Shown piece by piece: positions 1 through 64,000 of a DNA stretch of 64,000 bases. The position numbers and the translations under genes were made by a program. Origin of the DNA: Salibaculum halophilum (GTDB lineage: Bacteria; Pseudomonadota; Alphaproteobacteria; Rhodobacterales; Rhodobacteraceae); the NCBI RefSeq assembly GCF_002094885.1, contig NZ_MSIT01000002.1, forward strand, positions 1 through 64,000. Reading direction: 5' to 3'. The notes below the pieces were generated by a model. It worked only from the letters and a program-made list of their open reading frames with translations, had not been told where the DNA came from and did not search any database. Position 1 is the stretch's first letter; every line of letters begins with the position of its first letter.

Positions 1-31
1 AAATGTCCTTCACGATATAATCCGCGGCCAT
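1..31 (-). CDS. ahcY: Adenosylhomocysteinase, N-terminal fragment (cut by window edge)
   Basis: Only the first ten codons are inside the window, read leftward from an ATG at 31-29: MAADYIVKDI. From memory, this matches the start of S-adenosylhomocysteine hydrolases of Rhodobacterales, which cleave SAH to adenosine and homocysteine in the cytosolic methyl cycle. A purine-rich GGGAG lies about eight bases upstream of the ATG and fits a ribosome binding site. Nothing of the catalytic or NAD-binding domain is visible, so the call rests on the short N-terminus. I see no convincing SAH or SAM riboswitch in the bases upstream. Confidence 0.62.
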   Translation of the reverse strand, partial: MAADYIVKDI

Positions 32-163
32 GGCGGTGCTCCCTGCTGGTATGCTTTACAGGGCCTTTAGCACTGGGCCGCGGGATCGGCAACGCGGACC
101 GCGCGGCCGTCTTGCAAAACCGCGGCGACGCGGGCAAGTGTTCGACATACTCCGGAGGTGGCC

Positions 164-754
164 TTGAGACAACCGCGCGCCTGGCAACGCATGCTTTCAG
201 GTCGCAGGCTCGACCTGCTCGACCCGACGCCGATGGATATAGAGATCGAGGACATCGCCCACGGGCTGGCCTTCGTTGCGCGCTGGAATGGCCAGACCGA
301 GGGCGACTTCGCCTATTCGGTGGCCGAGCATTCCCTTTTGGTGGAAGAGATATTCGGCCGGTTGGACCCGCGGGCCCCGGTGAAATGGCACTTGGCCGCG
401 CTGCTGCACGATGCCCCGGAATACGTGATCGGCGACATGATATCGCCGGTCAAGGCGGCGATCGGGCAGGGCTACGGCGATCTGGACGCGCGGTTGCAAG
501 CCGCGATCCACATCCGGTTCGGGCTTCCGGCCGTTTTGCCGGCGACCGTGAAGAAGAAAATCAAGAAGGCCGACCGGATCAGCGCCTGGCTGGAAGCCAC
601 GCGGATCGCCGGGTTCTCGCAGCGGGAGGCGACCACCCATTTCGGGCGGATCGATCCGGCGTTGGCCGACACGTTCGCGATCCGCCTGCGACCACCGACC
701 CGCGTTCGTGCCGATTTCACCGCCCGGCATGCCGCGTTGATGTCGCACCTCTGA
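164..754 (+). CDS. HD-domain phosphohydrolase (YfbR/5'-nucleotidase-like)
   Basis: This is a 196-residue soluble protein. It carries a metal-binding HD signature: His in AEHSLLV, then HD in LLHDAPEYVIGD, and a further Asp after the helical core. That is the layout of small HD hydrolases such as the YfbR nucleotidases, which remove phosphate from nucleotides. I prefer the TTG at 164 as the start. GGAGG at 154-158 sits five bases before it, whereas the in-frame GTG at 158 overlaps that ribosome binding site. The gene points away from ahcY, and the next plus-strand gene is a LysR regulator about 300 bp on. The substrate cannot be told from sequence. Confidence 0.8.
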   Translation: MRQPRAWQRMLSGRRLDLLDPTPMDIEIEDIAHGLAFVARWNGQTEGDFAYSVAEHSLLVEEIFGRLDPRAPVKWHLAALLHDAPEYVIGDMISPVKAAIGQGYGDLDARLQAAIHIRFGLPAVLPATVKKKIKKADRISAWLEATRIAGFSQREATTHFGRIDPALADTFAIRLRPPTRVRADFTARHAALMSHL

Positions 755-797
755 GTGCGCGGACCGCCACGGAGACCGGCGGCCCGCGCGCCGCGCT

Positions 798-953
798 TCA
801 GCGATTTCCGCTGCTCGGGGCCGTGCGGTGGATCGCTGTCGGTGCCGTCGTGCGGCCGCCCGGGCCAAAGATCCGCTTTTCGGCGGGGCGCGGCTTGTGG
901 CCGACGGTCCGGCGGCTCGCGGTGAACAGGCTTTCTGCAAGAATATTGAACAT
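798..953 (-). CDS. Putative 51-residue small protein divergent from the LysR gene
   Basis: An ATG at 953 opens a 51-codon frame ending in TGA at 798. The product begins MFNILAESLFTASRRTVGHK and then becomes rich in Pro, Arg, Thr and Gly (16 basic residues counting His), with no membrane segment. An excellent ribosome binding site, AAAGGAG, lies seven bases before the ATG. Third codon positions are mostly G or C, as in real genes here. It is divergent from the LysR regulator at 1051 with 97 bp between, the usual layout of a LysR regulator and its target. I do not recognise the family; it is not DUF1127. A chance frame remains possible. Confidence 0.5.
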   Translation of the reverse strand: MFNILAESLFTASRRTVGHKPRPAEKRIFGPGGRTTAPTAIHRTAPSSGNR

Positions 954-991
954 GTGGCACTCCTTTCGCTGACCTGGTAAGCCTGATATAT

Positions 992-1006
992 GAGCGAATA
1001 GCGCTC
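992..1006. promoter_or_regulatory. Inverted repeat in the LysR/small-protein divergent promoter region
   Basis: GAGCG-AATAG-CGCTC is a perfect five-base inverted repeat. It lies between the small ORF start (953) and the LysR start (1051), next to an A/T-rich TGATATAT stretch. The position suits an operator, but the arms are short and LysR sites are normally the looser T-N11-A type. Confidence 0.3.
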
Positions 1007-1050
1007 TTGGAAAGTCAGGAACATTTTTCAGATGTTAGTTGATATTTCAT

Positions 1051-1929
1051 ATGGACTGGCGTGACGTTCCCTCACTCACGGCATTGCGGGCCTTCGAGGC
1101 ATCGGCGCGGCTGGGCAGTTTTTCCGCCGCCGCGCGGGACCTGAACGTGACCCATGCCGCCGTGGCCCAACACGTGCGCGCGCTGGAGACACATTTCGAC
1201 ACGCTCCTGATGCAGCGGCAGGGCCGCAGCATGGTGACCACGGCCGACGGGCATCGCCTGGCCATGGCGCTGGCCGAGGCCTTCGGGCTGATCGGGTCGG
1301 CCACGGACGACCTGCTGGACAAGGCGGCGCAACGGCCGCTGCGCATTGCCGTCACCCCGTCCTTCGCGGCCAACTGGCTGATGCCGCGGATCGGCGGGTT
1401 CTGGGCCGAGCATCCCGATCTGGACGTCGAGATCATCCCCGGTGTCGGCCTGGTGGACCTGCGCGCCGACGGGATTGACGTGGCGATCCGGTACGGGCGC
1501 GGCGGCTGGACAGGGGTCGAGTCACTGGCGCTGATCCCGGCGGGCCACGTCGCGGTGGCCGCGCCGGGCCACGTGCCGGGAGATGCCGTGGCGGAGCTGT
1601 CGCAGTTGCGGGGCGTGACCTGGCTGATGGATGGTCAGACCTCGGAAGAGCGGCTCTGGGTGGCGACCCATGGCATCGAACCGGAACAGGAGAAGATCAA
1701 GATCTTCGCCACGGCGCAGCTGTCAAGGGAAGCGGCGCGCGCCGGGCTGGGGGTTGCGATCCTTCCCGCGCCGCTGGTCGAAGACGAGGTGAGGGCCGGG
1801 CGGCTGCGGGCCCTGTTCCGGGAAACGGACAGCGAAGTCGCGTATCACGTCCTGACGCGGCCGGGCATCATCTCGGCCCCGCGCGAGTCCTTCGTGCGCT
1901 GGATCACGCGGCAGGCAAGGGCCGTATAG
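1051..1929 (+). CDS. LysR-family transcriptional regulator (GcvA-like)
   Basis: This 292-residue regulator has a winged helix-turn-helix in the first 65 residues (ALRAFEASARLGSFSAAARDL...AAVAQHVRALE). The remainder is a substrate-binding co-inducer domain with the GcvA-like start RIAVTPSFAANWLMPRI. The ATG at 1051 begins MDWRDVPSLTALRAFE, typical for the family. An in-frame TTG at 1039 would add only four residues and has no better ribosome binding site. It ends directly against the stop of convergent regA (1930), leaving no intergenic base. The ligand is unknown; the divergent small ORF at 798-953 is the natural candidate target. Confidence 0.88.
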   Translation: MDWRDVPSLTALRAFEASARLGSFSAAARDLNVTHAAVAQHVRALETHFDTLLMQRQGRSMVTTADGHRLAMALAEAFGLIGSATDDLLDKAAQRPLRIAVTPSFAANWLMPRIGGFWAEHPDLDVEIIPGVGLVDLRADGIDVAIRYGRGGWTGVESLALIPAGHVAVAAPGHVPGDAVAELSQLRGVTWLMDGQTSEERLWVATHGIEPEQEKIKIFATAQLSREAARAGLGVAILPAPLVEDEVRAGRLRALFRETDSEVAYHVLTRPGIISAPRESFVRWITRQARAV

Positions 1930-2475
1930 TCAGTGCGGGCTGCGCTTGGCGAGGATGCGTTGCAGCGTGCGGCGGTGCATGTTGAGCCGCCGGGCGGTTT
2001 CACTGACGTTGCGATCGCAGAGTTCGTAGACCCGCTGGATATGTTCCCAGCGCACACGATCCGCGCTCATGGGGTTGTCGGGCGGCGGCGGCAATTCGTC
2101 CGAGGTGGACAGCAGGGCGTTGGTCACATCCCGGGCGTCGGCCGGTTTGGACATGTAATCGGTCGCCCCCATCTTGACCGCGGCAACGGCGGTGGCAATG
2201 GCCCCGTAGCCGGTGAGAACCACGATGCGGCTGTCGGGGCGCTGCTCGCGCAGAAGCTCGACCACGTCCAGCCCGTTGCCGTCTTCCAGCCGGAGGTCGA
2301 CGACGGCATAGGCCGGCGGGCGGGCCTTGGCGATGGCGGTGCCCCCGGCAACGCTCTCGGCTGTTTCCACGGAAAAGCCGCGCTTCTCCATCGCCTTGGC
2401 AAGGCGCCTGAGGAATGCCTCGTCGTCATCCACGATCAGGAGTGACGGGTCGTCGCCGATCTGCGCTGGGTCCAT
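1930..2475 (-). CDS. regA: Redox response regulator RegA/PrrA/ActR
   Basis: This 181-residue two-domain regulator belongs to the RegBA (PrrBA) system, which controls respiration, carbon and nitrogen fixation and related energy genes according to redox state. The receiver domain shows the acidic pocket IVDDDEAF (16-18), the phospho-acceptor Asp60 in VVDLRLEDG, the Thr in VLTGYGA and the Lys in SKPADA. A Pro-rich linker (DELPPPPDNP) leads to a Fis-type helix-turn-helix at the C-terminus (VSETARRLNMHRRTLQRILAK), all hallmarks of RegA. It lies 62 bp downstream of senC on the same strand and is probably co-transcribed with it. Its kinase regB is divergent just beyond. Confidence 0.95.
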   Translation of the reverse strand: MDPAQIGDDPSLLIVDDDEAFLRRLAKAMEKRGFSVETAESVAGGTAIAKARPPAYAVVDLRLEDGNGLDVVELLREQRPDSRIVVLTGYGAIATAVAAVKMGATDYMSKPADARDVTNALLSTSDELPPPPDNPMSADRVRWEHIQRVYELCDRNVSETARRLNMHRRTLQRILAKRSPH

Positions 2476-2537
2476 GATTGCGGTCTCCGGTGAAATCTAT
2501 TTCATGTGCCACAACCTAGCATGCGCTGGTTAAAACT

Positions 2538-3167
2538 CTAGCCTGTCGCCGCGTCGGCAAAACAGGCGATGCTGTCGGCCATCTCATCGGGTGTGGCGTC
2601 GCGGCGATAGAACTCGACGAAACCCGCGTCGGGCAACACTAGGTAAGACATCGTGGTATGATCCACGAGGTAATAGTCATCCTCGGTGTCTTCCTTCTGG
2701 AAGTAGGTCTTATAGGCCTGCGACGCCGCGCGAACCTGCTCGGGCGTGCCCGTAAGGCCCAGCATCCGCTCGTGAAATGCATCGGTGAAATCCGCCAGCC
2801 GCTCGGGCGTGTCGCGCTCGGGGTCGATCGAGACGAAGACCGGCTTTACGTGAAGGCCGCGTTCGTCGAGAGTCTCAACCGCCATGGCGTTTCGCATGTT
2901 ATCTGTCGGGCAGATATCGGGGCAGAAAGTGTAGCCGAAATAGAGCAGCGTCGGGCCGGTTATCACGTCGTCTTCCGTGACGGTGCGCCCTTCCTCGTCG
3001 ACCAGCTCGAAGGGCCCGCCGATATCTGCGCCTCCGACTGTGGTCTCGCGGCACTGGGCGAACTGATCATCCTGTGCGAACGGTTCGTCGGAATAGACCA
3101 GATAGGCACCAAGGAGGCCCGCGGCGGCGGCGACCGCTGCCGAACCAGCAAGAATCGTTTTCTGCAT
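2538..3167 (-). CDS. senC: SCO1/SenC (PrrC) copper-binding thioredoxin-like protein
   Basis: This 209-residue protein has an N-terminal hydrophobic anchor (about residues 5-25), so the rest should face the periplasm. The SCO motif CPDIC is at 82-86, and a conserved His lies in LVDHTTMSYL. These Cys and His residues bind copper. SCO proteins help assemble the CuA centre of cytochrome oxidase, and in Rhodobacter PrrC has been proposed to link oxidase activity to RegB. It lies between regB and regA, as in Rhodobacter, and is read together with regA. The 81 bp shared with divergent regB must contain both promoters. Confidence 0.93.
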   Translation of the reverse strand: MQKTILAGSAAVAAAAGLLGAYLVYSDEPFAQDDQFAQCRETTVGGADIGGPFELVDEEGRTVTEDDVITGPTLLYFGYTFCPDICPTDNMRNAMAVETLDERGLHVKPVFVSIDPERDTPERLADFTDAFHERMLGLTGTPEQVRAASQAYKTYFQKEDTEDDYYLVDHTTMSYLVLPDAGFVEFYRRDATPDEMADSIACFADAATG

Positions 3168-3248
3168 GATCTTTTACTCTGCACTTGATTTATCAGTATT
3201 TAGGCATCCGTTATCCACCATCAACCTGCACAGGGACATCGTGGCACA
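3168..3248. promoter_or_regulatory. Divergent promoter region senC-regA / regB
   Basis: These 81 bp separate the start codons of senC (minus) and regB (plus), so both transcripts must begin here or close by. The region is A/T-richer than its flanks. RegA autoregulation of this region is known in relatives, but I cannot point to a convincing RegA site. Confidence 0.5.
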
Positions 3249-4625
3249 ATGGCGCAGCCCGACGCGGAAACTTTCGCCACCCACCAGCGCAGCAACTGGG
3301 TGCGGCTCAGGACCCTGGTGATCCTGCGCTGGGTCGCCGTAACCGGGCAGACGGCAGCGGTGCTTGTCGCGCTGTATATCTTCAACCTGCGGCTGGAGAC
3401 GGGCTTGATCGCCATGACCATCGGCACCGCCGTGCTGGCCAATATCCTGTCGACCTTCCTCTTTCCCGAGAACCGCCGCCTGAACGAGGACGAAGGCGTG
3501 ATGATGATGGGGTTCGACCTGCTGCAACTGGGTGTGCTGCTCTATCTGAGCGGCGGTCTGAGCAATCCCTTTTCTCTGCTTATCCTCGCGCCGGTGACGA
3601 TCGCCGCCAATGTCCTGCCGGCGCGCAGCACGATCCTGTTGGGGGTGGTCGCGATCGGTATCATCAGCGCGCTGACCCAATGGCACGTGCCATTGCTGAC
3701 GGCCACGGGCTTTCCGCTCGAGCTGCCGCAGCTCTTCGTCTTCGGGTTCTGGGTTGCCCTTGTCACCGGGATCGTATTCATCGGGCTCTATGCGCGGCAG
3801 GTCACGCAAGAGATCATGTCGATGAGCGAAGCGCTGGCCGCGACCCAGATGGCGCTGGCGCGCGAACAGAAACTGACCGACCTCGGCGGCGTTGTCGCGG
3901 CTGCAGCGCACGAGCTTGGCACGCCGCTGGCCACGATCAAGCTGGTCAGCAGCGAGTTGATCGATGAGCTTGACGAGGGGTCGGAGCTGCGCGACGACGC
4001 GGTCCTCATCCGTGACCAGGCGGATCGCTGCCGCGACATCCTGCGCTCGATGGGCCGGGCCGGCAAGGATGACAAGCACCTCCAAACCGCCCCGTTCGAG
4101 ACCGTGATCCGCGAGGCGGCCGAACCGCACACCGGGCGCGGAAAGACCGTAGAAATCCGGATCGCGAACGACTCGGACCCATCTCGGCAACCCGTCGTCC
4201 GCCGTCAGCCCGAGATCATTCACGGCATCCGCAACCTTGTTCAGAACGCGGTGGATTTCAGTGCCTCGACCGTGCGGATCGAACTGAGCTGGTCCGAGCA
4301 GACCCTCGGCGTGCGGATCATCGACGACGGGCAGGGGTTTTCCTCGTCGGTACTGGGCCGGATCGGCGACCCCTTTATGCGGCGGCGGCGCTGGCAGCTT
4401 CTGGACGACCGCCGCCCGGGTTACGAGGGCATGGGCCTTGGGCTTTTCATCGCCAAGACACTGCTGGAGCGGTCGGGCGCCAGCCTGACCTTCGCCAATG
4501 GCGGCGCCCGGGCGCTGGCCAACCGGTCCGGCGGGGCCGTGGTGAGTGTCACTTGGCCCACCGATGCCATCGGCACGGCACAGGGGACGACCCGACCGCT
4601 GGGAGAAAACGAACGGCTCGCCTGA
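3249..4625 (+). CDS. regB: Redox sensor histidine kinase RegB/PrrB
   Basis: This 458-residue membrane kinase phosphorylates RegA. Residues 20-180 hold about six hydrophobic segments, including the ubiquinone-binding signature GGLSNPF at 102-108. The H-box AAAAHELGTPLATIK has the phospho-accepting His221. Forty residues later comes the conserved redox-active Cys261 in DRCRDIL, equivalent to Cys265 of R. capsulatus RegB. The ATPase domain shows NLVQNAVDFS (N-box), DDGQGFS and GMGLGLFIAK. Quinone and cysteine sensing elements are both intact, so signalling should be normal. It is divergent from senC-regA. The stop is followed by a CtrA-like box and the PAS gene at 4700. Confidence 0.96.
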   Translation: MAQPDAETFATHQRSNWVRLRTLVILRWVAVTGQTAAVLVALYIFNLRLETGLIAMTIGTAVLANILSTFLFPENRRLNEDEGVMMMGFDLLQLGVLLYLSGGLSNPFSLLILAPVTIAANVLPARSTILLGVVAIGIISALTQWHVPLLTATGFPLELPQLFVFGFWVALVTGIVFIGLYARQVTQEIMSMSEALAATQMALAREQKLTDLGGVVAAAAHELGTPLATIKLVSSELIDELDEGSELRDDAVLIRDQADRCRDILRSMGRAGKDDKHLQTAPFETVIREAAEPHTGRGKTVEIRIANDSDPSRQPVVRRQPEIIHGIRNLVQNAVDFSASTVRIELSWSEQTLGVRIIDDGQGFSSSVLGRIGDPFMRRRRWQLLDDRRPGYEGMGLGLFIAKTLLERSGASLTFANGGARALANRSGGAVVSVTWPTDAIGTAQGTTRPLGENERLA

Positions 4626-4638
4626 CCGGTCGCACAAC

Positions 4639-4654
4639 TTAACCGCGAATTAAC
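4639..4654 (+). promoter_or_regulatory. CtrA-type binding site TTAA-N7-TTAAC
   Basis: TTAA (4639-4642), CCGCGAA, then TTAAC (4650-4654) is a perfect match to the full CtrA consensus known from Caulobacter and other alphaproteobacteria. It ends 45 bp before the ATG of the PAS protein gene at 4700 and lies within the regB-PAS gap, a good place for an activator or repressor site. Confidence 0.6.
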
Positions 4655-4699
4655 CAATCGCACCGACCTTTGGGCCGACACCTGCCAGAGGAGTGCGCC

Positions 4700-6247
4700 A
4701 TGATCCTGCCCGAAACTGCCCAAGCGTTGCTGGCCGCCGGGCTCGGCCTCACTGCGGCGACGCTGCTGTTTCTCTGGTGGACGCGGGTGAATTCCGCCCG
4801 GGCCCTTGCCGCGCGGCGTCTGCTGACTGACAGCCGCGGCAGCACCGCGCTGGTCTTCGACGATCATGTGCTGGTGGATGCCACGCCCGAGGCACGCAAG
4901 CTCTTGCAACAGGCCCGCGACGGCGAAACGGACTGGGACAGGCTCGTGTCGGCACTGGGCCCGCGCTTTCCCGACCTGCGGGCCCAATGCGCCGACCTCG
5001 CCGATCTGGGCCGCAAGACGATTCCCGCCGCCGACAATTCCGACACGGTGGTGGACGCCACCTATCTTGACGGAATCGTGCGGCTGGAAATGACTTGCGA
5101 GGCGGATGGCGTTGACCCGGCCGAACGCCTGATCGTCGCGGCGATGGAACAGGAACTGACCCTGTTGCGGAGCATCGGCGACACTGCCCCTCAACTGATC
5201 TGGCAATGCAGTCCGGCGGGTGAGTTGGCCTGGGCCAACCGCGCCTATCTGGACCTGGTCGAGCGTGCCTCTCCGCCCACAGGCGACGACCCTCTGCCCT
5301 GGCCGCCGCACGACCTGTTTCACGATCTGGCCCGTCCCGACGTCGCTGGGCCGGTGGTCGAGCAGAAATGGGTGTCCTCGGCCGGCCATCTTGCCCCCCG
5401 GTGCTACGAGATCACCAGCGTGCGCCGCGATCTTGGCACGATGCACTATGCCGTGGACATCACCGAAGTTATCGAGGCACGGGAAGACCAGCAGAAGTTC
5501 GTCCAGACCCTGACCAAGACCTTTGCGCAGCTTTCCGTCGGCCTCGCGATTTTCGACAGGGATCGGCGCCTGAAACTGTTCAACCCGGCGCTGCTGGATC
5601 TGCTCGGGCTGCCGACAGACTTCCTGATCTCGCGCCCGCAGATCGGCCCGTTCCTCGACCGCCTGCGCGAGGCCCGGATGGTTCCCGAACCCAAGGACTA
5701 TGCTGCCTGGCGGACCGAGGTCGAGGCGATCGAGGCTGCAGCCGCGGACGACCGCTACCAGGAGATCTGGGACCTGCCGAACGGCCAGACCTATCGCGTC
5801 ACCGGCCGCCCGCATCCGGACGGTGCGCTGGCCTTCCTGTTCGAGGACATCTCCGAGGAACTGTCCCTTACCCGCCGGTTTCGAGCCCAGATCGAGATGG
5901 GACAGGAAATCCTCGATTCCATGGAAGAGGCCGCCGTGGCCTTCGGCGCCAACGGCGAGATGGTCATGTCGAACCGGGCCTATCGCCGGCTTTGGGGCAG
6001 CGAGGGGCATCTGGGCCTTCGGGCCTGTTCGTTCTCGGACGAACTCGCGGTATGGCGTGAAAAGACCGCGCCCTCACCACTCTGGCACGAGCTCGGGACG
6101 TCGTCCGCTCCGCGTGAAGAGACCTTCACGATGCAGGACGGCCGCCATTTCACGCTGGACTGTTCCACGCTTTCGACGGGGCATCGGCTGATCCGGTTCA
6201 CGCCGGTTGACGCGGCCGCGCAGGCACCGGTTGCGCGGACCGGATAA
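4700..6247 (+). CDS. Membrane-anchored multi-PAS protein without output domain
   Basis: This 515-residue protein starts at the ATG at 4700, which has AGAGGAG eight bases upstream. One N-terminal transmembrane segment (about residues 8-30) is followed by a Gly/Ala-rich cytoplasmic part with at least two PAS-like modules: around 170-265, with LIWQCSPAGELAWANRAYLD, and around 280-385, with LSVGLAIFDRDRRLKLFN. A third may lie at about 400-510 (SMEEAAVAFGANGEMVMSN). No histidine kinase, GGDEF, EAL or HTH domain follows. It is placed like a partner of RegB and carries its own CtrA-type box. It may be a degenerate kinase or a protein-protein sensory scaffold; the function is unknown. Confidence 0.78.
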   Translation: MILPETAQALLAAGLGLTAATLLFLWWTRVNSARALAARRLLTDSRGSTALVFDDHVLVDATPEARKLLQQARDGETDWDRLVSALGPRFPDLRAQCADLADLGRKTIPAADNSDTVVDATYLDGIVRLEMTCEADGVDPAERLIVAAMEQELTLLRSIGDTAPQLIWQCSPAGELAWANRAYLDLVERASPPTGDDPLPWPPHDLFHDLARPDVAGPVVEQKWVSSAGHLAPRCYEITSVRRDLGTMHYAVDITEVIEAREDQQKFVQTLTKTFAQLSVGLAIFDRDRRLKLFNPALLDLLGLPTDFLISRPQIGPFLDRLREARMVPEPKDYAAWRTEVEAIEAAAADDRYQEIWDLPNGQTYRVTGRPHPDGALAFLFEDISEELSLTRRFRAQIEMGQEILDSMEEAAVAFGANGEMVMSNRAYRRLWGSEGHLGLRACSFSDELAVWREKTAPSPLWHELGTSSAPREETFTMQDGRHFTLDCSTLSTGHRLIRFTPVDAAAQAPVARTG

Positions 6248-6284
6248 GGGTTGTCGCCGGCTGCCAGACCCATAGTCTGGCCGA

Positions 6285-6758
6285 ATGACCGCGACCGACC
6301 ATTGCCTGTTCCTTCGCTCCGAGGCCGAGACCGATCGCCTCGGCAAGGCGCTCGCGCCGCTGTTTCGACCCGGTGATAAGCTGTTGCTTTGGGGCGAGAT
6401 CGGCGCGGGCAAGTCCGCCCTCGCCCGCAGCATCATCCGCGCACTCTGCGGCGCGGACACCGAAGTGCCCTCACCGACCTACACCCTTGTGCAGACCTAC
6501 CCCGCGCCGGCCGGTGACATATGGCACAGCGATCTCTATCGCCTGGGCGATGCCGAGGAGGCGCTGGAGCTGGGCCTGATCGATGCTTTCGAGACGGCGA
6601 TATGCCTGGTCGAATGGCCCGACAGGTTGGGCCCCGACATGCCCGGTGACGCGCTGCAAATTCACCTGGCGGCCACGCCCGACGGCCACAGCGCCCGGCT
6701 GTCCCTCACCCCGGCTTGGGCCGACCGGCTGGCCGGTGCCCTCGCAAGCGCCCCGTGA
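6285..6758 (+). CDS. tsaE: tRNA threonylcarbamoyladenosine biosynthesis ATPase TsaE
   Basis: This 157-residue P-loop protein forms a complex with TsaB and TsaD to make t6A37 on ANN-decoding tRNAs. The Walker A is GEIGAGKSALAR. The family signatures PSPTYTLV, the HSDLYRLGD block and CLVEWPDRLG follow in order, and the length is standard. It starts at an ATG 38 bp after the PAS gene and is followed by addB. In several relatives the tsaE neighbourhood also carries amgK and murU (cell-wall sugar recycling); no such genes are present here. Confidence 0.94.
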   Translation: MTATDHCLFLRSEAETDRLGKALAPLFRPGDKLLLWGEIGAGKSALARSIIRALCGADTEVPSPTYTLVQTYPAPAGDIWHSDLYRLGDAEEALELGLIDAFETAICLVEWPDRLGPDMPGDALQIHLAATPDGHSARLSLTPAWADRLAGALASAP

Positions 6759-6842
6759 AGCGGGCATGGCCCCTCGGGCCGGATTGTCCCGTTTCCGATG
6801 ACGCTCTACACCGGTGGCGTCATCCGCCGCGAGAGGTGCTAC

Positions 6843-9770
6843 ATGCGTGACTCAAGGCTTTTCGCCATCCCGACCGGATGCGACTTCGGTCGCTGCTTCC
6901 TGGACGGGCTGGACCAGCGGTTAGGCCACCTCGCGCCAGAGGACTTTGCCCGGATCGAGATCTTGGTGAACACGCGCCGCACCCAGCGTCGACTCCGCAC
7001 GCTTTTCGACAGCGGACCGGCCCGCCTCTTGCCGAGGCTGAGGCTGATTACGGACCTAGGGCAGGATCCGAGCTTTAACGACCTGCCGCCGCCGGTTTCC
7101 CCGCTGCGCCGCCAGCTCGACCTGACGAACCTTGTCGGCAAACTTCTCGAACAGGACCCGACGCTTGCCCCGCGCGAAAGCCGCTTCGCCCTGGCCGAGA
7201 GCCTGGCCGCGCTCTTTTCCGAGATGCACGGCGAGGGTATCGACCCCGCGCGGATCGAAAACCTGGATATCGCGGACGAATCGGGCCACTGGCACCGGGC
7301 CCTGCGGTTCATGACCCTGGTCCGGCATTATTTCGAGCAAACCAACCCGGACCCCGACCCCGAGGCCCGGCAACGGCTGGTGGTTGAACGGCTGGGCCAG
7401 CGCTGGCAGGAGGCCCCGCCCGAGCATCCGGTCATTGTGGCCGGATCGACAGGGTCGCGCGGAACAACCGCAGAACTGATTCGGGCCGTGGCCGGGTTGC
7501 CCCGGGGATATGTCGTTCTGCCCGGTGTCGATCGGGACATGCCCCGGTCGGTCTGGGACCGAATGACCGCCGAGGCCGGCGGCGAGGACCATCCGCAATT
7601 TCGCTTCAAGGCGCTTGGCGAAATGCTGGGGATACACCCGGCCGATATTCCGCGCTGGATCGACACGGATGCGCCCGAGGCCGGCCGATGCGCAATGGTC
7701 TCGCTGGCGTTGCGCCCCGCGCCGGTCACCGACCAGTGGATCACCGACGGGCCCGCCCTGCCAGACCTCGCGGCCGCTACGGCCGGCCTCACCCTGCTGG
7801 AGGCCCCCAGCCAGCGTACCGAAGCCGCGGCCATCGCCCTGCGGATGCGCCAGGTGGCCGCCGAGGACCGCACCGTCGCGCTTGTCACCCCTGACCGGGT
7901 CCTCGCGCGGCAGGTCACCTCAGCCATGGAGCGGTGGGGCATCCTGCCGGATGACAGCGCCGGAACGCCGCTGCACCTGACCCCGCCCGGGCGCTTTCTG
8001 CGCCATACCGCCGGCGTGCTGGCGCGGCGGCTGACGCCGGAGGCGCTCTTGACGCTGCTCAAGCATCCGCTGTGCCATTCGGGCGCGCGGGGCCGCCACG
8101 GGCTTTGCACGACCGCGCTGGAACTGCATCTGCGGCGCTACGGTCCGGCCTTCCCGACGGGTGACACGCTGCGGGCCTGGGCCGATACGGGCGAGACCCA
8201 CGACCCCGATCGCCACCGCTGGGCGGACTGGCTTGCCAAAAACCTGCCCGCGCTTTGGTCGAATGAAAGCCGCCCACTGAGCGACTGGGTGACGCGCCAT
8301 CGCGCGCTGACCGAGGGGCTTGCCGCCGGCGCCGAAGGGGCCGGGACGGGTGAGCTTTGGCAAAAGGCCGCCGGGCGCGAGGCCCTGCGCATGATGACCG
8401 ACCTGGCCGACCATGCCCCTGTCGCGGGGCCGATGACCGCAACGGATTACGAGGCCCTGATCGGGCAATATCTGTCAGGTGGCGAAGTCCGCGACCGAGA
8501 AACAAGCCACCCGAGAGTCCTGATCTGGGGGACGCTGGAGGCCCGGGTCCAGAGCGCCGACGTGGTCATCCTGGGTGGTCTGAACGAGGGCACCTGGCCC
8601 GAACCCCCGGCGCCCGACCCCTGGCTCAACCGCACGATGCGGCGCCAAGCCGGACTGCTCGCCCCCGAACGCCGCATCGGACTGTCGGCGCATGACTTCC
8701 AGATCGCCATCACCGCGCCCGAGGTCGTGGTCAGCCGGGCCATCCGCGACACCGAGGCCGAAACGGTGGCAAGCCGCTGGGTCAACCGGCTGTTGAACCT
8801 CCTTGGCGGGCTGACCGACACCGGCGGCCCCGAGGCCATCGCCGCCATGCGCGCCCGCGGCGAGGCCCTGCTGCGGGCCGCGGCCGCGCTCGAAACACCC
8901 GCCGATGGGGTCGCCCCGGCGGCGCGCCCCTCGCCGCGACCCCCGGTCGCGGCGCGGCCCTGGCAGCTGTCCGTCACCCAGATCAAGACCCTGATCCGCG
9001 ATCCCTACGCCATTTATGCCCGGCACATTCTGAGCCTGAACCCGCTCGATCCCTTGGTCAAATCCCCCGATGCGGCCCTGCGCGGCAATATCATACACGA
9101 CATCCTCGAGGCTTTCCTGCCACGGTGCCCCGATCCGGCTGATCCGGCGGCGCGCCGCCTGTTGCTGGAGGTCGCCGAGAACGTGCTGGCCCGCGACTGC
9201 CCCTGGCCGTCGGTACAGCGGCTCTGGCTGGCCCGGGTGGACCGCTTCGCCCGCGCCTTCCTGGCGGATGAAGTCGCGCGGCAAGACCGGGCCGAACCCG
9301 GCGCACTGGAAAAGACAGGCAGGGTTACGCTCGACGATGTCGATTTCACGCTGACGGCCAAGGCCGACCGGCTGGACCTGACGAGCGATGGCGCGGTCTG
9401 GATCTATGACTACAAGTCGGGTGCGGCGCCGTCGAAAAAGGCACAGGAGCTTTACGACAAGCAGTTGATCCTCGAGTCCGCGATGGTCGAACGCGGCGGA
9501 TTCGAGGCCCTCGGGCCCGCCCCGGTCGCCGGGGCGGAATACCTGCAACTGTCGTCGGATGTGAAATCCGTGCCCGCCCTGCTCGATGCCAACGATGGCG
9601 ACGTCTGGGCGCGCTTCACCACGCTGATGCGGCGCTGGGCCGCCGACGACCTCGGCTATACCGCGCGCCGCTCGAACATGGCGGCCGGCGAGGCGGGCAC
9701 CTACGACCACCTCGCGCGCTATGGCGAGTGGGACGAGACGCATGACGCCACCCCGCAGGACCTGCCATGA
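6843..9770 (+). CDS. addB: Double-strand break repair protein AddB
   Basis: This 975-residue subunit of the AddAB helicase-nuclease processes broken DNA ends for RecA loading. The N-terminal half is the inactivated helicase-like part. The C-terminal region carries a RecB-type nuclease: GNIIHDILEAFL followed by DYKSGAAPSKKAQELYDKQ, whose Asp, Lys and Gln fit the active site. I start at the ATG at 6843 (GAGAGG just upstream, MRDSRLFAIPTG). An in-frame ATG at 6798 would add fifteen residues unlike the family and lies inside an inverted repeat (GATGACGC/GCGTCATC, 6797-6824). The stop overlaps the addA start by four bases (ATGA), implying translational coupling. Confidence 0.94.
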   Translation: MRDSRLFAIPTGCDFGRCFLDGLDQRLGHLAPEDFARIEILVNTRRTQRRLRTLFDSGPARLLPRLRLITDLGQDPSFNDLPPPVSPLRRQLDLTNLVGKLLEQDPTLAPRESRFALAESLAALFSEMHGEGIDPARIENLDIADESGHWHRALRFMTLVRHYFEQTNPDPDPEARQRLVVERLGQRWQEAPPEHPVIVAGSTGSRGTTAELIRAVAGLPRGYVVLPGVDRDMPRSVWDRMTAEAGGEDHPQFRFKALGEMLGIHPADIPRWIDTDAPEAGRCAMVSLALRPAPVTDQWITDGPALPDLAAATAGLTLLEAPSQRTEAAAIALRMRQVAAEDRTVALVTPDRVLARQVTSAMERWGILPDDSAGTPLHLTPPGRFLRHTAGVLARRLTPEALLTLLKHPLCHSGARGRHGLCTTALELHLRRYGPAFPTGDTLRAWADTGETHDPDRHRWADWLAKNLPALWSNESRPLSDWVTRHRALTEGLAAGAEGAGTGELWQKAAGREALRMMTDLADHAPVAGPMTATDYEALIGQYLSGGEVRDRETSHPRVLIWGTLEARVQSADVVILGGLNEGTWPEPPAPDPWLNRTMRRQAGLLAPERRIGLSAHDFQIAITAPEVVVSRAIRDTEAETVASRWVNRLLNLLGGLTDTGGPEAIAAMRARGEALLRAAAALETPADGVAPAARPSPRPPVAARPWQLSVTQIKTLIRDPYAIYARHILSLNPLDPLVKSPDAALRGNIIHDILEAFLPRCPDPADPAARRLLLEVAENVLARDCPWPSVQRLWLARVDRFARAFLADEVARQDRAEPGALEKTGRVTLDDVDFTLTAKADRLDLTSDGAVWIYDYKSGAAPSKKAQELYDKQLILESAMVERGGFEALGPAPVAGAEYLQLSSDVKSVPALLDANDGDVWARFTTLMRRWAADDLGYTARRSNMAAGEAGTYDHLARYGEWDETHDATPQDLP

Positions 9771-12700
9771 CCATGGACGAGGCGACGCGCGCGCAGGTCG
9801 ACGCGGCCGATCCCCATGCCTCGACCTGGCTGGCGGCCAATGCCGGGTCGGGCAAGACCCGCGTTCTGACCGACCGGGTGGCGCGGCTTCTTCTGGCGGG
9901 CACCGATCCGCAGAACATCCTGTGCCTGACCTACACCAAGGCCGCGGCCTCGGAGATGCAGAACAGGCTGTTCCGACGGCTGGGCGCATGGGCCATGATG
10001 CCCGGAGGCGAGTTGCGCGACGCCCTGACGCGGCTTGGCATCGCGGAGCGGATCGACGCGGACTATCTGGGGCGCGCGCGGCGGCTCTTCGCGGCGGCCA
10101 TCGAGACCCCGGGCGGCCTGAAGATACAGACGATCCATTCCTTCTGCGCGGGCATTCTGCGCCGTTTCCCGCTGGAGGCCGGGGTCAGCCCCCAGTTCCG
10201 AGAGATGGAGGACCACGAGACCGATCTGCTGCGCAACGACATCCTCGAGGCCATGGCCGAGGACCACGACACGCCGCTGGTCGATGCTCTGGCACGGCAG
10301 TTCACCGGCGCCGAGATCGCCAAGCTGCTCAAGGAAATCACGGGTCAGTTCCATGCGTTTCCAGCCTCAACGGACCCTGATAAATTCGGTACAGCCTTTG
10401 GGGTTTCCGCCGATATTTCTGTCGACGATCTGATCGCAACGCGCTTTACCAGCGCCGACAAGACGCTTCTGGCCCGATCGGTCGAGATACTCAAACACGG
10501 CGCATCGACCGAGGCCAAGGCTGCGGTGCGCCTGGCCGAGATCAGTCCCGGTGACATGTTCGATCCGGCCGACCTCGACATCATGGAAAGCGTTTTTCTC
10601 TACGCGTCGGGCGCCAAGGCGCAGACGGCCAGGATCGATGCCTTTCCCAACAAACCGACGCGCGCGGCCCATCCCGAGCTCTGCGACGCGCTGAACGACC
10701 TGATGCAGCGGGTCGAGGACACGCGCGCCGCGCGGCTGCAATGCGGCGCGCGCGACAGGACCATGATCCTGCACCGCTTCGCCGGGGCCTTCGTGCGACG
10801 CTATACCGCCGAAAAACAGCGCCGCGGGGTGCTGGATTTCGACGACCTTATCCACAGGACCCGCGCACTGCTGACCGATCCGGCGGTGGCGCAATGGGTG
10901 CTGTTCCGGCTCGATGGCGGGGTCGATCATATCCTCGTGGACGAGGCGCAGGATACCTCGCCCGCGCAATGGGCGGTCATCGACCTGCTGACCCAGGAAT
11001 TCACCAGCGGCCAGGGCGCCAGCGCCGACAGGGACCGCACGATCTTCGTCGTGGGTGACCGCAAGCAGTCGATCTATTCCTTCCAGGGGGCCGACCCGGA
11101 GCATTTCGGCACCAAGCGCGAAGAATTCGGCACCGCTCTGGCCGATATCGGCCAGAATTTGCGCCCGCGCGAGCTATTGTATTCCTTCCGGTCCTCGGCG
11201 GCGATCCTGTCGCTGGTGGACAGCGTTTTCGTCAGCGACACCGCCGACGGGGTGGACAGCGGCTTGACCCACCTGCCCTTTCACCCCGACCAGCCCGGGC
11301 GCGTGGATCTCTGGCCGGCGCTGGAAAAGGCCGAGCAGCCGCAGCCCGACTGGGACGACCCCACCGACCATCCCGCCGCGAGCGATCACGAGATCGCCCT
11401 TGCCCGCCGCATCGCCGCCGAGATCGGCCGCATGATCCGAGAAGAAACCCTGACCGTGCGTGATAACGGCACCTGGGTCCGGCGGCCGATCACGCCCGGG
11501 GACTTTCTGATCCTCGTGCGACGGCGCAGCCGCCTTTTCACCGAGATCATCGCCGCCTGCAAGGCCGCGGGGTTGGCGATTGCAGGGGCGGACCGGATGC
11601 GCCTGGGCGATGACCTGGGCGTGCGCGACATCCTGTCGTGTCTGCGGTTCCTGGCCCTGCCCGAGGATGACCTTTCTCTGGCCGAGACGCTCAAGTCACC
11701 GATCTTCGGCTGGGGCGAGGCGGATCTTTACGCAGTCGCGCAGGGCCGGCCGCGCGGCCAGTCCCTGTGGGAGGCGCTGCGCCAGCGCGAGGCCGATTTC
11801 CCCGACACGCTCGCCGTGCTGCACGACCTGCGCGATCGGGCGGAGTTCCTGCGCCCCTACGACCTGATCAACCGGATACTGCTGGCCCATGACAGCCGCC
11901 GACGGATGATCGCGCGGCTGGGCCAGCAGGCCGAGGACGGGATCGATGCGCTCTTGGCGCAGTCCCTTGCTTACGAGCGTTCGGCCGTGCCCAGCCTGAC
12001 GGGGTTTCTTGCCTGGTTCGACGCCGAGGACATCGAGATCAAGCGGCAGATGGATTCCGCCGGGGACCGCATTCGTGTCATGACGGTGCACGGGGCCAAG
12101 GGGCTGGAAGCGCCGATCGTCTTGTTGCCCGACACCAGCGACCGCATCCCCGGCCCGCGGCAGGAAATCCTGACCACCGGCCCGGTGCCGGTCTGGAAGC
12201 CGCGCAAGGACGCCGACCCCCCCGAGGTGGCCGAGATGCGCGCGCAGGCTATCGCCGCCGAGTCGCGCGAATTCCGGCGGCTGCTCTACGTGGCGCTGAC
12301 CCGCGCGGAAAGCTGGCTGATCGTGGCGGGGGCGGGCAAGATCACCGAGGCGGGCGAGAACTGGTATCACATGGTGCGCGACGGGCTGGACCACCTCGGC
12401 GCGGTCGAGATGGACAGCCCGACCGCCGGGCCGATCCGCCGGTTCGAGGTGGGCAACTGGAATGCCGCACCCCTCAAGACCGACAGCCCACAGGACACGG
12501 ACACCGCGCCGCTTGCGGTGCCCGACAGCCCCGTCGCCGCGCCCGACCCGGCCGCGACGACGCTCGCGCCGTCGGACCTTGGCGGGGCCAAGGCCCTGCC
12601 CGGCGATGACGACGAGGACGAAAACGACATCGCCAAGGCGCGCGGCCGGATCATTCATACCCTGTCCGAGACCCTCCCAACCCTGCCCCCGGCAGACCGT

Positions 12701-13144
12701 GCGCCGCTCGCACAGACACTGGTGGCGCGCCACGCTGACCGGGGCCTTGTGCCGGACGCCGCCGCGCTGATCGACGAGGTGCTGGCGCTGCTGTCCGATC
12801 CTGACCTCGCCGAGATTTTCGAGGACGGCCTGGCGGAAGTGGATATCACCGCGACGCTTCCCGCGCTCGCCTACCGCCGCATTCACGGCGCGATCGACCG
12901 GCTGCTGGTCACCGAAACCGAGGTGCTGGCGGTCGATTTGAAATCGAACCGGGCGGTCCCCGATCATGTCGAGCAGGTGCCCGTGGGCCTGCGCCGGCAG
13001 ATGGCGGCCTATCGTGATGCACTGGTGCAGGTCTACCCCGACAGGCCTGTGCGCACCGCGCTGCTGTGGACCCGAACCGCCACCCTGATGACATTGCCCG
13101 ACGAGATGCTGACACGCGCCCTGGCCGAGGTGGGCACATCTTGA
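9767..13144 (+). CDS. addA: Double-strand break repair helicase-nuclease AddA
   Basis: This 1125-residue UvrD/RecB-type helicase is fused to a C-terminal nuclease. The N-terminus shows the Q-like motif and Walker A ([15 protein letters not shown]). Motif II is [15 protein letters not shown], motif [17 protein letters not shown], motif [15 protein letters not shown] and motif [14 protein letters not shown]. The nuclease active site [19 protein letters not shown] is near the end, followed by [11 protein letters not shown]. It works with AddB in homologous recombination repair. Its start overlaps the addB stop by four bases, and trxA follows 61 bp downstream. Confidence 0.96.
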
Positions 13145-13205
13145 CGGCCCGCACCGGCATCCATACTTTTCAATCCTGAAATATTCTCAAGCCCAGGAGA
13201 TCCCA

Positions 13206-13526
13206 ATGGCTACCGTTGCTGTCACCGACGATACGTTCGATGCCGAAGTCCGTCAGTCCGATGTCCCCGTCGTGGTGGACTTCTGGGCCGAATGGTGCGG
13301 CCCCTGCAAACAGATCGGCCCCGCGCTGGAGGAATTGTCCGAGGAGATGGCCGGCAAGATCAAGGTCGCCAAGGTCGACGTGGACCAGAACCCGATGTCG
13401 CCCGGCCAAATGGGCGTGCGCGGTATTCCCGCCCTGTTCATCTTCAAGGATGGCCAGGTGGTTTCAAATAAGGCCGGCGCGGCGCCCAAGGCCGCCCTGC
13501 AGAGCTGGATCGAGGAAAGCATCTGA
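13206..13526 (+). CDS. trxA: Thioredoxin
   Basis: This is a canonical 106-residue thioredoxin with the active site WCGPC at residues 30-34 and the cis-Pro in RGIPALFIF. It reduces disulfides of cytosolic enzymes such as ribonucleotide reductase using electrons from thioredoxin reductase. The ribosome binding site AGGAGA lies a few bases before the ATG. The gap after addA contains A/T-rich sequence that could hold its own promoter. A strong hairpin terminator lies just downstream. Confidence 0.97.
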
Positions 13527-13548
13527 TCCCGCGCCACCCGTGGCCGAC

Positions 13549-13576
13549 AAGGGGCGCCCCATTGGGCGCCCTTTTG
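13549..13576 (+). terminator. Rho-independent terminator after trxA
   Basis: GGGCGCCC (13552-13559) and GGGCGCCC (13564-13571) form a perfect eight-base stem with loop CATT, followed at once by TTTT. The site is 25 bp after the trxA stop, so it ends the trxA transcript before hslV. Confidence 0.85.
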
Positions 13577-13640
13577 CGTTGCGGGCTTGAGTCCCACAGC
13601 CCCGGGAGCCATATCGGGGTGGCGACTGAAAGGACACTGC

Positions 13641-14198
13641 ATGGCGCAACAGGATTTTCCCGGCTGGCACGGCACAACGATCGTCGCGGTGCGCAAGGGC
13701 GGCAAGGTGGTGATCGCGGGCGACGGGCAGGTCACGCTGGGCCAGACCGTGATCAAGGGCACGGCGCGCAAGGTGCGCCGCATCAGTCCGGGCGGGCACG
13801 AGGTGATCTGCGGCTTTGCCGGGTCCACAGCCGATGCCTTCACCCTGCTCGAACGGCTGGAAAAGAAACTGGAGTCCACCCCCGGCCAGTTGCAGCGCGC
13901 CGCGGTGGACCTGGCCAAGGACTGGCGCACTGACAAGTACCTGCAAAAGCTCGAAGCCTTCCTGATCGTCAGCGACGGCAAGGATCTTTACGTCATCACC
14001 GGCGCGGGCGACGTGCTGGAACCCGAACATGACGTCACCGCCATCGGATCGGGCGGCAACTACGCGCTGGCCGCCGGTCGCGCCCTGATGGACAGCGACA
14101 TGGAGGCCGAGGACATCGCCCGCCGGGCCATGGCGATCGCCGCGGATATCTGTGTTTATACCAATGGTAGCCTGACAGTGGAAACCGCCGAAGGATGA
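13641..14198 (+). CDS. hslV: ATP-dependent protease subunit HslV (ClpQ)
   Basis: This 185-residue proteasome-like peptidase forms dodecamers capped by HslU and degrades misfolded and regulatory proteins. The mature N-terminus is predicted at Thr12 in [13 protein letters not shown], so eleven residues ([11 protein letters not shown]) would be removed to expose the catalytic Thr. Further signatures are [14 protein letters not shown] and [10 protein letters not shown]. The ATG at 13641 is preceded by GAAAGGA. The stop overlaps the start of the following membrane-protein gene by four bases. The partner hslU lies one gene further on. Confidence 0.96.
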
Positions 14199-15250
14199 TC
14201 GAGCGCGACGACCTTCGCGCGGGTGTTGCCGCCGGGATCGTGACCGAACGGCAAGCCGCCGCGCTGGCCGCACTGGCCGACAGCCGCCGCGGCGCGCGCG
14301 AGGGGCTGTCGCCGGGGGACGAGCCCTTCGAGCTGTTCAAGGGCTTCAACGAGATCTTCATCGTGATCGGCCTGCTGATCCTGGCCGCGGGCTGGATCGG
14401 TATGAATGCCGTCACCATGGCCACCGAGGTGGTGAATTACCGCACGCAGGTCATCACCATGGCCGGTGTCGCGGCCGTCGTCCTGTGGCTGCTGTCGGAA
14501 TACTTCGTCCGCCGCCGTCGCATGGTGGCCCCGGCCATCGCGCTGTCGGTCCTGTTTGCGGGAAATGCCGGTGCCGGGTTTATCGGCGGCTTCGCGCAGC
14601 CCTTCATGGTCGCGCAAGAGGATTTCTCGAGCCTGCCCTGGCCCGTCGTCCTGACCACCCTGGCGCTGGCGCTGTTCTGGCTGCGGTTTCGGGTGCCCTT
14701 CGCCATGGCGATGATCGCGGTGGGGCTGTTCGTGGTGGCGATGCTGCTGGCGGCAACGTCGGCCGGATCACCGGAGAGTTTCGACGACCTGTTCCTGTTG
14801 TCGGCGGGCGGCCCCTTCGCCTGGATCACCCTGGCGCTTGGCCTGCTGGTCTTCGTCGCCGCGATGTGGTTCGACACGAGCGACCCGCACCGCGTGACCC
14901 GCCGGTCCGCCAACGGCTTCTGGCTGCACCTCGTCGCCGCGCCCGCGCTGGTCAACACCCTGGCGCTGAGCCTTCTGGAAACGGATGGATCGACCCCGCT
15001 TTTACTGATCGTGCTGGCCTTCTTCGCGCTGGTGGCCATCGTGATCGACCGACGGTCGTTCCTGATCGCCGCGATCGGCTATGTCGTCACCCTGTCGTTC
15101 ACCGTGCTTGGCGAGGACAGCGCCGCGACGACCATCGTTGCACTTGGTGCCGTCCTTCTGTTGCTGGGCGCCTTCTGGGAGGCGATCCGCGCCCGGTTGC
15201 TGCGCGCCATGCCGTTTCTGCCGCATGACAGGCTGCCACCCTCGACCTGA
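14195..15250 (+). CDS. Polytopic membrane protein of unknown function between hslV and hslU
   Basis: This 351-residue protein has a soluble N-terminus of about 50 residues ([27 protein letters not shown]), then about nine or ten hydrophobic segments, ending with a short Arg-rich tail. The N-terminal helix pair resembles that of DUF2157-like membrane proteins, but I cannot confirm the family. Translation is coupled to hslV by a four-base overlap, and hslU starts 22 bp after its stop, so it is almost certainly in one operon with the HslUV protease. That suggests a link to envelope stress or membrane proteolysis, which is inference only. Confidence 0.75.
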
Positions 15251-15272
15251 TCCGACCCTGCAAAGGACACCC

Positions 15273-16577
15273 ATGACCGACCTGACCCCCCGCGAGATCG
15301 TATCGGAGCTTGACCGTTTCATTATCGGCCAGAAGGACGCCAAGCGCGCGGTCTCGGTGGCCCTGCGCAACCGCTGGCGGCGCAAGCAGCTTGGCGACGA
15401 CCTGCGCGACGAGGTCTATCCCAAGAACATCCTGATGATCGGGCCCACCGGCGTCGGCAAGACCGAGATCAGCCGCCGCCTGGCCAAGTTGGCCCGGGCG
15501 CCGTTCCTCAAGGTCGAGGCGACAAAGTTCACCGAAGTGGGCTATGTCGGGCGCGACGTGGAACAGATCATCCGCGATCTGGTGGATGCGTCGATCACGC
15601 AAACGCGCGACTACATGCGCGAGGACGTGAAATCCAGCGCCCACCAGGCCGCCGAGGATCGTGTCATCAATGCCATCGCCGGGGACGATGCGCGCGAGGC
15701 CACGCGCGAGATGTTTCGAAAGAAACTCAAGGCGGGCGAGTTGGACGACACCGTGATCGAGCTGGAGCTGCAGGACAATTCCAACCCGCTCGGCGGGATG
15801 GAGATGCCCGGTCAGCCGGGTATGGCCCCGGGCACGGACCTGGGCGCGATCTTCGGCAAGGCTTTCGGCGGACGTACCGTCAAGAAGCGCGTCACCGTCG
15901 CCGACAGCTATGACCTTCTGATCAACGACGAGGCCGACAAGCTGCTGGACGACGAGCTGGTAACGAAACAGGCGGTCGAGAGCGTGGAACAGAACGGCAT
16001 CGTGTTCCTGGACGAGATCGACAAGGTCTGCCGCAACGCCGATGCGCGCGGCGGGGATGTCAGCCGCGAGGGCGTGCAGCGCGACCTGCTGCCGCTGATC
16101 GAGGGCACGACCGTCAGCACCAAGCACGGGGCGGTCAAGACCGACCACATCCTGTTCATCGCCTCCGGCGCGTTCCACACCGCCAAGCCCTCGGACCTGT
16201 TGCCGGAACTGCAGGGGCGGCTGCCGATCCGCGTGGAACTGCGCCCGCTGACCGAGGGAGATTTCATCCGGATCCTGACCGAGACGGACAATGCGCTGAC
16301 CCGGCAGTATACCGCCCTGATGGGCACCGAACAGGTGACCGTGACCTTCACCGAGGAGGGCATCGCGGCGCTGGCCCGGATCGCCGCTGAGGTGAACGAG
16401 AGCGTCGAGAACATCGGCGCGCGGCGGCTCTACACGGTGATGGAGCGCGTCTTCGAGGACCTGTCCTTCACCGCGCCGGACAAGGCCGGCGAAGAGGTCA
16501 TCGTGAATGCCGATTTCGTCGAGGATCACCTCGGCGAACTCAGCCGCTCCGCCGACCTGAGCCGCTACGTGCTCTGA
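15273..16577 (+). CDS. hslU: ATP-dependent protease ATPase subunit HslU (ClpY)
   Basis: This 434-residue AAA+ unfoldase feeds substrates to HslV. It begins [20 protein letters not shown], with AAAGGA upstream. The Walker A is [13 protein letters not shown] and the pore loop is the family GYVGRD. After the inserted I-domain come Walker B ([10 protein letters not shown]), sensor 1 and the C-terminal [11 protein letters not shown]-like helix, ending LSRYVL as in other HslU proteins, where the tail inserts into HslV. The length is standard. It is the last gene of the hslV-membrane protein-hslU unit. Confidence 0.96.
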
Positions 16578-16615
16578 GCCTTTCAATCCGGCGCAAATCG
16601 GCGCATCAGGGGCGC

Positions 16616-17836
16616 ATGCGCCTGTTAGACTTCATCAAGCAAAATGCGGCCTTCCTGTCCGCCGGGTTCCTGCTGACCTTCGGGTCCGCCTTCGGGCAGA
16701 CCTTCTTCATCTCGCTGTTCGCCGGGGAAATCCGGGCGGACTTCGGCCTGAGCCATGCGCTCTGGGGGCAGATCTACGCCGTCGGGACGCTGGCGAGCGC
16801 GCTTGTCATGGTCTGGTCGGGGGCTCTGACGGATGTTTTCCGCATCCGCGCGTTGGGGGCCATGATCCTGATCGGCACGGCGGGGGCCTGTTTGGTCATG
16901 GCCGCCGCGCCCGTCTGGTGGACGCTGATCCCGGCTATCTTTTTCCTGCGCTTCGTCGGGCAGGGCATGATGAGCCACATGGGCCAGGTCGCCATGGCGC
17001 GCTGGTTCGTGGCCAGCCGCGGCAAGGCGCTATCGGTCGCGAGCCTCGGCTTTTCGGTGGCCGAGGCCGCGCTTCCTGTCCTGATCGTGGCCTTGCTGGT
17101 CTGGTTCGACTGGCGGCTGATCTGGGTCGGCTGCGCGGTTTTCGCGCTTCTCCTGCTGCCGATCTTGCAACGGCTCTTGCGGCTCGAACGCACGCCGCAG
17201 GACGATTCGAAAAGCACGCAGTCGCTGGGGCTGGAGGCGCGGCACTGGTCCCGGGCGGAGGTCCTTCGGCACCGCCTGTTCTGGTTCATTATCCCGGCGC
17301 TGCTGGGGCCGCCGGCCTTCAATACCGCGTTTTTCTTCCAACAGGTGCATTATGCAGAAACGAAGGGCTGGACTCACCTGGAACTGGTCGCCCTGTTTCC
17401 GCTTTACACCATTGTCAGCGTCGCGGCGGCCTTCGGCACGGGTTTCATCATCGACCGCGTCGGCACCCGGCGGCTGATGCCGCTGTACCAGTTTCCCATG
17501 GCGCTGGGGTTCGTCGCCTTTGCCCTGGCGCAAACACCTTGGGGCGCGGCGCTGGGGCTGACACTGATGGCGGTGGGTGCGGGGGCGAACAATCCGCTGA
17601 CCTCGGCCTTCTGGGCCGAGTTTTACGGCACCCGCAACATCGGTGCGATCAAGGCGATGGGTGCGGCAATCATGGTGCTGGGTTCGGCCATCGGGCCGGG
17701 GCTGACCGGCAGCCTTATCACGGCCGGTGTGGGGATCGAGGCGCAGATGCTCTGGATTGCCGGGTATTTCGTCCTGACTTGCACCGCCGCCGGGATCGGC
17801 ATCGCAAGCGTCCGCGCCTCAGCCTCGGCGGCGTAG
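16616..17836 (+). CDS. Major facilitator superfamily transporter
   Basis: This 406-residue protein has about twelve hydrophobic segments, with the charged loop after helix 2 (GALTDVFRIRALG) and a repeat of that loop after helix 8 (GFIIDRVGTRRLMPLY), both typical of MFS carriers. The central cytoplasmic loop (about 195-220) is rich in charged residues. The substrate cannot be inferred. It lies 38 bp downstream of hslU on the same strand. Its last 18 bases overlap the end of the convergent smr gene, so no dedicated terminator separates the two. Confidence 0.85.
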   Translation: MRLLDFIKQNAAFLSAGFLLTFGSAFGQTFFISLFAGEIRADFGLSHALWGQIYAVGTLASALVMVWSGALTDVFRIRALGAMILIGTAGACLVMAAAPVWWTLIPAIFFLRFVGQGMMSHMGQVAMARWFVASRGKALSVASLGFSVAEAALPVLIVALLVWFDWRLIWVGCAVFALLLLPILQRLLRLERTPQDDSKSTQSLGLEARHWSRAEVLRHRLFWFIIPALLGPPAFNTAFFFQQVHYAETKGWTHLELVALFPLYTIVSVAAAFGTGFIIDRVGTRRLMPLYQFPMALGFVAFALAQTPWGAALGLTLMAVGAGANNPLTSAFWAEFYGTRNIGAIKAMGAAIMVLGSAIGPGLTGSLITAGVGIEAQMLWIAGYFVLTCTAAGIGIASVRASASAA

Positions 17837-18406
17837 ATAGACGTAGAAGGCCCCGTACCCGCCGTGGCGGGCGTGCGCCTCGCTGACCTGCAGGACAACC
17901 GGGCCAAGGGGCGGCATCCGCAGCCATTGCGGGACCTGGTGGCGCAGAACGCCCAAGCGGGTCGGGATCGGATCGCCGGTGTCGCGGTGCTTGCCCTTGC
18001 CGGTGATGACCAGCACCAGACGCCGCCCGGCCGCCTGCGAGGACAGGATGAAGGACATCAGTTCGGGATGCGCCTGCGCGAGGGTCATACCGTGCAGGTC
18101 AAGGCGCGCCTCGGGCCGGAGCTTGCCGCGCTTGAGCTTGCCGTGAGTCTTGCGATCCATCGCCAAGGGGGCTTGGCCCAGCTGGTCGCTTAGAGACGGC
18201 AGAAGGTCATGATCGCCGGAATGGTCGATTTTTTCACCGACGCGGAAGGGGGAAACCGGGGTAGTCGTGTCCGGTTCCGATTTGCCACCCGGAGGGGGCC
18301 GATCTGTCAGGCGCGAACCGGATCGCTCCTCCAGGGGTTTGGCCGTGCGCGCCACCCGGTCCCAGAGATCCCGCTCCTCGGGTGAGAGATGGCGTGGCCG
18401 TTTCAT
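17819..18406 (-). CDS. Smr-domain DNA/RNA endonuclease-like protein
   Basis: This 195-residue protein has a charged N-terminal part (MKRPRHLSPEERDLWDRVARTAKP) and a C-terminal Smr domain (about 105-193). The latter shows DLHGMTLAQAH, the GKGKH loop and a final SEAHARHGGYGAFYVYLRR. Smr domains, also found at the end of MutS2, cut nucleic acids; stand-alone bacterial versions are poorly characterised. The start ATG overlaps the mltA stop by four bases, so it is co-translated after timA and mltA. Its end overlaps the convergent MFS gene. Confidence 0.88.
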   Translation of the reverse strand: MKRPRHLSPEERDLWDRVARTAKPLEERSGSRLTDRPPPGGKSEPDTTTPVSPFRVGEKIDHSGDHDLLPSLSDQLGQAPLAMDRKTHGKLKRGKLRPEARLDLHGMTLAQAHPELMSFILSSQAAGRRLVLVITGKGKHRDTGDPIPTRLGVLRHQVPQWLRMPPLGPVVLQVSEAHARHGGYGAFYVYLRRRG

Positions 18407-19446
18407 TGCACGGTTCGGGGCGCCAGGGCCAGGGCACGTTGAATCGGCATCAGCACGATCATCCGGCCGCCATCGCGGATACGCCCGGCGCGCCGCCCCG
18501 CGGCGTCGCCGGTGCCGATGAAGATATCGGCTCGCTGCGCCCCCTTTATGGCCGAGCCGGTATCTTGCGCGACCATCAGCCGGGCCAGCGGGGCGTCGCC
18601 TGTCGTCTCGATCCAGACAGGGCTGCCGAGGGGAGCCATGTCCGGGTCAACGGCGATGGTGCGGCCCGGTGTGACGGGCCTGCCCATGGCACCGATGGGG
18701 CCCTGATCGGGAGGAACGTCCTCGATTTCGCGGAAGAAGACAAAGCTGTCGTTGGTCCAGAGCAATTCCCGGCCGGCTTCGGGATTGCGCCGGACCCAGG
18801 ACCGGATCACGTCGGCCGAAACCTGGTGGGTCTCATAGACACCGCGCCGCACCAGCTCCGATCCGACCGAGGAATAGTCGTGTCCGTTCGTGCCGCCATA
18901 ACCGACGCGGATCACGGAGCCGTCGTCCAGCCGGACGCGCCCCGACCCCTGGACCTGTAGGAAGAACACGTCCACCGGATCGTCAATCCACGCGATTTCC
19001 AGCCCTTTGGCATCCAGCGCCGCGCCTTGCTCGATCTCGCGGCGGGTCAGCCAGGGCTCGTTGATCCCGTCGGGCTTCCGGTAAAGCGGATATTGATAAG
19101 GGCCGCCCCGACGTCGCGCGCCGTGCAGTTCGGGTTCGTAATAGCCGGTGAACAAGGTATCCCGGCCATCCTCGATCAGCACGGGGGCAAAGAGCGTCTC
19201 GAAGAAACCCCGCGCCTCCTGCCCCTGCCGGGCCAAATCGCAGAGAGTGACCCAATCCGCGGCTTGCATGTCCGCGCAGGTGATCAGGAAGACGTCAAGG
19301 CCCGCCTGATGATCATCCTCGGTCCAGCCGCGCAGATCGGAAAAATCCAGCAAGGTATAGGTCTCATCAGCCATGACGGGCCCGCCTGAAAGGCCAAGCG
19401 CAAGGAGAGCCGGGGCGACACGCCATCCTTTCGCTTTGCCGGTCAT
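18403..19446 (-). CDS. mltA: Membrane-bound lytic murein transglycosylase A
   Basis: This 347-residue peptidoglycan hydrolase cleaves the MurNAc-GlcNAc bond with 1,6-anhydro formation. A signal peptide of about 26 residues ends near GGPVMA-DE; no lipobox Cys is visible, so it may be soluble in the periplasm. MltA signatures present are FTGYYEPELHGARR, VQGSGRVRLDDG and GGTNGHDYSS. The C-terminal 3D domain reads VAQDTGSAIKGAQRADIF...GTGDAAGRRAG and carries the catalytic Asp. It overlaps both neighbours by four bases in the timA-mltA-smr operon. Confidence 0.93.
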   Translation of the reverse strand: MTGKAKGWRVAPALLALGLSGGPVMADETYTLLDFSDLRGWTEDDHQAGLDVFLITCADMQAADWVTLCDLARQGQEARGFFETLFAPVLIEDGRDTLFTGYYEPELHGARRRGGPYQYPLYRKPDGINEPWLTRREIEQGAALDAKGLEIAWIDDPVDVFFLQVQGSGRVRLDDGSVIRVGYGGTNGHDYSSVGSELVRRGVYETHQVSADVIRSWVRRNPEAGRELLWTNDSFVFFREIEDVPPDQGPIGAMGRPVTPGRTIAVDPDMAPLGSPVWIETTGDAPLARLMVAQDTGSAIKGAQRADIFIGTGDAAGRRAGRIRDGGRMIVLMPIQRALALAPRTVQ

Positions 19447-20102
19447 CCGCCCGTTGCGACAAGCGTCCAGTTCGGGTCCGAGGTGCCCATCTTCCGGGCA
19501 AAGGTCCAGACATCACGCTGACGCTTGATATCGCTGGGCGACCCCTCGATGACTTCGCCGGCATTGTCGCGGACGACCGAGGTCATCTCGCCCAGAAAGC
19601 GCACGCTCAGCTCCGCCTCATTCGTCATCTCGTCGAAATCGGCGTCCACCAGCCGAAGCTCGGAGACGCCAACGAAAGTGAACTCGATATCCAGTTCTTG
19701 TTCACGCCGGGTTTCCACGACTTCGGCGAAGGCATCATAGACATCTTCGGACAGGAACGGCTTGATATCTTCCATGGCGCCCTGCTCAAAGGACGTGAGG
19801 ATCATTTCATAAGCACCGCGGGCGCCTTGCAGGAACTCGTTGACCGAAAAACTGTTGTCGACCCGCTTCATCTTGGCGAGGGCCTTGGCGGCGTCGCTGT
19901 CTTCGGGGACGTTGTCGATGATGTCGTGGTCCGGCCCGCTCTCGATGACCTCCAGCTCGGGGCCCTGGCGCTGGTTGTCGGGCTGGCGCGGGACCGGCGG
20001 CTTCTCGAAACCCTCACGGGTCCCCAGAACACTCCGCAACCGGAGGATCAGGAAAATGGCGATCCCGGCGAGAACCAGGAGTTGTAGAATGGGCGAATTC
20101 AT
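19443..20102 (-). CDS. timA: Tim44/TimA-family inner-membrane protein
   Basis: This 219-residue protein has one N-terminal membrane anchor (about residues 5-22, LQLLVLAGIAIFLIL), an acidic linker and a C-terminal Tim44-like domain. The domain runs from about residue 75 (VDNSFSVNEFLQGARGAYEMIL) to the end (DVWTFARKMGTSDPNWTLVATGG). The family is the bacterial relative of mitochondrial Tim44, found in alphaproteobacteria near secB and maf; its exact role is unsettled. It is first in the minus-strand timA-mltA-smr operon and divergent from fxsA, with 111 bp between. Confidence 0.9.
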   Translation of the reverse strand: MNSPILQLLVLAGIAIFLILRLRSVLGTREGFEKPPVPRQPDNQRQGPELEVIESGPDHDIIDNVPEDSDAAKALAKMKRVDNSFSVNEFLQGARGAYEMILTSFEQGAMEDIKPFLSEDVYDAFAEVVETRREQELDIEFTFVGVSELRLVDADFDEMTNEAELSVRFLGEMTSVVRDNAGEVIEGSPSDIKRQRDVWTFARKMGTSDPNWTLVATGG

Positions 20103-20213
20103 GGATCTCTCTCTTGCGGATGTAGCAACCTTGGCCTGCCGACCCTATGTAAGGGCGAGACAGGTCCAAGTCCACCTCGGGACCTGCCAACACCTGCCAC
20201 TGAGGGGATCTGA

Positions 20214-20711
20214 ATGCCGCTTTTTCTTTTGTTCGTCGCGATTCCGCTGCTGGAGATCACGCTGTTCATTCAGCTGGGCGGGCTGATCGGCTTGGGCTGG
20301 ACGCTGTTCATCGTCGTCGCCACCGCGATCCTCGGGGCGGCCATGGTCCGCAGTCAGGGGGCCATGGCGATGGACCGGCTGCGGCGCGCGATGGCCGATC
20401 TCGACGACCCCTCGGAGCCGCTAGCGCATGGCGCGATGATCCTGTTTTCCGGAGCGCTGCTTCTGACGCCGGGCTTCTTTACCGACGCCGTGGGCTTTGC
20501 CCTGCTGATCCCGGGTGTCCGTCAGACGCTGTTCACCTGGGCACGCAAACGCGTGCGGATGCACTCCTTCCAGATGGGCCGTGGTGGAGCCGCGGACGGC
20601 GCACGCCCCGGCAGCCGACCACCTGAGGACAGGGTTGTCGATGCCGATTTCGAGGACATACCGCCGGAGCAGCCGCCGCGCCAAGACGGATCAGGATGGA
20701 CGCGTCACTGA
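20214..20711 (+). CDS. fxsA: FxsA family membrane protein
   Basis: This 165-residue protein has four hydrophobic segments in the first 115 residues, starting PLFLLFVAIPLLEITLFIQLG, followed by the family signature GWTLFIVVATAILGAAMVRSQG. The tail is soluble and Gly/Pro-rich. FxsA is an inner-membrane protein whose overproduction relieves F-plasmid exclusion of phage T7; the native role is unclear. It lies upstream of secB in the same direction and is divergent from timA. Confidence 0.9.
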   Translation: MPLFLLFVAIPLLEITLFIQLGGLIGLGWTLFIVVATAILGAAMVRSQGAMAMDRLRRAMADLDDPSEPLAHGAMILFSGALLLTPGFFTDAVGFALLIPGVRQTLFTWARKRVRMHSFQMGRGGAADGARPGSRPPEDRVVDADFEDIPPEQPPRQDGSGWTRH

Positions 20712-20782
20712 TCCTCTGGCCATTGAGGCCGGTGCGGTAGGCTGCTACGAGGCGCGCAATCGCATGAACCAGGAGCGTCCCG

Positions 20783-21292
20783 ATGGCCGAGAACGAGAAT
20801 GGTGCTTCCGACGGCACCGCCGCCACGCAGCAGCAAGCGCCGCAGATCAAGAACAAGATCCTCGCACAGTATACCCGTGACATTTCGTTCGAGAACGTCA
20901 TGGCGCAAAACGGTGTCGACGGCGAGGTGAAGCCCGAGATCAAGGTCGAGGTCAGTCTCGACGGACGCAAGCGCAGCACCGAGAATCAGTACGAGGTCAT
21001 CACCAAGATGAAGGTGACCTCGACCAATCAGGGCACGGACAACACGTTGTTCCTGCTGGAACTGGAGTATGCCGGGATTTTCCAAGTCGAGGGCGTGCCG
21101 GATGACCAGCTTCATCCCTTCCTTCTGATCGAGTGCCCGCGTCAGACCTTCCCTTTCGTGCGCCGGATCGTCAGCGACGTGACCCGCGACGGTGGGTTCC
21201 CGCCGCTGAACCTGGAACAGATCGATTTCCTGGCGCTCTACCGCCAGCAAATAGCCCAGCGCCAGCAGCAACAGCAGCAGGCCGACGCCTGA
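20783..21292 (+). CDS. secB: Protein-export chaperone SecB
   Basis: This 169-residue acidic chaperone keeps precursors unfolded for SecA and the Sec translocon. It begins MAENENGASDGTAATQQQAP, with AGGAG upstream. SecB core features include QYTRDISFEN, VSLDGRKRSTENQYEVITKMKV, ECPRQTFPFVRRIVSDVTRDGGFPPL and the Gln-rich tail. It is followed after three bases by the convergent dnaQ stop. Confidence 0.96.
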   Translation: MAENENGASDGTAATQQQAPQIKNKILAQYTRDISFENVMAQNGVDGEVKPEIKVEVSLDGRKRSTENQYEVITKMKVTSTNQGTDNTLFLLELEYAGIFQVEGVPDDQLHPFLLIECPRQTFPFVRRIVSDVTRDGGFPPLNLEQIDFLALYRQQIAQRQQQQQQADA

Positions 21293-21295
21293 TCC

Positions 21296-22027
21296 TCAGG
21301 CACCCAGTGTTTTCCATAGGGCGTCCGCACCCAGCGTTTCGACAAAGGCGGTGTGGGCGTCCTTTTCGGCGGGCGTCAGACGCGGCCGGAGGGGTCGTTG
21401 CCGGGGCTTCGGGCGCCAAGTCTGGTCCGCGACCGTCGTCTGATCCGCCGCGGCATTGGAAAGAACCAGTCCCGGCTGCCGACCCCCGATCAGTTCGAGG
21501 TAAACCTCGGCCAGGATTTCACTGTCCAGAAGCGCCCCGTGCAATGTGCGGGCGGTGTTGTCGATGTTGAAACGTCGGCAGAGCGCATCGAGCGAGGCCG
21601 GTGATCCGGGATACTTTCGCCGGGCCATATCGAGCGTGTCGATGGCCTGGCCCCAGGAAATTTGCCCCAGACTGGCCCAGCCCAGTTCCGCGTTGAGAAA
21701 CTTCATGTCGAAGGCGGCATTGTGGATGACGAGCTTGGCATCCCCGATGAAATCGAGGAACGCCTGCCCCACGGACGCGAACACCGGCTTGTCGCGCAAC
21801 GTGACCTCGCCCGGGGTGGCGCCGCGCGGCGGATCCAAAAGATCGGGCCCGATGCCGTGCACCTCGAAAGCGGATTGCGGCATGTCCCGGCCCGGGTTCA
21901 CGTATTGGTGATACGTTCGGCCGGTCGGCATGTGATTGACGAGTTCGATCGCACCGATCTCGACAAGGCGGTCGCCCTGCTCGGGGTCAAAGCCCGTGGT
22001 TTCTGTATCAAGGACGATTTCACGCAT
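21296..22027 (-). CDS. dnaQ: DNA polymerase III epsilon subunit (3'-5' proofreading exonuclease)
   Basis: This 243-residue DEDDh exonuclease proofreads for the replicative polymerase. Exo I is LDTETTGFDP (Asp7, Glu9), exo II is around HNAAFDMKFLNAEL, and exo III is HGALLDSEILAEVY with the catalytic His. The C-terminal part after about residue 185 should bind the alpha subunit. Its start overlaps the end of coaE by eight bases, making it the last gene of the maf-aroE-coaE-dnaQ operon. Confidence 0.95.
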   Translation of the reverse strand: MREIVLDTETTGFDPEQGDRLVEIGAIELVNHMPTGRTYHQYVNPGRDMPQSAFEVHGIGPDLLDPPRGATPGEVTLRDKPVFASVGQAFLDFIGDAKLVIHNAAFDMKFLNAELGWASLGQISWGQAIDTLDMARRKYPGSPASLDALCRRFNIDNTARTLHGALLDSEILAEVYLELIGGRQPGLVLSNAAADQTTVADQTWRPKPRQRPLRPRLTPAEKDAHTAFVETLGADALWKTLGA

Positions 22028-22610
22028 GATCCCCTCTCAGCCTTGCCAGCAGTGATCGGACCTTCGCCCGGGTGTCGTCAAGCGTCAGCGTTTCGATCAC
22101 GTGGTCGGCGCGCACCCGTTTCTCGGCATCGGGCATCTGGCGCGACACGAGATCGTTGAACTGGGCCTCGGTCATGCCGGGGCGAGACAGGACACGGGCC
22201 TTTTGTACATCGGCCGGGGCCGAAACGCAGAGCGTGACGTCAAGCCAGGTCTCGGCGCCCGTCTCGAACAAAAGCGGGATATCGAAAACAAGGATCTGGG
22301 CTTGGCAATGTCGGTCCAGGAAGGCCTGCCGGTCGGCGGCCACCAGGGGGTGAACGATGGATTCCAGCAGCGCGTAGTTTTCCGGTGACTCCTCAAGCAT
22401 TGCCTTGAGTCGGTCGCGCGAGACCGCCCCATCGACAACAGCGTCGGGAAAGGCCCGCTCGATATCGGGAACAGCCATGCCCCCGCGCGCATAGAGCCGA
22501 TGGACGGCGGCATCCGCGTCCCAGACAGGGACGCCCTCCTCGGCGAACATACGGGCGGTGGTGCTCTTGCCCATGCCGATGGAACCGGTGAGTCCGACCA
22601 GGCATGTCAT
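22020..22610 (-). CDS. coaE: Dephospho-CoA kinase
   Basis: This 196-residue P-loop kinase catalyses the last step of coenzyme A synthesis. The P-loop is LTGSIGMGKSTTARMF, followed by the substrate-binding VWDADAAVHRLY, the HPLV block in ESIVHPLVAADRQAF, and DIPLLFETGAE. The length is standard. It overlaps aroE by four bases and dnaQ by eight, so it is embedded in a tightly coupled minus-strand operon. Confidence 0.95.
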   Translation of the reverse strand: MTCLVGLTGSIGMGKSTTARMFAEEGVPVWDADAAVHRLYARGGMAVPDIERAFPDAVVDGAVSRDRLKAMLEESPENYALLESIVHPLVAADRQAFLDRHCQAQILVFDIPLLFETGAETWLDVTLCVSAPADVQKARVLSRPGMTEAQFNDLVSRQMPDAEKRVRADHVIETLTLDDTRAKVRSLLARLRGDHA

Positions 22611-23440
22611 CCCAGAACCGCGGCGCGCGTCTCATCATCGACGACCGGCCGGACGCCGAACCAACGCTCGAACCCAGGAACAGCCTGGTGCAGCAACATG
22701 CCGAGGCCATCGACGGTCGTGCAGCCCATCGCTTCCGCCTCTCGCAGAAGGCGGGTTTGCAGGGGGGAATAAACAAGGTCAGTCACAACGGCATCACGCC
22801 GCAATCCGTCGAGCGGTACGCGCAGGTCCGGTTGTCCAGTCATGCCGAGCGAGCTCGTGTTCACGACGGTGGTGGCGTCCTCAAGCATGTTTCCGGCCTG
22901 GACCCACTCCACAACGGTGATCCGGGAGCCGAATTCGGAACGCAAGGCATCAGCGCGCGCGCGCGTCCGGTTGCTGAGCAGGATTTCCGTAACGCCAGCC
23001 TCGATGAGCGATGTAAGAACAGCACGCGCTGCACCGCCCGCGCCGAGGACAGCAGCCGGGCCGATGGCCGGCTTCCAGCCGGGCGCTTTTTGTCGAAGGT
23101 TTGCCACGAACCCGTAGCCATCCGTATTGTCCGCGTGAATTTTTCCATCGCGACGGAATATGATCGTGTTCGCAGCTCCGATTAGCGCGGCACGGTCCGT
23201 GACCAGATCGGCAATGTCGAGCACGGCTTCCTTGTGCGGGATCGTGACGTTGACGCCGGCAAATCCCATGGATGGTAACGTGCGGATTACCTGGCAGAGG
23301 TCCGCCTCGGCAACATGGAGGGGAACATAATGGCCCGCACGTTCATACCTCGTGAGCCAGTGGTGGAACAGGCGCGGAGATCTGGAATGTGCGACGGGGT
23401 TGCCCAGCACCCCGGCCAAGGGAATATGGGTGTCGGTCAT
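22607..23440 (-). CDS. aroE: Shikimate dehydrogenase (NADP+)
   Basis: This 277-residue enzyme reduces 3-dehydroshikimate in aromatic amino acid synthesis. The shikimate-binding SRSPRLFHHWL is near residue 20, the catalytic Lys is in NVTIPHKEAVLD (about 66-70), and the Asp is in NTDGYGFVANL. The nucleotide-binding GAGGAARAVL and the NRTRARAD loop point to NADP. It overlaps maf and coaE by four bases each. Confidence 0.95.
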   Translation of the reverse strand: MTDTHIPLAGVLGNPVAHSRSPRLFHHWLTRYERAGHYVPLHVAEADLCQVIRTLPSMGFAGVNVTIPHKEAVLDIADLVTDRAALIGAANTIIFRRDGKIHADNTDGYGFVANLRQKAPGWKPAIGPAAVLGAGGAARAVLTSLIEAGVTEILLSNRTRARADALRSEFGSRITVVEWVQAGNMLEDATTVVNTSSLGMTGQPDLRVPLDGLRRDAVVTDLVYSPLQTRLLREAEAMGCTTVDGLGMLLHQAVPGFERWFGVRPVVDDETRAAVLG

Positions 23441-24036
23441 GACTGCACTGTTCCGCGAAGTGCCAGATAAGACAAGAGTTCAAGAAGCGGCAAACCCTGC
23501 ACGGTGAAGTGGTCGCCCGTGATGTTGCTGAACAGCCTGATTCCTTCCTCTTCGATCTTGTAACAGCCGACAGACCAGCGGATGCTTTCCCAGTTTCGGG
23601 CGACATAATCATCTCGGTAAGCATCGGAAAAGGCGCGCATGGTCAGACGCGCTACGCCAACATGGCGCCAGACCGGCTCGGAGTCTTCGTACAAAACCGC
23701 GGCGGAGAGTAGTTGATGTGTTGCGCGCCGCAGCCGGGCGAGTTGGTCACACGCCTCCTCGGGGCTTTGCGGTTTCGACAACACGGACCCGCCGTGGGCG
23801 AGGACCTGATCGCACCCGAGAACCAAAGCGTCGGGGACTTTTTGCGATACCTTGCGGGCTTTCATCTCAGCCAAAGCATCGGCGATGTCCCGCGGCATGG
23901 CGTCCGCCTGCACCATGGATGCCTTGAGCGCGTCTTCGTCGACGCGCGCCGGAATCGGTTGGTGGTCTACCCCGGCCGCATGCAGCATCTGTGACCGGAT
24001 TTCGGATGCAGAGGCGAGGACAAGCGTGTCTTTCAT
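23437..24036 (-). CDS. maf: Maf family nucleoside triphosphate pyrophosphatase
   Basis: This 199-residue house-cleaning pyrophosphatase hydrolyses non-canonical or pyrimidine nucleoside triphosphates and is linked to septum control in some bacteria. It shows LASASEIRSQMLHAAG near the start, the acidic VLGCDQVLAHGGSVLSKP motif, and ALRGTVQS at the end. It is first in the maf-aroE-coaE-dnaQ operon and divergent from rho across a 514-bp gap. Which Maf subfamily it belongs to (dTTP- or m7GTP-type) was not decided. Confidence 0.92.
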   Translation of the reverse strand: MKDTLVLASASEIRSQMLHAAGVDHQPIPARVDEDALKASMVQADAMPRDIADALAEMKARKVSQKVPDALVLGCDQVLAHGGSVLSKPQSPEEACDQLARLRRATHQLLSAAVLYEDSEPVWRHVGVARLTMRAFSDAYRDDYVARNWESIRWSVGCYKIEEEGIRLFSNITGDHFTVQGLPLLELLSYLALRGTVQS

Positions 24037-24550
24037 GTGGATATCCCAGTGTGCTTATCGGTGCGGAAGCGGCGGAGCGATCCCGTTGAAACTTCCGGCC
24101 AGCGGGGGCTGGTGGAAAGTCCGGGTCTTGTCCGTGACTTCAGAGCATTTGTCCACGGGGGACAGGGAGGAATCCAGGCTGTGTATAACTTAGGCCAGAC
24201 ATGGCCAATCTCGGAAAGGCAAGAGGGATACTCTCAGGTATTAGAAAAAATAATTTCTTAAAAACAATGCCTTAAAATATTTTCTGTTTCCTCTGTCACA
24301 TTATCAAGTCGCTGGTCAGGTGGGGATGAAAGCGAGGAAAACAACCCGACACGGAGTTTTCCACTCCCCTACAACAATTACAGCACCTTTATATTTTTTC
24401 TGTGATGAAGGGGGCTCAACACGCCAAGCTGCCAATACGGACGGTGCTTGACTTGCTGTCAGGATGCACATAGTCGGATAAAGTTCCGTCCGGAATATCG
24501 ACATCCCATGACATTGAAGCATTGCTGTTTGTTTCAACAGGAGACGACCC
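24037..24550. other. maf-rho intergenic region, candidate chromosomal replication origin
   Basis: No plausible gene lies in these 514 bp. The stretch 24241-24300 has 46 A/T of 60 bases in an otherwise GC-rich chromosome, and a second A/T run lies at 24385-24400. TGTGTATAA at 24180-24188 is a perfect relaxed DnaA box (TTATNCACA, reverse strand). TTGTCCACG (24149-24157) and TTTTCCACT (24357-24365) match at 7 of 9 positions. The neighbours (maf-aroE-coaE-dnaQ, secB, timA, rho, mnmE, mnmG, parAB) are those that surround oriC in many alphaproteobacteria. The promoters of maf and rho must also be here. Confidence 0.5.
24448..24476 (+). promoter_or_regulatory. Possible rho promoter
   Basis: TTGACT (24448-24453) is a good -35 element. 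Seventeen bases later, TAGTCG is only a weak -10. The position, about 75 bp before the rho start, is right for a leader, but the -10 is poor, so confidence is low. Confidence 0.28.
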
Positions 24551-25825
24551 TTGTCCGACCAACGCCTGAACCTGTCTGACTTGAAGGCGCAAAGCCCCAA
24601 GGACCTTCTTTCCATGGCCGAGGAGCTTGAAATCGAGAACGCTTCGACCATGCGCAAGGGCGAGATGATGTTCTCGATCCTGCGGGAACGGGCGGACGAT
24701 GACTGGATCATCGGTGGCGATGGTGTCCTGGAAGTCTTGCAGGACGGGTTCGGTTTTCTGCGCTCGCCCGAGGCGAATTACCTGCCCGGCCCCGACGACA
24801 TCTACGTGAGCCCCGAGATGATCAAGAAATTCTCCTTGCGGACGGGCGATACAGTTGCCGGCGTGATCAAGGAGCCAAACGATACCGAACGCTATTTCGG
24901 CTTGATCACGGTTGAGTCGATCAACTTTTCGGATCCGGACAAGGCCCGGCACAAGGTTGCGTTCGACAACCTGACTCCGCTCTACCCCGACGAGCGCCTC
25001 AACATGGAGATCGAAGACGACCCGACAGTCAAGGACCGGTCGGCACGGATCATCGACCTCGTGGCGCCGATCGGGAAAGGGCAGCGATCTTTGATCGTCG
25101 CACCGCCGCGCACCGGCAAGACCGTTCTGTTGCAGAATATAGCGCATTCGATCGAACATAATCACCCCGAATGCTACCTCATCGTTCTGCTGATCGACGA
25201 GCGTCCGGAAGAGGTGACGGACATGCAGCGATCGGTGAAGGGCGAGGTGATTTCCTCGACCTTCGATGAACCCGCGACCCGGCATGTCGGGGTTTCCGAG
25301 ATGGTGATCGAAAAAGCCAAGCGGCTCGTCGAACACAAGCGGGACGTTGTGATCTTGCTGGACTCGATCACTCGCCTTGGCCGCGCCTACAACACGACCG
25401 TGCCAAGCTCGGGCAAGGTGCTCACCGGTGGTGTCGATGCGAACGCCCTGCAGCGGCCCAAGCGGTTCTTCGGTGCCGCGCGGAACATCGAGGAAGGGGG
25501 GTCCCTGACGATCATCTCGACGGCGCTGATCGACACGGGCAGCCGCATGGACGAGGTTATTTTTGAGGAGTTCAAGGGCACCGGGAACAGTGAGATCGTT
25601 CTTGACCGGAAGGTTGCTGACAAACGAGTCTTCCCGGCGATGGATATCCTGAAGTCGGGGACGCGGAAAGAGGACCTCCTGATCGAGAAAGCGGACCTTC
25701 AGAAGACCTTCGTGCTCCGGCGTATCCTGAATCCCATGGGCACGACGGATGCGATCGAGTTCCTTATCTCGAAACTCAAGCAGACGAAGACAAATGCGGA
25801 TTTCTTCGAATCGATGAATACCTGA
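24551..25825 (+). CDS. rho: Transcription termination factor Rho
   Basis: This 424-residue hexameric RNA helicase releases transcripts. The start is a TTG at 24551 with AGGAGA ten bases upstream; the product begins (M)[19 protein letters not shown] as in other alphaproteobacteria, and no nearby ATG fits. The N-terminal RNA-binding domain carries [19 protein letters not shown]. The ATPase has Walker [16 protein letters not shown], Walker [17 protein letters not shown], and the Q and R loops [23 protein letters not shown]. mnmE follows after 19 bp. A rare start codon and a long leader suit the autoregulation of Rho known in other bacteria. Confidence 0.96.
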
Positions 25826-25844
25826 GACCACTGGAGGAGACGGG

Positions 25845-27131
25845 ATGGACACCATATTTGCCCAGGCGACGGCTGCGGGCAAAGCCGGGATCTCCGTCAT
25901 CCGGGTTTCGGGACCTGATGCACTCTCGAGTGGCCTTGCTTTTGGTGTTCGGCTGGATCCTATTGACAGGAAGGTTTCGCGGCTTTTGGACGGGGATGGC
26001 GCGCTGATCGACATCGCGTTCCTCCTGTCGTTCAAAGCAGGGCACAGCTTTACCGGTGAGCCGGTCGTCGAGTTTCATACGCATGGATCGCAGGTGATTG
26101 TGTCCCGGGTCCTGAACCGGCTGTCGGAGGCGGGGTTTCGTCCGGCGGAACCTGGCGAATTCACGCGGCGCGCCCTGGAGACAGGTCAGCTGGATCTGAG
26201 CCAGGTCGAAGGCCTGGCCGATTTGATCGACGCCGAGACCGAAGAGCAGAGGCGTCAGGCTGTCAGGGTGTTCGACGGGGCGCTCGGCGGCCTCGTTGAA
26301 GAGTGGCGGTCGAAGCTGGTCCGTGCGGCGGCATTGCTGGAAGCCACGATCGATTTCGCCGACGAAGATGTGCCCGAGAACGTTTTTCCGGAAGTGCAGA
26401 ATCTGTTGGTGTCGGTACATGGCGAACTAGAAAGTGAGGCCGAAGGGGCCGACGTTCGGGAGCGGGTGCGTGATGGGTTCGAAGTTGCGATCGTCGGGGC
26501 GCCCAACACCGGGAAGTCCACGCTCTTGAATCGCCTGGCGGGGCGAGACGCGGCGATCACCTCGGAGCACGCGGGAACGACGCGGGATGTGATTGAGGTC
26601 CGCATGGATCTCAAGGGCTTGCCCGTGACGATTCTTGACACAGCGGGTCTGCGTGATGCCAAGGACGATGTTGAGCGGATCGGGATAGATATGGGCAGGA
26701 AGCGAGCTTCCGCGGCGGATTTGCGCATCTACCTGCTGGAATCTATTGACGAGCCGGTCAGTCCGCTTTCACCGGACGATATCATTGTCCTCTCGAAGGC
26801 GGATCGCCATGTTGATCTGTCAATGCCGGCTGTTTCCGGGCATACGGGCCTTGGGATGGATGATTTGGTCGGCCGTGTTGCGACAATGCTGTCGGATCGT
26901 GTGCGTTCAACAGGAACAGCGACGCGGGCGCGACATGCGGCCGCTCTTCGCGACGGCGTCTCGTGGATAGGCGGGGTGTTGGAGCGTTTGTCGGCAAATG
27001 ATATCGACAACGTGGATATCTTGGCAGAGGATGTCAGGGCTGCGATACGGGCGCTGGATATGCTTGTCGGTCGTGTGGATGTGGAAACGCTGCTCGATGA
27101 GATATTCACGAGCTTTTGCATAGGAAAGTAA
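25845..27131 (+). CDS. mnmE: tRNA modification GTPase MnmE (TrmE)
   Basis: This 428-residue GTPase works with MnmG to install cmnm5 on U34 of tRNAs. The N-terminal folate-binding domain (MDTIFAQATAAGKAGISVIRVSG) is followed by a helical part. An inserted G domain shows GAPNTGKSTLLNRLAG (G1), HAGTTRD (G2), DTAGLR (G3) and LSKADR (G4). The end, CIGK, holds the essential Cys of the C-terminal CxGK motif. AGGAGA precedes the ATG. mnmG starts 12 bp later, so the two partner subunits are made from one transcript. Confidence 0.96.
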   Translation: MDTIFAQATAAGKAGISVIRVSGPDALSSGLAFGVRLDPIDRKVSRLLDGDGALIDIAFLLSFKAGHSFTGEPVVEFHTHGSQVIVSRVLNRLSEAGFRPAEPGEFTRRALETGQLDLSQVEGLADLIDAETEEQRRQAVRVFDGALGGLVEEWRSKLVRAAALLEATIDFADEDVPENVFPEVQNLLVSVHGELESEAEGADVRERVRDGFEVAIVGAPNTGKSTLLNRLAGRDAAITSEHAGTTRDVIEVRMDLKGLPVTILDTAGLRDAKDDVERIGIDMGRKRASAADLRIYLLESIDEPVSPLSPDDIIVLSKADRHVDLSMPAVSGHTGLGMDDLVGRVATMLSDRVRSTGTATRARHAAALRDGVSWIGGVLERLSANDIDNVDILAEDVRAAIRALDMLVGRVDVETLLDEIFTSFCIGK

Positions 27132-27135
27132 GGAG

Positions 27136-27151
27136 TGTTTCACGTGAAACA
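27136..27151. promoter_or_regulatory. parS centromere site 1 (ParB binding)
   Basis: TGTTTCACGTGAAACA is a perfect 16-bp palindrome identical to the widely conserved bacterial parS. It sits across the mnmG start and is about 3.3 kb from parB, in the right place for an origin-proximal nucleation site of ParB. Confidence 0.95.
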
Positions 27152-29018
27152 TTCGCATTACGATGTCGTGGTGATCGGAGGCGGGCACGCGGGTGTCGAG
27201 GCTGCGCACGCGGCCGCAAGAATGGGTGTGCGCACGGCGCTTGTGACCCTTACGCGCGATAGTATCGGCGTGATGTCTTGCAATCCGGCAATTGGCGGCC
27301 TCGGGAAGGGCCATCTGGTTCGCGAGATTGACGCCATGGATGGCGTAATGGGTCGTGTTGCGGATCGGTCGGGTATCCAGTTTCGTCTGTTGAACAGGCG
27401 GAAAGGGCCGGCGGTACAGGGGCCACGCACCCAAGCGGATCGGAAGCTCTACAAAGCCGCGATGCTTGCGGAGACGGAAGAGCGCGAAGGGCTAGATATT
27501 GTCGAGGGTGAGGTGGTCGATCTGCGGATCAACAAGGACCGAATTGATGGCGTCGTGCTTAGTGATGGGGCTGAGATTACGGCGCCGAATGTGATCCTGA
27601 CCACGGGAACATTTCTACGTGGCCTGATTCACATCGGAGACGAGCGGATCCCGGCGGGCCGAATGGGTGACCGTCCTTCGGTTCGGCTCGCGGAACGTCT
27701 TGACGATCTCGGTTTGGCGCTTGGGCGTCTCAAGACCGGGACACCACCGCGATTGGATGGGAAAACCATCGATTGGGGAAAGCTGGACCGGCAGGCGGCC
27801 GATCCCGACCCGACGCTGTTCAGCTTTCTTCATGATAAGCCATTTGCCAGGCAAATTTCATGTGGGATCACTCATACCAATTGCCGAACCCACGAGATTA
27901 TCCGTGCCAACCTGGCGAAATCCGCGATGCATAGGGGCCAAATCGAGGGCGTTGGCCCCCGCTACTGCCCGTCCATCGAAGACAAGATTACCCGGTTCGC
28001 GGACAAGGACTCGCACCAGGTCTTTATTGAGCCGGAAGGACTGGACAGTGACATCGTTTATCCAAACGGGATTTCGACCTCTCTGCCAGCCATCGTTCAA
28101 GAGACGTATGTCCGGTCAATGGCGGGTCTTGAAAACGCGACCATTCTGCAAGCGGGCTATGCGATCGAATACGATTACGTGGATCCACGTTGTCTGACGC
28201 GGGAGTTGCAATTGAAAGATCTGGCCGGCCTCTTCCTCGCCGGGCAGATAAATGGGACGACCGGCTATGAAGAGGCAGCCGCACAAGGACTGGTCGCCGG
28301 GCTCGCGGCGGCGCATCGGGCCCTGGAGAGGGAGCGGATCAACTTTGATCGAACGACGTCCTATATCGGTGTGATGGTCGACGACCTGGTGACGCGTGGC
28401 GTGACAGAGCCCTATCGGATGTTCACGTCGCGGGCGGAGTTCCGGCTGGCCTTGCGGTCGGACAACGCCGATCAGCGGCTTACGCCGTTTGGCCGGGAAC
28501 GGGGATGCGTCGGGGATGCACGTTGGCGATCGTATGCGAAGAAGGCTGCAGAGCTTTCGCAATTAAAGACTTGCTTGGAGACGACCTCGGTGAGTTCCCG
28601 TGTATTGGCCGAGGCGGGGGTGAACGTGAACGTTGACGGCCCCAAGCGCACGCTTTTCGACGCCTTGTCGATCAGCGGGACGGAATTTTCACAGATTGCG
28701 TCGTTTCTGCCAGAGGTAAATCAGTATGTTGACGGCCGGATCGTTCGGCAGGCGGAAATAGATGCACTATACCATCATTACGTTGCGCGGCAACGGAAGG
28801 ACGTCGAGCTATTGCACAAAGATGAAGCGCTACGTCTACCCGGTGATATAGACTACGTCAGCCTTTCAGGGCTTTCGGGCGAGCTTGCCGCGAAGTTGGA
28901 AAAGGCGCGCCCGGAAACGATAGGCCAAGCCGGACGGATTGAGGGCATGACGCCTGCCGCACTCAGCCTTCTGGTGGCTGTGATACGGAAGAAAGAGGCC
29001 CGGGACAAGGCGAGCTGA
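27144..29018 (+). CDS. mnmG: tRNA uridine-34 carboxymethylaminomethyl modification enzyme MnmG (GidA)
   Basis: This FAD enzyme of about 624 residues is the partner of MnmE. The dinucleotide-binding start is [21 protein letters not shown]. Family signatures include [47 protein letters not shown] and [18 protein letters not shown] start at the GTG at 27144, which has AAGGAG eight bases upstream. The in-frame GTG at 27135 overlaps that ribosome binding site. The chosen start codon lies inside parS site 1. The gene overlaps the rsmG start by one base (TGATG). Confidence 0.95.
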
Positions 29019-29638
29019 TGGGCGGCGATGACGTTCCAGGTGTAAGTGTTTCACGTGAAACATCGTCCAAACTGAGTCATCTCGCCACGATGACAAGGAC
29101 GTGGACGAAGAAGATAAACCTCGTTGCGCCGTCTACTGTCGACGCCGTCTGGGATCGGCACATCGGCGATTCCGCACAGCTGCTTGCTCATGCGCCGGTA
29201 AACTGGCGCCATTGGGTGGATCTTGGCAGTGGCGGTGGGTTTCCCGGCCTCGTGATCGCCATTCTTGCTCACGCCGATCGTGATGTAACCCTGATCGAAA
29301 GCGACCTTCGAAAATGCACGTTCCTTCGAACAGTGATCCGAGAACTTGGGCTAGCTGCGAAGGTCGTCAACGACCGCATAGAAAACGCCAAGATTGCCCG
29401 GGCCGATATCGTCTCGGCGCGAGCCCTGGCGCCTCTCGGCCAGCTTCTGAACTATACTTCAGGCATTCTTGACGACAGTGGCACCGCCCTTTTCCCGAAA
29501 GGCCAGACACATACGTCCGAAATTCTCTCGGCGCGCGAGAGTTGGTCCTTTGAGTGCGATGCCATGCCCAGTATAACGAACCCCGACGCTCGAATTCTCC
29601 GAATCTCAAGGATCAGGAAACGTGGATCTCAGCCGTAG
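29018..29638 (+). CDS. rsmG: 16S rRNA (guanine-527-N7) methyltransferase RsmG (GidB)
   Basis: This 206-residue SAM-dependent enzyme methylates G527 of 16S rRNA; its loss gives low-level streptomycin resistance. It shows [25 protein letters not shown], the SAM motif [17 protein letters not shown], and [15 protein letters not shown]. The ATG at 29018 overlaps the mnmG stop. The start region encodes VSVSRETSS over parS site 2, so the protein tolerates the fixed DNA motif. The last 17 bases overlap the start of parA. Confidence 0.95.
29047..29062. promoter_or_regulatory. parS centromere site 2 (ParB binding)
   Basis: A second perfect TGTTTCACGTGAAACA lies within codons 10-15 of rsmG, 1,911 bp from the first. 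Both sites are inside translated sequence and close to parAB. No third copy was noticed by eye in the window. Confidence 0.95.
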
Positions 29639-30434
29639 GACCGACCCGAAGATCATCGCCATTGCCAACCAGAAGGGCGGCGTTGGAAAGACAACGACCG
29701 CAATCAACCTCGGCGCGGGCCTTGCCCGCTCCGGCCGCCGGGTTCTGCTCGTTGACCTCGATCCGCAGGGAAACGCGTCCACCGGCCTTGGCATGGATGA
29801 TCGGGCGACAACAACCTATGACCTGCTCCTCGGAGAAACCCCGCCGAAAGCGGCTGCGCGCCCCACGAGCGTGGAGAACCTTTTGCTGATCCCTGCAACG
29901 ACAGATCTTAGTTCCGCTGACATCAACCTGATTTCGAATGAAAAACGCAGCTTCGTTCTGCATGATTCGCTTCGCCAGCCGTCCATTGATGACCTGCACC
30001 TGGACTACATCCTGATCGACTGCCCGCCCTCGCTGAATATTCTGACAATAAACGCGATGGTTGCCGCGCACTCGGTTATCGTCCCGCTGCAAAGCGAGTT
30101 CTTCGCCCTGGAAGGCCTGTCTCAGCTCATGCTCACCGTTCGTGAGGTGCGCGAGGCCGCCAACCCGGGCCTCAGGATAGAAGGTGTGATCCTGACCATG
30201 TATGACCGCCGCAACAATCTCTGCCAGCAGGTCGAGAGTGACGCGCGTGACAATTTGCAAGACCTTGTGTTCCGCACCGTAATCCCGCGCAACGTCCGGC
30301 TCAGCGAGTCCCCGTCTTTTGCCCTGCCTGTCATGGACTATGATGCGGGATCGACCGGCAGCAAGGCCTATTTGGATCTTGCGGCCGAGATCATGGGGCG
30401 CGAGACGGCGATGCAGGAAAGGAAAGCAGTATGA
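29622..30434 (+). CDS. parA: Chromosome partitioning ATPase ParA (Soj)
   Basis: This 270-residue deviant Walker A ATPase drives origin segregation together with ParB and parS. The start is GTG at 29622 ([20 protein letters not shown]). The P-loop is [18 protein letters not shown]. Walker A' is [14 protein letters not shown], Walker B is [14 protein letters not shown], and the DNA-binding face is Arg-rich. It overlaps rsmG by 17 bases, and its stop overlaps the parB ATG by four, as expected for balanced expression. Confidence 0.96.
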
Positions 30435-31321
30435 GCGACAACACGACACGCACACGCGGCCTTGGTCGCGGATTATCGTCGCTCATGTCCGATGTGGTGA
30501 CGCAGGAACCTGCGCAGTCCGACAGGTCCGCGAAGACCGAAAGTCGCGCCGACCGGACAATACCAATCGAGAAACTTCACCCGAATCCCGACCAGCCACG
30601 ACGGAATTTCAACGACACCGCGCTGTCGGAACTTGCGGAGTCCATCAGGTCCAAGGGTGTCATCCAGCCCTTGATCGTACGCGAAACCGCGGACGACATG
30701 TTCGAAATCGTAGCTGGCGAGCGCCGTTGGCGCGCGGCGCAGAAGGCCGGACTGCACGACCTTCCCGTGCTTGTACGAGAGTTGTCGGACGCCGAAGTCC
30801 TGCAGTTCGCAATCATAGAGAACATTCAGCGTGCCGACCTCAACGCCGTGGATGAGGCGACCGGGTATCGCCAACTCATGGACCGGTTCGATCACACACA
30901 GGAGGACATCGCCTCGGCGCTCGGCAAGAGTCGCAGCCATATCGCGAACCTGCTGCGCCTTCTGACCCTTCCTGAAGATGTCCAGGTCCTTGTTTCGGAA
31001 GGCAAGCTTACCTCGGGGCACGCCCGTACCCTAGTTGGCAAAGAAAATGCGCACGAACTGGCCAAGCAGATCATCAAGGGCGACCTGTCTGTTCGACAGG
31101 CTGAAAAACTGGTCAACAAGTCCAAAGAGGCGAAGACCAAAGCCTCAAAGCCATCCGAAAAAGATGCGGACACGAAGAATATCGAGCGAGAGCTCGCCGC
31201 GCACCTGGGGATGTCCGTCAGGATCGACCACGATAGCGGTGGCGAAACCGGCAAGGTCACCCTCAGCTATCGTGATCTCGGCCAACTGGACGATCTTCTG
31301 CGACGCTTGTCCGGAGATTAA
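30431..31321 (+). CDS. parB: Chromosome partitioning protein ParB (CTP-dependent clamp)
   Basis: This 296-residue protein binds the two parS sites and slides as a CTP-loaded clamp. It begins with a flexible tail ([14 protein letters not shown]). The CTPase domain contains [30 protein letters not shown] (GERRxRA nucleotide motif) and [14 protein letters not shown]. Next come the helix-turn-helix [20 protein letters not shown] and a C-terminal dimerisation domain ([17 protein letters not shown]). The stop codon overlaps the end of convergent hemW by four bases. Confidence 0.96.
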
Positions 31322-32448
31322 CCGTTTAGCAGCCGGTCAAGAACCGCATTCAAAAGTGGCCGGCCGGCCCGGGTCAAATGCAGACGGCCCTGATCTAAAC
31401 TCACAAGGCCGATTTCTCCCAAATAACTGATATTTGACAATAAATGCTGTTCTTCCTGGCTGGACAGGACGACCCCGTCAGACAGGCGCAGTCCCATGAG
31501 GAGCTTTTCCTGAAAGATCTCGCTGTCCGATAGAATGCTGCGGTCCTCGGCTGACCCGTTCCGGCTTGCCTGCAGCCAAACCCTTGGGTGCGACGCGGAG
31601 ACTGTCGCCCAACGCCGTCCGTCGAGTGTGAGGCGGCCATGAGCCCCCGGACCGATCCCGGCATAGTCGCCGCCTTGCCAGTAGATCAGATTGTGCCGGC
31701 TTTCCTCGCCCGGCTTGGCATGGTTCGAAACCTCATAGGCCGGAAGGCCGGCCTTATCGGTGGCCTCCTGGGTCACGTCCCAGAGGCTCGCGCCGCGGTC
31801 CTCGTCCGGCAAACCGGCGAGCTTGCCGCGATTTAGCCGATCACCGAAAGCTGTCCCAGCCTCGATCGTCAGTTGGTAAAGCGACAGGTGGTCCGGGTCG
31901 AACGAGAGCGCCCTGTCCAATTCGGATTGCCACGCTGAGACGCTCTGATCTTGCCTGGCATAGATCAGATCAAAACTGACCCGATCGAAGACATTTCTCG
32001 CCACGTCGAGCGCCGCCAACCCTTCCGCGGCGGAATGAAGCCGGCCAAGCCGCCGCAGGTCCTCGTCGTTCAGCGCCTGAAGACCCAGCGACACCCGATT
32101 CACACCGGCTTGCCGATAAGCCGAGAAGCGCCCGGCTTCGACCGACGTCGGGTTTGCTTCGAGAGTGATCTCGACGTCATTCGTCATGCGCCAGTTTCGG
32201 CGCACCCGATCGAGTATGCGTTCGACGGTGCGCCCCTCCATCAGGCTGGGCGTTCCGCCGCCGAAAAACACCGACCGAAGGAGACCGTCCCCGGTTTCGC
32301 TCGCGATCCGGTCGATCTCGCGCAGGTAGGCCTTGGTCCAATCGTCCTGATCGACATCGGTCCAGACGTGCGAGTTGAAATCGCAATAGGGGCACTTTGC
32401 CTGGCAGAACGGCCAATGGATATAGAGCCCGAAGCCCGGATCAGGCAA
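31318..32448 (-). CDS. hemW: Radical SAM heme chaperone HemW
   Basis: This 376-residue radical SAM protein of the HemN-like family is proposed to deliver heme to respiratory proteins. The iron-sulfur Cys triad is C15-x3-C19-x2-C22 in WPFCQAKCPYCDF, followed by FFGGGTPSLM and EANPTSVEAG. It lacks the N-terminal extension of true coproporphyrinogen dehydrogenase HemN. The only workable start is the TTG at 32448-32446; the gene overlaps rdgB by eight bases and is probably coupled to it. Convergent with parB. Confidence 0.92.
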   Translation of the reverse strand: MPDPGFGLYIHWPFCQAKCPYCDFNSHVWTDVDQDDWTKAYLREIDRIASETGDGLLRSVFFGGGTPSLMEGRTVERILDRVRRNWRMTNDVEITLEANPTSVEAGRFSAYRQAGVNRVSLGLQALNDEDLRRLGRLHSAAEGLAALDVARNVFDRVSFDLIYARQDQSVSAWQSELDRALSFDPDHLSLYQLTIEAGTAFGDRLNRGKLAGLPDEDRGASLWDVTQEATDKAGLPAYEVSNHAKPGEESRHNLIYWQGGDYAGIGPGAHGRLTLDGRRWATVSASHPRVWLQASRNGSAEDRSILSDSEIFQEKLLMGLRLSDGVVLSSQEEQHLLSNISYLGEIGLVSLDQGRLHLTRAGRPLLNAVLDRLLNG

Positions 32449-33052
32449 AGCAACACTCGATCAGCTTCTCGAACGCACGGGCGCGGTGGCTCATGCGGTT
32501 CTTTTCCCATCGGTCCATTTCGCCGAAAGTCATTTCATGGCCGTCCGGCTGAAAGATCGGGTCGTAGCCGTGGCCCTGGTCCCCCCGCATGGGCCAGACT
32601 ACCCGGCCCGGCATGACCCCCTCGAAGGCCTCGTCATGGCCATCCGGCCAGGCCAGCACCAGGGTACAGCGAAACTGTGCAAGCCAGGGCTCGGGCACAT
32701 TCCGGGCGTCGAGTTCGTTTCGGGTCCGGGTCATCGCCTTCACGAAGTCGCGCCCGCCGTCAATCTCGGCCCAGTCGGCAGTGTGGACACCGGGGGCGCC
32801 ATCCAGACCGTCGACGGTGATTCCACTGTCGTCCGCCAGGGCCGGCACCCCAGTTTCCCGGGCACCAGCATGCGCCTTGATCCGGGCGTTGCCAACGAAG
32901 GTCGCTTCGGTTTCGTCCGGTTCCGGAAGCCCGTGGTCCGCATTCGAGGTCACCGAAACCCCGAACGGTGCCAAAAGGGCTGCGATTTCCTCCAGTTTGC
33001 CGCGATTATGCGTGGCGACAAGAAGGTTCCTTCCCTCGAATTTCCGCGTCAT
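32441..33052 (-). CDS. rdgB: XTP/dITP pyrophosphatase (non-canonical purine NTPase)
   Basis: This 203-residue enzyme of the RdgB/HAM1 family removes dITP and XTP from the nucleotide pool. The signature start is [18 protein letters not shown]. It also shows [26 protein letters not shown] and the late [18 protein letters not shown] and SHRARAF motifs. It overlaps rph by four bases and hemW by eight, forming an rph-rdgB-hemW operon. Confidence 0.95.
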
Positions 33053-33759
33053 CCAAGCGCCTCGCGCTGCTTCCGGCCAAGCTCCGAAACGCCTTTCTGT
33101 GCCAGTCCCATCAAGTCGTCCATCTGCGCGCGCGAGAAGGTGGCGCCCTCGGCCGACATCTGAACCTCGATCATCCGCTCCCCGCTCATGACGAAGTTGC
33201 CGTCGACACCAGCCTCGCTGTCCTCGGGGTAGTCAAGATCCAGCACCGGCTGGCCCGCGTAGATCCCGCAGCTGACAGCCGCGACCGGCTGTTCCAGCGG
33301 GTCATCGGCCAGTTCGCCCGCCTTGATGAGCTTGAGAACGGCCAGTTTCAGCGCCACCCAGCCCCCTGTAATGGCGGCGCAGCGCGTGCCCCCGTCGGCC
33401 TGGATCACGTCACAGTCCACCGTGATCTGGCGTTCGCCTAGGATGACACGATCGGTCCCCGCCCGCAGGCTGCGCCCGATGAGGCGCTGGATTTCCACGG
33501 TGCGCCCGCCCTGCTTGCCGGCTGTGGCCTCGCGCCGCATGCGGCTGCCGGTCGACCGCGGCAACATGCCGTATTCCGCTGTCACCCAGCCCAGTCCGGA
33601 CCACTTGATAAAGGGCGGCACGCGGTCCTCGATCGAGGCGGTACAGAGCACATGCGTGTCTCCAACCCGGATCAGGCAGGATCCCTCTGCGTGTTTGGTG
33701 ACGCCGGTTTCGATCGAAACCGGGCGCATCTCGTCAAGGGTCCGTCCGGAGGGTCGCAT
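33049..33759 (-). CDS. rph: Ribonuclease PH
   Basis: This 236-residue phosphorolytic 3'-5' exoribonuclease trims tRNA 3' ends. I start at the ATG at 33759 ([19 protein letters not shown]), with AAGGA eight bases before it. The open frame runs further upstream, but the added residues are unlike the family. It shows [18 protein letters not shown], the phosphate-binding GRSLRAGTD, and [19 protein letters not shown]. Divergent from hrcA with 117 bp between. Confidence 0.95.
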
Positions 33760-33822
33760 GTCTTTTCCTTCATCCACTCTGGCATCGGGGATACGCGCCC
33801 TGCTCTGCAATTCCAACCCCGA

Positions 33823-33852
33823 TTGACCTTTGGCGACAGCTCGATTTAATGT
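33823..33852 (+). promoter_or_regulatory. Possible hrcA promoter
   Basis: TTGACC at 33823-33828 is a strong -35-like hexamer 49 bp before the hrcA ATG. About 17 to 18 bases later lies TTAATGT, a weak -10. The heat-shock sigma consensus CTTGA-N17-CCATNT is only partly met. No CIRCE repeat is present in this gap. Confidence 0.3.
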
Positions 33853-33876
33853 CACCGACCGGACCGGGTAACAGTC

Positions 33877-34938
33877 ATGGCAGAGCAGACACCCTCCTTG
33901 TCGGAACTCAACGACCGCTCGCGCGAGGTCTTTCGCCGCGTGGTGGAAGGGTACCTCGACACCGGCGCTCCGGTGGGCTCGCGCACACTGACCCGCGCGC
34001 TTGCGGAACGCGTCAGCGCCGCGACCATTCGCAATGTTATGCAGGATCTGGAATATCTTGGCCTGCTCAACAGTCCGCATGTCAGTGCCGGGCGCATCCC
34101 GACAGAACTCGGCCTGCGCATGTTTGTTGACGGGCTTCTCGAGGTCGGTGACCTGGACGGAGAAGACCGGGCCCGCATCGACCAGACCCTTGGCGGCAAT
34201 GATCAGGACGTGGGCACGGCCCTCGACAGGATCGGTTCGGCGCTGTCGGGTGTCACGCACGGGGCAAGCCTTGTCCTGACGCCCAAGCACGAGGCCCCGA
34301 TCAAGCACATCGACTTCGTCAACCTGGCCCCCGATCGTGCGCTTGTCGTGCTCGTCTACGCCGATGGCCATGTCGAGAACCGCGTTTTCACCCCCCCGCC
34401 GGGCCAGACGCCATCGTCTCTGCGCGAAGCGGCGAATTTCATCAATGCGATCGCCGAGGGCCGTACCCTCTCAGAGCTCAGCACGGCCATCGCCCTCGAA
34501 ATTGACGCCCGTCGCCAGGAAATTGACAGCCTTGCCCGCGAACTCGTCGAAAACGGTGCGGCGGTCTGGGAAAACCCGGGCGAATCATCGGAGCGATTGA
34601 TCGTCCGCGGGCGCGGCAATCTGATCGCGGATCAGGATGAGGCCGACCTCGACCGCATCCGATCGCTGTTCGACGATCTCGAACGCAAGCAAGACATCGT
34701 GGATTTCCTCGATCTCGCCGAAACGGGGGATGGCGTGCGGATTTTTATTGGGTCCGAGAACAAGCTTTTTTCACTTTCGGGTTCATCTTTGGTGGTCTCT
34801 CCATATATGAACGCTGACCGAAAGATCGTCGGCGCTGTCGGCGTCATCGGGCCGACCCGCCTGAATTACGGGCGGATCGTGCCAATTGTGGATTACACCG
34901 CGCAACTGGTCGGGCGACTGATCTCGAACCGCGGATAG
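33877..34938 (+). CDS. hrcA: Heat-inducible transcription repressor HrcA
   Basis: This 353-residue repressor binds CIRCE operators of groE-type operons and is itself activated by GroEL. The N-terminal winged helix contains [24 protein letters not shown] and [17 protein letters not shown]. The GAF-like middle domain and [29 protein letters not shown] near the end are family marks. It forms a unit with grpE, which starts ten bases after its stop. I see no full CIRCE repeat in this window, so its targets lie elsewhere. Confidence 0.95.
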
Positions 34939-34948
34939 GAAGGTGAGA

Positions 34949-35536
34949 ATGAGCACCACGAAACCAGAAGAGCAGATCACCGATGAACCGAGCGAGGATA
35001 TTGCGGACGAGCCATTGTCGCTCGACGAACTTGCTGCCGAGGGTGACGAGATAGAGGCGCTGCGCGCCGAGAATGCCGAGCTGAAGGATGCCTATGTCCG
35101 CGCCCTGGCCGATGCCGAGAATACGCGCAAACGCGCGGATCGCGACCGGCGAGAGGCCGAGACTTACGGCGGGTCCCGCCTCGCCCGGGACCTCCTGCCG
35201 GTCTATGACAACCTAGAACGCGCCCTTCGCCAGGACGGCGAAGAAGCGAGTGCTTTTGACAAGGCCCTTCTGGAGGGCGTCGAGCTGACCATGCGTGAAC
35301 TTCTGAAGGTTTTCGAGAAGCACGGCATCACGCCGATATCGCCGCAAATAGGGGAGAAGTTCGATCCGCAGGCTCACGAGGCGATGTTCGAGGCCCCCGT
35401 TCCTAACACGACGTCGGGCGATATCATTCAAGTGTCTGCCACCGGCTTCATGCTCCACGATCGCCTCTTGCGTCCCGCGCAGGTCGGCGTCAGTTCGACC
35501 CCCCAGTCGGACCCCGATCCGACACCGGAGGCATGA
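34949..35536 (+). CDS. grpE: Nucleotide exchange factor GrpE
   Basis: This 195-residue co-chaperone releases ADP from DnaK. It has an acidic start ([16 protein letters not shown]), then a long coiled-coil helix from about residue 35 ([34 protein letters not shown]). The beta domain contains [13 protein letters not shown]-like [16 protein letters not shown]. The start is the ATG at 34949, with GGAAGG six bases before it; an upstream in-frame GTG at 34943 is less likely. dnaK is not in the window. The last 47 bases overlap the end of convergent mutS. Confidence 0.93.
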
Positions 35537-38159
35537 GCGCTTTCAGCTCGTAAACCAGGTCAAGTGCTTCCCGCGGCGACAGCGTGTCGGGAAGCACCGC
35601 GTCAAGGCGCTGTTCGACCGGCGACTTGTCCCGGATCTTTTGGGCGGGCGCGTCCGAGGTGGCCGCAAAAAGGGGCAGGTCGTCGATCAGGCAGTCGCGC
35701 GCCGTCCCGCCGTCGCGCTCGCCCTTTTCGAGCATATCGAGCACGACCCGCGCTCGATCAAGAACCGGGGCCGGCATGCCGGCCAGCCGCGCGACTTGAA
35801 CACCATAGCTGCCCTCGGCGGTGCCGCGTGTCACCTCGTGCAGGAAGACGACCTCGCCTTCCCATTCGCGAACGCGGATCGTGGCATTCTCGACACCGTC
35901 CAGGCGGTCAGAGAGGGCTGTCATCTCGTGATAATGCGTCGCGAAAAGGCAGCGACTCTTGTTGACCTCGTGCAGGTGTTCCAGCGTGGCCCAGGCTATG
36001 GACAGCCCGTCGTAGGTCGAGGTACCACGCCCGATCTCGTCGAGGATCACCAGCGCCCGGTCGTCGGCCTGGTTCAGGATCGCCGCGGTCTCGACCATCT
36101 CCACCATGAAGGTGGACTTGCCCCGCGCGAGATCGTCGGAGGCGCCGACCCGGCTGAAGACCTGGCTGACCAAGCCGATATGCGCGTCCTTCGCTGGCAC
36201 GAAGGCTCCGATCTGTGCCAGCACCACGATCAGGGCATTCTGGCGCAGGAAGGTCGATTTCCCAGCCATGTTCGGCCCGGTCAGCAGCCATATCGCCCTG
36301 TGACTCAAGTCGCAGTTATTCGCGACAAAAGAGGCACCGCTCCGCTTGAGGGCGGTTTCCACAACCGGATGCCGACCGCCCGAGATCTCGAAGGCCCGGC
36401 TGTCGTCCACGCGCGGTCGGGTCCAGTCCTCTTCGCGCGCCAAGTGCGCCAAGGCGAAAACGACGTCGATCTCCGACAGCGCCCGGGCCAACCTCGACAC
36501 ATGGTCCCCATGCGCGACGATATATTCCCTGAGATAAGAATAGAGTCGCTTTTCGATCTCCAGCACCTGGCTTCCGGCATTGATTATCCGGGTTTCGAGT
36601 TCGTTCAGATCAAGCGTCGTGAACCTGACCTGATTGGCGGTGGTCTGACGGTGAATGAAGGTTTCCGACAGTGGTGGTTGCATCATCTTGTCGGCATGGG
36701 TTGCGGTGGTCTCGATGAAATAGCCAAGGACGTTGTTGTGCTTGATCTTCAGCGCGGCGATGCCGGTCTGCTCGGCGTAGGTCGCCTGCATGCCGGCGAT
36801 GACGGACCGTCCTTCGTCCCGAAGCCTGCGGAATTCATCGAGTTCGGAATCGTGGCCGGGCGCGATGAAGTCGCCGTCCCGGGTCAACATGGGCGGATCG
36901 GCGACCAGGGCCGCATCAAGGAGCGCACCGATCTCGTCCAGCCCGACAAGATCCGCCCGCGCAGCGGATAGCAGAGCCGGCATGTCGTCGGGAAGCAGGG
37001 CGTGAATGTCGTGCGCCGCGCCGATGGTGTCGCGCAGCGCGGCCAGGTCGCGCGGGCCGCCCCTATCGAGCGCCAACCGGGAAAGCGCCCGGTCGAGGTC
37101 GTGGACCGATTTGAGGATATCGCGCAGTTCTGCAGCAATATCCGGGTGGCCAAGCGCCCATTCGACACTGTCGAGCCGCGACTGGACCGTGTCCTGTTTG
37201 CGCGCGGGCGCGGAAACCCGCCGCTCCAGCAGTCGCGCCCCCGGCGCTGTCACCGTTCGGTCGATCGTGCCCAGCAAGGAACCGGCCCGCCCACCGTTCA
37301 TCGACGTGGTAAGCTCCAGCGACCGACGGGTTGCCGCGTCGATCTGCATGGCGGCGTCGCGGTGTTCCTTCACCGGTGGGCGCAGCAGCGGAAGATTGCC
37401 CTTCTGGGTGATCTCGAGGTATTCGACGAGCGCCGCCAGGGCCGCGATCTCGTGGCGGTCAAAGGTGCCGTATCCGTCTAGCGACTCCACGGAATAGAGA
37501 CTGCACAGGCGTGAAACCCCGTTCGTGCTGTCGAACGCCGCGTTCCCGAGGACGGTCAGAGCGGCCCCGGTCTCCGCGATCGCGGCGCCGAAATCCTCTT
37601 CAATGCTTGCCGTCGCCAGAACCTCGCGCGGGGCCAGTCGTGCCAGTTCCGGCCCCAGGGCTACCGCGGGACAGGTGAGGACCGAAAGGCTGCCGGTCGA
37701 GATGTCCGTCCAGGCGAGGGCAAGCTGACCCCGCACCCGGGCAACGGCGGCCAGGTAATTGTGGCGGCGGGCGTCAAGCAGGCTCTCTTCCGTCAAGGTT
37801 CCGGGCGTGACCAGACGCACGACCTCGCGTTTGACCACGGCCTTGGAACCGCGCTTTTTGGCCTCCGCCGGGTCTTCTGTCTGTTCGCACACCGCGACGC
37901 GGAACCCCTGGCGGATAAGCGACAAAAGGTAATTCTCGGCGGAATGGACGGGCACGCCACACATGGGGATATCCTCGCCCAGGTGTTTGCCGCGCTTGGT
38001 CAGGGCAATGTCGAGCGCGCCGGCCGCGGCGGTGGCATCGTCAAAGAACAATTCGTAGAAATCGCCCATTCGGTAGAACAGCAGGGCGTCGGGGTGGCCC
38101 TGCTTGATCTCAAGGTATTGTGCCATCATCGGAGTGATAGCCGCTGATGTGCCGCTCAT
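35490..38159 (-). CDS. mutS: DNA mismatch repair protein MutS
   Basis: This 889-residue mismatch-recognition ATPase shows the mismatch-binding motif [14 protein letters not shown], with the Phe and Glu that contact the mispair. The Walker A is [14 protein letters not shown], the signature loop is [14 protein letters not shown], and Walker B is [29 protein letters not shown] motif and a C-terminal helix-turn-helix follow. The frame opens at ATG 38159; a second Met ten codons in ([10 protein letters not shown]) could also serve. The 3' end runs 47 bp into grpE on the opposite strand. Divergent from maeB. Confidence 0.95.
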
Positions 38160-38287
38160 TCATACCCCCGGGCCGCCAGTGGGCGGAGACTAACCAGCCG
38201 CTGTTGGTGATGAAAGGCGAAAAGAGAGCGGTTGCCCCGCCAAGGCCCTTTCCCGTAAAGCTGCTCGCGCTGGCCGGGAGGGACAAG

Positions 38288-40543
38288 ATGACCAAGCAAC
38301 GCATCACGCGCGAAGAAGCCCTGCAATTCCATATCGAGCCGACGCCCGGAAAGTGGGAAGTGCAGCCGACCGTCCCGATGACGACGCAGCGCGACCTTTC
38401 CTTGGCCTATTCCCCCGGCGTGGCCATGCCCTGCGAGGAAATCGAGGCCAGGCCGGAGACCGTCTACGACTATACCAACAAGGGCAACCTCGTGGCCGTG
38501 ATCTCGAACGGGACGGCGGTGCTCGGCCTTGGCAACCTCGGCGCGGCTGGGTCCAAGCCAGTGATGGAGGGCAAGTCGGTCCTTTTCAAGCGGTTCGCCG
38601 ACGTCAATTCCATCGATATTGAGCTGGACACCGAGGACCCCGACGAGTTCTGCCGCGCGGTGCGGCTGATGGGGCCGACTTTCGGAGGCATCAACCTCGA
38701 GGATATCAAGGCGCCCGAGTGTTTCATGATCGAGCAGCGCCTCAAGGAAGAAATGGACATTCCCGTCTTCCATGACGACCAGCACGGCACCGCCGTGATC
38801 TGCGCCGCCGGGCTGATAAACGCGCTGCACCTTTCGGGCAAGAAGATCGAGGATTGCCGGATCGTCCTGAACGGTGCCGGGGCGGCCGGCATCGCCTGTA
38901 TCGAACTGCTCAAGGCCATGGGCGCGCGACACGAGAACTGCATCGTCTGCGACACCAAGGGCGTGATCTACCAAGGTCGCACCGAGGGCATGAACCAGTG
39001 GAAATCGGCCCATGCCGTCAAGACTGACCTGCGCAGCCTCGAAGACGCGATGGACGGGGCCGATGTGTTCCTCGGAGTTTCGGTAAAGGGTGCGGTAACG
39101 CCCGACATGGTCGCACGCATGGCCGACAACCCGGTGATCTTCTCCATGGCCAATCCGGACCCGGAAATCACCCCCGAGGAGGCGCACGAGGTGCGCGTGG
39201 ATGCCATCGTCGCCACCGGGCGCAGCGACTATCCCAACCAGGTCAATAACGTGCTGGGCTTTCCCTACCTGTTCCGCGGAGCGCTCGACATCAACGCCCG
39301 CGCTATCAATGACGAGATGAAGATCGCCTGCGCCGAAGCGCTGGCCGAACTGGCGCGCAAGGACGTGCCCGACGAGGTCGCCATGGCCTATGGCCGCAAG
39401 CTGACCTTCGGGCGCGACTACATCATTCCGACGCCCTTCGATCCGCGCCTGATCCATGTAGTGCCGCCGGCCGTGGCCCGCGCGGGCATGGAAACCGGCG
39501 CCGCGCGGCGGCCCATCGTCGACATGGAGGGCTACGAGGAGTCGCTCAAGACGCGGATGGACCCGACCGCGTCGATCCTGCGCGGCATCAATGCCCGGGC
39601 GCGCAAGAACCAGTCCACCGTGGTCTTTGCCGAGGGTGACGACCCGCGTGTGCTGCGGGCGGCCGTCTCCTATCAGCGGGGCGGCTATGGCCGGGCGCTG
39701 GTCGTGGGCCGTGAGCAGGACGTGAAACAGAAGCTCGAGGCCGAGGGATTGGGCGACGCCGTGCGCGAGTTGCGCGTGGTGAACGCGGCCAATACCGACC
39801 ACCTGGAGACCTACAAGGCCTTCCTCTACCAACGGCTCCAACGCAAGGGGCATGACTGGCACGACATCCACAGGATGGCCGCGCGCGACCGGCACGTGTT
39901 TTCGGCCCTGATGCTGGCCCATGACCACGCCGATGCCATGGTCACCGGGGCGACCCGGAAATCGGCGCATGTGCTGGAACTGATCAACCACGTTTTCGAC
40001 GCCAATCCGCACGACGGGGCCGTCGGGGTTTCGGCCGTGCTGAACAAGGGCCGGATCGTGCTGATATCGGACACGCTGGTCCATGAATGGCCCGATGAGC
40101 GCGACCTGGCCGATATCGCCGAACGCGGGGCCTCGGTGGCGCGCGATCTGGGGCTGGAGCCGCGCGTCGCCTTCCTGTCGTTTTCCACCTTCGGCTATCC
40201 GGTGTCCGAACGGGCCACCAAGATGCACATGGCCCCGCGTGAACTGGACGCACGCGGCGTGGATTTCGAATATGAGGGCGAGATGACCGTCGATGTCGCC
40301 CTCAACCCCCGGGCGATGGAAAAATACCCGTTCTCGCGACTGACCGGGCCAGCCAATGTCCTGGTAGTGCCGGCGCGGCACTCGGCCTCGATATCGGTCA
40401 AGCTGATGCAGGAAATGGCCGGGGCGACGGTGATCGGCCCGATCCTGTCGGGTATCGACCGGCCAATCCAGATCTGTTCGACCACGGCGACGGTGAACGA
40501 CATCCTGAACATGTCCGTTCTGGCGGCCTGCAAGGTGGGCTGA
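38288..40543 (+). CDS. maeB: NADP-dependent malic enzyme with phosphotransacetylase-like C-terminus
   Basis: This 751-residue multimodular malic enzyme decarboxylates malate to pyruvate, making NADPH. It starts at the ATG at 38288 (MTKQRITREEALQFH); the frame upstream is open but overlaps mutS. The malic domain contains YSPGVAMPCEEI and FHDDQHGTAVICAAGLINAL. The nucleotide-binding GAGAAGIACIELL is followed by a PTA-like domain from about residue 430 (VVFAEGDDPRVLRAA). In relatives the latter is regulatory, sensing acetyl-CoA. The stop overlaps the start of the PfkB kinase gene by one base. Confidence 0.94.
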   Translation: MTKQRITREEALQFHIEPTPGKWEVQPTVPMTTQRDLSLAYSPGVAMPCEEIEARPETVYDYTNKGNLVAVISNGTAVLGLGNLGAAGSKPVMEGKSVLFKRFADVNSIDIELDTEDPDEFCRAVRLMGPTFGGINLEDIKAPECFMIEQRLKEEMDIPVFHDDQHGTAVICAAGLINALHLSGKKIEDCRIVLNGAGAAGIACIELLKAMGARHENCIVCDTKGVIYQGRTEGMNQWKSAHAVKTDLRSLEDAMDGADVFLGVSVKGAVTPDMVARMADNPVIFSMANPDPEITPEEAHEVRVDAIVATGRSDYPNQVNNVLGFPYLFRGALDINARAINDEMKIACAEALAELARKDVPDEVAMAYGRKLTFGRDYIIPTPFDPRLIHVVPPAVARAGMETGAARRPIVDMEGYEESLKTRMDPTASILRGINARARKNQSTVVFAEGDDPRVLRAAVSYQRGGYGRALVVGREQDVKQKLEAEGLGDAVRELRVVNAANTDHLETYKAFLYQRLQRKGHDWHDIHRMAARDRHVFSALMLAHDHADAMVTGATRKSAHVLELINHVFDANPHDGAVGVSAVLNKGRIVLISDTLVHEWPDERDLADIAERGASVARDLGLEPRVAFLSFSTFGYPVSERATKMHMAPRELDARGVDFEYEGEMTVDVALNPRAMEKYPFSRLTGPANVLVVPARHSASISVKLMQEMAGATVIGPILSGIDRPIQICSTTATVNDILNMSVLAACKVG

Positions 40544-41409
40544 TGACGCTTTGGAACCTCGGCTCGATCAACGCGGATTACATCTATCGCGTGCCGCATA
40601 TTCCCGCCCACGGCGAGACGCTGACCTCGTCGGGCCGGCAGGTCTTTCTGGGTGGGAAAGGCGCGAATATCTCGGTCGCCGCCGCCCGGGCCGGGGCGCA
40701 TGTGCGCCATGTCGGGGCGGTCGGTGCGGACGGGCGCTGGGCGGTTCAGCGGCTGCTGGAATACGGTGTCGATACGCGCCAGATTGCCGAGGTCGAGACC
40801 GAGACCTGCCAAGCCATGATCTTTGTCGATCCGGACGGGGAAAACACCATCATCCTGCACCCGGGCGCGAACATGGCGATTCCGCCCGATGTGCTGGATC
40901 AGGCCCTGAGTCAGGCTGAAACCGGCGACTGGCTGGTCATGCAGAACGAAACCTGCCTGCAGGCCGAGGCGGCGGCGCTGGGCAAGGACATGGGGCTCAG
41001 GATTGCCTATGCCGCGGCGCCGTTCGAGGCCGCGCGAGTTCAGGCGGTGCTGGACCGGCTCGACTTTCTGACCCTCAACGCGGTCGAGGCCGACCAGTTG
41101 CACCGAGCGACGGGCCTTGCGCCCGAAGCGCTGCCCGTCCGCGACGTGATCGTGACCCGGGGCGGCGACGGGGCGACATGGTTCGGGCCGGACGGCCCGG
41201 CTCATGTCGCCGCCCTGCCCGTCACGCCCGTCGATACCACCGGTGCGGGTGACACCTTTACCGGTTACGTCTTGGCGGGTCTGGACCGCGGGTTGCCAAT
41301 GAAACAGGCCATGGCGCAGGCCGGGCGCGCGGCGGCCCTCATGGTCACCCGTGCGGGTACTGCGGATGTGATCCCCGATCTGGCGGAGGTGCAGGCCTTC
41401 CGCGGCTAG
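40543..41409 (+). CDS. PfkB-family carbohydrate kinase (ribokinase-like)
   Basis: This 288-residue sugar or nucleoside kinase has the first PfkB signature GGKGANISVAAARAGA (about 36-51), then GENTIILHPGAN. The C-terminal signature is DTTGAGDTFTGYVLAGL, with the anion-hole Gly residues and the catalytic Asp. The fold and length are closest to ribokinase, but the substrate is not secure. Translation is coupled to maeB (TGATG). Its stop overlaps the end of convergent msrA by four bases. No sugar transporter or ribose genes are adjacent. Confidence 0.85.
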   Translation: MTLWNLGSINADYIYRVPHIPAHGETLTSSGRQVFLGGKGANISVAAARAGAHVRHVGAVGADGRWAVQRLLEYGVDTRQIAEVETETCQAMIFVDPDGENTIILHPGANMAIPPDVLDQALSQAETGDWLVMQNETCLQAEAAALGKDMGLRIAYAAAPFEAARVQAVLDRLDFLTLNAVEADQLHRATGLAPEALPVRDVIVTRGGDGATWFGPDGPAHVAALPVTPVDTTGAGDTFTGYVLAGLDRGLPMKQAMAQAGRAAALMVTRAGTADVIPDLAEVQAFRG

Positions 41410-42068
41410 CCCACGAAAGGCGCGTTATCGCCCCAGAGTTCGCGGATGCGTTCGTCCCGGCCGCAGGCGTCGCGGTAGAATTCGTAGGCCGCGGCCTGCG
41501 TCTTGATACCGCGCCGCGTCAGGATCCTGTCCTGCCCCTTGTAGTAGTCTTGGTGATAGGCCTCGGCCTCGTAGAATGGCCCCGCGTCCAGGATCGGGGT
41601 GACAATTGATTGGCCAAGTTCGCGTTCGGCGGCAGCCTTGGCCGCCCGGGCCTGTTGCCGTTCCGCAGGGTCAGAAACGAAAATCGCGGTGCGATAGCTC
41701 TCGCCACGGTCGCAGAACTGGCCACCGGCATCCGTCGGGTCGATCGAGCGGAAGAACAGGTTAAACAGCTGCCGGGCCGAAATCTGATCGGCATCAAAGC
41801 GGATTTCAACGGCCTCGTAGTGGCCGGTGCCGCCGCGAGTCACCTGCTTGTAGGTCGGGTTCTCGACCGTGCCGCCGGTGTATCCCGAGACGACCTCCTC
41901 GACGCCGGTGACCTTCTCGAAATCGGCCTCGACGCACCAGAAGCAGCCGCCGGCGACCGTCAGGACCTGCATGTCCCGGGCCTGCGCCGCCGTGGATTGT
42001 ATGATGAACCCCACCGCGATCGCGACAGCGAGGACAGCGGTTTTCAGGGTCCGGGTCTGGCGTGGCAT
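41406..42068 (-). CDS. msrA: Exported peptide-methionine (S)-S-oxide reductase MsrA
   Basis: This 220-residue MsrA has an N-terminal signal peptide of about 30 residues (TAVLAVAIAVGFIIQSTAAQA), so it should act in the periplasm, repairing oxidised methionines of envelope proteins. The catalytic site GGCFWC is at 40-45 with Cys42 as nucleophile. EKVTGVEEVVSGYTGG and GTGHYEAVEIRFD follow. No msrB is next to it. It lies 86 bp downstream of acuI on the same strand; a CCGCGTG/CACGCGG hairpin (42126-42143) in that gap could weaken read-through. Confidence 0.93.
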   Translation of the reverse strand: MPRQTRTLKTAVLAVAIAVGFIIQSTAAQARDMQVLTVAGGCFWCVEADFEKVTGVEEVVSGYTGGTVENPTYKQVTRGGTGHYEAVEIRFDADQISARQLFNLFFRSIDPTDAGGQFCDRGESYRTAIFVSDPAERQQARAAKAAAERELGQSIVTPILDAGPFYEAEAYHQDYYKGQDRILTRRGIKTQAAAYEFYRDACGRDERIRELWGDNAPFVG

Positions 42069-42125
42069 GGCGCACCTCCTTTTGGAAAGACGATGCGGCG
42101 CATGGCCCCCCCGGACAAATCACCG

Positions 42126-42143
42126 CCGCGTGACATCACGCGG
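42126..42143 (-). terminator. Weak hairpin after acuI
   Basis: CCGCGTG and CACGCGG form a perfect seven-base stem with loop ACAT, 11 bp beyond the acuI stop. A clear T-run is missing on the minus strand, so it may be only a partial terminator or an RNA-end stabiliser. Confidence 0.35.
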
Positions 42144-42154
42144 TCGTGACGCTT

Positions 42155-43144
42155 TCAAGCGTTCACATCCACCACCACGCGCCCCTTGACGCGGCCTGCC
42201 AGGATATCCGCCCCAAGCTGCGGCAGGTCCGCCAGAGTGGCGGGCTGCACCATCTCTTCGAGGCGGTCCATCGGCAGGTCGCGGGCGATCCGTTCCCAGG
42301 CCCGCTGACGGGCCTCGAAGGGCTGCATCACACTGTCGATGCCCAGAAGGTTCACGCCGCGCAGGATGAAGGGGGTAATCAGCGCCCCCTCGATTTCAGC
42401 GCCCCCGGCCAGGCCGATGGCCGCCACCGATGCGCCGTAGCGCATCTGCTTGAGCACGCGCCCGAGCATCGCCCCGGCCACGGCATCGACCGCCCCGCCC
42501 CAGCGCTCGCCCTCAAGCGGTTTGCGTGTCGCCTCGGCCAGATCATCCCGGGCGATGATCTCGGTGGCGCCAAGCCCTGTCAGGTACTCGGCCTGTTCCG
42601 GCCGCCCGGTGACTGCGGCCACCTCGTGGCCCAGCCGGGCGAGAAGGGCCGTTGCGATCGAGCCGACGCCGCCTGCCGCGCCGGTGACCAGGATCGGACC
42701 CTCCTTGATCCCCTGAGCTTCCAGCGCCATCACGGCCAGCATCGCCGTAAGGCCCGCCGTGCCGACGGCCATGGCCTGCCGCGTGTCGAGGCCCTCGGGC
42801 AGCGGGACCAGCCAGTCGGCCTTGACCCGGGCCTTTTGCGCATGACCGCCCCAGTGCGCCTCGCCCACGCGCCAGCCGGTCAGGACGACCTTGTCGCCGG
42901 GGGCGTAGCGATCGTCGCTGGAGGCCTCGACCGTTCCGGCGAAGTCGATCCCGGGGACGTGGGGGTAATTGCGCACGAGCCCGCCCCCCGGCCCGATGCA
43001 CAGGCCATCCTTGTAGTTCAGCGTCGAATATTCGACGGAGACGGTCACCTCGCCCGCGGGCAGGTCGGTATCGGCGATTTCCTCGACCGCGGCAGTGGTT
43101 GTGCCGCTTTCCGCGTCCTTGCGGATGATCAGCGCATTGAACAT
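42155..43144 (-). CDS. acuI: Acrylyl-CoA reductase (AcuI-like, MDR superfamily)
   Basis: This 329-residue NADPH-dependent zinc-free medium-chain reductase of the YhdH/AcuI type starts at the ATG at 43144 (MFNALIIRKDAESG). It shows STLNYKDGLCIG, PGIDFAGTVE and WRVGEAHWGGHAQ, and the nucleotide-binding TGAAGGVGSIATALLARLGHEV. AcuI reduces the toxic acrylyl-CoA formed from DMSP or 3-hydroxypropionate to propionyl-CoA. In Roseobacters it is often next to DMSP lyases, but no dddL/dddP-like gene is adjacent here. A general detoxifying quinone reductase is the alternative. Confidence 0.85.
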   Translation of the reverse strand: MFNALIIRKDAESGTTTAAVEEIADTDLPAGEVTVSVEYSTLNYKDGLCIGPGGGLVRNYPHVPGIDFAGTVEASSDDRYAPGDKVVLTGWRVGEAHWGGHAQKARVKADWLVPLPEGLDTRQAMAVGTAGLTAMLAVMALEAQGIKEGPILVTGAAGGVGSIATALLARLGHEVAAVTGRPEQAEYLTGLGATEIIARDDLAEATRKPLEGERWGGAVDAVAGAMLGRVLKQMRYGASVAAIGLAGGAEIEGALITPFILRGVNLLGIDSVMQPFEARQRAWERIARDLPMDRLEEMVQPATLADLPQLGADILAGRVKGRVVVDVNA

Positions 43145-43227
43145 GGGCCCCCCTTTTGGTGCGTGCCGGCTGTGGTTGGGTCGGGCGGCAGGATCGCGAA
43201 ACGGGCGGTGGTTGCAACCCCGCCCCG

Positions 43228-44193
43228 TTACGTGGCGTGGTGGCAGGCCACGCGCGTGTCTTCGATCCGGCGCATTTTGGGTCGTTCCGTCCGGCATATC
43301 TCGGTCGCCAGCGGACAGCGCGGGTGAAAGGCACAGCCCGGCGGCGGGTTGATAGCATCGGGAATCTCGCCCTTGGGCGGGTCGATCTCGCGGCCGAAGG
43401 CATCCATGCGCGGGGCCGCGTCGAACAACATCTGCGTATAGGGGTGCTTGGGATGGTTGAACAACCGGTCGCGCGGCGCTTCCTCGACCAGCCGCCCGAG
43501 GTAGAGAACGCCGATCACGTCGGCCATGTGCTGCACAACGGTCAGGTCATGACTGATGAACAGGTAGGTCAGGCCCAGGTCCTCGCGCAGGTCGGACATG
43601 AGGTTGAGCACCTGGCTTTGAACCGAGACGTCCAGCGCCGAGGTCGGCTCGTCGCAGACGATGATCCGCGGCTCCGAGGCGAGCGCCCGGGCGATGCAGA
43701 TCCGCTGGCGCTGGCCGCCGGAAAACTCGTGCGGGTACTTGCCCGAATCCGCGGCCGACAGGCCCACCTGTTCGAGCAGCCTCTCGGCCAGTCCCTCGGC
43801 CTTGCCACTCTTGGCCGTGACCGGCTCCTCGATGATGTCGCGTACCCGCCAGCGCGGGTTGAGCGAGGCGAAGGGATCCTGAAAGATCATCTGGATGTCG
43901 TCGCGCACCGCCTCGATCTTTTTCGTATCGGTCTCGGTGGCCAGATCGACGCCGTTGATCTCGACCGAGCCGGCGCTAGGCGGGACCAGCCCGACCATGA
44001 TCTTGCCGATGGTGGACTTGCCCGACCCGCTTTCGCCGACAAGCGCATAGACGCTGTTTTCGGGCACGTCGAAGCTGACCTCGGACACCGCCGTCAGCAG
44101 GGCCCGGGGCAGGCGTTCGATCACGCGGTTGAGCCAAGGCTTGGAGACATCGAAAATCCGCGTCAGGTCGCGGACGGAGATCAGCGCGCTCAT
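43228..44193 (-). CDS. Peptide-type ABC transporter ATP-binding protein (DppF/OppF-like)
   Basis: This 321-residue ATPase is the second of two in the operon. It begins at the ATG at 44193 (MSALISVRDLTRIFDVSKPW). Walker A is GESGSGKSTIGKI, the Q-loop is QMIFQDPFASLNPRW, the signature is FSGGQRQRI, Walker B is IIVCDEPTSALD, and the switch is HDLTVV. The oligopeptide-type C-terminal extension has PPGCAFHPRCPLATEIC, with Cys residues that ligate an iron-sulfur or zinc site in some relatives. It overlaps the upstream ATPase by four bases and is last in the operon. Confidence 0.92.
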   Translation of the reverse strand: MSALISVRDLTRIFDVSKPWLNRVIERLPRALLTAVSEVSFDVPENSVYALVGESGSGKSTIGKIMVGLVPPSAGSVEINGVDLATETDTKKIEAVRDDIQMIFQDPFASLNPRWRVRDIIEEPVTAKSGKAEGLAERLLEQVGLSAADSGKYPHEFSGGQRQRICIARALASEPRIIVCDEPTSALDVSVQSQVLNLMSDLREDLGLTYLFISHDLTVVQHMADVIGVLYLGRLVEEAPRDRLFNHPKHPYTQMLFDAAPRMDAFGREIDPPKGEIPDAINPPPGCAFHPRCPLATEICRTERPKMRRIEDTRVACHHAT

Positions 44194-45179
44194 GCGGATA
44201 CTTTCTGATCGGTGGTCAGGGGGAACCAGCAGGCGGCCCGGCCGTCGCAGCGGTCCAGCGTCGGGCCGGGTTCGGCGCGGCACTGATCCTGCGCGAACTC
44301 GCAGCGCGGGTGAAAGGCGCAGCCGCTGGGCAGCGCGCCCAGCCGCGGCATCGCGCCGGGGATTTGGCGCAGGCGCTTGCGCCCCTGGCTGGCCAGCGGG
44401 GTCGAGGCCATGAGCCCGGCAGTGTAGGGGTGGCGCGCATTGGTCAGAACCTCGCGCACCGGGCCAAGCTCGGCCAGGCGCCCGGCATACATCACCGCCA
44501 CCCGATCTGCCGCTTCGGCGATCACGCCCATGTCGTGGGTGACCAGCATGACGGCGACCCCGCGATCCCGGCAGAGCCGTTTCAGCAGCGCGACGATCTG
44601 GGCCTGGACACTGACGTCGAGGGCCGTCGTCGGCTCGTCGGCGATCACAAGGTCCGGTTCGGCACAGAGCGCCAGCGCGATGACCACACGTTGCCGCATG
44701 CCGCCGGAAAACTCGTGCGGGTAGCTGTTGATGCGCTGGGCCGCGGCCGGGATGCCCACTTCCTCGAGGGCGGCGATGGCGCGCTTGCGGGCCTCGGTCT
44801 GGCCCACGTCCAGGTGTTCCAGGATGGTCTCGGTCAGTTGCTCGCCGATCGTCAGCAGCGGGTTGAGCGATGTCAGCGGGTCCTGGAAGATCATGCCCAT
44901 CTTCTTGCCGCGCAGGCGGCGGATGGCGTCACCGGTCAGGTCATGGATCGGCTGGCCGGACAGCAGCACCTCGCCCGCGACGATGCGCGCCGGCCGGTCC
45001 AGAAGGCCGATCACCGCGTTGCCGCCCATGGACTTGCCCGCACCGGATTCGCCCACGACGCCGAGGATTTCCCCCGCACGGATGTCGTAGCTGACATGAT
45101 CGACCGGGCGCAGGACGCCGTGGCGCGTGGGAATTTCCACGACGAGGTCGCGGACGGAAAGAACGGGGGTGTCGGTCAT
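44190..45179 (-). CDS. Peptide-type ABC transporter ATP-binding protein (DppD/OppD-like)
   Basis: This 329-residue ATPase starts at the ATG at 45179 (MTDTPVLSVRDLVVEIPTRHG). Walker A is GESGAGKSMGGNAV, the Q-loop is GMIFQDPLTSLNPLL, the signature is FSGGMRQRVVIAL, Walker B is LVIADEPTTALD, and the switch is THDMGVI. The C-terminal PSGCAFHPRCEFAQDQC extension is typical of peptide importers. It overlaps both the permease before it and the ATPase after it by four bases. Confidence 0.92.
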   Translation of the reverse strand: MTDTPVLSVRDLVVEIPTRHGVLRPVDHVSYDIRAGEILGVVGESGAGKSMGGNAVIGLLDRPARIVAGEVLLSGQPIHDLTGDAIRRLRGKKMGMIFQDPLTSLNPLLTIGEQLTETILEHLDVGQTEARKRAIAALEEVGIPAAAQRINSYPHEFSGGMRQRVVIALALCAEPDLVIADEPTTALDVSVQAQIVALLKRLCRDRGVAVMLVTHDMGVIAEAADRVAVMYAGRLAELGPVREVLTNARHPYTAGLMASTPLASQGRKRLRQIPGAMPRLGALPSGCAFHPRCEFAQDQCRAEPGPTLDRCDGRAACWFPLTTDQKVSA

Positions 45180-46126
45180 CGCAGCCTCGGGTTCAGGGCG
45201 TCGCGCAGCCAGTCGCCCAGCAGGTTGATGGACAGCGCCAGCGCCAGCAGCGCCAGCGCCGGAAAGAAGAGGATCCACCACTCGCCCGAGAACATGAACT
45301 CCTGCCCGATGCGGATCAGCGTGCCCAGCGACGGCTTAGTCGGCGGTGCGCCGACGCCGAGGAACGACAGGGTCGCCTCGGCGATGATGGCCAGCGCCAG
45401 CGAGATCGTGGCGATCACCAGCACCGGGTTGAGCACGTTAGGCAGGATGTGGCGCAGCATGATGGAAAAGGGCGTGCGGCCGATCAGGCGCGCGGCCTGG
45501 ACGTATTCCTTGCTTTTCTCGACCAGCGTTGCCCCTCGCACCACGCGAGCGAATTGCACCCAGTCGGACAGGCCGATTGCCAGGATCAGTACCCAGATCG
45601 CCATCTGGTCGCGGTATTCGGGCGGGGTAATGCCCTTTGCGATGCCGAAGATCAGCATGGCGACGAGGATGGCCGGAAAGGTCAGCTGCACGTCGGCCAC
45701 GCGCATGATGATCGTTTCCACCCAACCGCCCAGGTAGCCGGCCAGCAGGCCCAGCGTAACGCCGATCACCATGGCCAGGGCCACGGCCGCGAAGCCGACG
45801 AAAAGCGATATCCGCATCCCGTAAAGGATGGTCGAGAAGACGTCGCGCCCCTGGTCGTCGGTGCCCAGAAGGAACCGGTCGCCGGTAAAGGCGTTGGCGT
45901 CGCCCGGCGGGGTGAAGCCGTTCATCAGGTTCAGTGTGGCCGGGTCGAAGGGATCGTGCGGCGCAATCAGCGGCGCGAGGACCGCGCCCAGGATCAGCAC
46001 CACGACCACGAAGAACGACACGACGGCCACCGGCGCATGGCGAAAGGACCACATGAAATCGCTGTCCCAGATACGGCGTGCGCGGCTGGTTGGCGATTGG
46101 GCACTGGTTTCGGCTGCCTCGGTCAT
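45176..46126 (-). CDS. Peptide-type ABC transporter permease (DppC-like)
   Basis: This 316-residue inner-membrane protein has six hydrophobic segments. The N-terminal OppC region ends with a first helix at about 33-55 (APVAVVSFFVVVVLILGAVL), followed by FLLGTDDQGRDVFSTILYGMRISL. The EAA-type loop that docks the ATPase is REYVQAARLIG-like (KEYVQAARLIGRTPFSIMLRHILPN). It starts one base after the upstream permease gene and overlaps the next gene by four bases. Confidence 0.92.
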   Translation of the reverse strand: MTEAAETSAQSPTSRARRIWDSDFMWSFRHAPVAVVSFFVVVVLILGAVLAPLIAPHDPFDPATLNLMNGFTPPGDANAFTGDRFLLGTDDQGRDVFSTILYGMRISLFVGFAAVALAMVIGVTLGLLAGYLGGWVETIIMRVADVQLTFPAILVAMLIFGIAKGITPPEYRDQMAIWVLILAIGLSDWVQFARVVRGATLVEKSKEYVQAARLIGRTPFSIMLRHILPNVLNPVLVIATISLALAIIAEATLSFLGVGAPPTKPSLGTLIRIGQEFMFSGEWWILFFPALALLALALSINLLGDWLRDALNPRLR

Positions 46127-46127
46127 G

Positions 46128-47111
46128 TCAGTGGCCTCCCTGCGTGCGATCCACGCGCAGGCGCGGGTCGATCACGAAATAGAGCATGTCGACGATAAGG
46201 TTGATGCCGACGAACATGACCGAGATCAGCATCAGGTAGGCGGCCATGACGGGGATATCCACGAACTGGATCGCGTTGATGAACAGCAGGCCGACACCGG
46301 GCCACTGGAACACGGTTTCGGTGATGATGGCAAAGGCGATGATGCTGCCCAGTTGCAAGCCGGTAATGGTGATGACCGGCACCAGCGTGTTCTTGAGCGC
46401 GTGGCGGAAGTTGATGGATTTCTCGCGGATACCGCGGGCCCGCGCAAAACGGATGTAGTCCATGCGCAGGACTTCCAGCATCTCGGTGCGCACCAGCCGC
46501 ATGATAAGCGTCATCTGGTAAAGCCCCAGCGTGAAAGCGGGCAGGATAAGGGCCTTGAGCCCGCTTTCGGTCAGAAAGCCCGTGGTCCAGCCGCCGAGGT
46601 CCGTCACCTCGCCCCGTCCGAAACTGGGCAGCCAGCCAAGCTCGACCGAGAAGAGATAGATCAGCAGAATCCCGATCAGGAAGGTCGGCAGGGACACGCC
46701 CACAAGCGACAGGGTCATGATCACGTTGGCCGAGACGCCGCGGCGCCAAATCGCGGTGAATATGCCCAGCGCGATGCCCCCGACCAGCGCCATCAGCCCC
46801 GACACGACGGCAAGCTCCAGCGTGGCCGGAAGGCGCTCGATCAGGATGTCCGCCACCGGGCGGCCCTGGCGGTAGGACAGGCCGAAGTTGCCCTGCACCG
46901 CCTGTTCCAGGAACCGCCAGTATTGCACGACGAAGGGCTGATCCAGGCCCAGTTGTTCGCGCAAACGTTCGATGTCGGCCTGGGTGCGTTCCTGTCCCAG
47001 CATGTTGTCGATGGGATCACCGACAAAGCGGAACATGGAAAACGCGACGAGGCCCACGACGAAAAGCACCAGTATGGACTGCGCCATGCGGCGGATGATG
47101 TAGGCAAGCAT
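46128..47111 (-). CDS. Peptide-type ABC transporter permease (DppB-like)
   Basis: This 327-residue permease opens MLAYIIRRMAQSILVLFVVGLVAF, the usual first helix of DppB proteins. It has six segments, and the EAA loop is MDYIRFARARGIREKSINFRHALKN. The order binding protein - DppB - DppC - DppD - DppF is complete in the operon. It starts 94 bp downstream of the binding-protein stop, after a terminator-like hairpin. Confidence 0.92.
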   Translation of the reverse strand: MLAYIIRRMAQSILVLFVVGLVAFSMFRFVGDPIDNMLGQERTQADIERLREQLGLDQPFVVQYWRFLEQAVQGNFGLSYRQGRPVADILIERLPATLELAVVSGLMALVGGIALGIFTAIWRRGVSANVIMTLSLVGVSLPTFLIGILLIYLFSVELGWLPSFGRGEVTDLGGWTTGFLTESGLKALILPAFTLGLYQMTLIMRLVRTEMLEVLRMDYIRFARARGIREKSINFRHALKNTLVPVITITGLQLGSIIAFAIITETVFQWPGVGLLFINAIQFVDIPVMAAYLMLISVMFVGINLIVDMLYFVIDPRLRVDRTQGGH

Positions 47112-47160
47112 GTGCTGGAGCCTCAGGATAATGAAGCCCTGCAGTCCAGAGGATGCAGGG

Positions 47161-47191
47161 CGAAAACGGGCGGCCTGTCTCGGGCCGCCCG
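47161..47191 (-). terminator. Hairpin terminator between the binding-protein and permease genes
   Basis: On the minus strand, CGGGCGGCC and GGCCGCCCG pair over nine bases around a seven-base loop and are followed directly by TTTT. It begins 15 bp after the binding-protein stop. Partial termination here would give more binding protein than permease, a common arrangement in ABC importer operons. Confidence 0.75.
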
Positions 47192-47205
47192 CCTGTTGGA
47201 CCGGA

Positions 47206-48783
47206 TCAGTTCATCTCGAAGAACTTGAACTTCGGGTCGTCCTCGGGGCTGACCTCGATGCCGACGGCCTCGGTCATCCCCCAGTTGAGCACCTGGTGAT
47301 GGATCGGCAGGTAGAGCGTCTCCTCCTGCACGACCTCCCAGATCGAGGCGATATCCTCGTTGCGGGCCTCCAGGTCGGTTTCCGAGGCGAGCGACACGAT
47401 CATCTCGTCAAGCTCGGGGTTGGAATAGCCGGTGTTGTTCCAGCTGCCGCGCTCGTCGCCGCGGGTGTGGACCAGGAAGTTGAAGATATACTCCGAATCA
47501 TAGGTCGGAACGCCCCAGCCCAGCATGTAGAAGTCCGTCTCGCCGTTGGTGATCAGCGGGAAGTGCTGCGCCTTGGGCTTGGCATCCAGGTTCACGGTGA
47601 TGCCGATCTGCGCCAGCATGCCCACTGCGGCCTGGCAGATTGCTTCGTCATTGATGTAGCGATCGTTCGGGCAATCCAGCTGGATCGAGAATCCGTCCTC
47701 GTAGCCGGCCTCGGCCATCAGGGCCTTGGCGGCGTCGACATCGGTCTCGATGCTGTCCATCTCCTCGGTCCAGCCGTTGACGAAGGGTGGCGCGATCATG
47801 CCGGCCGGCTGGGATTGCCCCCGCATGACCACCTGCTGGATGGCCTCGCGGTTGATGGCCAGGTTCATCGCCTCGCGCACGCGCACGTCGGCCAGCGGGT
47901 TGGCCCCCTCGACATCGTCGTTTGCAAGGTCATCGGCCCCCATGTTCATGCCGAAGAAGATCACGCGGTTCTGCGGCGCAGTCTTGACCACCAGACCCTC
48001 GGTATCGGCGACGCGGCCAAGGTCCTGGACGGGCACGTCCTGGATGAAATCCACCTCGCCCGACAGCAGCGCGGCGACGCGGGTCGCGGCGTTCTGGATC
48101 GGGGTGTAGATGATTTCGGTGACTTCCATGGGGAACTGATCCATGCCCCAGTAATCTTCGTTCTGAGTCAGGACCGTGCGCACGTCGGGCTCGCGGCTGA
48201 CGAGCTCGAAGGCACCGGTGCCATTGGCGTTGGTCGCGGCGAAGGTCTGCTCGCCGCCTTCCACGTCCTGCACGTCGACGGCGTCGTTGGCCTCGGCCCA
48301 GCCCTTGTCCATCATGAACAGGTTGGTCAGGTTCGCCGGCAGGATCGGGTTCGGCCCGTCGGTTTCCATCTCGACGGTGTAGTCGTCGACCGCGCGCACA
48401 TCGATGATGGAGGCCAGGAGCTCCTTCATGTTGGAGTTTTCGGACTTCGCGCGGTTGATCGAGAAGACCACATCCTCGGCGGTGAAGTCGGCACCGTCAT
48501 GGTAGGTCACACCCTCGCGCAGTTCAAAGACCCAGACACTGGGGTCATCGGGGCTGGGGCCCCATTCCGTTGCCAGCGCGGCTTGCGGCGCGCCAGTCAT
48601 GTCACGAATGATCAGCGGCTCGTAGATCTGGTGCGACAGCGTGTGCGTCGGCCCCTCGTTCTGGGCATGCGGATCTAGCGTTAGCGAATCCCCCGCGCGC
48701 GCCCAGCGCAGCGTTTCGGCCGAAGCGCCGATGGCCGTGGACGCCATGAGCGCCGCGGCCAGTATACCGGTCTGATATTTCAT
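47206..48783 (-). CDS. Periplasmic substrate-binding protein of peptide-type ABC importer
   Basis: This 525-residue SBP family 5 protein has a signal peptide ending near residue 23 (ALMASTAIGASA-ETL). The mature part shows the family pattern ETLRWARAGDSLTLDPHAQNEGPTH and WVFELREGVTYHDGADFTAEDVVFSINR. The start is the ATG at 48783, with GGGAGA five bases upstream; the frame is open for 40 codons further but lacks a signal sequence there. It is first in the five-gene importer operon. Dipeptides, oligopeptides or glutathione are possible ligands. The upstream gap contains TATAAC, a possible -10. Confidence 0.92.
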   Translation of the reverse strand: MKYQTGILAAALMASTAIGASAETLRWARAGDSLTLDPHAQNEGPTHTLSHQIYEPLIIRDMTGAPQAALATEWGPSPDDPSVWVFELREGVTYHDGADFTAEDVVFSINRAKSENSNMKELLASIIDVRAVDDYTVEMETDGPNPILPANLTNLFMMDKGWAEANDAVDVQDVEGGEQTFAATNANGTGAFELVSREPDVRTVLTQNEDYWGMDQFPMEVTEIIYTPIQNAATRVAALLSGEVDFIQDVPVQDLGRVADTEGLVVKTAPQNRVIFFGMNMGADDLANDDVEGANPLADVRVREAMNLAINREAIQQVVMRGQSQPAGMIAPPFVNGWTEEMDSIETDVDAAKALMAEAGYEDGFSIQLDCPNDRYINDEAICQAAVGMLAQIGITVNLDAKPKAQHFPLITNGETDFYMLGWGVPTYDSEYIFNFLVHTRGDERGSWNNTGYSNPELDEMIVSLASETDLEARNEDIASIWEVVQEETLYLPIHHQVLNWGMTEAVGIEVSPEDDPKFKFFEMN

Positions 48784-49064
48784 GATCTTCTCCCTGTTAT
48801 AGTGTTTTTGCGACCCTTTGTTGCCGCATCTGATGGGCAGGTTAAAGGGTTTTCGTCCCAACAGACAAGCCATGTGAGGATGTTGACGTCGGGAAAAGCC
48901 CACCGGCCCGGGATCGGTCAGAAATGGTGTCCACCATCCGGTTCATGGATGGGCAATGCGCCTCGCACTGGGGCGGTTGGCGAAGTTTGACCGCCGGCCC
49001 AGCACCTGCCCGCGTATGAAAACCCTGTCCTTGAAGCACGGCTCGTTGGCCAAGGTTTCAGCTG

Positions 49065-50075
49065 TCACAGGCCATGGTATTGCCGATACCAGGCCACGAA
49101 TTCCGCGACACCTTCCGTAACGGGTGTTTGCGGACGATACCCGGTCAATGCGTGCAAGAGCGTGCTGTCCGCCCAGGTCGCAGGAACATCGCCGGGTTGC
49201 ATGTCCAGATAGGTCTTGCGCGCCTTCGAGTCGGTCGCGGTCTCTATGGCCCTTATGAAATCCATGAGGTCGACCGGCTCGGAATTTCCTATATTTACGA
49301 TACGAAAGGGTGCAACCGGTGAAAGGGAGTCCTCCGCTGTTACCTTGCCTGTCAGGCGATCCGGCGGGGTGTCGATCAAGAGCCGGACGGCGCGCACCAA
49401 ATCGCCGACATAGGTAAAATCGCGTCGCATCCGGCCGTGATTGTAAACCTCGATCGATTCGTCGTTCAGTATGGCCCGCGTGAACTTGAACAGCGCCATG
49501 TCCGGCCGGCCCCAAGGGCCGTAAACCGTGAAGAACCGGAACATGGTCGTCGGAATGCCATAGAGATGGGCATAGGAATGCCCGATCGCTTCGGTTGCCT
49601 TCTTGGTCGCCGCGTAGAAGGACATCTGTGTGTCCGCCTTGTCGGTCTCCGTGTAGGGCATGTCTTGGTTGGCCCCGTAGGCAGACGACGTGGAGGCAAG
49701 CAAGAGGTGCCCAACCGGCCGGTGTCGTACGGTTTCGAGTAGATTGAATGTGCCGAGGATGTTGGAATCCAGGTATGATCGCGGCGCTTCGATGGAGTAT
49801 CTTACGCCGGCCTGTGCGGCCAGGTGGACGATCACATCGGGCGCGCATGTCTTGATTGCCGCATCAAGCGCGGATGCATCTTCCAGTCTGGCGCAGCACG
49901 ACGAAAAGCGCTCGTATGTTTCGAGAATGTCTTGGCGCGCTTGCTTCAACCGGATGTCGTAATACTCGGTCATCGCGTCGTAGCCATGGACCGTGGCGCC
50001 CTCTTCGAGCAGAAGCCGCGCCAAGTGAAACCCGACGAACCCGCTCGTTCCCGTTATGAAGACTTTTGCGGTCAT
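49065..50075 (-). CDS. NAD-dependent sugar epimerase, UDP-glucuronate 4-epimerase-like
   Basis: This 336-residue short-chain dehydrogenase-type enzyme shows the NAD motif GTSGFVGFHLA (about 8-18), the loop YDAMTEYYDIRLKQARQ, the catalytic SSAYG and Y-x3-K in FYAATKKATE, and RFFTVYGPWGRPDMALFKF. These are the hallmarks of UDP-glucuronate 4-epimerases, which supply UDP-galacturonate for capsules and LPS. A UDP-glucose dehydrogenase is not in the window. It is last in the minus-strand polysaccharide arm, 126 bp downstream of the tyrosine kinase gene. Confidence 0.88.
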   Translation of the reverse strand: MTAKVFITGTSGFVGFHLARLLLEEGATVHGYDAMTEYYDIRLKQARQDILETYERFSSCCARLEDASALDAAIKTCAPDVIVHLAAQAGVRYSIEAPRSYLDSNILGTFNLLETVRHRPVGHLLLASTSSAYGANQDMPYTETDKADTQMSFYAATKKATEAIGHSYAHLYGIPTTMFRFFTVYGPWGRPDMALFKFTRAILNDESIEVYNHGRMRRDFTYVGDLVRAVRLLIDTPPDRLTGKVTAEDSLSPVAPFRIVNIGNSEPVDLMDFIRAIETATDSKARKTYLDMQPGDVPATWADSTLLHALTGYRPQTPVTEGVAEFVAWYRQYHGL

Positions 50076-50201
50076 CGGCGATCTCCGCGAATATGAGCAT
50101 CCGTCTCCAGGATACGGGTTCCAAACCTTGTCCTGGCCGGTCGAAGCACGTTGACCATGTTATGGATCCGAAGGGTTGCCCGCCGAATTCGGTCGAGGCG
50201 G

Positions 50202-52328
50202 TCAGCTGTCAGAAGCGTATCCATAGTAGCCGCCGTATCGGTAACCGCGGTCGACAGACTGGTGAAAGTTCAGCACGGAAAGGACCGGTTGGTTCTCCGG
50301 CAATGCCTCTTCCAGCTGGACAAAGGCGCGTCTGAGATCCGTTTGACTGGTTTCATCGAAGCGGACACACATGACTGTACAGTCCACGAGCGGTGCAACG
50401 TAGCGCGCATCGACGACAGGCAGCAGCGGTGGCGTGTCGATCAAAACGATATCAAAGGAGTCTTTAGTGGTGGATACCAGGCTGGTGAACCGCTCGGATT
50501 GAAGGATCTGGTCTGTCGGTACATCGCTGCGGCGACTGCCAAGGATGACCCCAAGGCGGCTGATACGATCGCCGACATAGAAACCTTCGACCGTCTGTGC
50601 ATCTTCATCACCAATCAGGTAATTGAGAAGCCCGGTCTGGGGCTCGGCCCCCAGATACTTGTGCAACGTGGGTTTTCGCATGTCCGCATCGATCAAGAGG
50701 ACGCGCTTGCCAGATGCGGCATAAGTTCGTGCAAGCGACAATGCGATCGTTGACTTGCCCTCGCTCGGTGCGGCCGATGTCACCATGATGACATTACCGT
50801 CCTCGCGTTCCGGCAGGCGCTTGTCGAGACTCGCCCGCAACCGACGGAAACTCTCCGCGAAGCCGGACATTGGCCGATCGAGGGTCATGTCCGCGACCGA
50901 CACTTGTTTCGATACTGCAGTGACGCCGGGAATGACGGCAGCGACCGTTGCAGGGATCAGCGACGCCAGTTGATGCTCCGACGTGATACCGCCAACATAG
51001 TATTCATTCAGAAAGGCCAAGCCGACACCGAGACCGGCAGATCCGATCAAAGCCATGGCGATGATGAGGCTCGTCTGCGGAAAGGAGGGCCCGTTCGGTG
51101 GAAGCGCCTGCGAAACCACCCGGCTGTTTGCCACCTCCACGAGGGATTGGGTTTCAAGCCCGCGCATCCGTGCCAGCAGGGTGTCGTATTGATCCCGCGC
51201 AATGGATGCCTCCTGTTGCAGCGCATAGATCTCGGACAGGGTTTCAGCCGACAAGTCCGAGGAAAGCAGCTGTCGTCGAATGCTGTCGCGCGTTTCTTCC
51301 GTGATCTGCCGGGTTGTAGAGACGTCTTGCCGCAACTGCTGTATTTCCGCCAGTCCCTCTTGCTCGAGGTTGTCCTCGAGCTCTTCAAGTTCGGCACGCA
51401 GATCTATGGCTTCCTGGGTTCCGGCCTCGGTTTGGCCAAGCCTGCGCGCCAGTTGCTGGCGTTCCGACTCGAGGGCGGCGAGCGCCTCGGATTCCAGGGA
51501 CTCGGTGAGTGTGTTCCAGTCTTCCCCCTCCAGCGCGGATCGGCCGGCTACCAATGTTTCCTCGAGGTTCTCTCGGTTCGACTGAGCCTGCAAAAGCTGA
51601 TTGCGAAGATCCTCGATCTCGTCGGATCCACTTTCGCGGGCCAACCTGTCAAGGTTGTTCTCGATGTAGGTGGCAAGCTCGGATTCAGATTGCGCGAGGC
51701 TGGCCTGCGCTCGGTCAAGTTGCGCCTTGAGTACGTCCCGCGCATCCAGCGAGGCGGTGACCTTGGAGTCTACCTGCTCTTCAATATAGACCTCGGCCAT
51801 CGTATTCGCCAGCTCAGCAGCACGCTCGGCGGATTCTGACGTGACCGAAACCTCAATCAGGTAGGTAAGACCCTGTCGGCGAACACTTGTGGCTTCCTTG
51901 AGGCGACCGAGCGTAGCATTCACAAGCGCCTGACCACTACGCTCTTCCCCGGCGCCGATCCCGATGGCCTGCAGGATCTTGTCTTTCGTGCTCAAACTCG
52001 GTCCGAACTCCGGATCGGAAAGCAGGTTCGAGGCTTCGATCACGGCAAGCGCAGTCGCATTCGACCGAAGAATTTCAACCTCGCTTTCGATGAAAGCGTC
52101 GGCCCTTCGGGAATTCTGCCCGGTGTCGTCAGGCGAATCCAGCAGGTTCCTGTTTGACGGGTCCACTAGGATAAGCGTGGAGGCAGTGTAACGCGGTTCG
52201 ACAGCGGTGATGTAAATCGCGGCTATGCCTAGCCCGATGCCGATGGTGAAGAGGATAAGGCGCAGCTTGCGGCGCAGAAGAGACAGTATGTCTCGGAGGT
52301 CGATTGCGCCCTGATCGCTTGTATCCAT
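50202..52328 (-). CDS. Polysaccharide co-polymerase / tyrosine autokinase (Wzc/ExoP-like)
   Basis: This 708-residue inner-membrane protein controls chain length and export of surface polysaccharide. The N-terminal Wzz domain begins LRDILSLLRRKLRLILFTIG, with the first membrane helix at about 22-42. A periplasmic coiled-coil region (about 190-350, rich in Glu, Gln and Leu) and a second helix near 430 follow. The cytoplasmic BY-kinase shows Walker A APSEGKSTIALSLA, Walker A' LLIDADMRKP and Walker B VLIDTPPLL. The tail GYRYGGYYGY is the tyrosine cluster that is autophosphorylated. A PPP-type phosphatase is encoded just upstream. Confidence 0.93.
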   Translation of the reverse strand: MDTSDQGAIDLRDILSLLRRKLRLILFTIGIGLGIAAIYITAVEPRYTASTLILVDPSNRNLLDSPDDTGQNSRRADAFIESEVEILRSNATALAVIEASNLLSDPEFGPSLSTKDKILQAIGIGAGEERSGQALVNATLGRLKEATSVRRQGLTYLIEVSVTSESAERAAELANTMAEVYIEEQVDSKVTASLDARDVLKAQLDRAQASLAQSESELATYIENNLDRLARESGSDEIEDLRNQLLQAQSNRENLEETLVAGRSALEGEDWNTLTESLESEALAALESERQQLARRLGQTEAGTQEAIDLRAELEELEDNLEQEGLAEIQQLRQDVSTTRQITEETRDSIRRQLLSSDLSAETLSEIYALQQEASIARDQYDTLLARMRGLETQSLVEVANSRVVSQALPPNGPSFPQTSLIIAMALIGSAGLGVGLAFLNEYYVGGITSEHQLASLIPATVAAVIPGVTAVSKQVSVADMTLDRPMSGFAESFRRLRASLDKRLPEREDGNVIMVTSAAPSEGKSTIALSLARTYAASGKRVLLIDADMRKPTLHKYLGAEPQTGLLNYLIGDEDAQTVEGFYVGDRISRLGVILGSRRSDVPTDQILQSERFTSLVSTTKDSFDIVLIDTPPLLPVVDARYVAPLVDCTVMCVRFDETSQTDLRRAFVQLEEALPENQPVLSVLNFHQSVDRGYRYGGYYGYASDS

Positions 52329-52405
52329 TTAAAAGCCTGCCCCTGAAATCCGATTACGATTTTTCACTGGATAGCCCGGTGTCCTGAAGGTGTCCAGCAC
52401 GTCCG

Positions 52406-53212
52406 TCAATGCACTGCTGCCGTTAATAACTGAGGTTGGTTACAGTCGCCAAGTCGCACGGCTGTCAACCGACCGGTGGCATAGGCACCAGTATCGACAT
52501 TTATCCGGCGCGGGCTGAGCAGCGGTTCGTCCAGGGCAACATGCCCATGCACGATCAGCGTGTTCTGAGAGACGGTATCGATGCGTTCGGGATTGCCCCA
52601 AATCAGGTCTTCCGGAGTTTGCGCTGTCAACGGTTTTTCGGGGTCGATGCCTGCGTGACACAGGAATACATCCCCGACCCAGAGCCCGTAGGCCAGTTCG
52701 TTCAGGAATGTCATGTGCGTTTGAGGGACATGCGCATCGACAATAGAACGAACGTGGTCTGTCGAAGACCGGCGCAATGTATCGTGGTCGGTCGCAATTC
52801 CATAAGATCGCAGGGTTTCCAGGCCACCGAAATCCAGCCAAGTCATGTTGCCTGCGGGATCCCGCAGGAAGTGTGTAAACATGTCCTCGTGGTTGCCGCG
52901 CAGGACCAAACGGTCGAAACCGTCCGGTGGTGGCGCCAGAAGATGGTCGATCATTGCGGCTGTCGAAGGGCCGCGGTCAACAATATCCCCGAGCAGGACG
53001 ATCAGCTTTTTCCCGGGGAACTCCCCGCCGTCACTAAATATTCTCTCTTCGAGGTCCCGATAGAGGTCGAGGCAGCCATGCACATCTCCGACAGCGTAGA
53101 TTGCAGCCGGCATTCCGGGCAATGACAGGATGCGCGGCCGATCCGGCCCCGTGCTACCCCGGTTGGGCCGGCGCTTTTGACCACGGCCGAATACCTTGAG
53201 AACGGACTTCAC
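52406..53212 (-). CDS. PPP-type metallophosphoesterase (putative protein phosphatase)
   Basis: This 268-residue protein contains all metal-ligand blocks of the calcineurin-like PPP fold: GDVHG (about 42-46), GDIVDRG, RGNHEDM, a later CHAG, and VHGH. The roughly 33-residue N-terminal tail is basic. Such enzymes act on Ser/Thr- or Tyr-phosphorylated proteins or on diadenosine polyphosphates. It overlaps the O-antigen polymerase gene by four bases and precedes the tyrosine kinase gene by 77 bp. I infer that it may dephosphorylate the Wzc-like kinase, in place of the usual Wzb phosphatase, which is not seen. Confidence 0.83.
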   Translation of the reverse strand: MKSVLKVFGRGQKRRPNRGSTGPDRPRILSLPGMPAAIYAVGDVHGCLDLYRDLEERIFSDGGEFPGKKLIVLLGDIVDRGPSTAAMIDHLLAPPPDGFDRLVLRGNHEDMFTHFLRDPAGNMTWLDFGGLETLRSYGIATDHDTLRRSSTDHVRSIVDAHVPQTHMTFLNELAYGLWVGDVFLCHAGIDPEKPLTAQTPEDLIWGNPERIDTVSQNTLIVHGHVALDEPLLSPRRINVDTGAYATGRLTAVRLGDCNQPQLLTAAVH

Positions 53213-54693
53213 GTGTCGCTCTGCCGGCGTCGGAGCTGACCAAGGCCCAACCCGGCAACAAAGATCAGCAAGAGCGCATTAGCTTCGATTTCAAGGCTGA
53301 AATCGGCCAGCGAATGAAGCGCCCCAACGGTGATGGCTCCGAGTGCCGCGACGGGAACCGCAAAGCCTGACTTTCGGCGGCGTATGATACCGAACAGCCG
53401 GATCACCGTCAGGACCACGGCAAGCATTGGAAGGGTGCCGGCGACAAGGCCCGCCTCGACCCAGAGCGTCAGGTAAGTGCTGTGGGCGTTTTCCCAGATA
53501 AGGGCAGTGGATACAGGCGGCTCGTGAAAAAGTTCGTACGCGATGCGGAAGGTGTCGAGGCCGTATCCGAGCAACGGCCGTTCCGCGATCATCCCGATCA
53601 CCTGGGCATAAATATCGATACGGTTTTCGGAGTTGCTGATCAGGAACAGGCTGCGTTCAACCGTTCCCGCGCCAGACAAGACAAGTATGGCGCCCGTGAG
53701 GCCGACCGCCAAGAGTCCGCTGCGCAAGAGGGCGACACCTAACCGACCGTGAAGCTTGGTATACATAACGGTATAGACCACCAGACCGCCGGCCGCGCTG
53801 GCGGCGAGCCCCATGCGCGACTGAGTCGTCGCGATGGCAACCGCGATGACGAGGACCCCGATCCACCCGGCGAGCGTAATGAGCCCGTCTTCACTGAACA
53901 CGGTGGCCGCTTTCCTAGTTACACGGCGCGTGCGGCCACGGCTCATGACGAGCGCGATACCAAGGCTGATACCCATGCCCAGGAAGGTTGCGAAGGAATT
54001 TCGATTTATGAAGGATCCTGTGGCGACGCCATCGTAGGCAACCTTCGGCCCCCAAAGCGCGATGTCGCCTAACACGGTGAGGGCGAACAGGCCCCAAAGC
54101 GCGTGCGCGACAACCCCTATAAAAATCGCCCATGCCAGGGCCTTAACCCGAGAGGCGTTTGTCGCGATTTCAAGCGTCAAGAAAAACAGTATCGCGTAGG
54201 ACGACAGCCGCAGGACGCCGAGCCGCGTCGCATCGACTGAAAGCGTAAGCCCTAAAGGCCCGATCTCGTCGGGCAGAGTGGCGATCGGCGGGCCGGTCAC
54301 CGGAAGCAGCTGCAACAGGCCCGCAAACGGCAGCAGAATGCCAAGTGAAATGATCAGCTTGAACTTCTTGATCTGCAAAGGTCGATGGGGGTCGGCCACT
54401 GCCATGCTCAGGAAATAACCCGCCGCCAGCAACCCGAGGATCGCTGCCCAGATCATCCAGAAGATCGGACGGTTCGAACCCACGGGGATCGGTGCGAGCA
54501 CAACAATGACTGCAAGACAGGCCCCAAGGCGGGTGTTGAGTTTTCTCGCAGCCTCCGGACTGGGGGATCGTTCGACCTTGTGATCTATCCGGATCTCGCT
54601 GAATTCGAACCCGCTGGCGGCTGGCGTTGTCTCGGTCCGGGGCGCCATCGGGGGAGGAATCGTGCTGAAATCGGGTCGGCTGTGATCGGTCAT
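53209..54693 (-). CDS. O-antigen ligase/polymerase family membrane protein (Wzy/WaaL-like)
   Basis: This 494-residue protein has a soluble N-terminus of about 50 residues and then about twelve hydrophobic segments. A periplasmic loop in the second half contains ERPLLGYGLDTFRIAYELF and WENAHSTYLTLWVEAGLV, the Wzy_C signature with the conserved His. It polymerises repeat units or ligates chains at the periplasmic side. It overlaps both the phosphatase gene and the upstream unknown gene by four bases. Polymerase versus ligase cannot be decided from sequence. Confidence 0.88.
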   Translation of the reverse strand: MTDHSRPDFSTIPPPMAPRTETTPAASGFEFSEIRIDHKVERSPSPEAARKLNTRLGACLAVIVVLAPIPVGSNRPIFWMIWAAILGLLAAGYFLSMAVADPHRPLQIKKFKLIISLGILLPFAGLLQLLPVTGPPIATLPDEIGPLGLTLSVDATRLGVLRLSSYAILFFLTLEIATNASRVKALAWAIFIGVVAHALWGLFALTVLGDIALWGPKVAYDGVATGSFINRNSFATFLGMGISLGIALVMSRGRTRRVTRKAATVFSEDGLITLAGWIGVLVIAVAIATTQSRMGLAASAAGGLVVYTVMYTKLHGRLGVALLRSGLLAVGLTGAILVLSGAGTVERSLFLISNSENRIDIYAQVIGMIAERPLLGYGLDTFRIAYELFHEPPVSTALIWENAHSTYLTLWVEAGLVAGTLPMLAVVLTVIRLFGIIRRRKSGFAVPVAALGAITVGALHSLADFSLEIEANALLLIFVAGLGLGQLRRRQSDT

Positions 54694-55355
54694 CGTCTGC
54701 GCCTCACCGCTCTGAGAAAGGCGCGTTGGTCGGCATTCGGTGCATCATCAATAACAGACACGATAAAGTCTTGCTGATCTTCGGCTTGGCTGTAAATACC
54801 TGCCAAACTCCGACGTAGGGGCCGCTCGCTCATCATCATCAGGATATCGGCTCTTGCAATGTCGCGCGCCTCGGGGGCACCGACCTTTGCAAGGGTCAGG
54901 GCAAGCTGTACACGCTCGCGTGCGATCCAGCCCTCATTCGGGGCGCTCGCTCGCGCGCGTCTCAGGTCGCGCATCGCCGCCTGCAGGTCGTCAATTTGAT
55001 GGTTGGAGACGGCGCGCGCCAGATGGGCGATGGAAAGGGTCGGATTGCGGTCCAGAATATGTTCAGCACGCGCCTGGCATGCTTGAGAAAACCGGCGTCG
55101 GGCATCCGTCGGATATAAGTCAAATATCAAAGACTGCGGTGCTGAGACGCAAAAGGACATCTGCGCGACGATCGAACGGATGCTTACTGTTTGAGCAAGT
55201 CTGCCACCGGGTTGAGCAGCGCGCTGAATTTGTTGTGCAGTGGGAAGAGTATCAACACGGAAGAACCGGTACTCCTGCACGGCCGCATGCCCGGCCGCCA
55301 AAGCCAGGATCAGCCCCAAAACAGATATAATAAACCGCGGCATGACCCCCAACAT
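54690..55355 (-). CDS. Unknown single-pass membrane protein leading the polysaccharide operon
   Basis: About 221 residues from the ATG at 55355 (MLGVMPRFIISVLG); an ATG at 55343 is also possible, and the frame stays open to 55400. One N-terminal membrane helix (RFIISVLGLILALAAGHAAV) is followed by an Ala/Arg-rich, helical periplasmic domain with two Cys residues. It resembles a TPR-type scaffold (NPTLSIAHLARAVSNHQIDDLQAAMRDLRRARASAPNEGW). I do not recognise a family. Coupled to the O-antigen polymerase by a four-base overlap, so a role in polysaccharide assembly is likely. Confidence 0.68.
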   Translation of the reverse strand: MLGVMPRFIISVLGLILALAAGHAAVQEYRFFRVDTLPTAQQIQRAAQPGGRLAQTVSIRSIVAQMSFCVSAPQSLIFDLYPTDARRRFSQACQARAEHILDRNPTLSIAHLARAVSNHQIDDLQAAMRDLRRARASAPNEGWIARERVQLALTLAKVGAPEARDIARADILMMMSERPLRRSLAGIYSQAEDQQDFIVSVIDDAPNADQRAFLRAVRRRR

Positions 55356-55542
55356 CCCGTTATCTCGCCTTTCGTTAGATGGCGCGCCCCGCTTGTGCAA
55401 GTCGTTTCAGGCGGCGCCAAGGTGTATTGACAGGCTTGGAGGTCCTGATATGAAAGCCGTGGTAAGCGCTCCGGTCGGCCTCGCAGTGGGCCGGGTGCAA
55501 AACGCAATATCATTTGTACTCGATTGAGAGGGTGTAACAGCC

Positions 55543-55950
55543 ATGATTACAACTGCCACGAGAGCGCTGGTTCTGGGCGCCATTCCGTTCATGTCGATCA
55601 GCGCGCCTGCGCACGCCCAGGTTTCGACTGCGGCTATCACTGCCGCATGTGAAGTCCAAAGCGCCGATTGCCAGCTGCTGGTCCAACAGGCGATCGCGGA
55701 GCTTCAAGCCTCCGAGCTGTCCGACGCTGAATATGGAGCGGCACTCGCCCGTTTGTCGGCCTCTGTTGTTCAGGCGGCCCGGAACTCACCGGCTTCGGCT
55801 TCGGTCGCTGCTGCCGCTTTGCGTGACGTCGCCGCGGCCGCTCGCGACGAGGACCAGGGTCAGGCCGTGCTGCAGGTCGCCGACGTCGTCGAGGCCGGCG
55901 GAGCGGATGATGTCGATACTGTGCCGCTCCCGCCCGCCAGCCCGGCCTAA
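55543..55950 (+). CDS. Small secreted Ala-rich protein of unknown function
   Basis: This 135-residue protein has a clear signal peptide cleaved after residue 25 (ISAPAHA-QVS). The mature part contains two Cys (AACEVQSADCQLL) and then Ala-rich amphipathic helices, with a Pro-rich acidic end (VDTVPLPPASPA). GAGAGGG precedes the ATG. It is divergent from the minus-strand polysaccharide arm and stands alone. I do not recognise a family. Its position suggests a periplasmic or surface partner of the polysaccharide system, which is inference only. A hairpin follows its stop. Confidence 0.72.
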   Translation: MITTATRALVLGAIPFMSISAPAHAQVSTAAITAACEVQSADCQLLVQQAIAELQASELSDAEYGAALARLSASVVQAARNSPASASVAAAALRDVAAAARDEDQGQAVLQVADVVEAGGADDVDTVPLPPASPA

Positions 55951-55972
55951 GGTCACTCGCCTACTTACCGTA

Positions 55973-55998
55973 GGGGCGATTACGTCCGTGATCGCCCC
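55973..55998 (+). terminator. Hairpin after the secreted-protein gene
   Basis: GGGGCGATTACG and CGTGATCGCCCC pair over nearly their full length with one G-T pair and a minimal loop. It lies 22 bp after the stop of the secreted-protein gene. There is no T-run, so it is only a probable terminator. Confidence 0.45.
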
Positions 55999-56059
55999 TG
56001 AAGGCGCTTTATGGGCTTTCGTCGCGGCCGCCTGACAGAACCGCCAACGGCCTAAGAAT

Positions 56060-56168
56060 GGCTTGGAGCGAGAAGGCAGATATACTGGTGGGTACCAGGT
56101 CTGCCAACCGGTCGTGCTGCAATCAGCACTCCAACGCCTGAATAGCCGCGACTCCGCTTTTCCAAGCC
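56060..56168 (+). ncRNA. Candidate structured RNA: closing stem enclosing two hairpins
   Basis: GGCTTGGA (56060-56067) pairs perfectly with TCCAAGCC (56161-56168), and the stem can continue with GCG/CGC. Inside lie GGCAGA/TCTGCC (56075-56105) with the nested CTGGT/ACCAG and a GGGT loop. Beside it is GTGCTG/CAGCAC (56114-56129) with a CAAT loop. Together they make a three-way junction. There is no gene in this stretch. An eight-base closing stem could arise by chance, and the strand is not certain. Confidence 0.3.
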
Positions 56169-56749
56169 TGGGTGGTATCTCATCGTCCAGACATGAATGT
56201 CTTGAATGAGTTTGTGTGAATAGCCTTACGACCCCGCGCGTTTACAAGTCGACAGCATAGACGACCTTGTTGCACGAGCGGGGGTGTCTCGGGGTCGGCA
56301 GTATTGGACGGTGGACAGGCAGTCGATCTACTTGGCGTAACGAATTTTCCACCCGATGCCCCTTGGGTTCCAGCTGGTAGTTGTCTTCGGGCCATTGCGC
56401 GCGAGGTGCTTGCCGACGCATCTTACCATCGTCGATCAAGCCATCGCATGACGCGAGCGGTCGGCCGGACGAGGTTCTGGCGTATTACTGACAGAGCCTG
56501 TCCACTGTGGCGCCATGGAACGGCGCTGCTGTGTTTTGCAGATCGAGACATACAATGACTTCAACGAATCATGCTGTTGCGGTAAGTCTTTTATCAACAG
56601 ATTAATTTGAGGGCATCCATGGTTGAAATTTTGACTCGGTGGTCATGAGATTTGTCCAAGACTCTCACGGGGGCTTAGCGGACCCAGTCACGTTCGGCCG
56701 GTTCTCAACAGCCATAAACGCGGGACGGACCGGCCTACGCCGCGCTAAC

Positions 56750-56771
56750 GCGCATGAGACGCGCATGAGAC
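56750..56771 (+). repeat. Tandem 11-bp repeat
   Basis: GCGCATGAGAC occurs twice in direct succession. It lies in the non-coding kilobase before the sugar transferase gene. The function, if any, is unknown. Confidence 0.8.
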
Positions 56772-56954
56772 CCGTCCTGCGGCCTTCGAAACGATCAGTT
56801 GCAGCTTTCCAGCCAAGCTGTGGAGCCGCCTTCGCAGCTGCAGAAATTTTGCTTGCTTCGCCACTGAAGTTCTGGGACCGTCCAAACGGGTGTGGCGTGC
56901 CTTGCACGTCGAGCCTCGCAACGCATTTAGTCACACACATTGGAAACATTAACC

Positions 56955-57653
56955 ATGGTTGATACAGATTTGGTCATTGCCGACCGTAGCGGACCCTCAC
57001 ACCTGGACGGCACGCCATCGCGGGCGGACCAAGGTGCCGTCGGTGTTTATCGCAGATTTGGCAAGCGCCTGTTCGACGTTATTTTTGCGTCCCTCGCCCT
57101 CGTGCTGGTTGCGCCGATCATTATGGTCTTCGCTGTACTCAACAAGATCGAGGGTGGGCCGGCCTTCTTCGGGCACACCCGGATAGGCGCAAACGGCAAG
57201 CCTTTCAAATGCTGGAAAATCAGGACAATGGTTCCTGATGCCGAAGCACGTTTGCAGACATTGCTGGACACCGATGAGGCTGCGCGCGCCCAGTGGGAGC
57301 GAGATTTCAAATTGGACAACGACCCACGTATCACCAGCCGCGGGCACTTCCTGCGGAAATCGAGCGTGGACGAGCTTCCGCAGTTTTGGAACGTGCTCCG
57401 GGGAGACATGTCTGTTGTCGGCCCCCGTCCGATCGTCAGTGACGAAATCAGCCTGTACGGTAGGCGAGCGACAAAGGTCTTTTCGGTGAAACCCGGTGTT
57501 ACCGGTTTATGGCAAGTGTCGGGACGGAATGACATCGACTACAGCAGGCGCATTCGCCTTGACGCATTGTACGTGCGGCGAATGTCCCTGTTTTTGGACT
57601 TGTCGATAATCGGACAAACCATTCTGACGGTGCTCAAGCGAAGCGGACGCTGA
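56955..57653 (+). CDS. Undecaprenyl-phosphate sugar phosphotransferase (WbaP/ExoY-like)
   Basis: This 232-residue enzyme transfers the first sugar-1-phosphate to undecaprenyl phosphate. It begins at the ATG at 56955. A basic stretch and one membrane helix (about 35-60, RLFDVIFASLALVLVAPIIMVFAVLN) precede the catalytic domain, with GNGKPFKCWKIRTM-like GANGKPFKCWKIRTMVPDA, KSSVDELPQFWNVLRGDMSVVGPRP and KPGVTGLWQVSGRN. This is the short ExoY type without the N-terminal multi-pass domain. It heads the plus-strand polysaccharide arm. The first sugar (galactose or glucose) cannot be told. Confidence 0.93.
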   Translation: MVDTDLVIADRSGPSHLDGTPSRADQGAVGVYRRFGKRLFDVIFASLALVLVAPIIMVFAVLNKIEGGPAFFGHTRIGANGKPFKCWKIRTMVPDAEARLQTLLDTDEAARAQWERDFKLDNDPRITSRGHFLRKSSVDELPQFWNVLRGDMSVVGPRPIVSDEISLYGRRATKVFSVKPGVTGLWQVSGRNDIDYSRRIRLDALYVRRMSLFLDLSIIGQTILTVLKRSGR

Positions 57654-57889
57654 TATACCTGACCAGAAAAGTTTGAGGGTTGAGTCATGCTGTGGGTCAA
57701 ACGCCAAGAGATTGTTCTAGACAAAAAATATAAAACTGCCCTCGTCACCCATGCCTTGAGCGCTGCCTTATCTTCCATGGTTCGAGGTTGGCGTGGGCGG
57801 CGCGTACGCCAGACTGGCCGGGAGGTGGAACATGGGAATTTCCCCGTCTCCGACTGTCTGCGCGGAGTGGATAGAAAGACGTCGTGAAA

Positions 57890-59323
57890 ATGATCCATCC
57901 TATCTTGCTCTGCGGCGGGTCCGGCACGCGTCTTTGGCCGTTGTCGCGAAAGACCTACCCGAAACAATTTGCCTCTCTCTTGAGCGAGGACACGCTTTTT
58001 CAGGCTTCGGCCCGGCGAATGTCTGGCGAGGGCTTTGCCAGGCCCATAGTTGTCACGAACACCGACTTCCGCTTTATCGTGACCGAGCAGTTGACTTCGG
58101 TCGGGATCGACCCCGGCGCGGTTCTGATCGAGCCGGACGGAAGGAACACAGCCCCCGCAGTTCTTGCAGCCGCGATGTATATTGCCAACGAAGATCCTGA
58201 TGCTGTGCTTCTGGTGGCACCTTCCGACCACGTCGTGCCGGATACCGAGGCGTTCCATGCCGCCGTTCACCGGGGCATATCGGCGGTCGAGACTGGACAA
58301 TTGGTAACTTTCGGTATCACGCCTGACCGACCCGAAACAGGCTATGGTTACCTTCAGCTGGACGACGAATGGGACGGGTCCGACGGCCCTGCGCCTCTCA
58401 CGCGCTTTATCGAGAAGCCGACGGCCGACAAGGCTGAAGAGATGGTGAAAGCCGGAACGTATCTCTGGAATTCCGGAATCTTCCTGTTCCGTGCCCGCGA
58501 TATTCTAGAGGCGTTCGAGGCCCATGCACCGGGGCTGGTTGATCCGATCCGCGAGGCCGTCATCTCCGGCGCAACAGACCTTGGGTTCCTGCGTCTTGCG
58601 CAAGGTCCGTGGTCAGAGGCGGAGTCGATTTCAGTGGACTATGCGGTGATGGAGCGGGCGCCGAACTTGTCGGCGGTGCCGTTCAAGGGCGGCTGGTCCG
58701 ATCTCGGGGGCTGGGACGCGGTTTGGCGCGAGGGCCAACGCGATGAGCGCGGTGTTGGGACGTCCGGCGCGGCGACCGCGATCGACTGTGCCGATACCTT
58801 GCTCAGGTCGGAAAGCGAAAAGCTTGAGCTCGTGGGCCTTGGTCTAGAGAACATTGTTGCCGTTGCGACGGACGACGCCGTTCTGGTGGCTGACATGTCC
58901 CGCGCGCAGGATGTGAAACAGGCGGTCGCCGCGTTGACCGCGAAGAATGTATCGCAGGCCACCGCCTTTGCAAAAGACCACCGCCCTTGGGGCTGGTTCG
59001 AGAGCCTGGCGGTCGGTGGACGCTTCCAGGTGAAACGCATTCACGTGCATCCGGGTGCTGCGCTGAGCTTGCAAAGCCATTATCATCGATCAGAGCACTG
59101 GATCGTGGTTTCGGGCACGGCCAAGGTTGTTGTTGGCAGCGAGGACAAACTGGTTGCCGAGAACGAAAGCGTCTATATCCCTCTGGGTACGAAACACCGC
59201 CTGGAAAACCCCGGAAAAGTACCGATGGTGCTGATCGAGGTCCAGACAGGGTCCTACGTGGGTGAGGACGACATCGTGCGCTACGAAGACAGGTATGCAC
59301 GCGGCCAAGGGGCGAAGGGATGA
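57890..59323 (+). CDS. manC: Mannose-1-phosphate guanylyltransferase / mannose-6-phosphate isomerase
   Basis: This bifunctional enzyme of about 477 residues makes GDP-mannose. The nucleotidyltransferase signature GGSGTRLWPLSRKTYPKQF is near the N-terminus, followed by the FVEKP-type FIEKPTADKAEEMV and ETGYGYLQ. The C-terminal type II isomerase is a cupin: RPWGWFESLAVGGRFQVKRI, then HPGAALSLQSHYHRSEHW with metal-binding His. ATG 57890 and GTG 57884 are both possible starts. It lies 236 bp after the sugar transferase. Its stop overlaps the next gene by four bases. A phosphomannomutase is not in the window. Confidence 0.93.
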   Translation: MIHPILLCGGSGTRLWPLSRKTYPKQFASLLSEDTLFQASARRMSGEGFARPIVVTNTDFRFIVTEQLTSVGIDPGAVLIEPDGRNTAPAVLAAAMYIANEDPDAVLLVAPSDHVVPDTEAFHAAVHRGISAVETGQLVTFGITPDRPETGYGYLQLDDEWDGSDGPAPLTRFIEKPTADKAEEMVKAGTYLWNSGIFLFRARDILEAFEAHAPGLVDPIREAVISGATDLGFLRLAQGPWSEAESISVDYAVMERAPNLSAVPFKGGWSDLGGWDAVWREGQRDERGVGTSGAATAIDCADTLLRSESEKLELVGLGLENIVAVATDDAVLVADMSRAQDVKQAVAALTAKNVSQATAFAKDHRPWGWFESLAVGGRFQVKRIHVHPGAALSLQSHYHRSEHWIVVSGTAKVVVGSEDKLVAENESVYIPLGTKHRLENPGKVPMVLIEVQTGSYVGEDDIVRYEDRYARGQGAKG

Positions 59324-60546
59324 GCATGCCCGACACGCCTCACGTCATGGTCCATGACTACGCAGGCCATCCGTTTACGGCAGAATTTGCACGCGCGTTG
59401 TCCGGCAAGGGCTGGCGTGTCACCTATGCCTTTTTCGCCGGGGATGAGGGGCCAAAAGGTCGAAACGCGAAACTGCCGCACGACCCTGACGGTTTTGCAT
59501 CCGTCGGGCTGAGCATCGACGGGGCCTATTCCAAATCGAACTTCTTCAAGCGGCGGACGGGCGACATTGCCTATGGCAAGCGGCTTGCCGACCTGGTTGC
59601 CGACCGGCAACCCGACATTGTGCTTTCGGGCAATACACCCACAGAAACGCAGGAGTATCTGCAACGCGCCTGCAAGCGGGCGGGAGCACGCTTCATTTTC
59701 TGGTGTCAGGATTTCTATTCCATTGCGGCCGCACGCATCCTGTCAAAGAAATTGCCGGGGCTGGGGCATGCCATCGGTGCCTATTATTCCTTTCTAGAAC
59801 GACGTCAGATGCGACGGGCCGCGCATGTCATCCATATCACTGACGGGTTTCTCAAGATCACGGACGGCTGGCGTGTCCCCCGCGAGCGGGTCAGCGTGAT
59901 CCCGAACTGGGGGGTGATCGACGAAATCCCTGTCCTGCACCGCGACACTGAATGGGCCAAAAAAATGGACCTGACCCGGCCAGGAAGGGTGGTTTATTCC
60001 GGCACGCTGGCCAACAAGCACAATCCCGACGTTCTGGCGCAGCTCGCGCGGGATGCCGGAGAGGACCTGGACGTGGTCGTGGTTGGCTTCGGTGTCGGGG
60101 CAGACCGTCTGGCAAAGCAGGGGGCCGACCTGCCCAACCTGACCGTCCTGCCGCTGCAACCCTTCGCCGATTTCCCGGAGGTCCTGGCCTCGGCCGATGT
60201 CCTTGTTGCGGTGATCGAGGTGGATGCTGGCGAATTCTCGGTCCCGTCCAAGGTGCTGAGCTATCTTTGCGCGGGCCGCCCGATCGTGCTGGCCGCCCCC
60301 GCCGACAATCTGGCGGCGCGCATCATCACCGAGGCGGGTGCGGGAATTGTCGTCCCACCGGACGACAAGCAGGGCTTCGTCAGAGCCGTGCAAAGCGTGC
60401 TGGCGGATGACCAAACTGCCCTCGAAATGGGCAGGGCTGCGCGGGCCTATGCGGAACGAACCTTCGACCTTGAACGTGTGACTGGACGCTTTGAGACGCT
60501 GCTGGGGGATGCCTTGTGCGAGCGAACAGGTCAGGTTGCCGTGTAG
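59320..60546 (+). CDS. Glycosyltransferase family 4 (WbuB-like)
   Basis: This 408-residue GT-B glycosyltransferase shows a nucleotide-sugar binding half in the second part: RVVYSGTLANKHNPDVLAQLA, VVVVGFGVGADRLAK, and the EX7E-like acidic region EFSVPSKVLSYLCAGRPIVLAAP. The N-terminal half has the acceptor fold (HVMVHDYAGHPFTAEFARAL). It shares four bases with manC and should use a GDP- or UDP-sugar made by this locus. Donor and linkage are unknown. Confidence 0.87.
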   Translation: MSMPDTPHVMVHDYAGHPFTAEFARALSGKGWRVTYAFFAGDEGPKGRNAKLPHDPDGFASVGLSIDGAYSKSNFFKRRTGDIAYGKRLADLVADRQPDIVLSGNTPTETQEYLQRACKRAGARFIFWCQDFYSIAAARILSKKLPGLGHAIGAYYSFLERRQMRRAAHVIHITDGFLKITDGWRVPRERVSVIPNWGVIDEIPVLHRDTEWAKKMDLTRPGRVVYSGTLANKHNPDVLAQLARDAGEDLDVVVVGFGVGADRLAKQGADLPNLTVLPLQPFADFPEVLASADVLVAVIEVDAGEFSVPSKVLSYLCAGRPIVLAAPADNLAARIITEAGAGIVVPPDDKQGFVRAVQSVLADDQTALEMGRAARAYAERTFDLERVTGRFETLLGDALCERTGQVAV

Positions 60547-60607
60547 TGGCATACTGGCTATGACGTCCAAAGGTCACCAAGCTTCATAGAACACGGGACA
60601 GGAATTT

Positions 60608-61726
60608 ATGAAAAAGGCACTCGTAACCGGGATCACTGGCCAAGACGGGTCCTATCTAGCGGAGTTTCTTCTTGAAAAAGGATATGAGGTGCATGGTATC
60701 AAGCGCCGTGCTTCATCGTTCAATACCCAGCGCATTGATCATATTTATGAAGACCCACATACTAACAGGAGAAGGCTTAAACTGCACTATGGCGACTTGA
60801 CGGACAGCTCCAGCCTTACTCGGCTTCTGTGCGACATTCAACCTGACGAAGTCTATAACCTCGGCGCACAATCTCATGTTGCAGTGTCGTTCGAGGCACC
60901 AGAATACACCGCGGATGTAGATGCATTGGGCGCCTTGCGTATTCTTGACGCTATTCGTTTTCTCGGCATGGAAAAAAAGACTCGATACTATCAAGCGTCT
61001 ACCTCGGAGTTATATGGGCTTGTCCAGGAAGTGCCACAGCGTGAAGCAACACCATTCTATCCTCGATCGCCGTATGCGGTCGCGAAACTGTATGCCTATT
61101 GGATTTCGGTGAATTACCGAGAAAGTTATGGGATTTACGCCTGTAACGGCATTTTGTTTAATCATGAGAGCCCACGTCGCGGAGAAACTTTCGTGACCCG
61201 AAAGATCACGCGCGGGTTGGCCAATATTGCTATTGGTCTGGAGCAGTGTCTCTACATGGGCAACATCGACAGCCTGCGTGACTGGGGCCACGCCAAAGAT
61301 TATGTGCGCATGCAATGGATGATGCTTCAACAGGATACACCCGAGGATTTTGTAATTGCTACGGGGATGCAATATTCGGTCCGTGAATTCATAAACTGGA
61401 CGGCACGGGAGCTCGGGCTGACGCTGGAATTCACTGGCGAAGGCTTGGACGAAGTTGCCACCGTTATAGCGATTGATGGCGACAAAGCCCCTGCAGTAAA
61501 ACCGGGGGATGTTATCATGCGTATTGACCCCCGTTATTTCCGTCCTGCCGAAGTGGATACATTGCTGGGCGACCCGACCAAGGCGAAGGAAAAACTTGGC
61601 TGGGAACCGGAGATTACTGCACAAGACATGTGTGCGGAAATGGTTGCGGACGATCTCAAGGCTGCGCGCCGCTCTGCACTGTTGGATGAACACGGACTAA
61701 GCGTGCCTGTCGCATTGGAGGATTGA
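60608..61726 (+). CDS. gmd: GDP-mannose 4,6-dehydratase
   Basis: This 372-residue enzyme converts GDP-mannose to GDP-4-keto-6-deoxymannose. The NADP motif is [15 protein letters not shown], followed by [30 protein letters not shown] with the catalytic Thr/Ser-Glu pair, and Y-x3-K in [33 protein letters not shown] is diagnostic of Gmd. The gene is noticeably A/T-richer than its neighbours (27 G/C of 60 at 60961-61020), suggesting separate acquisition. fcl starts one base after its stop. Confidence 0.96.
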
Positions 61727-61727
61727 T

Positions 61728-62693
61728 ATGACCTATCCCTTGAAAGACAGACGCATCTGGGTGGCAGGCCATCGTGGGATGGTCGGCAGCGCGGTTGTGC
61801 GGCGTCTGGAGTCCGAGGGATGCGAGGTCATCCGCGCGGGTCGCGAGACTGTGGACCTGCAAGACCAGCACGCCGTCCGCAACTGGATGTCACAGGAAAA
61901 GCCCGACGCGATTGTGCTGGCGGCCGCCAAGGTGGGCGGCATTCTGGCCAATGACACGTATCCGGTTGATTTCCTGTACGAGAACCTGATGATCGAGGCC
62001 AATATCATCAATGCCGCGCATCTGAATGATGTCGAGCGCCTTCTGTTTCTGGGGTCATCCTGCATCTACCCCAAGCGCGCGCCCCAGCCTATTTCCGAAG
62101 ACAGCCTGCTCACGGGTCCGCTGGAGCCCACCAACGAATGGTATGCGATTGCCAAGATCGCCGGCATCAAGCTGGTGCAGGCCTATCGCAAGCAATACGG
62201 TCGGGACTGGATCTCGGCCATGCCGACCAATCTGTACGGCCCGGGTGACAATTTCGACCTTCAGTCCAGCCATGTCCTGCCCGCGCTGATCCGCAAGGCG
62301 CATGAAGCCAAACTGGCGGGATCGGATCATATCACCATTTGGGGCACCGGCACGCCGCGCCGGGAATTCCTGCATGCAGATGACTGCGCCGATGCGCTGG
62401 TCTTTCTGCTGCAGACCTATTCGGGTGATGTGCATGTCAATGTCGGATCGGGCGAGGATATCCCCATACATGACCTGGCGCAGCTGGTTTGCGAGGTCGT
62501 GGACTTCAACGGCGAGATCCGCTGCGACACCACCAAACCCGACGGCACGCCGCGCAAGCTGATGTCCGGCGACAAGCTGCGCGAGATGGGGTGGGCGCCT
62601 AAGATTGGTTTGCGAGAGGGCATTGCGGCCGTCTACCGCACGCATTTTGCCGAGGATGACCCCATTCGTGGCGCTTCGGTTGTCAACATTTAG
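61728..62693 (+). CDS. fcl: GDP-L-fucose synthase
   Basis: This 321-residue epimerase/reductase makes GDP-L-fucose from the Gmd product with NADPH. The nucleotide motif is [20 protein letters not shown], followed by [32 protein letters not shown] and catalytic Y-x3-K in [34 protein letters not shown] is typical of Fcl. It directly follows gmd, giving the complete fucose branch with manC. The base composition returns to the GC-rich level of the chromosome. Confidence 0.96.
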
Positions 62694-62707
62694 CTGAAGG
62701 CGACGCA

Positions 62708-63496
62708 ATGATTCCATTTAACAAGCAAATCATCTTCGCCACGCGCCCGCTGCGGTACGCGTTCGATAGCTTCACCTACGGCCGCTTCGCAGACTCAGTG
62801 CCCTTGGCCGCGCTGAAAGATAAACAAAAGGGCGAACCGATGCTTGTTGTGGGCAACGGTCCCAGCTTGAACCAGACCCCACTCGACGATTTCGCACATG
62901 TTCCATCCATTGGGATGAACAAGATCGACATGATCTATTCGCGCACAAAGTGGCGCCCCGAGGTGGTGGTTTGCCTCAACAACATGGTTGCAAAGCAGAG
63001 CCAAGACTCTTTCGCATGCAGTGAAATACCCGTTTTCGTGGCATGGAAAGCGCGTTGGTACTTGCGGGCGGAGAATCGCAAGAAGCTGAGATTCTTCAAC
63101 ACAAACCTGTCCAACGCGTTTTCAACAGATGCCGTTCGGGGCTTTGGCAGCTCGGCTACGGTGACTTATATTGCCTTGCAGTTGGCATACTGGATGGGGG
63201 CCGATCCGGTTATACTCTTCGGTGTGGACCACAGTTTCAAGTACAACGGTCCAGAGGCCACTTATCAAAAGCGCGAAGGGCCGGATACCAATCATTTCGA
63301 CCCAAATTATTTCAAGGCTGGAACTTATTGGGGAACCCCGGACCTGGACCAGTCAGAGATCGACTATGCCATTGCCCGGCAGGCTTTTGAAGCGGATGGT
63401 CGGAAGGTGTACGATGCGACAGTAGGCGGGAAGCTGGAAGTATTCGAGAAAATCGGGTTAGATCGGGCGTCGGCGCTGACCAAAAATGATCTTTGA
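62708..63496 (+). CDS. MptE/DUF115-like protein of polysaccharide loci
   Basis: This 262-residue protein has the nucleotide-binding motif LVVGNGPSLNQTPLDDF (about 46-62), followed by IGMNKIDMIY and, further on, FGSSATVTYIALQLAYWMGADPVILFGVDHSFKY. This is the pattern of DUF115/MptE-like proteins, found both as pterin pyrophosphokinases in archaea and, in bacterial glycan loci, as putative sugar transferases. It has no signal peptide. It lies 14 bp after fcl and 45 bp before the flippase gene. A role in adding or carrying a sugar is inferred. Confidence 0.7.
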   Translation: MIPFNKQIIFATRPLRYAFDSFTYGRFADSVPLAALKDKQKGEPMLVVGNGPSLNQTPLDDFAHVPSIGMNKIDMIYSRTKWRPEVVVCLNNMVAKQSQDSFACSEIPVFVAWKARWYLRAENRKKLRFFNTNLSNAFSTDAVRGFGSSATVTYIALQLAYWMGADPVILFGVDHSFKYNGPEATYQKREGPDTNHFDPNYFKAGTYWGTPDLDQSEIDYAIARQAFEADGRKVYDATVGGKLEVFEKIGLDRASALTKNDL

Positions 63497-63541
63497 GATG
63501 GGTGAACCGCGATCTCTATACTTTTTTTACAAGGACGCAGT

Positions 63542-64000
63542 GTGTCGACTTGGGCAACGTATGTTGCGAAGTCTCTTCCAGTTTTTGCTCTTCCCCCCTT
63601 TATTGTTGCGACCTTCTCGCCGGGAGAGGCGGCAGTCTGGTTCATTTTCATTACGCTGCAAGGGATGCAGCTTCTGATTGCTTCAAGTACCGATCAGCCG
63701 ATGGTGCGTGGCTATGCCTATGCCCTCGGCGGGGCGACGCAGGTGCAGGACATGCGCATTGCCGACCCTTCAACCCACCGCAGCCCAAACGTGGAGCTGT
63801 TCAGCCGCGTCTGGGGCGTGAGCGTCTTCGCCCATCTCGTGATCGGGATCGCGACCCTTGTGTTGCTCTCCGCGATGGGAATTTGGTCGGCGGCACCGCT
63901 CATTGCCGATACAGGAACGGGAGAGCTCTGGGTCGCGCTGGCAGCTTTCATCCTGGGCGGAGCGATCCGGGCTTATGGCGGATTGCACGTGTCATACCTC
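63542..64000 (+). CDS. Polysaccharide flippase-like membrane protein, N-terminal part (cut by window end)
   Basis: A GTG at 63542, with AAGGA six bases upstream, opens a frame that runs to the window end (153 residues visible); a stop at 63503 closes it upstream. It begins VSTWATYVAKSLPVFALPPFIVATFSPGE. Three or four hydrophobic segments follow, including FSRVWGVSVFAHLVIGIATLVLLSAMGIW. The start and its place in the locus fit a Wzx-type lipid-linked repeat flippase, but the main part is missing, so the class is provisional. Confidence 0.65.
   Translation, partial: MSTWATYVAKSLPVFALPPFIVATFSPGEAAVWFIFITLQGMQLLIASSTDQPMVRGYAYALGGATQVQDMRIADPSTHRSPNVELFSRVWGVSVFAHLVIGIATLVLLSAMGIWSAAPLIADTGTGELWVALAAFILGGAIRAYGGLHVSYL

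Follow-up and report, generated by a model that had tools for sequence, protein, structure and literature searches.

The 514-bp gap between maf and rho in Salibaculum halophilum is, with little doubt, best explained as a whole as the origin of replication (oriC) of the main chromosome, as judged from sequence. Location, flanking genes, DnaA boxes, parS sites and a comparison with relatives all support this placing, which is very probably correct, and they bear out the candidate chromosomal origin put forward here by an original prediction. That prediction concerned the 64,000-nucleotide stretch analysed below (the window), which forms the left end of a 293-kb contig. Fixing the origin of this draft chromosome gives a reference point for orienting its replichores, gene dosage and coverage-based estimates of growth rate. 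One detail is added here, an unwinding-type element, which we do not claim to be absent from print. It offers a concrete and testable feature in a large family of marine and photosynthetic bacteria, for which the placing of origins has been left mostly to software.

Location and neighbourhood of the predicted origin

As originally described, maf and rho diverge around the gap, the coordinates and Pfam matches being in agreement. Pfam likewise agrees with the names given to the neighbours, namely aroE, coaE, the DnaQ-type exonuclease gene (dnaQ), secB, mnmE, mnmG, rsmG, parA and parB (Table 1). The two parS sites noted previously near the gap are exact copies of TGTTTCACGTGAAACA, 2.6–4.5 kb away, and are the sole places with at most one mismatch to it in the 2,916,130-base, 66-contig assembly. 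The gap thus lies beside maf and near both parAB and parS, as an oriC of the Rhodobacteraceae should. Clustering of parS near rho is seen in seven of seven genomes, the six others each having two sites within about 5 kb of rho; two of these relatives (G018 and G035) were used just for the places of parS, dnaA and hemE. One additional one-mismatch place occurs in each of G003 and G013. That in G013 (C1:1399144) is about 2 kb away from dnaA and remote from the principal parS pair.

Table 1. Features of the predicted origin and its surroundings, in window positions
Feature	Position	Strand	Remarks
Predicted oriC, maf–rho intergenic gap	24037..24550		514 bp
maf, left flank	23437..24036	-	Pfam Maf
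rho, right flank	24551..25825	+	Pfam Rho domains
DnaA-box-like TTGTCCACG	24149..24157	+	2 mismatches; 9.0 bits with the relatives' matrix
DnaA-box-like TTATACACA, relaxed box	24180..24188	-	11.0 bits; relatives' boxes at equal distance from maf
A/T-rich block, candidate unwinding or protein-bending stretch	24245..24304		47/60 A/T; top 60-mer
Weak IHF-like site	24262..24274	+	1 mismatch to WATCAANNNNTTR
DnaA-box-like TCATCCCCA, facing the A/T block	24321..24329	-	10.4 bits
DnaA-box-like TTTTCCACT, first part of the unwinding-type element	24357..24365	+	8.5 bits
CCTAC and degenerate triplets, counterpart of the relatives' CCTACATCATCATCATCC	24368..24385	+	7.2 bits
T-rich tract ending the element	24388..24401	+	T-/pyrimidine-rich tract likewise in relatives
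parS-like site TGTTTCACGTGAAACA	27136..27151		0 mismatches
parS-like site TGTTTCACGTGAAACA	29047..29062		0 mismatches
parA	29622..30434	+	Pfam AAA_31, CbiA
parB	30431..31321	+	Pfam ParB_N, HTH_ParB, ParB_C

Relation to known origins

Published accounts, as far as the excerpts drawn on here go, place the oriC of Ketogulonicigenium vulgare Hbe602 beside maf, an arrangement conserved in the Rhodobacteraceae according to DoriC (PMC4793288). They further describe how oriC was predicted for 101 strains by means of Ori-Finder, skew and nearness to parAB (PMC6699656), and the use of skew together with ParB foci in Rhodobacter sphaeroides (PMC6315104). In the light of such maf-side origins (PMC4793288, PMC6699656) the present gap is a further predicted origin of the family, of a kind already known. 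With those origins, as the excerpts portray them, it shares an intergenic position beside maf, DnaA boxes and the closeness of parAB.

The gap differs from its counterparts in the gene content next to rho. Relatives were collected as 30 loci, this one included, cut around rho matches in the family, and as ten further loci found through a Maf search in Rhodobacter, Octadecabacter, Tabrizicola, Frigidibacter and other Rhodobacterales; one locus (L014), in whose stretch maf was not found, was left out, giving 39 gaps and 17,443 bases. These loci also serve to assign the window to the Rhodobacteraceae. In 31 of the 39 a UPF0093 gene, of the HemJ family, stands between origin and rho (30 by script, that of L024 by eye), and two of these genes checked against Pfam score 196–200 bits. 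The gap of S. halophilum has none. The sole UPF0093 match of its genome lies at C23:244242-244649 (87 bits), and three congeners also carry a copy elsewhere (71–85 bits); the lower scores of these copies (71–87 bits versus 196–200 in the two relatives) suggest loss or replacement of the original gene as a possibility. The maf–rho spacing in the three congeners is approximately 513, 516 and 542 bp, and a blastn search with the gap sequence returned no match beside their rho genes. Place and spacing are thus kept amongst congeners as the letters drift.

The Cori of Caulobacter crescentus is located beside hemE and COG1806 in the excerpt consulted (PMC1914354). On that description the two have in common that they are alphaproteobacterial DnaA-box origins with an A/T-rich stretch. 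They differ in that hemE of S. halophilum is on another contig (C5:51062), consistent with the earlier remark that it is missing from the vicinity of the gap, and in that the gap contains no exact CtrA or IHF site.

DnaA boxes

The relaxed DnaA box noted previously in the gap is an exact match to TTWTNCACA, one of two such in the window. Two 7/9 matches to TTATCCACA had also been reported, whereas four are present (24149+, 24321−, 24357+ and 24495+). The gap accordingly holds five boxes with up to two mismatches (four 7/9 and one 8/9) against the 0.76 expected from the density in the window. At a stricter cut of at most one mismatch it holds a single box against 0.16 in shuffles, a count equalled by 16 of 100 shuffles and not significant alone. 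Across the 39 gaps, this one included, there are 88 boxes with at most one mismatch, compared with a mean of 3.67 and a maximum of 8 in 100 shuffles (the L024 gap entered this count without being cut back at its UPF0093-type gene). None of the 39 lacks a box over 7 bits, and from gap to gap the boxes return at the same distances from maf. In opposed pairs the spacing is mostly 24–26 or 35–36 bp, a difference of about one helix turn; the boxes at 24321 and 24357 form a −/+ pair 36 bp apart, a spacing found in seven of the 39 gaps, that is, in this gap and in six relatives.

A DnaA-box matrix built from the relatives alone, with this gap left out, was run over 7,684 overlapping 500-bp segments, covering 385,653 bases of the assembly: all of the contig that carries the gap (C12, 292,956 bases), the contig with hemE (C5, 72,697 bases) and 20,000 bases of the contig with dnaA (C64). 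Segments on the gap rank first, with a summed score of 69 against 65 for the runner-up cluster at C12:68.65 kb. The best ranks around dnaA and hemE are 2,088 and 890, respectively. These poor ranks, together with the skew of relatives (below), go part of the way towards testing the contrary outcomes named with the original prediction, a skew minimum or marker-frequency peak elsewhere, for example near dnaA. Four boxes over 7 bits within 500 bp occur in 23 of the 7,684 segments, and of the 20 listed six are on the gap, the others lying at approximately 26.6–27.4 kb, 62.7–63.3 kb and C64:57 kb.

Within the window, two stretches reach this mark of four DnaA-box-like sites outside the gap: 26601–27450, which straddles the mnmE–mnmG junction and adjoins a parS site, and 62651–63300. 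The second-best cluster (C12:68451–69200), immediately to the right of the window, falls in A/T-rich frames for sugar transfer and sugar activation. Considered as an origin, the cluster at C12:68.45–69.2 kb is probably a product of chance, sitting as it does in sugar-gene reading frames.

A conserved unwinding-type element

In a forward-strand MAFFT alignment the relatives share a DnaA box followed by a C/G-rich spacer, then CCTACATCATCATCATCC and finally a T-rich tract. In 36 of the 38 relatives the refined motif lies at 310–353 bp from maf, the poor outliers being L012 and L027, and its forward strand outscores the reverse in 37 of 38; these scores are inflated, the motif having been refined on the relatives themselves with the present gap left out. 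A + strand box starts 11–12 bp upstream of the motif in 19 of the 39 gaps, 20–23 bp upstream in 12 and 8 bp upstream in one, and was not found in the remaining seven. In S. halophilum the box, CCTAC and the T-rich tract are in the right place, with 11 bp from box to CCTAC as in relatives, and the triplets are degenerate. The element's score is the 46th best of 127,966 window positions, so that chance would yield about 0.016 such hits, counting a single strand, over the 44 positions used by the relatives.

The basal unwinding system of Bacillus subtilis and others, in the part of its description used here, consists of DnaA boxes followed by DnaA-trios, triplets whose middle base is A on the strand read 3' to 5' (PMC8287927). 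Judged by that part, the element of the relatives resembles it in having one or more directional boxes, a short C/G-rich spacer, triplets with a central T on the box strand and a T-rich tract. It differs in that the triplets are ATC (3'-TAG-5' on the other strand) and not mainly 3'-GAT-5'; the corresponding run in Bacillus is CTA. The gap of S. halophilum departs further, its triplet run being degenerate. A search for the pattern (a DnaA box with at most two mismatches, a spacer of 0–16, and at least three triplets with a central T on the box strand) gave forward matches in 29 of the 39 gaps and reverse matches in 14, compared with 4.6 in shuffles, and at least four triplets at the conserved place in 10 of the 39 versus 0.14 in shuffles. 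At the conserved element of the present gap the + strand does not show the pattern, and one weak three-triplet match runs on the − strand from the 24321 box toward the A/T block.

From which sequences are present, how they are enriched and where they are conserved, we infer the following course of initiation. DnaA would bind the cluster of boxes at 24149, 24180, 24321 and 24357 along with weaker sites, the strands would melt either at the box–CCTAC–T-rich element (24357–24400) or in the A/T block (24245–24304), and the helicase would then be loaded and replication proceed in both directions. ParB bound to the two parS sites would separate the new origins. The conservation of the element in relatives, and its worn counterpart at 24357, 24368 and 24388, suggest that strand opening may take place there, at about 24357–24400, and not in the A/T block. 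A tentative extension, to which we give somewhat less than an even chance, is that Rhodobacteraceae origins open at a family-wide fixed element (tandem boxes–CCTAC–(ATC)n–T-rich) whose triplet run has decayed in this lineage, so that opening would now rely on the T-rich tract together with the first triplet, or would have shifted to the A/T block faced by the 24321 box. Were this so, the origin would illustrate how much drift from the trio rule is possible.

A rival reading takes the gap for no more than a double promoter and leader region serving maf and rho, which would account for its richness in A/T and would put the origin elsewhere, near dnaA or hemE. Divergent genes do need promoters, and the last 150 bp before rho, which has no boxes in common with relatives, is leader-like; one weak sigma-70-like promoter is present in the gap, no more than in shuffles. 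Against this reading stand the enrichment of DnaA boxes in the 39 gaps and a directional element held at a fixed distance from maf with or without a gene before rho. The clustering of parS, the poor box ranks at dnaA and hemE and an Rfam search of the region, which gave no family match, count against it further, and we regard it as very improbable.

The A/T-rich block and protein-binding sites

The 60-bp A/T block on which the prediction of an origin had drawn is real, albeit slightly understated: no 60-mer of the window is richer, and its A/T count is 47, not 46. It is the A/T maximum of all the S. halophilum sequence scanned, by one base over the 45–46 reached at C12:64.5–65.8 kb, and as such has the character of an A/T-rich unwinding region. 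The A/T peak falls 200–250 bp from maf in 24 of the 39 gaps, this one included, and more than 330 bp from it in 15.

The consensus for IHF is WATCAANNNNTTR, and the 39 gaps contain five exact sites against 0.9 in local shuffles and 44 sites with one mismatch against 19.4; the present gap has no exact site. CtrA recognises TTAA-N7-TTAA, of which there are four exact copies in the 39 gaps against 0.5 in shuffles and none in this gap, either exact or with one mismatch. GATC is as frequent across the 39 gaps as expected. GANTC is somewhat rarer (56 versus 71.2 in shuffles, sd 7.4).

GC skew

Skew within the window is weak. The cumulative minimum is at 13268, outside the gap, and the region from 26 to 28 kb is strongly G-rich and that from 30 to 34 kb C-rich, much as had been read by eye (mnmE–mnmG G-rich, parA C-rich, skew not decisive). 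Further along the 293-kb contig, 23 of 26 10-kb blocks to the right of the gap are G-rich; to the left the skew is not traceable, window position 1 being the first base of the contig.

Closed relatives were sampled in 40, 40, 20 and 20 stretches of at most 20 kb (G003, G013, G009 and G034, respectively), with a crude residual bootstrap. The fit for G013 falls 22 kb from rho (5–95% range 2–62 kb), with dnaA 215 kb and hemE 580 kb away. In 480 contiguous kb of the same genome 22 of 22 10-kb blocks to the left of rho are C-rich and 17 of 25 to the right G-rich, with the minimum 19 kb from rho. In G003 the lowest cumulative value among the samples belongs to the one with rho, and a two-turn fit lies 117–397 kb from rho; the fit for G009 is 172 kb from rho, with dnaA 312 kb and hemE 517 kb away; the 20 stretches of G034 are uninformative. 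The proposed check by the skew minimum thus comes out in favour of the gap in G013, whilst the other three genomes do not pinpoint it. A role of the gap as a site near the origin that titrates DnaA or regulates, with initiation some tens to hundreds of kb off, could be read from the turning points 60–400 kb from rho in G003 and G009 and from the window minimum 11 kb to the left of the gap, but G013 turns within 19 kb of rho, inversions around origins shift skew too, and the conserved element is laid out as an unwinding site would be and not as a mere box cluster. We consider this reading hardly credible.

Besides dnaA, contig C1 of G013 gives 14 further DnaA-family matches above the strong cut-off and one weak match. 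Several of these score identically, which suggests a multicopy IstB-like transposon ATPase gene.
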